Below are positions 1 through 19,724 of a stretch of 19,724 bases of DNA, piece by piece. Made by a program: the position numbers and the translations under genes. This stretch comes from Pseudomonadota bacterium (GTDB lineage: Bacteria; Pseudomonadota; Gammaproteobacteria; Burkholderiales; Thiobacillaceae): the NCBI GenBank assembly GCA_021836225.1, contig JAKBJA010000059.1:1-19724 (forward strand), read 5' to 3'. A model generated the notes under the pieces. The model ran no database searches. It saw only the letters and a list, made by a program, of their open reading frames with translations, and was not told the DNA's origin. How positions within the stretch are numbered: position 1 is the stretch's first letter; each line of letters opens with the position of its first letter.

Positions 1-2
1 AG

Positions 3-131
3 GCGGGGCTCGGCATTGTTGGTGCGCGGGTGAGCGCAGCGAACACCCTGGCGATTACCTTCAGCAACAACACCGCAGCGGGCATCACGCCAACCGCTTC
101 CGAGGTGTATGTTATCGGGGGGATACGATAA
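3..131 (+). CDS. C-terminal end of a probable virion protein (5' truncated)
   Basis: An open frame enters from the left edge and ends at the TAA at 129-131, giving 42 residues that finish ...EVYVIGGIR. The peptide is rich in Ala, Thr, Val, Ile and Asn, with a 'SAANTLAITFSNNTA' stretch typical of beta-rich phage structural proteins. Its stop overlaps the ATG of the next gene by one base (TAATG), so the two are translationally coupled and probably belong to one virion operon. The start lies outside the window and no domain can be named. Function is inferred only from position and composition. Confidence 0.6.
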   Translation, partial: AGLGIVGARVSAANTLAITFSNNTAAGITPTASEVYVIGGIR

Positions 132-448
132 TGGCACTGGTCAGCATGAAAACCGAGGACTCAAGCGTCGAAGCCTACGAGCCCAACCCCTACGGCTACG
201 GCCTGCGCATCCGGTTGAACGACGACCAGTGCGAAGCGCTGGGCATTACCACGCCACCGGCTGCCGGCACCAAAGTGACGATCAGCGCGGCCGCCTTTGT
301 GTGCAGCGCCACGCAAACCACGGAACAGGACGGCGACGATGCAGGCGTCGACGTGTTCCTTGAATTGCAGATTACCGACATGGAAATCGGCACGGCTGCA
401 CCGCAAACAGACGCCCGCTCGCTCTACCCGAACAGCACTCTGCTATAG
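131..448 (+). CDS. Small capsid-associated protein with a scaffold-like C-terminal tail
   Basis: This encodes 105 residues. It opens MALVSMK, has a PYGYGLRIRLNDDQCEALGI segment near residues 20-38, and a predicted beta-rich core ending in LQITDMEIG. Small proteins of this make-up occur beside head genes in many tailed phages, and some are annotated as capsid staple or stabilising proteins; I use that only as a pointer. The last residues, DARSLYPNSTLL, are nearly identical to the C-terminus of the scaffold-like protein at 843-1502, although the rest of the two proteins is unrelated. That suggests both dock on the same coat-protein site. The start ATG overlaps the upstream stop. A rho-independent terminator follows 21 bases after the stop, so this is the last gene of its transcript. 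Confidence 0.75.
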   Translation: MALVSMKTEDSSVEAYEPNPYGYGLRIRLNDDQCEALGITTPPAAGTKVTISAAAFVCSATQTTEQDGDDAGVDVFLELQITDMEIGTAAPQTDARSLYPNSTLL

Positions 449-469
449 GCATTCTCCTGCCTCCACCTT

Positions 470-493
470 GGCCGCCTTCGGGCGGCCTTTTTT
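470..493 (+). terminator. Rho-independent terminator
   Basis: A perfect 7-bp stem (GGCCGCC / GGCGGCC) with a stable TTCG tetraloop is followed by six T residues at 488-493. It lies directly after the small capsid-associated gene and only five bases before a promoter-like motif, making a clean terminator-promoter boundary between two transcription units. Confidence 0.93.
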
Positions 494-498
494 CTTTG

Positions 499-530
499 GT
501 GCACGTACCGCAGAGCGCGCCCCCTAGAGT
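499..530 (+). promoter_or_regulatory. Promoter-like site, copy 1 of a three-copy motif
   Basis: GTGCACGT at 499-506, an 18-base spacer, then TAGAGT at 525-530. The same GTGCACGT-N18-TANNNT arrangement recurs at 6414-6445 and 15680-15711, each time just after a stop codon or terminator and before a new virion gene. TANNNT has the form of a sigma-70 -10 box, and the conserved GTGCACGT may be a -35 element or an activator site. Transcription starting 6-8 bases after the -10 box would begin at about 537, essentially on the ATG of the next gene. No promoter activity is demonstrated here. Confidence 0.5.
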
Positions 531-537
531 TCCGCGC

Positions 538-846
538 ATGAGTTATTCCGATCCTCTCGACATACACAGCCAAGAACGCGCCCAGGCGGAAGCCGAGGAA
601 CGCGCTCTCATGGCCTCGCAAATCGAGATCGACGACATGAAATGGCTCATGAGCAACAAGCGAGGCCGTCGATTCGTGGCTCGCTTGTTGGAGCGGGCAG
701 GTGTGTGGCGCCTCTCCTTCAACACCAATGCGCTAACCATGGCCTTCAACGAAGGCACGCGCAACGAGGGGTTGAGGTTGTTGGCACAGATCACCGCGCA
801 CTGCCCTGACCGTTATACCGAAATGCTCAAGGAGAGCAAAGAATGA
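538..846 (+). CDS. bbp19: Bbp19-like phage protein
   Basis: This encodes 102 residues from ATG 538. The C-terminal two-thirds (residues ~40-100) has the pattern of the Bbp19-like phage domain: a basic GRRFVARLLERAGVW segment, then FNTNALTMAFNEGTRNEGLRLLAQI and a PDRYTEMLKE end. The family sits immediately upstream of scaffold and coat genes in BPP-1-like phages; its biochemical role is not known to me. The frame could extend to a TTG at 496, but that codon lies inside the promoter-like motif and upstream of its predicted transcript start, so ATG 538 is preferred. There is no convincing Shine-Dalgarno sequence before 538, so the message may be leaderless. The stop overlaps the next start (ATGA, 843-846). 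Confidence 0.8.
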   Translation: MSYSDPLDIHSQERAQAEAEERALMASQIEIDDMKWLMSNKRGRRFVARLLERAGVWRLSFNTNALTMAFNEGTRNEGLRLLAQITAHCPDRYTEMLKESKE

Positions 847-1502
847 CCACTGAAACGCTGATGACTGACGGCCAAAATACCCAAACAGCCGACCAACAGC
901 AAGCCGCGACTTCGCAAACCGAAGGCCAACAGGCTGCCGGTGGCGAACAAACGGCGCAACAGCAGCAAGCGACCGAAGGGCAGAACACCGAGGGCCGGCA
1001 GGCCGAAGGTGCCAAGACCGAAGGCGAACAGGCAAAGCCGGAAGGCGCGCCCGAAAAGTACGAGTTCCAAGCACCCGAGGGTCAGAAGTTTGACGACACC
1101 GTCCTGGGCGCTTACTCCGAAATTGCCAAGGAATTGAACCTGCCGCAAGACGCCGCGCAGAAGGTGCTCGACAAGGTGGCACCTGTCATTCAGGCGCGCC
1201 AAGCCGAACAGATCGAGGCGGTACGCACCGCCTGGGCAGAGAGTGCAAAGACCGACAAGGAGTTCGGCGGCGACAAGCTGCCCGAAAACATTGCCACGGC
1301 CAAGAAGGCACTCGACACCTTCGGTTCGCCTGAACTGAAAAAGCTGCTGAATGAGTCCGGTCTTGGCAACAACCCGGAAGTCATCCGAGCGTTTTACCGC
1401 GCCGGGAAAGCAATCAGCGAGGACAAGTTCGTTGGTGGCAAGGGCGCCCCGCCCGATGCCAACGACGCGCGGTCTTTGTATCCCAACAGCAATTTGAAAT
1501 AA
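843..1502 (+). CDS. Head scaffold-like protein
   Basis: This encodes 219 residues directly upstream of the coat gene, where tailed phages usually place the scaffold. Residues 1-70 are low complexity, rich in Gln, Glu, Ala, Gly and Thr, with tandem (T/A)EGxx pentapeptides at 44-63. Residues ~75-205 are predicted helical and charged, with a DKEFGGDKLPENIATAKKAL segment and a GNNPEVIRAFYRAGKAISED segment that recur in proteins at this position in many podoviruses. The C-terminus, DARSLYPNSNLK, is probably the coat-binding tail. No serine-protease motif is visible, so I do not call a protease-scaffold fusion. It is coupled to the upstream gene by an ATGA overlap and ends 11 bases before the coat gene. 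Confidence 0.78.
   Translation: MTTETLMTDGQNTQTADQQQAATSQTEGQQAAGGEQTAQQQQATEGQNTEGRQAEGAKTEGEQAKPEGAPEKYEFQAPEGQKFDDTVLGAYSEIAKELNLPQDAAQKVLDKVAPVIQARQAEQIEAVRTAWAESAKTDKEFGGDKLPENIATAKKALDTFGSPELKKLLNESGLGNNPEVIRAFYRAGKAISEDKFVGGKGAPPDANDARSLYPNSNLK
972..1031 (+). repeat. Tandem pentapeptide-coding repeat in the scaffold gene
   Basis: Four consecutive (T/A)-E-G-x-x units occupy residues 44-63 (TEGQN, TEGRQ, AEGAK, TEGEQ), and a related AKPEG follows. The surrounding codons are rich in CAA, CAG and GAA. The repeat is probably a disordered linker that can vary in length by slippage or recombination. Confidence 0.7.
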
Positions 1503-1513
1503 GGAGCACTTAA

Positions 1514-2521
1514 ATGGCTACTCTCACTAGCGGTCAACTCACCCTCGCCGATTGGGCGAAGCGTCTTGATCCCGAAGGTAAGGTCGAGGTCAAGATTGCC
1601 GAAATCCTGAACCAGACCAACGAAATCCTCGACGATGCCGTATTCATCGAGGGCAACCTGCCCACCGGCCACCGCGTCAATATCCGCACCGGCCTGCCGA
1701 CCGTCTATTGGCGTTCGCTGAACCAGGGCGTGCCGCGCTCCAAGAGCACCACGGCCCAGGTCGACGAATCCTGCGGCATGCTGGAAGCCTACAGCGCGGT
1801 CGACAAGGACTTGGCAGAACTGAACGGCAACACCGCCGCCTTCCGTCTGTCCGAAGACGTGGCCTTCCTGGAAGCCATGAACCAGGCCCAGGCGCAGACC
1901 ATGTTCTACGGCAACCCGGCCACCGACCCGCGCCAGTACCTCGGCCTCTCCACTCGCTACGGCACCATTTCCGGCGCCGGCAATGCGCAGAACATCATCG
2001 ATGCGGGCGGCGCTTCCTCGAACAACGCCTCGGTGTGGCTGGTGGTTTGGGGGGAAAACACAGTTTTCTGCCCTTTCCCGAAGGGCTCGAAGGCCGGCCT
2101 CATCAACGAGGACGACGGCATCCTGACCATCTACGACAGCAGCAACAACCCCTTCAAGGCGTACCAGACCCACTACCAGTGGAAGAACGGCCTTGTGGTC
2201 AAGGATTGGCGCTATGTCGTGCGCATCGCCAACATCAACACCGCCAACCTGGTGAACGAATCCGGCGCCGCCGACCTCATCAAGCTGATGAGCCGCGCGC
2301 TGGATCGCATCCCCAACCTGTCCATGGGCCGCGCTGCGTTCTACATGAACCGCACGCTGTTCTCGATGATGCGCATTCAGGCCCTGAACAAGAGCCAAAA
2401 CGCCATCAGCGTGCAGGAAGGCTTGACGCAATTCGGTCAGCCCGCCCGCTGGCTGGACTTCCTGGGCGTGCCGCTGCGCAAGGTTGATCAGCTTCTGAAC
2501 ACCGAAGCCCGCGTCGTCTAA
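1514..2521 (+). CDS. bbp17: Major capsid protein (BPP-1 Bbp17 type)
   Basis: This encodes 335 residues and forms the icosahedral shell. The start has a good ribosome site (AAGGAG at 1501-1506). Sequence features typical of this podovirus coat family are the LTLADWAKRLDPEGKVEVKIAEILNQTNEIL N-terminal helix region, the GLPTVYWRSLNQGVPRSKST loop, an ATDPRQYLGLSTRY segment, a VVWGENTVFCPFPKGSKAGL segment and the YVVRIANINTANL strand region. Its place between scaffold-like and cement genes supports the call. The BPP-1 coat protein is known from cryo-EM to have a non-circularly permuted HK97-like fold; the same fold is expected here by homology but cannot be seen directly. No lysine-crosslink evidence or prohead-protease site was identified. 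Confidence 0.93.
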   Translation: MATLTSGQLTLADWAKRLDPEGKVEVKIAEILNQTNEILDDAVFIEGNLPTGHRVNIRTGLPTVYWRSLNQGVPRSKSTTAQVDESCGMLEAYSAVDKDLAELNGNTAAFRLSEDVAFLEAMNQAQAQTMFYGNPATDPRQYLGLSTRYGTISGAGNAQNIIDAGGASSNNASVWLVVWGENTVFCPFPKGSKAGLINEDDGILTIYDSSNNPFKAYQTHYQWKNGLVVKDWRYVVRIANINTANLVNESGAADLIKLMSRALDRIPNLSMGRAAFYMNRTLFSMMRIQALNKSQNAISVQEGLTQFGQPARWLDFLGVPLRKVDQLLNTEARVV

Positions 2522-2540
2522 TCGGAAAGGAGAAACTACC

Positions 2541-3008
2541 ATGATCGTCGACAACAACTTGCTCGTTTCCGGTTCCATTTCCGGCAACACCGTGACCGGG
2601 CAAACCGTCACCGGCACCGATACCTCGGTGCTTTCCACCAACACCATCGACCTGCTGCAAGCCCGCGACATCGGCGAAGGCGAAAACCTGTCCGTCCGTG
2701 CCGAAGTGGTTACGGCCGTGGTTGGCGCTACGTCTATCGAAGTGCAAGCGATTGCCGCTGGCGACGCCGGCTTGACCACGAACGTGACTGTCATCGGCAC
2801 CACGGGCGCCATTCCCGTGGCCTCGCTGACGGCTGGTGCGCGCTTCGTGGCCGACCTGAGCCCGCGCATCGGCAGCAAGGGCCAGCGCTACCTGGGCGTT
2901 CGCTATGTCATCGTCGGCATTGGCACTGCTGGTGCTTTCGTGGCGGACTTCGGCATCGAAACCCAAGACGGCCAGAAGTTCTACCCGGCCGGCTTCGCCG
3001 TGCTGTAA
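2541..3008 (+). CDS. bbp16: Capsid cement protein, Bbp16 family
   Basis: This encodes 155 residues, rich in Val, Thr, Gly and Ala, with short alternating hydrophobic stretches as expected for a beta-sandwich. The IDLLQARDIGEGENLSVR segment near residues 36-53 and the GSKGQRYLGVRYVIVG segment near 111-126 are characteristic of Bbp16-type cement proteins. In BPP-1 this protein binds the outer capsid surface as dimers and stabilises it after expansion. It follows the coat gene by 19 bases with a clear AAAGGAG ribosome site and is followed after 13 bases by the next small gene, so it is co-transcribed with the coat. The family call comes from recall and synteny rather than a search. Confidence 0.88.
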   Translation: MIVDNNLLVSGSISGNTVTGQTVTGTDTSVLSTNTIDLLQARDIGEGENLSVRAEVVTAVVGATSIEVQAIAAGDAGLTTNVTVIGTTGAIPVASLTAGARFVADLSPRIGSKGQRYLGVRYVIVGIGTAGAFVADFGIETQDGQKFYPAGFAVL

Positions 3009-3021
3009 GGAGGACTGAACC

Positions 3022-3213
3022 ATGCCGCAATACCGCGTTTTGCAAAAGTCCTTCATTGGCAACCGCATCGTCGAGGAAGGCGAAGTCATCGAGTACGACG
3101 GCGACGTCTCCGACAACCTGGAACTGGTCAAGAAGGGGAAGAAGGCCGCCGAAGCACCGGCAGCCGACACCTCGGGCACTGACCAGGCCGGTGCAGGCGA
3201 AGGTCTGGTTTAA
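3022..3213 (+). CDS. Small head-cluster protein of unknown function
   Basis: This encodes 63 residues. The first half (RVLQKSFIGNRIVEEGEVIEYDG) looks like a small SH3-like or beta-barrel fold seen in short proteins beside phage coat genes. The second half, from about residue 38, is Lys/Ala/Gly/Thr-rich and probably disordered. A ribosome site (AAGGAGG) precedes ATG 3022. It is the last gene before a strong terminator and so ends the head transcript. A capsid-surface or head-completion role is possible from context only. Confidence 0.75.
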   Translation: MPQYRVLQKSFIGNRIVEEGEVIEYDGDVSDNLELVKKGKKAAEAPAADTSGTDQAGAGEGLV

Positions 3214-3238
3214 CCGCTTCTCCGTGGGAAGCAGAGAT

Positions 3239-3266
3239 AGCGGGGGCCTCGTGCCCCTGCTTTTTT
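3239..3266 (+). terminator. Rho-independent terminator ending the head operon
   Basis: A 9-bp stem (3239-3247 with 3253-3261, including one G-T wobble) encloses a five-base CTCGT loop and runs into six T residues at 3261-3266. A second small hairpin (3216-3232, GCTTC/GAAGC arms) lies just upstream. The T-run merges with the ribosome site of the next gene, so read-through is probably needed to express the tail genes unless another promoter exists. Confidence 0.88.
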
Positions 3267-3277
3267 AGGAGATAGCA

Positions 3278-3727
3278 GTGGGCAAGAAATTGGCCGACCC
3301 GAAGAAATGCACGCGATGCGGCGAGCACAAATCACGCGCCGATTTTTACCCGCATGCCGTCGCCAAGAATGGCGTCAGCGCGTGGTGCAAGGAATGCACC
3401 AAGCACGTGGCGCTTGAAAAACAGAAGGCCGACAAGGCAGGCGTGAAGCTAATCAACCGGCGGGCGAAGCTGAAAAAGGCATTTGGCCTCACGGTTCAGC
3501 AGTATGACGAAATGTTGGTGGCGCAAGGCGGCCGCTGTGCCTTGTGCGGTTCCGACTTCCCAGGCGGGCGCGGACGGTTCGTGGTGGATCACTGCCACGA
3601 TACCGGCAAGATTCGCGGCCTGCTCTGCAACCTTTGCAATGTTGGCCTTGGTGCGTTGCGGGATTCTCCGCAGCTTCTTCAAAAGGCCGTCCACTATCTA
3701 GGGGGAAATCATGGCTTCCGAGGTTGA
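3278..3727 (+). CDS. Endonuclease VII-family HNH nuclease
   Basis: This encodes 149 residues from GTG 3278 with an AGGAGA ribosome site. An N-terminal four-Cys zinc knuckle (C11-C14 and C37-C40, with the KCTRCGEHKSRADFY signature) precedes a helical linker and an endonuclease VII core: C87xxC90, catalytic-type D104-H105, then C117-N-L-C120-N121. These match T4 endonuclease VII, where the zinc Cys pairs frame Asp40, His41 and Asn62. Such enzymes cut branched DNA or act as free-standing homing nucleases. The gene sits between a terminator and the tail adaptor gene, which its 3' end overlaps by 17 bases. It interrupts the normal head-to-tail order, so a homing or passenger gene is likely; a role in resolving DNA before packaging is the alternative. 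Confidence 0.9.
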   Translation: MGKKLADPKKCTRCGEHKSRADFYPHAVAKNGVSAWCKECTKHVALEKQKADKAGVKLINRRAKLKKAFGLTVQQYDEMLVAQGGRCALCGSDFPGGRGRFVVDHCHDTGKIRGLLCNLCNVGLGALRDSPQLLQKAVHYLGGNHGFRG

Positions 3728-4361
3728 CGTATGTAATTTGGCCCTGGCTCACCTGGGCGACAACGCGACCGTGACAAGCCTAGATCCTCCCGAAGGGTCG
3801 GCGCAGGCCGAACACTGCGCGCGCTTCTATCCCATCGCCCGCGACTCGCTGCTGGAAATGCACACGTGGGGATTCGCTACGCGGCGCGTCACGCTGGCCC
3901 TATTGGGCAGCGGCTGGCCCGAGTGGGACTATTCCTACATGCAGCCGTCCGATGCGCTGAACATCATTGCCATTCTGCCGCCCGATGCCACCGACGACTA
4001 CAGCATGGGCGCGCCGAACGTGCCGGCAGCGGCTGGCGGTTCCTACGTGCCGCAAGCGTTTTCCTGCGAAGTAGATGGCAGCGGCAACGCCGTGATTCTC
4101 TCCGACCAGGCCGACGCCGTGCTGCGTTATACCAGCATCGTGACCGACACGACCAAGTTCTCGCCGCTGTTCACCATGGCCTTGTCCTGGCACCTGGCCT
4201 CGATGCTGGCCGGCCCATTGCTCAAGGGCGAAGCGGGCGCCGCAGAATCCAAGCGCTGCGCGGCCTTGATGCAGGGCTATCTCTCGAAGGCTACCGAATC
4301 CGATGCCGCGCAACGTCGCATCACGCCGCAGCATAGCGTCGGCTGGATCAACGGGAGGTAA
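3711..4361 (+). CDS. Tail adaptor protein (T7 gp11 / tubular-A-like)
   Basis: This encodes 216 residues. The N-terminus (EVDVCNLALAHLGDNATVTSLDPPEGSAQAEHCARFYPIARDSLLE) is the recognised pattern of podovirus head-tail adaptor proteins: a helix, a short LG-D turn and a long helix with a C-x-x-F/Y-Y-P motif. An aromatic WGFATRRVTLALL segment follows. These proteins form a 12-fold ring under the portal that receives the nozzle. The ATG at 3711 has a GGGGGA ribosome site and starts inside the end of the nuclease gene. The nozzle-like gene follows after two bases, with its ribosome site (GGGAGG) inside this gene. Confidence 0.82.
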   Translation: MASEVDVCNLALAHLGDNATVTSLDPPEGSAQAEHCARFYPIARDSLLEMHTWGFATRRVTLALLGSGWPEWDYSYMQPSDALNIIAILPPDATDDYSMGAPNVPAAAGGSYVPQAFSCEVDGSGNAVILSDQADAVLRYTSIVTDTTKFSPLFTMALSWHLASMLAGPLLKGEAGAAESKRCAALMQGYLSKATESDAAQRRITPQHSVGWINGR

Positions 4362-4363
4362 GC

Positions 4364-6409
4364 ATGTCGAGCATCCGCACCCTGCAGCGCTCCTTCGCTG
4401 GTGGCGAGGTCAGCCCGGAAATGTTCGGGCGGATCGACGACTCCAAGTACCAAAGCGGGCTGGCGAAGTGCCGCAACTTTGTGACCAAGCCGCAAGGCCC
4501 GGCCGAGAATCGGGCCGGCTTTCAGTTCGTGTGCGCGGTCAAGGACTCGACCAAGAAAACGCGGCTGATTCCCTTCACATATTCGACCACGCAAACCATG
4601 GTCATCGAGGTGGGCGCGGGCTACTTCCGCTTTCATACTTTGGGCGCCACGCTCATGAACGGGGGCGTGCCCTACGAAATCGCCAACCCGTTCGCCGAGG
4701 CCGACCTGTTCGACCTGCATTTCGTGCAATCGGCCGACGTGCTGACCCTGACGCACCCGAACTATGCGCCGTGCGAACTGCGCCGCGTCGGCGCGCTCGA
4801 CTGGCAACTGACCACCATCGCCTTCACGCCGGCCATCGCCACGCCCACGGGCGCGGCTGCAACGCCCAACGCGACCGACACCACCTACACCTACAACTAC
4901 GCCGTGACCGCCATCGCCGCCGATGGCTACAGCGAATCGGCCGCCTCGTCGGCTGCCACCTGCACGAACAACCTCTACACCACCGGGCGTTGGAATACGA
5001 TCAGTTGGGGCGCTGTTACCGGCGCATCCCGGTACAACGTCTATAAGCTGCAAGGCGGCCTATACGGCTACATCGGGCAAACCACCGAGCTCTCGATTAC
5101 CGACGACAACATCGCGCCCGACCTGGGCAAGACCCCGCCGATTTATGAAACCGTGTTCAACGCGGCCGGCGACTACCCGGCCGCCGTGTCCTACTTCGAG
5201 CAACGGCGCTGTTTCGCTGGCACGATCAACAAGCCACAAAATATCTGGCTCACTCGGTCGGGCACTGAATCGGCCATGTGCTACTCGCTGCCTATCCGCG
5301 ACGACGACCGTATCGCCTTCCGCGTGGCTGCACGCGAGGCGAACACCATCCGCCATATCGTGCCGCTGACCCAGCTTTTGCTGCTCACCAGTTCAGCCGA
5401 GTGGCGCATTACCTCGGTCAATTCCGACGCCATCACGCCGAACACTATCAGCGTGCGGCCGCAGTCCTACGTCGGCGCGTCGAACGTGCAGCCGGTCATC
5501 ATCAACAACAGCCTGATTTATGGCGCAGCCCGTGGCGGCCACGTGCGCGAACTCGGCTATTCCTGGCAGGCCAACGGCTTCATCACGGGCGACCTGTCCT
5601 TGCGCGCCGCGCACCTGTTCGACACCTTCGACGTGGTGGATATGGCCTATGCCAAGGCGCCACAGCCTCTCGTCTGGTTTGTCTCGACCTCGGGCAAGCT
5701 GCTGGGCCTCACCTACGTGCCCGAGCAACAGATCGGCGCGTGGCACCAGCACGACACGGACGGCGTGTTTGAGTCCTGCACGGTGGTGGCCGAGGGCGGC
5801 GAGGACGTGCTTTATTGCATCGTTCGCCGCACCATCGGCGGCAACTCGGTGCGTTACGTTGAGCGCATGGCCTCGCGCCAATTCACCGACCAGGCCGACG
5901 CCTTCTTCGTCGATTGTGGCCTGACCTACACAGGCGCACCCGCGACGACCATTTCGGGTCTGGGGCATCTTGAAGGTAAGACGGTCAGCATTCTGGCCGA
6001 TGGCGCAGTGCATCCGCAGCGCGTGGTCACGGGCGGCACTATCACGCTCGACCAAGCGGCCAGCAAGGTGCAGATCGGCCTGCCGATTACTGCCGACCTG
6101 CAAACCCTCCCCGTGGCCGCACAGATCGACGGCAGTTTCGGCCAGGGGCGCTACAAGAACGTCAACAAGGTGTGGCTGCGTGTCTATCGTTCGTCGGGCA
6201 TCTTCGTGGGGCCTGACGCCACCAACCTGACCGAAGCCAAGCAGCGCACGACCGAGCCCTACGGCTCGCCCCCGGCGCTCAAGAGCGAGGAAATTCAAGT
6301 CCTGCTGTCGCCCTCGTGGGCCGATAGCGGGCAGATTTTCGTGCGCCAGTCTGACCCCTTGCCCTTGTCCATTGTGTCCATGACGGCAGAGGTTGCACTC
6401 GGCGCCTGA
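4364..6409 (+). CDS. Tail nozzle-like protein (T7 gp12 / tubular-B-like)
   Basis: This encodes 681 residues. The opening (RSFAGGEVSPEMFGRIDDSKYQSGLAKCRNFVTKPQGPAENRAGF) is the strongly conserved N-terminus of a large podovirus tail protein family at the nozzle position, and it is followed by RLIPFTYSTTQTMVIEVG. Residues ~155-255 form a fibronectin-III-like insert (YTYNYAVTAIAADGYSE, then ISWGAVTGASRYNVYK and SITDDN). Later residues are beta-rich (ARGGHVRELGYSWQANGF; VNKVWLRVYRSSGIFVGP). The product should form a hexameric tube closing the tail end. It follows the adaptor gene with a two-base gap. A 62-bp gap with a promoter-like motif separates it from the ejection module. Confidence 0.82.
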   Translation: MSSIRTLQRSFAGGEVSPEMFGRIDDSKYQSGLAKCRNFVTKPQGPAENRAGFQFVCAVKDSTKKTRLIPFTYSTTQTMVIEVGAGYFRFHTLGATLMNGGVPYEIANPFAEADLFDLHFVQSADVLTLTHPNYAPCELRRVGALDWQLTTIAFTPAIATPTGAAATPNATDTTYTYNYAVTAIAADGYSESAASSAATCTNNLYTTGRWNTISWGAVTGASRYNVYKLQGGLYGYIGQTTELSITDDNIAPDLGKTPPIYETVFNAAGDYPAAVSYFEQRRCFAGTINKPQNIWLTRSGTESAMCYSLPIRDDDRIAFRVAAREANTIRHIVPLTQLLLLTSSAEWRITSVNSDAITPNTISVRPQSYVGASNVQPVIINNSLIYGAARGGHVRELGYSWQANGFITGDLSLRAAHLFDTFDVVDMAYAKAPQPLVWFVSTSGKLLGLTYVPEQQIGAWHQHDTDGVFESCTVVAEGGEDVLYCIVRRTIGGNSVRYVERMASRQFTDQADAFFVDCGLTYTGAPATTISGLGHLEGKTVSILADGAVHPQRVVTGGTITLDQAASKVQIGLPITADLQTLPVAAQIDGSFGQGRYKNVNKVWLRVYRSSGIFVGPDATNLTEAKQRTTEPYGSPPALKSEEIQVLLSPSWADSGQIFVRQSDPLPLSIVSMTAEVALGA

Positions 6410-6413
6410 CCCG

Positions 6414-6445
6414 GTGCACGTAGCCGCGCGGTCGGGCGCTACTGT
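6414..6445 (+). promoter_or_regulatory. Promoter-like site, copy 2
   Basis: GTGCACGT at 6414-6421, an 18-base spacer and TACTGT at 6440-6445, in the 62-bp gap between the nozzle-like and gp14-like genes. The layout and spacing are the same as at 499-530 and 15680-15711. The predicted start near 6452 would leave a short leader containing the GGAG ribosome site at 6461-6464. Confidence 0.5.
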
Positions 6446-6471
6446 CACCCCCAATAAGCAGGAGCTACGTC

Positions 6472-7050
6472 ATGGGCTTTACCTCTCCACAGCTTGCTAC
6501 CGCTTCACTTGCTATGCAGGTGGGCGGGATAGCATCTTCCACGGTCGGAAGCTACTACAGCGCCGAGAGCCAAGCGTCTAGTCTGCAATTTCAATCCGAT
6601 ATGTCGGGCATAAATGCTCGCATTGCTGATATCAATTCACGAATTGCCGAACTCGGGGCGCAGTCCGAACTCATGAAAGGCGAGCGACAAGTTGGCGCGC
6701 TGACCATGAAAGCCGGGCAAGTCAAAAGCAGCCAGCGCGCTGCCATGGCCGCCAACGGTATTGACCTGGGCGAGGGTAACGCGGCCGAAGTGCAGGCATC
6801 CACCGACATCATGAAAGAAATCGACGCCAACACGCTGCAAGCCAATGCGGTGCGCAGCGCCTGGGGCTACAGGACGCAGGGAATGAATGCGGAAATTCAG
6901 GCCAGCAACCTGCGCAGCGACGCACTGCTTAAAGGAGCCAGTGCCGACACCATCAGCCCGTTTGCCTCGGCGGCCACCTCACTGCTGGGCGGTGCGGGCG
7001 GCGTGGCGAACTCCTGGTACAACTACCAACGCAACAAGGAGGGCAAATAA
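6472..7050 (+). CDS. Internal virion / ejection protein, gp14-like
   Basis: This encodes 192 residues, mainly Ala, Ser, Gln, Met and Gly. A hydrophobic N-terminus (residues 8-28, ATASLAMQVGGIASSTVGSYY) could insert in a membrane. Residues ~35-65 look like a coiled coil. Residues ~88-138 carry the family-typical SSQRAAMAANGIDLGEG and STDIMKEIDANTLQANAVRSAWGYR segments. A Gly/Ala-rich hydrophobic patch follows near 165-180. By analogy with T7 gp14, it would be ejected first and form the outer-membrane channel. It starts at ATG 6472 with a GGAG site and ends directly against the next gene's ATG (7051). Confidence 0.82.
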   Translation: MGFTSPQLATASLAMQVGGIASSTVGSYYSAESQASSLQFQSDMSGINARIADINSRIAELGAQSELMKGERQVGALTMKAGQVKSSQRAAMAANGIDLGEGNAAEVQASTDIMKEIDANTLQANAVRSAWGYRTQGMNAEIQASNLRSDALLKGASADTISPFASAATSLLGGAGGVANSWYNYQRNKEGK

Positions 7051-9228
7051 ATGCCCACCGTACCCCGCTATGACTCTCCGCAGGTGGCACCCACCAGCGC
7101 GCCCGCGCCGAGTTTCGGAGGCGTTTCTGCTCAACCCATGCCCGATATTGCCGGCCGTCAAGGTCAGCAGTTGGGCCAAGCCATGCAGCAGTTCGGCGGC
7201 GAGGTCGGCAGGATCGCCAACGACATGGCGCAACAGGCCAACCAGTTGCGCGTCGACGACGCACTGAACCAAGCCAAGGAAGCATCGCTGCGCCTGACCT
7301 ACGACAAGGACAAGGGTTTCACCAGCCTGAAAGGCATCAACGCGCTGGAACGGCCGGACGGCAAACCTCTGGCCGATGAATACGGCGACACCCTCAAGGA
7401 TCAAATTTCAAAGATCGCCGGCACCCTGGGCAATGAAAACCAGCGCCAGGCATTCGCCATGCACTCGAACGACATCCTGACCTCGTTTCGCGGGCAGGCA
7501 ATCCAGCACGAGGCGGGCGAGTTCAAGACCTACGCCTTGTCTGTTTCCGATGGCGTGCAAAGCACAGCCCTGCGCGACATCGGCCTGAACTGGAACAATC
7601 CCGACGCGGTGAATTCCGCCGTCGAGCGCATCCGCGCGGAAACCTACCGGCAGGCCCAGCTACTCGGCAAGTCAGCCGAATGGCAGGATGCGCAGGCCCG
7701 CAAGCTGACCAGCAACGCGCACAAGGTTGCGCTCATGTCGGCCCTGGAACAGAACGACCCGGCCTATGCCGATTCGTACCTCAAGCGCTATTCCGAGCAA
7801 ATGGACGCCGACGACATCCTCGCCGTGCGCGGCTATATCACCAAGGAAATGGACAACCGCATCGGCATGGGCGTGGCTGCCGACGTGATGAGCAAGATGC
7901 AGCCTCGCATTCAGGTGAGCGAGGGCGAGCGCGCGTTCAACATCGCGGTGGGCACCGAGTCGGGCGGCCGTCAGTTCGCTGCCGACGGCAAGCCACTGAC
8001 CTCGCCCAAGGGCGCCATCGGCGTGGCCCAGGTCATGCCCGACACCGCCCCCGAGGCTGCCAAACTGGCCGGCTTGCCGTGGGATGAAAACCGCTACAAG
8101 AACGACCCGGCCTACAACCGCGCGCTGGGCATGGCCTACTTCCAGAAGCAGTTGCAAGACAACGGCGGCGACCTCGCCAAAGCCTACGCCGCCTACAACG
8201 CCGGCCCCGGCCGCTTGCAGGAAGCCGTCAAGAAAGCCGCACGGTCGGTCGAGTTTGCCAAGGCTGACCCGGCAGCGGGGCGCACCTGGCTGGATTTCAT
8301 GCCGCAGGAAACTAAGGACTACGTCGCCAAGAACATGCGGTCGTTCGAGTCCGGCCAGGGGCAGCCGACGCGCCCGACGTTCCAGGAAATCGACGACCAA
8401 CTGCGCGCCGACCCGCGCCTCGCCGCCAATCCGGCACGCTACAAGGTGGCGCGCGAGGAAGCCAACCGGCGCTTTGAGGAACAAACCAAGGCCATCAAGC
8501 AGCGCGAGGAAGAATCCGTCACCACGGCCATGCGCGGCATCATCGAGAACGGCGGCCGCTGGTCAGACCTACCGGTGGCAATTCGCGCCGCCGTGCCGCC
8601 CAAGGAAGTGGATAACCTGATCGGCTTCGCGCAGAAGATCGCCAAGGGCGACGACAGCACGAGTCTGTGGCTGTACGCCAAGCTGGCCGGCAACCCCGAA
8701 GCCATGGCCCGCATGAACGACAACGAGTTCTTCGCGCTGCGCCGCGAATTGTCCGAGGCCGACTTCAAGCACTTTGCCGGCGAGCGCGCCAAGCGCACGG
8801 GCAACGTGGCGGGCGCCAACGGGCCGGGCGACCTCAACACCCAGGCCATCAAGCAGTCGCTCGATGAGCGCCTGCGCATGCTGCAAATCGACCCTTCGCC
8901 GAAGGATGACGGCGGCAACGACGCCGCGCGCGTCGGCGCTATCCGTCGCTTCGTGGATCAATATTTCATGGCCTCACAGCGCGAGGCCGGCAAGAAATTC
9001 ACCGACACCGAAGTGTCGCAGCACCTCGACGCGCTGTTCGCCAAGAATGCCACCTTCCGGGGCTGGTTCTCCACCTCGTCCGGGCCGATGTTCAGCATGA
9101 AGGTGGGCGACATCGACGGCGCCACCAAGGACGGCATCAAGGCCGCCTACAAGCGCCAGGGCATCGACAACCCGACCGACGCCCAAATCCTCAACGCCTA
9201 CTGGAACATGAAGGTCGCCCGTAAATGA
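7051..9228 (+). CDS. Ejection protein with lytic transglycosylase domain
   Basis: This encodes 725 residues. Residues ~290-400 are a soluble-lytic-transglycosylase (lysozyme-like) domain: catalytic-type Glu303 in GTESGG, GAIGVAQVMP at 321-330 and AYNAG at 381-385. It would cut peptidoglycan so the ejected tube can cross the wall. The rest is helical: residues 1-290 are Gln/Ala-rich with repeated helices, and 420-725 contain EANRRFEEQTKAIKQREEE and similar coiled-coil stretches. In T7 this activity is on gp16; here it lies on the middle protein of the ejection cluster, with a much larger protein downstream. It abuts the previous gene and overlaps the next by four bases (ATGA, 9225-9228). Confidence 0.9.
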   Translation: MPTVPRYDSPQVAPTSAPAPSFGGVSAQPMPDIAGRQGQQLGQAMQQFGGEVGRIANDMAQQANQLRVDDALNQAKEASLRLTYDKDKGFTSLKGINALERPDGKPLADEYGDTLKDQISKIAGTLGNENQRQAFAMHSNDILTSFRGQAIQHEAGEFKTYALSVSDGVQSTALRDIGLNWNNPDAVNSAVERIRAETYRQAQLLGKSAEWQDAQARKLTSNAHKVALMSALEQNDPAYADSYLKRYSEQMDADDILAVRGYITKEMDNRIGMGVAADVMSKMQPRIQVSEGERAFNIAVGTESGGRQFAADGKPLTSPKGAIGVAQVMPDTAPEAAKLAGLPWDENRYKNDPAYNRALGMAYFQKQLQDNGGDLAKAYAAYNAGPGRLQEAVKKAARSVEFAKADPAAGRTWLDFMPQETKDYVAKNMRSFESGQGQPTRPTFQEIDDQLRADPRLAANPARYKVAREEANRRFEEQTKAIKQREEESVTTAMRGIIENGGRWSDLPVAIRAAVPPKEVDNLIGFAQKIAKGDDSTSLWLYAKLAGNPEAMARMNDNEFFALRRELSEADFKHFAGERAKRTGNVAGANGPGDLNTQAIKQSLDERLRMLQIDPSPKDDGGNDAARVGAIRRFVDQYFMASQREAGKKFTDTEVSQHLDALFAKNATFRGWFSTSSGPMFSMKVGDIDGATKDGIKAAYKRQGIDNPTDAQILNAYWNMKVARK

Positions 9229-12200
9229 GCAACGAATTCGACACGGCCGTAGCCGCTGCCATGCAACCCGACCAGGGGCAAGCCGCCCGCGTCGGGTTTT
9301 CTGTCGCCGCCGACACCAATCCCGACGCCTACGCCGAGGCGCAGCGCGTCGCCCGGCGCACGGGCGTGCCCGTGGATACCGTGCTCGCCATGCCCAAGGA
9401 AATGGCGCGCCAGGATGCGGTGGGCGCCATCGACTTCGACAACCTGGCGAAAACGGCGCCGGCCACGGCCGCGCTGCTGGCCGACGTTGAGCGCGCCAAG
9501 GTGGTACACGACAACCTGCCCAGCATGACCGCCATCGAGCGCAGCTTCCTGGGCAACATCACCGAGCCGGTGCAGCGCGGCCTGGCCCAGGGGCGCCGGG
9601 GGCTCACCCTGCTGTTCGATCAAAAGGGCCTGTTCAAGGGCTTGGAGCGCCAGCAGGCAGCGGCCGCAGCCGCGCACGGCATCAGCTACGACCCTTCCAT
9701 CGAACTGGCCGTGCGCCTGGCCCAGCAGCAACGCGAAGTCGAGCGCTACCCGGTGCCCGACGACATCGCCAGGGGCATGCAGGAAATCAGCAGCGCGCAA
9801 ACCATAGGCGACGCCTTCGCCGCCATTCGCAGCAACCCGCGCGCCGTGCTGGAAACCACGCTGCAATCTCTCGGCGCCAGCACGCCCGCCCTGGTGGGCG
9901 CGGCCGGTGGTTCCGTGTTCGGCCCCGGTGGCACGGCGGCAGGCGCCGGCCTGGGCAGCTTCGCGGTGGAGTACAGCAACACCCTGCAAGACGTGATGGA
10001 CGAGAAGGGCGTGAACGCCACCGACGCCTTTTCGATTCGCGCCGCGCTGAACAACCCCGAACTCATGGCGGCCGCGCGCGACAAGGCCATCAAGCGCGGC
10101 ATTCCGGTGGCGATTTTTGACGCCCTGACCGCTGGCCTGGCGGGCAAACTGCTGGCCGGCGCCAAGCCTACCGTCGCCAGTGTCGGCGGGCGCGCGGTCG
10201 GCGAACTTGGATTGCAGGCCGGTGGCGGTGCAGCCGGCGAGGCCGGGGCGCAACTGGCAACCGGCGAGTACAAGCCGGGCGATATCCTCATGGAAGCGTT
10301 TGCCGAAATGCCGACCGCCATTGTCGAGGTGCCCGGCAACTATCGGCACGCCATGGAAAGCGCCCAGCGCGCGCAAAAAGGCGCGGAATTCCTCGACAAC
10401 CTGAACAAGCTGGTGGTCGCCGACAAGGTGCTCGCACGCGACCCGGAAACCTTCCAGCAGTTCGTCGCGCAAGCGGCCGAGGCCGGCCCGGTGCAACAGG
10501 TATTCATCGACGCGCAAACCCTCATGCAGTCCGGCGTGGCCGAACAGGTGGCCGCCGTGTCGCCGACTGTCGCCGCGCAGTTGGGCGAGGCTCTGCAAAC
10601 GGGCGGGCAGATCGCCATCCCGGTGGAAGAGTACGCCGCGCGCATCGCGCCGACCGAGTACGCGCAAAGCCTGCTCGATCACCTCAAGGTCGAGCCCGAG
10701 GGATTCAGCCGGGCCGAAGCGCAGGAATTCATGCAAAACCACGCCGAAGAATTGCAGGCCGAGGTCGAGCGCACCCTGGCCGAGAAGCAAGGCGACGACA
10801 CCTTCAAGGCGTCCGCCGAAGCGGTGCGCGCCGAGGTCAAGGCCCAACTCGACACGGCCGCGCGCTTCACCGCGCAGGTGAATGACGCCTACTCGGCCAT
10901 GGTCGGCAACTTCTACGCGGTCACGGCGGCCAAGATCGAAACCACGCCCGAGGAACTGTTCAAGCGCTACCCGCTCAAGGTCGGCGCCGAGCGCATCGAC
11001 GGCCCGCAGTTCGACCAAAGCACCGGCCCTTTCGGCCCGATGCTGACCGAGTTCAAGGGCGACGCCCAGGGCGCCATTGCCAAGCTCAAGGAAATGAAAG
11101 GCGGCGAGGCCATCGGCGCGCTGCACCACCCGGACATCGGCGACATCGATCTGGTGTGGGGCGAGGAAGGCAAGAACGCGCACGACGGCTTCGGCCTGTC
11201 CAAGCTGGTGCGCTGGCACCCCGAAGTGCTGGGCGACCTGCAAAACATCGTTGCCAGCATGCAGGTGGTGAAGCGCAGCGAGAACCGCGTCATGCTGGAA
11301 TCAGCAGAGCACAAGGGTGGCGTTCGCTTGCAGTGGGATGGGGTTCGGAAGCGCTGGCTGCTGACTGCATTCCGCAAGGATGAGGCGAAGGGCGGCGATG
11401 TTCCGAAGGGCGGCGATGTTCCGAGGACAGACACGAACACCGAAGCGCAGGTAGATGACTCGCTACCAGCCCACCCCTCAGATGACATTGTAGTCCAGAA
11501 GCTCGGCGAGTTCTACCAGGGCCTCGAAACCGCGCGCGGCAGTTTCAACCCGGCCGCGCTGTCGATTACCCTGCTCAAGAACGCCGACCTTTCCACCTTC
11601 CTGCACGAGGCGGGTCACTTCTTCCTGGAAGTGCAGGCCGACATCGCCAGCAAGCTGCAACAGGAAGCCGACATTTTCGGCCGGGACACCTTGAAGCCTG
11701 GGGAGCGCCAGATCCTCAAAGACACCAGCGCGCTGCTCGACTGGTTCGGTATCGAGTCGCTGCAAGAGTGGTACAACCTCGATTTTGAGCAAAAGCGCAG
11801 CTACCACGAGAAGTTCGCGCGAGGCTTCGAGGCGTACCTGTTCGAGGGCACCGCGCCCAGCATTGAAATGCAGGGGCTGTTCCAGCGCTTCCGCGCGTGG
11901 ATGCTCAACGTCTATAAGGAACGGAAAGCCCTCAACGTCGAACTCACCGACGAGGTGCGGGGCGTGTTCGACCGCATGCTCGCCACCAACGAGCAGATCG
12001 CCATGGCCGAGCAGGGGCGCAGCATGATGCCGCTGTTCACCTCGCCTGAACAGGCCGGCATGACGACTGAGGAATTCGCCGCCTACCAGGCGCTCGGCGT
12101 CGATGCCACGGCCCAGGCCATCGAGGACTTGCAGGCGCGCGGCCTGCGCGACATGACGTGGCTGCACAATGCGCGCGGCCGCATCATCAAGCAGCTACAG

Positions 12201-15200
12201 AAGGACGCCAAGGCCCAGCGCGCCGAAGTACGGATCGAGGTGCGCCGCGAGGTCATGAGCCAGCCAATTTATCGTGCCTGGCAGTTCCTCACCGGCAAGC
12301 TGACCGCCGACGACAAGATCGAGGCGCCGGCCAAGCGCACGTCAAGCCCTGATTCCGTCGATGAATCCCAGGACTCGCTATTCGCGGCCATCGCCAAGCT
12401 GGGCGGCCTGAACCGCGCGGCGGTGCAGTCCGAGTGGGGCATCGACCCGAAAGAGCGCATCCCCATGCCGGCATTCGGCAAGCACGTGCTGCGCCGCGAA
12501 GGTGGCCTGTCCATCGACGGCATGGGCGAAGCGCTGGGCCAGTACGGCTACCTCACGCTCGACGAGCACGGCAAACACGACTTGCGCCAGCTTGAGGACA
12601 AGTTCTTCGAGGAACTGCGCGGCAACACGCAATACTCCACTGCCTACGACTACGCGGCCGACATGGAAACGCGGGCCGGCGACCAGGTGGTCAATCCCCA
12701 GGCCCTCGGCGCGGGGCGTTTCGACCTGGGCGAACTCAAGGTCATGGGCCTGCCGACCGAGGTAATCAACGCGGTGCAGGCGCGCCGGATGACGGCGGGC
12801 AGCGGCCTGCATCCCGACATCGTGGCCGAAATGTTCGGCTTCACGTCGGGAGACGAACTGGTGCGCAAACTGGCCCAGGTCGAAACCCCGAGCGCAGAAA
12901 TCGAAGCGCTCACCGACGTGCGCATGCTGGAACAGTTCGGCGACCTGTCGAGCCCCGAGGCTATCGAGAAGGCCGCCGACAAGGCCATCCACAACGACGC
13001 GCGCGCCCGCTTCGTGGCGACCGAGGCCAACGCCCTGGCAAAGGCCACCGGCCAGCGCAAGGTGCTCGCCAGTGCCGCCAAGGAATTCGCCCGCGCGATG
13101 ATTGCCCGCCTCAAGGTGCGCGACATCAAGCCCGGCCAGTACGCCAACGCGGAAGTGCGCGCAGCCAAGGCCGCCGAGAAAGCCAGCAAGGCGGGCGACC
13201 TCGCCACGGCAGCGGCCGAGAAGCGCAACCAGTTGATTCAGAACTACGCCACGCGCGCCGCCTACGACGCCCAAGAGGAAGTCGACAAGGGCCTGCGCTA
13301 TCTCAAGAAGTTTGAGGGTGACATCAAGAGTCTGGACGCCGACTACGCCGACCAGATCGGCAACCTGCTGGAACGGTTCGACCTGCGCAAGGGGCAAAGC
13401 AACAAGGCGGTGGATAAGCGCACCGCCCTGGCCGAGTGGATCAAGGCCCAGCGCGAAGCTGGACTCGAGCCCGACATTCCGCCCGAACTGGAAAACGAGG
13501 CGTTCCGCACCTCGTACAAGAACCTGACGGTCGAGGAATTCCGGGGCCTGGTCGATACCGTGCGCCAGATCGAGCACCTAGGCCGTTTGAAGCACAAGCT
13601 GCTGACGGCCGCCGACCAGCGCGCCTATGAGGCCGTGCGCGATGAAATCGCCGGCAGCATCCACCAGCACGCCCAGGGCCGCGAGGCCGACACCCGCACG
13701 CCGACCACGAACAGGGGCCGCGCCGTGCAGGGCCTGAAACGGTTTTGGGCGGCGCATATCAAGGCAGCTACCTGGGCGCGCGTCATGGACGGCGGCAAGG
13801 ACGGCGGCCCGATGTGGGAATACTTCGTGCGCAGCGCCAACGAGCGCGGCGACCAGGAAACCACGATGCGCGCCGAGGCCACGGCCAAGCTGTCGGAAAT
13901 CCTCGCCCCGGTGTTCAAGCTGGGCCGGATGGGCGGCAAGGGGCAATTTTTCCCGACCATCAACCGCAGCCTGAACCGCGAGGCGCGCCTCGCCATCGCG
14001 CTGAACATCGGCAACGACGGCAACCTGCAGCGGCTACTCGGCGGCGAAGGCTGGACGATGGCCCAGCTTGCCCCAGTGCTGCAATCGCTGACCGCGCAGG
14101 AATGGCAGGCGGTGCAGGCCGTGTGGGATCACTTCGAGAGCTACCGGCCACAGATCGCCGCCAAGGAGCGCCGGGTCTATGGCAAAGAGCCCGAGTGGGT
14201 GGCGCCGCGTCCCTTTGCCGTGACCACGGCGGACGGCACGACCGTCCAAATGCGCGGCGGCTACTACCCCATCAAGTACGACCCGGCCGCCAGCCAGCGG
14301 GCCGAGGAACACGCCGACGCGGAAAGCGCCAAGCGCCAGTTGCAGGGCGCCTACACCACGGCCACCACGCGCCGCAGCTTCACCAAGTCGCGCGTCGAGG
14401 AAGTGCAAGGCCGGCCGCTGCTCTACACGCTGGCCGGCCTCTACTCGGGCGTCAATGACGTGATTCACGACCTGGCCTGGCACGAGTGGCTGATCGATGC
14501 CAACCGGCTGCTGCGCTCGCACACCATCGACGCGGCCATCCGCGAGCACTACGGCCCCGAGGCCAAGCAGCAGTTCAAGACCTGGGTGCAGGACGTGGCC
14601 GAAGGCGACAAGAGCATTGCCGATGCCGGCTTTGTGTCTATCGCGCGCCTACGTCAGGGGGTGAGTGCTGCCGGCCTCGGCTTCAACGTCATGAGCGCGC
14701 TTATTCAGCCGCTCGGCATCACGCAGTCCATCGTCCGCGTGGGTGCGCCATGGATCGGGCGCGGGGTTGCCAAGTACCTCGCCGACCCCGTGGGGCTCAC
14801 GCGCACGGTCAATGAAATGTCCTCGTTCATGGCAAACCGTCCGCGCACTCGTTTCCGCGAACTGGCCGAGTTGCGCGACCGCGTGCAGAACATCAACGGG
14901 GTACTCGGGAAAACCGACGAATTCGTCGGGCGCTACGCCTACTTCCTCATGATGCGCTGTCAGCAAATGGTCGACATTCTGACCTGGTGGGGAGCCTACG
15001 AGAAGGCCATCGCCGAGGGCAACGATGAAACCCGCGCCGTGTCGCTGGCAGATCAGGCCGTTATTGACTCGCAGGGCAGCGGGCAAACCAAAGACCTGTC
15101 GGCCATGGAGCGCAGCCCCTACATCAAACTTTTTACCGTGTTCTATTCCTTCATGAACACGGCCCTAAACCTAGGCGTGGAAAAGATCATGAGCGCAAAT

Positions 15201-15677
15201 ACCCCGGCCAAGCGGGCGCGGCTTGTGGTCGATTACGCGCTGCTCTACGTGGTGCCAGCAGTGCTGGGCTACTTCCTGAAAGCAGCCCTCACGCCGGGCG
15301 ACTCGGGCGACGATGACCCCGAGAAGATCGCCAAGAAACTGCTCGCCAACCAAATCGACTACCTAATGGGCCTCATGGTCGTGGTGCGCGAGTTCAGCGA
15401 AGCGGCCAAGATGATGACCGGCGCTAACGACATGGGGCGGGACTACACCGGGCCGGCCGGCCTGCGCCTCATCGCCGACACGGTGAGCCTGGCGAAACAG
15501 GCGCACCAGGGCGAGTTCGACGATGCCTTCCGCAAAGCATCGGTCAATGTCGTGGGCGATATGTTCGGCCTGCCCAGCGCGCAGATCAACCGCACGATCA
15601 CCGGAACCAAGGCCCTGGCCGAAGGGAAAACCGATAACCCGGCCGCCGTCGCCTTCGGGTTTCAGGAGAAGCGCTGA
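9225..15677 (+). CDS. 2150-residue polyvalent ejection protein with nuclease-like and zinc-peptidase motifs
   Basis: By position this is the large internal virion protein delivered into the cell. Residues ~219-372 are Gly/Ala-rich and partly hydrophobic. Residues ~546-590 (FTAQVNDAYSAMVGNFY ... YPLKV) are a linker common in polyvalent proteins. Residues ~598-718 match the phage Barnase-EndoU-ColicinE5/D-RelE-like nuclease group (PBECR3 is my best guess), with HHPDIGDIDLVWG at 634-646, H665 and IRLQWDG-like and RWLLTAF strands at the end. A zincin motif H794-E-A-G-H798 follows, with HEKFARGFEAYL at 861-872 as the likely third-ligand region. After long charged helices, residues ~1800-2150 resemble the C-terminal LPD38-type region, with a hydrophobic segment near 2001-2022. 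Polyvalent proteins of this type were described as effectors injected with phage DNA. Exact domain family names need a profile search. Confidence 0.88.
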   Translation: MSNEFDTAVAAAMQPDQGQAARVGFSVAADTNPDAYAEAQRVARRTGVPVDTVLAMPKEMARQDAVGAIDFDNLAKTAPATAALLADVERAKVVHDNLPSMTAIERSFLGNITEPVQRGLAQGRRGLTLLFDQKGLFKGLERQQAAAAAAHGISYDPSIELAVRLAQQQREVERYPVPDDIARGMQEISSAQTIGDAFAAIRSNPRAVLETTLQSLGASTPALVGAAGGSVFGPGGTAAGAGLGSFAVEYSNTLQDVMDEKGVNATDAFSIRAALNNPELMAAARDKAIKRGIPVAIFDALTAGLAGKLLAGAKPTVASVGGRAVGELGLQAGGGAAGEAGAQLATGEYKPGDILMEAFAEMPTAIVEVPGNYRHAMESAQRAQKGAEFLDNLNKLVVADKVLARDPETFQQFVAQAAEAGPVQQVFIDAQTLMQSGVAEQVAAVSPTVAAQLGEALQTGGQIAIPVEEYAARIAPTEYAQSLLDHLKVEPEGFSRAEAQEFMQNHAEELQAEVERTLAEKQGDDTFKASAEAVRAEVKAQLDTAARFTAQVNDAYSAMVGNFYAVTAAKIETTPEELFKRYPLKVGAERIDGPQFDQSTGPFGPMLTEFKGDAQGAIAKLKEMKGGEAIGALHHPDIGDIDLVWGEEGKNAHDGFGLSKLVRWHPEVLGDLQNIVASMQVVKRSENRVMLESAEHKGGVRLQWDGVRKRWLLTAFRKDEAKGGDVPKGGDVPRTDTNTEAQVDDSLPAHPSDDIVVQKLGEFYQGLETARGSFNPAALSITLLKNADLSTFLHEAGHFFLEVQADIASKLQQEADIFGRDTLKPGERQILKDTSALLDWFGIESLQEWYNLDFEQKRSYHEKFARGFEAYLFEGTAPSIEMQGLFQRFRAWMLNVYKERKALNVELTDEVRGVFDRMLATNEQIAMAEQGRSMMPLFTSPEQAGMTTEEFAAYQALGVDATAQAIEDLQARGLRDMTWLHNARGRIIKQLQKDAKAQRAEVRIEVRREVMSQPIYRAWQFLTGKLTADDKIEAPAKRTSSPDSVDESQDSLFAAIAKLGGLNRAAVQSEWGIDPKERIPMPAFGKHVLRREGGLSIDGMGEALGQYGYLTLDEHGKHDLRQLEDKFFEELRGNTQYSTAYDYAADMETRAGDQVVNPQALGAGRFDLGELKVMGLPTEVINAVQARRMTAGSGLHPDIVAEMFGFTSGDELVRKLAQVETPSAEIEALTDVRMLEQFGDLSSPEAIEKAADKAIHNDARARFVATEANALAKATGQRKVLASAAKEFARAMIARLKVRDIKPGQYANAEVRAAKAAEKASKAGDLATAAAEKRNQLIQNYATRAAYDAQEEVDKGLRYLKKFEGDIKSLDADYADQIGNLLERFDLRKGQSNKAVDKRTALAEWIKAQREAGLEPDIPPELENEAFRTSYKNLTVEEFRGLVDTVRQIEHLGRLKHKLLTAADQRAYEAVRDEIAGSIHQHAQGREADTRTPTTNRGRAVQGLKRFWAAHIKAATWARVMDGGKDGGPMWEYFVRSANERGDQETTMRAEATAKLSEILAPVFKLGRMGGKGQFFPTINRSLNREARLAIALNIGNDGNLQRLLGGEGWTMAQLAPVLQSLTAQEWQAVQAVWDHFESYRPQIAAKERRVYGKEPEWVAPRPFAVTTADGTTVQMRGGYYPIKYDPAASQRAEEHADAESAKRQLQGAYTTATTRRSFTKSRVEEVQGRPLLYTLAGLYSGVNDVIHDLAWHEWLIDANRLLRSHTIDAAIREHYGPEAKQQFKTWVQDVAEGDKSIADAGFVSIARLRQGVSAAGLGFNVMSALIQPLGITQSIVRVGAPWIGRGVAKYLADPVGLTRTVNEMSSFMANRPRTRFRELAELRDRVQNINGVLGKTDEFVGRYAYFLMMRCQQMVDILTWWGAYEKAIAEGNDETRAVSLADQAVIDSQGSGQTKDLSAMERSPYIKLFTVFYSFMNTALNLGVEKIMSANTPAKRARLVVDYALLYVVPAVLGYFLKAALTPGDSGDDDPEKIAKKLLANQIDYLMGLMVVVREFSEAAKMMTGANDMGRDYTGPAGLRLIADTVSLAKQAHQGEFDDAFRKASVNVVGDMFGLPSAQINRTITGTKALAEGKTDNPAAVAFGFQEKR
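11388..11423 (+). repeat. Perfect 18-bp tandem duplication
   Basis: The 18-base unit at 11388-11405 is repeated exactly at 11406-11423, encoding KGGDVP twice in the linker after the nuclease-like domain of the polyvalent protein. The repeat is in frame, and an exact copy implies a recent duplication. It lies in a stretch with unusually A/T-rich third codon positions. Confidence 0.95.
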
Positions 15678-15699
15678 TAGTGCACGTGCCTGCGCTTCT
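15667..15699. repeat. Inverted repeat around the end of the polyvalent gene
   Basis: AGAAGCGC at 15667-15674 is perfectly complementary to GCGCTTCT at 15692-15699, with a 17-base loop that contains the stop codon and the palindrome GCACGTGC (15682-15689). No T-run follows, so it is not a standard terminator. It overlaps the third promoter-like site and could be an RNA hairpin or a protein-binding site. Confidence 0.6.
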
Positions 15700-15711
15700 G
15701 GTGGATAGCCT
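15680..15711 (+). promoter_or_regulatory. Promoter-like site, copy 3
   Basis: GTGCACGT at 15680-15687, an 18-base spacer and TAGCCT at 15706-15711, in the 61-bp gap before the tail fibre gene. The predicted start near 15718 gives a short leader with the CAGGAG ribosome site. The conserved octamer is also part of an 8-bp palindrome inside the inverted repeat at 15667-15699. Confidence 0.5.
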
Positions 15712-15738
15712 AGCGGCAAATTCCCAGGAGCGCCGCGC

Positions 15739-17523
15739 ATGTCGATTTCATCCACTACCCGAAAGGCGGGGTCTTACACCGGCAACGGCTCGACGACGCA
15801 GTTCCCTTTTTCCTTCAAGGTATTTTCCGCGAGCGATGTCCTTGTCGTGCGCACCGACCCGGTGGGTGCGGAAAGCAACCTCGTACTCGGCACCGACTAC
15901 ACGGTAGCGCTCAACGCTGACCAGGACGCGAACCCAGGCGGCACGATCACTGCCACGACGGCGCCAGCTACCGGCTACCTGATTACTGCCACCAGCCAGG
16001 TGCAAAACCTGCAACCTGTCACGCTGACGAATCAGGGCGCGTTTTATCCGAAGGTCATCAACGACGCTTTCGATCGCTTGACCATCCTCGTGCAGCAGGT
16101 GGCCGAACAGGTCGGCCGCGCGGTCAAGGTAGGCATTTCCAGCAGTACGACGCCGGATCAGCTTATTGCGCAGCTAAACACCAACGTCAGCAACGCGGCA
16201 AGTTCTGCTAGTGCCGCATCGACAAGCGCTTCGACGGCTTCGAGCGCGGCGACGAATGCCTCCAATAGCGCGACAGCGGCGGCGAATAGTGCGGCAAGTA
16301 TCGCGTTGCCCTTGTCTGTGGCGAGTGGCGGAACGGGCTCCACTACCGCGGCGGCGGCGCGTACTGCGCTGGAGGTGGCGGCCCTCGCCGGTTCCGCATC
16401 GCAGGTATTCAGTGTAGCGCCAGCGACCGGTGCAGCACATGCAGTACGTTTAGATCAGTTTGACCCGATGGCTTTCTACAAGGCCGATTCACAGACCCCG
16501 GCTTTCGTCAAAACCGGCGCCGACACCATCAGCGTGAAAGCCGGAACTTCTGCAATGGTGGCGGGTGTTCTGGTGACCTGGGCTGCTGATACCGCCATCA
16601 CCATGCCGACCCTGACGGCCGGCACGGATTACGCAATCTATGCCTGCGCGGACGGCACTATTCGCGCCGACGCCAACTGGTCGGCACCGACCGGCTACAC
16701 CACGGCGAACTCGCGCAAGATCGGCGGCTTCCACTACGGCCAGGTTGCCAGTGGCACCACGGTGGCCGGTGGCAGCTTTGCGACGACCGGCAACGGCATG
16801 ATCTGGACGCAAACCGATGTCGACAACATCGCTGGCATCAACTCGTTCAGCATTTGGGATTTGAAGTTTCGCCCGGTGGCCGCCGACCCGCGCGGCATGG
16901 CATTGGTCGGCGGCCGCACCTGGGTGGACATCTACCTGTGCTCGACCGATACGGCGACCTATGGCACCAGCAAGGCCGGGACGAACATCGCCTCGGGCAC
17001 CGTGCTGCCGAAAATCCCGGCTGCATTTGGCGGCGATGGCACGGTCACCTATCCTTCGCTGAACTGGTGGGTAGCCAACGAACTGGCGCGCGCTAACCAA
17101 AAGCGCCTCATGTGTGAAACCGAGTTCGTCGACGCGGCCTTCGGCGTGACTGAAAACCAGTCGATTGACGCCACGGCGAGCACCTACCCGACGACCCAGC
17201 GCAATGCAGGCTACACCTCGAAGTACGGCATCGAGCAAGCGTCCGGCCATCATCAAGTTTGGGGGCAGGACTCCAACTTCTACAGCGAAGCGGCGAGTCC
17301 GGCAGGAAGCTGGAAAGACGTGAACGGCAACAACGGCGCCGGCACTGGCCGAGGTCAGGAATACACCTTTGGCACTTACGGTCTGACTCGCGTCGTCCTC
17401 GGCGGCGCGCGTACGAACGATGTGAACTCTGGTTCTCGGTCTTCCAGCTGGAGCCTCTTCCCGTGGAGCTCGGGCTGGTACGTCGGGCTGCGGGCCGCCT
17501 GTGACCACATGACGCTTGTATAG
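15739..17523 (+). CDS. mtd: Chimeric tail fibre: T7-type anchor fused to Mtd-type receptor-binding region
   Basis: This encodes 594 residues. Residues 1-~135 (RKAGSYTGNGSTTQFPFSFKVF ... VLGTDYTV ... NDAFDRLTILVQQVAEQVGRAV) are the virion-anchoring N-terminal domain of T7 gp17-type fibres. Residues ~145-195 are an Ala/Ser/Thr-rich, probably coiled shaft, followed by a GGTGSTTAAAARTAL junction at ~199-213. From residue ~244 to the end it follows BPP-1 Mtd as I recall it: FYKADSQTPAFVKTG, TADTAITMPTLTAGTDYAIY-like, RADANWSAPTGYT, RKIGGFHY, SIWDLKFRPVAADPRGM, then the C-type-lectin end with GSR at 565-567 and CDH at 588-590. It should bind the host receptor. BPP-1 Mtd is 381 residues and lacks this anchor, so this is a domain fusion. 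The start is ATG 15739 with CAGGAG eight bases upstream. Confidence 0.92.
   Translation: MSISSTTRKAGSYTGNGSTTQFPFSFKVFSASDVLVVRTDPVGAESNLVLGTDYTVALNADQDANPGGTITATTAPATGYLITATSQVQNLQPVTLTNQGAFYPKVINDAFDRLTILVQQVAEQVGRAVKVGISSSTTPDQLIAQLNTNVSNAASSASAASTSASTASSAATNASNSATAAANSAASIALPLSVASGGTGSTTAAAARTALEVAALAGSASQVFSVAPATGAAHAVRLDQFDPMAFYKADSQTPAFVKTGADTISVKAGTSAMVAGVLVTWAADTAITMPTLTAGTDYAIYACADGTIRADANWSAPTGYTTANSRKIGGFHYGQVASGTTVAGGSFATTGNGMIWTQTDVDNIAGINSFSIWDLKFRPVAADPRGMALVGGRTWVDIYLCSTDTATYGTSKAGTNIASGTVLPKIPAAFGGDGTVTYPSLNWWVANELARANQKRLMCETEFVDAAFGVTENQSIDATASTYPTTQRNAGYTSKYGIEQASGHHQVWGQDSNFYSEAASPAGSWKDVNGNNGAGTGRGQEYTFGTYGLTRVVLGGARTNDVNSGSRSSSWSLFPWSSGWYVGLRAACDHMTLV
17401..17520 (+). 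other. Variable-repeat-like (VR) segment with an IMH-like end
   Basis: These codons 555-594 align without gaps to the variable region of BPP-1 mtd. Fixed landmarks (GG, SGSR, W571, P575, G583, R585, CDH, final L) are kept while the residues between differ. At nine of the eleven columns where I recall AAC codons in the BPP-1 template repeat, this sequence has an NNC codon: N560, N563, S570, S572, L573, S577, G579, Y581 and, by the neighbouring ATC, V582. The end resembles the initiation-of-mutagenic-homing site: 15 of 16 bases are G/C at 17484-17499, followed by TGTGACCAC. No template repeat was found in the window. The BPP-1 comparison is from memory. Confidence 0.7.
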
Positions 17524-17576
17524 CGAGCGAAAGCGAGCGATGGAAGTTGTGATACTCCCAATCCCCCCTTTCGCTC
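17522..17576. repeat. Repeats immediately after the tail fibre stop codon
   Basis: Two 9-base direct copies of AGCGAGCGA lie at 17522-17530 and 17532-17540. In addition GAGCGAAAG (17525-17533) is perfectly inverted at 17568-17576 (CTTTCGCTC) with a 34-base loop. In BPP-1 a DNA hairpin just after the VR assists mutagenic homing; the short GAAA-loop hairpin expected there does not form here, so this longer structure is only a positional analogue. The 133-bp gap 17524-17656 otherwise holds no gene I can support, and it ends with the TTTAGGAG ribosome site of the next gene. Confidence 0.55.
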
Positions 17577-17656
17577 ACCCGTTTCGTTGCCTCATGGCGC
17601 GGCCACGCGCAGTGGGCCAATTCGTTAAACCTGCTAAATCGTTTAGGAGTCGCACC

Positions 17657-18070
17657 ATGACCAAGCACGCATACAGCCCCGACACCGGGGAACTCATCCG
17701 CACCGAAACCCCCGCCGAATGGATGGGACTCACCGACGTGGCCCCGCCCACTTTCGACCCGGCAACCGCTGGCTGCTTCTGGCGCGGCGACCATTGGGAG
17801 ATTGTTCAGGCCCAGCCTCCGGTCGATCCTGTACCCGCTGCTGTGTCCATGCGGCAGGCTCGCCTCGCGCTGTTGAAGGCCGGGTTACTGGCCCAGGTCA
17901 ATACCGCCGTCGCTGCCATGCCTGGCCCTGATGGCGACGCGGCCCGCATTACTTGGGAATTCGCGGGCGACGTGCAGCGCAGCGATGCCCTGTTGGCGCA
18001 ACTGGCCGGCGCTCTGAACTTGAGCACCGCCCAGCTTGACGATCTGTTCCGCACGGCGGCCGCGCTATGA
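17657..18070 (+). CDS. Tail-fibre-assembly-like protein
   Basis: This encodes 137 residues from ATG 17657, chosen for its TAGGAG ribosome site; the open frame extends upstream through non-coding sequence. The first half (YSPDTGELIRTETPAEWMGLTDVAPPTFDPATAGCFWRGDHWEIV) resembles the N-terminal part of phage tail-fibre chaperones. The second half (SMRQARLALLKAGLLAQVNTAVA ... ARITWEFAGDVQRSDALLAQLAGALNLSTAQLDDLF) matches the common C-terminal module of small proteins encoded right after fibre genes. A folding or trimerisation role for the adjacent fibre is inferred. The stop overlaps the next start (ATGA, 18067-18070). Confidence 0.7.
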   Translation: MTKHAYSPDTGELIRTETPAEWMGLTDVAPPTFDPATAGCFWRGDHWEIVQAQPPVDPVPAAVSMRQARLALLKAGLLAQVNTAVAAMPGPDGDAARITWEFAGDVQRSDALLAQLAGALNLSTAQLDDLFRTAAAL

Positions 18071-18402
18071 GCCTCGTCCTGCTCTCGATGCTGGCCTACC
18101 TCTACGCCTTCTGGTGCGCCTACGTGCTCGTCATGGGCATTTATCGGGCGCACCTGGCCGACCGTCTCGTCGGGCTCAACAAGGTGATTGCCTTGCCCGT
18201 TGTCGCCGTCGCCTACGCCATGGACGTGGCCGCCAACTGGATCATCGCGCCGCTGGTGTTCCTCGACTGGCCGCGCGAGGCCTTGGTCACGTCGCGCCTG
18301 ATTCGTTACAAGCGCGACGACTTGGGGTGGCGTGGCCGCCTCGCGGGCTGCATCTGCGAGCGGCTGCTCGATGTATTCGACCCCACCGGGGATCACTGCT
18401 AA
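18067..18402 (+). CDS. Small membrane protein at the start of the lysis region
   Basis: This encodes 111 residues with two hydrophobic segments, about residues 2-25 (LVLLSMLAYLYAFWCAYVLVMGIY) and 40-66 (VIALPVVAVAYAMDVAANWIIAPLVFL). A basic, Arg-rich C-terminal half ends LLDVFDPTGDHC. Proteins with this layout and the xRLIRYKRD...GWRxRLA...DPTGxHC end recur in phage lysis regions, but I know of no tested function. It is coupled to the upstream gene by an ATGA overlap and followed by another membrane protein, so a holin-related or membrane-anchoring role is possible. Confidence 0.75.
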   Translation: MSLVLLSMLAYLYAFWCAYVLVMGIYRAHLADRLVGLNKVIALPVVAVAYAMDVAANWIIAPLVFLDWPREALVTSRLIRYKRDDLGWRGRLAGCICERLLDVFDPTGDHC

Positions 18403-18416
18403 CTAGGGAAAAAGAA

Positions 18417-18674
18417 ATGCAAGAACAACACCGACACTGCACCGACGACACCTGCCAAGGGGCCGCCGACCGCGCGGTCAAAAAGGTGTTTGCCATCCTG
18501 GGCGTCGATGTCGATAAACCCGAATCCGTCGAAGAATTCCGCGAGGACTTGCGCTTCGGCAAGCGCATGCGCCGGGCTGCTGACCATGGGCTTCTCGCGC
18601 TGGTCGGCCTGGTGGTGATTGGCCTCGGCGCAGCCATGTGGGCCGGTATCGTTTCCAAAGTGGGAGGGCATTAA
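18417..18674 (+). CDS. Small single-TM protein, candidate holin or antiholin
   Basis: This encodes 85 residues from ATG 18417, with a weak AGGG ribosome site. A hydrophilic N-terminal part (HCTDDTCQGAADRAVKKVFAILGVDVDKPESVEEFREDLRFGKRMRRAADH) precedes one membrane segment at ~58-80 (GLLALVGLVVIGLGAAMWAGIV). This 'hydrophilic helix, basic patch, one TM' pattern occurs in small phage proteins next to endolysins. Function is inferred from context. The open frame extends further upstream, but that part overlaps the previous gene in another frame and has no better start. Confidence 0.7.
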   Translation: MQEQHRHCTDDTCQGAADRAVKKVFAILGVDVDKPESVEEFREDLRFGKRMRRAADHGLLALVGLVVIGLGAAMWAGIVSKVGGH

Positions 18675-18675
18675 C

Positions 18676-19158
18676 ATGATTGAAACTCTGCTAGGTACTC
18701 TGTTCGGCGGCCTGTTCCGTATGGCCCCCGAAGTTCTCAAGTGGCTGGATCGCAAGGACGAGCGCGCCCACGAACTCTCCATGTTCGACAAGCAACTGGA
18801 AGCCGACAAGCTGAAAGGCGACCAGGCGCTCGCGCAAATCAACGCCCAGGCCGACGCCAGTATCGGGGCGGCCGAAATTCAGGCCATCATCGAGGCGACC
18901 AAGGCCCAGGGCGTGCAAACTGGCATCAAGTGGGTGGATGCCTTCAACGCCATCATCCGGCCACTGCTCGCGCTGCAATGGCTGATCGTGCTGTGGCCGG
19001 CCGTCATCATTGCCGGCTTTGCCCTGGCCGTGCAAACCGGGGCCGACCCGCTGGTGGCGCTCAAGGCCGCGTTCGGTGTCGATGAAAAAGCTATGGCCGC
19101 CAGCGTGGCGAGCTTCTGGCTGGTCGACCGCAGCCTGCGCAAAATGTCCGGCCGATGA
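18676..19158 (+). CDS. Putative holin-like membrane protein
   Basis: This encodes 160 residues from ATG 18676, one base after the upstream stop, with a GGGAGG ribosome site. A short amphipathic start (MIETLLGTLFGGLFRMAPEVL) leads to a charged helical stretch (~22-75, DRKDERAHELSMFDKQLEADKLKGDQAL) and a strong membrane segment at ~92-117 (RPLLALQWLIVLWPAVIIAGFALAV). A weaker hydrophobic patch lies near 140-150. The layout resembles holin proteins of the 3-TM gene-transfer-release type, although I see only one clear membrane helix. The four-base overlap with the endolysin supports a lysis role. A spanin component is an alternative. Confidence 0.72.
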   Translation: MIETLLGTLFGGLFRMAPEVLKWLDRKDERAHELSMFDKQLEADKLKGDQALAQINAQADASIGAAEIQAIIEATKAQGVQTGIKWVDAFNAIIRPLLALQWLIVLWPAVIIAGFALAVQTGADPLVALKAAFGVDEKAMAASVASFWLVDRSLRKMSGR

Positions 19159-19598
19159 TCCCCGAAGCCCTGCTGGCTCTCATTCGCAAGTTTGAGGGCC
19201 TTCGCCTCACGCCATACCGCTGCCCGGCTGGTGTGCCGACCATCGGCTACGGCCACACCGGGCCGGACGTGCGCATGGACATGCCGCCCATCAGCGAGCC
19301 CGTGGCCGAGGCCATGATGCAGCAGGATGCTGCCACCTTCCACCGGGCGGCCGGCAAGCTGTCGCCCGTGCTGTGGCTGGAAGGCGACGCGAAACACTCG
19401 GCCATCGCCGACTTCTGCTTCAACCTGGGGACGACCCGCTACAAGGCGAGCACGCTCAAGCGGCGCGTCGATGCCGGCGACTGGCAGGGGGCTGCCGAGG
19501 AACTGAACAAGTGGGTGTGGGGCGGTGGCAAGAAGCTGCCGGGACTGGTGGCCCGGCGTACCGCCGAGGGCGAGTTGCTGAAAAGCGGTGTATCATAG
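19155..19598 (+). CDS. Endolysin, glycoside hydrolase family 24-type lysozyme
   Basis: This encodes 147 residues that cleave the peptidoglycan glycan chain at lysis. The catalytic block is KFEGLRLTPYRCPAGVPTIGYGHT: Glu14, Cys23 and Thr29 occupy the positions of Glu11, Asp20 and Thr26 in T4 lysozyme. Cys replaces Asp, a variant known in this family and compatible with activity. SAIADFCFNLGTTRYKASTLKRRV and the RRTAEGELL end are also typical. There is no signal peptide or SAR helix, so export should depend on a holin. The ATG overlaps the upstream stop (ATGA, 19155-19158). No Rz/Rz1 spanin pair is visible within the window. Confidence 0.93.
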   Translation: MIPEALLALIRKFEGLRLTPYRCPAGVPTIGYGHTGPDVRMDMPPISEPVAEAMMQQDAATFHRAAGKLSPVLWLEGDAKHSAIADFCFNLGTTRYKASTLKRRVDAGDWQGAAEELNKWVWGGGKKLPGLVARRTAEGELLKSGVS

Positions 19599-19724
19599 TA
19601 GATGGCTTCGCGCTTTCGTCCGGGATTAACTACGCTGTTGCGTTCGCCCTCTTCACCGAACTTGCTCAGGGCCGCGCAGCGCGCCAGTTCCTCGGTTTTC
19701 TCATGTACTGTGCCAATGAAGCCA
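19599..19724. other. Unresolved sequence at the right edge
   Basis: The last 126 bases contain no complete gene. One minus-strand frame is open from the edge (peptide includes TEELARCAALSKFGEEGER) and has coding-like codons, but it would run antisense into the endolysin and stop only near 19440. One plus-strand frame is also open from the edge. Neither can be decided without the flanking sequence. No terminator is seen after the endolysin. Confidence 0.35.

What the first reader, a model, noticed from the sequence alone, without database searches (positions are those of the whole stretch)
17401..17523. DGR-type variable repeat at the end of the fibre with no DGR cassette alongside
The last 40 codons align to the VR of BPP-1 Mtd, with landmarks conserved and the intervening residues changed. 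In BPP-1 the avd gene, template repeat and reverse transcriptase follow mtd directly. Here the next genes are a fibre chaperone and the lysis cassette, and nothing in the window encodes a reverse transcriptase. Either the cassette is remote (acting in trans) or it was lost and one fibre variant was frozen. Both outcomes are informative about how retro-diversification evolves.
Basis: partly seen in the sequence, partly recalled or inferred. Interest (0 to 1): 0.9.

Follow-up and report, generated by a model that had tools for sequence, protein, structure and literature searches.

The report
Phage fibre that lost its mutator
This phage carries a receptor-binding tail fibre whose tip was once rewritten by a built-in mutation machine, but the machine has been cut out of the genome, leaving a visible scar and one probably fixed version of the tip; relatives show that the same kind of loss has happened repeatedly.

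The parts
15739..17523 (+). fused tail-fibre / Mtd gene, 594 aa; in L006, L005 and BPP-1 these are two genes
15739..16188 (+). N-terminal part like BPP-1 Bbp9 (57% identical), presumed virion-attachment end
16459..17520 (+). Mtd second domain and C-type-lectin receptor-binding domain
17402..17505 (+). variable repeat (part alignable to the TR of L006)
   Evidence: 11/21 A and 3/83 non-A changed, p 4e-7
17484..17505 (+). IMH-like 3' end of the VR (CGGGCTGCGGGCCGCCTGTGAC), identical to VR and TR of L006
   Evidence: IMH role by homology to BPP-1 (Guo 2011, passages)
17524..17539 (+). hairpin motif CGAGC-GAAA-GCGAGCG at the position of the BPP-1 homing hairpin; stem holds tandem G.A mismatches, as in several DGR+ relatives
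   Evidence: DNA folding does not support it as stable
17540..17547 (+). remnant of the avd start (ATGGAAGT)
   Evidence: 17525-17547 is 95.7% identical to L064 ahead of and into avd
17548..17577 (+). unassigned filler at the deletion joint; 17568-17576 is the reverse complement of 17525-17533
17580..17654 (+). remnant: last 25 codons of brt (RFVASWRGHAQWANSLNLLNRLGVA), frame still open
   Evidence: (score 74 against 28 for the best of 200 shuffles)
17657..18070 (+). gene that follows brt in L006, now next to the fibre; function unknown

Best explanation
This is the receptor-binding fibre of a BPP-1-like phage whose diversity-generating retroelement was deleted in cis. The ancestor had fibre/Mtd - avd - TR - brt - next gene, as L006 still has. 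While the cassette worked, cDNA copies of the TR with mutated adenines were written into the 3' end of the Mtd gene. A deletion of about 1.5 kb then ran from the first codons of avd to about 25 codons before the end of brt, removing TR and RT. Shown: the VR, its adenine footprint, the scar and the gene order. Inferred: that the variant is now fixed and evolves only by ordinary mutation.
For: VR footprint p 4e-7. Mtd fold. Scar 17578-17654 matches the brt 3' end of L006 and runs on into the same next gene. Hairpin motif and avd start retained on the left side. L006 has the same order with the cassette present. The relic differs from the L005 and L006 brt ends mostly at synonymous codons (9 against 2 and 10 against 3), so brt was probably under selection for most of the time since the split. 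No TR, avd or other RT piece in the window. 26 of 92 assessable Mtd loci lack the cassette, 12 of them with remnants.
Against: The left remnant is short (hairpin motif plus 8 nt of avd) and 30 nt of the joint have no match. Against more distant relatives the relic's codon differences are less lopsided (synonymous to non-synonymous 8:5 with L064, 14:6 with L014, 11:7 with L008). Much of the phage genome is unseen. No read data, so 'frozen' is untested; the only hint is that the identical protein is listed for 2 contigs. Two other phages (L178, L190) with one shared joint carry different VRs, which a simple freeze does not explain.
Confidence: 0.82

Rival explanations
1. The phage is a non-autonomous DGR target: its own cassette was deleted, but VR, IMH and hairpin remain and are still rewritten in trans by the DGR of co-infecting kin or a resident prophage.
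For: IMH-like end and hairpin motif kept. BPP-1 lacking avd-TR-brt can be served in trans (Guo 2011, PMC3240598, passages). DiGReF reports distal targets beside a strongly mutated RT in Pseudogulbenkiania (PMC3521204, passages). L178 and L190 share one joint and 1749 of 1768 aligned bases but differ at 17 of 141 VR bases.
Against: The only viral contigs record with an exact match to the window VR pattern (template-adenine positions left open) is L006's own contig, twice. No RT (PF00078) in any of the 22 cassette-less viral records. In the window the filler can pair with the hairpin, which might block it. L178/L190 could also be recombinants, chimeric assemblies or two identical deletions. L015 and L017, both cassette-less, have identical VRs (1 difference in 859 upstream), and L099/L100, both cassette-less, differ less in the VR (6/141) than upstream (69/859).
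Confidence: 0.13
2. A complete cassette sits elsewhere in the same phage genome; the adjacent remnant is a decayed duplicate.
For: Much of the phage is unseen: one of the two contigs listed for this protein is 43,762 bp.
Against: In all 66 intact loci of the survey the RT starts within 2 kb of mtd (only the 6 kb downstream were used for the label), and none of 22 cassette-less records has an RT elsewhere (some are short fragments). None of the 120 listed relatives of L006 Brt (of 7524) has its longest contig at 43,762 bp (a weak test, as only each cluster's longest contig is shown).
Confidence: 0.04
3. Assembly artefact: the deletion is a mis-join of a DGR+ genome.
For: DGR loci are hard to assemble because VR and TR repeat each other (general knowledge, not tested here).
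Against: The joint is avd start to brt end, not VR to TR; the VR 3' flank is intact. The joint holds 30 nt of sequence not found in the relatives' cassettes. The same class of joint occurs in other contigs.
Confidence: 0.03
4. Not a VR: an ordinary C-type-lectin fibre tip that never had a DGR.
For: 14 of the 26 cassette-less Mtd loci showed no remnant of a cassette.
Against: Adenine footprint and brt remnant in the window.
Confidence: 0.01

Closest known systems
Bordetella phage BPP-1 DGR (Mtd, Avd, TR, Brt; NC_005357)
   Same: Mtd fold, VR at the 3' end of the gene, IMH-like end, GAAA-loop motif after the stop codon, neighbouring virion genes (44% of the window aligns at 78.5%)
   Different: avd, TR and nearly all of brt are deleted; fibre and Mtd are fused; hairpin stem is non-canonical
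IMG/VR phage L006 (IMGVR_UViG_3300001605_004927)
   Same: 78% identical Mtd domain; same gene order on both sides
   Different: cassette present; fibre (267 aa) and Mtd (424 aa) are separate genes
BPP-1 dATR laboratory deletion (Guo et al. 2011, PMC3240598; passages and one section seen)
   Same: same set removed: avd, TR, brt, with VR, IMH and hairpin left
   Different: made in the laboratory; the window is a natural case
Remote DGR targets without a nearby RT (cyanobacteria, PMC7517822; Pseudogulbenkiania, PMC3521204; passages seen)
   Same: VR-like sequence without its own working RT; removal of components after selection was suggested in print
   Different: those are extra paralogues in genomes that hold a DGR; here the fibre gene lost its adjacent cassette, with a readable scar
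L181 (IMGVR_UViG_2811995291_000003), BPP-1-like
   Same: fibre-Mtd fusion and cassette deletion with hairpin kept
   Different: avd intact; TR and brt residues 1-270 deleted, with a 10-nt repeat at the joint

Membership tests
Mtd-type DGR variable protein | Mtd fold with C-terminal C-type lectin domain | tested here: met
Mtd-type DGR variable protein | 3' terminal VR differing from a TR almost only at TR adenines | tested here: met
   against the TR of a relative (L006), as no own TR remains: 11/21 A, 3/83 non-A
Mtd-type DGR variable protein | IMH at the VR 3' end | tested here: inconclusive
   17484-17505 identical to VR and TR of L006, but activity not tested and the G+C stretch holds a T, unlike the GC-only 14-mer of BPP-1 (passage)
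Mtd-type DGR variable protein | GC-rich 7-10 bp hairpin with GRNA loop after the VR | tested here: inconclusive
   GAAA loop and position match, stem has G.A mismatches; DNA fold -1.7 kcal/mol, z 0.45; several relatives with intact DGR share this kind of stem
complete (autonomous) DGR | reverse transcriptase gene | tested here: not met
   only a 25-codon remnant in the window; rest of the phage unseen
complete (autonomous) DGR | template repeat | tested here: not met
   none in the window on either strand; rest of the phage unseen
complete (autonomous) DGR | accessory protein Avd | tested here: not met
   only the start region remains; rest of the phage unseen
active DGR target | VR variation within the population | not testable with these tools
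   no reads; parent contig and host not held

The most novel reading that the evidence does not exclude
Cassette-less phages of this group are not frozen but live on the DGRs of their kin: they drop about 1.1-1.5 kb of avd-TR-brt yet some keep VR, IMH and hairpin, and their receptor-binding tips go on being rewritten in trans by co-infecting DGR+ siblings, so that the mutator is a shared good in phage populations. L178 and L190 (one joint, different VRs, with the DGR+ twin L180) would be a natural case.
Probability: 0.14. Interest if true: 0.88.

Novelty: new variant of a known kind. Interest (0 to 1): 0.62.

Why it matters
DGR surveys that start from a reverse transcriptase (as in the passages of PMC6199706, and PMC3521204) cannot see targets whose RT is gone. 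This locus gives a readable loss: the scar proves former possession, and relatives show the same kind of loss with different joints while the target gene is kept. That makes testable whether targeted hypermutation is costly and dropped once a good variant is found, or is shared between phages.

Tried and rejected
Considered and rejected: chance resemblance of the VR; never had a DGR; VR/TR assembly collapse (joint lies elsewhere). For the sister case L001, its MAG (G014) holds two RTs, but no repeat like the L001 VR lies in the pieces around them (L062, all 5.2 kb of C87; L063, 10 kb of C98); the rest of that genome was not tested. A link between fibre-Mtd fusion and cassette loss was not established: window and L181 are fused and deleted, but L164 is fused with an RT, and P0024 (fused) and RT P0165 both have a longest contig of 32,244 bp. 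The first structure model, from 14 sequences, was poor (pLDDT 40) and was replaced by one from 80 sequences. A search of 399 genomes of one order for Mtd found 2 with a match and was not followed. Literature on loss: searches. None of the titles and abstract starts listed there told of deletion scars of DGR cassettes in Mtd phages, but most subscription journals are not held, and of nine papers opened (PMC3240598, PMC3521204, PMC10743442, PMC6642488, PMC8144416, PMC11792537, PMC12875486, PMC7517822, PMC6199706) I saw passages only, plus one short section of PMC3240598.

Limits and dropped rows: the viral scans kept only the best 80 of 243 and of 446 confirmed relatives, so the survey is a capped sample. 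146 loci with an Mtd 3' end were collapsed to 105 with distinct last 400 nt. 104 were labelled (66 intact, 25 lost, 13 not assessable because the contig ends); L175 (lost) was too short for the tree and makes 26. L190 counts as lost with only 268 nt downstream because its joint is visible, L099 with 1410 nt and L001 with 788 nt likewise. L164 counts as intact without a detected avd, L008 although its brt is split over two frames. The 65 loci of the pooled TR count are 64 of the 66 intact ones plus L150; L183 (gapped) and L164 are not in it. Of the 25 cassette-less loci other than the window, 22 VRs were compared with the nearest TR (L017, L099 and L195 were not): 19 show the adenine bias at p < 0.05, three do not (L125 p 0.061, L176 p 0.063, L171 p 0.64).

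Full report

The variable repeat. Against the template repeat of L006 the window has changes at 11 of 21 template adenines and 3 of 83 other bases (Fisher p 4.2e-7); L006 was the best-scoring of 65 TRs, and the next five give p 9e-5 to 3e-4. The 500 nt upstream are only about 77% identical to the same phage. L006's own VR differs from its TR at 9 bases, all template adenines. Over 65 relatives compared with their own TRs, 793 of 1615 template adenines and 101 of 5861 other bases are changed, so the window behaves like its kin. Near-identical relatives from different contigs show the system at work: L067, L068 and L079 have no difference upstream over the compared stretch and differ at 6 to 13 of 141 bases in the last 141 nt; L093/L094, L114/L116 and L127/L129 behave likewise with 20, 3 and 15 (L068 and L129 end before the RT can be judged). 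Not every pair does: L158/L163 (both intact) have identical VRs, and L155/L158 (both intact) differ less in the VR (8/141) than upstream (73/859).

The scar. In L006 the order is Mtd, avd, TR, brt, then the genes that follow the fibre in the window, in the same order. The window's 133-nt spacer reads as a deletion joint. Left: the GAAA hairpin motif and the first 8 nt of avd (17525-17547, 95.7% to L064). Middle: 30 nt without a match. Right: 17578-17654, the end of brt (local score 74; best of 200 shuffles 28), running without a break into the next gene. The relic frame is still open for 25 codons (RFVASWRGHAQWANSLNLLNRLGVA). It differs from the brt ends of L005's phage and of L006 at 9 and 10 synonymous and 2 and 3 non-synonymous codons; against the more distant L064, L014 and L008 the figures are 8:5, 14:6 and 11:7. 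So the brt gene was probably under selection for most of its divergence and the deletion is comparatively recent. No TR, avd or other RT piece lies in the window.

How common this is. Three scans of IMG/VR (the last two kept the best 80 of 243 and of 446 confirmed relatives), one of GTDB genomes, BPP-1 and the window gave 146 loci with an Mtd 3' end, 105 distinct. With L175 added to the labels, 66 are intact, 26 lack the cassette and 13 cannot be judged. Twelve of the 26 keep pieces of it: window, L001, L010, L081, L084, L101, L102, L130, L175, L178, L190, L181. Joints differ between loci, L178 and L190 excepted. Measured exactly, joints hold repeats of 3 nt (L178 and L190, GAA) and 10 nt (L181, GCTGCTGCGC); alignment overlaps suggest 3 to 16 nt in L001, L010, L102 and L175. 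All seven partial brt pieces found by tblastn in cassette-less loci (window, L084, L102, L175, L178, L181, L190) begin at residue 221 or later of about 320, so these deletions run nearly to the end of the cassette. On a tree of the Mtd domain without the VR the label 'lost' needs at least 21 changes, 16 forced by well-supported branches, and is not clearly clustered (97 of 500 shuffles as low). That tree is a quick search, counts gains and losses alike, and phage genes recombine, so the number is a guide; the differing joints are the firmer evidence for repeated loss. Of the 24 records given to a whole-record search for an RT (PF00078), 22 are cassette-less and none of these has a match; the one hit is L164, counted as intact. 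Several of these records are short fragments. Of 22 other cassette-less VRs compared with the nearest TR, 19 show the adenine bias at p < 0.05 and three do not. DGR+ loci are probably harder to assemble than deleted ones, so 26 of 92 may overstate the true share.

Mechanism. Most likely: mutagenic homing formerly diversified this tip; a deletion removed the source (avd, TR, brt); the last variant is fixed and works as an ordinary receptor-binding fibre. The deletion is shown; fixation is inferred. In its favour among relatives, the cassette-less pair L015/L017 has identical VRs and the cassette-less pair L099/L100 differs less in the VR (6/141) than upstream (69/859).

The case that does not fit. 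L178 and L190 (two IMG/VR records with different sample numbers) share one exact joint, a 1332-nt deletion against L180. They differ at 1 of 268 bases downstream and 1 of 859 upstream of the VR, but at 17 of 141 in the VR; further upstream, beyond about 1.5 kb from the VR, they diverge. Against L180's TR each has 13 of 25 template adenines changed and 2 (L178) or 1 (L190) of 92 other bases. L180 carries the full cassette with the same upstream DNA (1 and 0 differences in 1278 nt). A search of IMG/VR for the joint found only these two contigs. Either VRs were rewritten after the deletion by a DGR in trans, or exchanged by recombination, or the contigs are chimeric, or the same deletion arose twice. 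For the window, the IMH-like end and the hairpin motif remain, so trans action is not excluded. Against it: the stem is mismatched and folds weakly (-1.7 kcal/mol, z 0.45), and the filler can pair with it over 9 bp (17525-17533 with 17568-17576; 63-nt fold z -2.9). Guo et al. 2011 (PMC3240598, passages) used BPP-1 deleted for avd, TR and brt and complemented it with these in trans, and report that a GC-rich stem and a GRNA loop matter.

What is known. Repeated independent loss was named as one possible reason for the patchy spread of DGRs, and a strongly mutated RT near distal targets was seen in Pseudogulbenkiania (PMC3521204, passages). Removal of the machinery once a good variant is selected was suggested for cyanobacteria (PMC7517822, passages). 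What this window adds is a readable scar next to a phage's own fibre and a series of scars in its relatives. I found no description of that in the searches listed under Tried and rejected.

Limits. No reads, no host, and only the 19.7-kb window; one of two contigs listed for the protein is 43,762 bp.

Noticed in passing
L178 3900-5198, L190 6001-7213, L180 475-3105: Two cassette-less contigs share an identical deletion joint yet have VRs differing at 17 of 141 bases; a third near-identical contig has the full DGR. Possible diversification in trans, recombination, chimeric assembly, or the same deletion twice.
   Followed up: partly
window 15739-17523; L181 5275-6972: Bbp9-like fibre and Mtd are fused into one gene; both loci have also lost the DGR, but a fused locus with an RT exists (L164).
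   Followed up: partly
cassette-less loci (window, L084, L102, L175, L178, L181, L190): All seven partial brt remnants start at residue 221 or later: deletions reach almost to the end of brt, more than simple inactivation would need.
   Followed up: partly
window 17402-17505 against L006 TR 12505-12608: VR and TR agree at 80 of 83 non-adenine bases between phages whose Mtd genes are only about 77% identical just upstream: unexplained conservation or exchange of the repeat module.
   Followed up: no
window 17525-17533 and 17568-17576: Filler at the deletion joint holds the reverse complement of the hairpin's 5' side, making a new 9-bp stem.
   Followed up: partly
L008 8440-9389: brt is split over two frames (residues 1-247 and 229-317): frameshift or sequencing error, perhaps an early stage of decay.
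   Followed up: no
L051 (G005:C1:25370-26014) and L053 (G010:C1:8623-9285): Second reverse transcriptases on contigs that also carry a complete Mtd DGR (those of L014 and L020).
   Followed up: no
DGR+ relatives such as L014, L064, L067 after the mtd stop (also L011, whose RT is not visible): The post-VR hairpin has a GAAA loop but G.A mismatches in the stem, unlike the perfect stem of BPP-1.
   Followed up: partly
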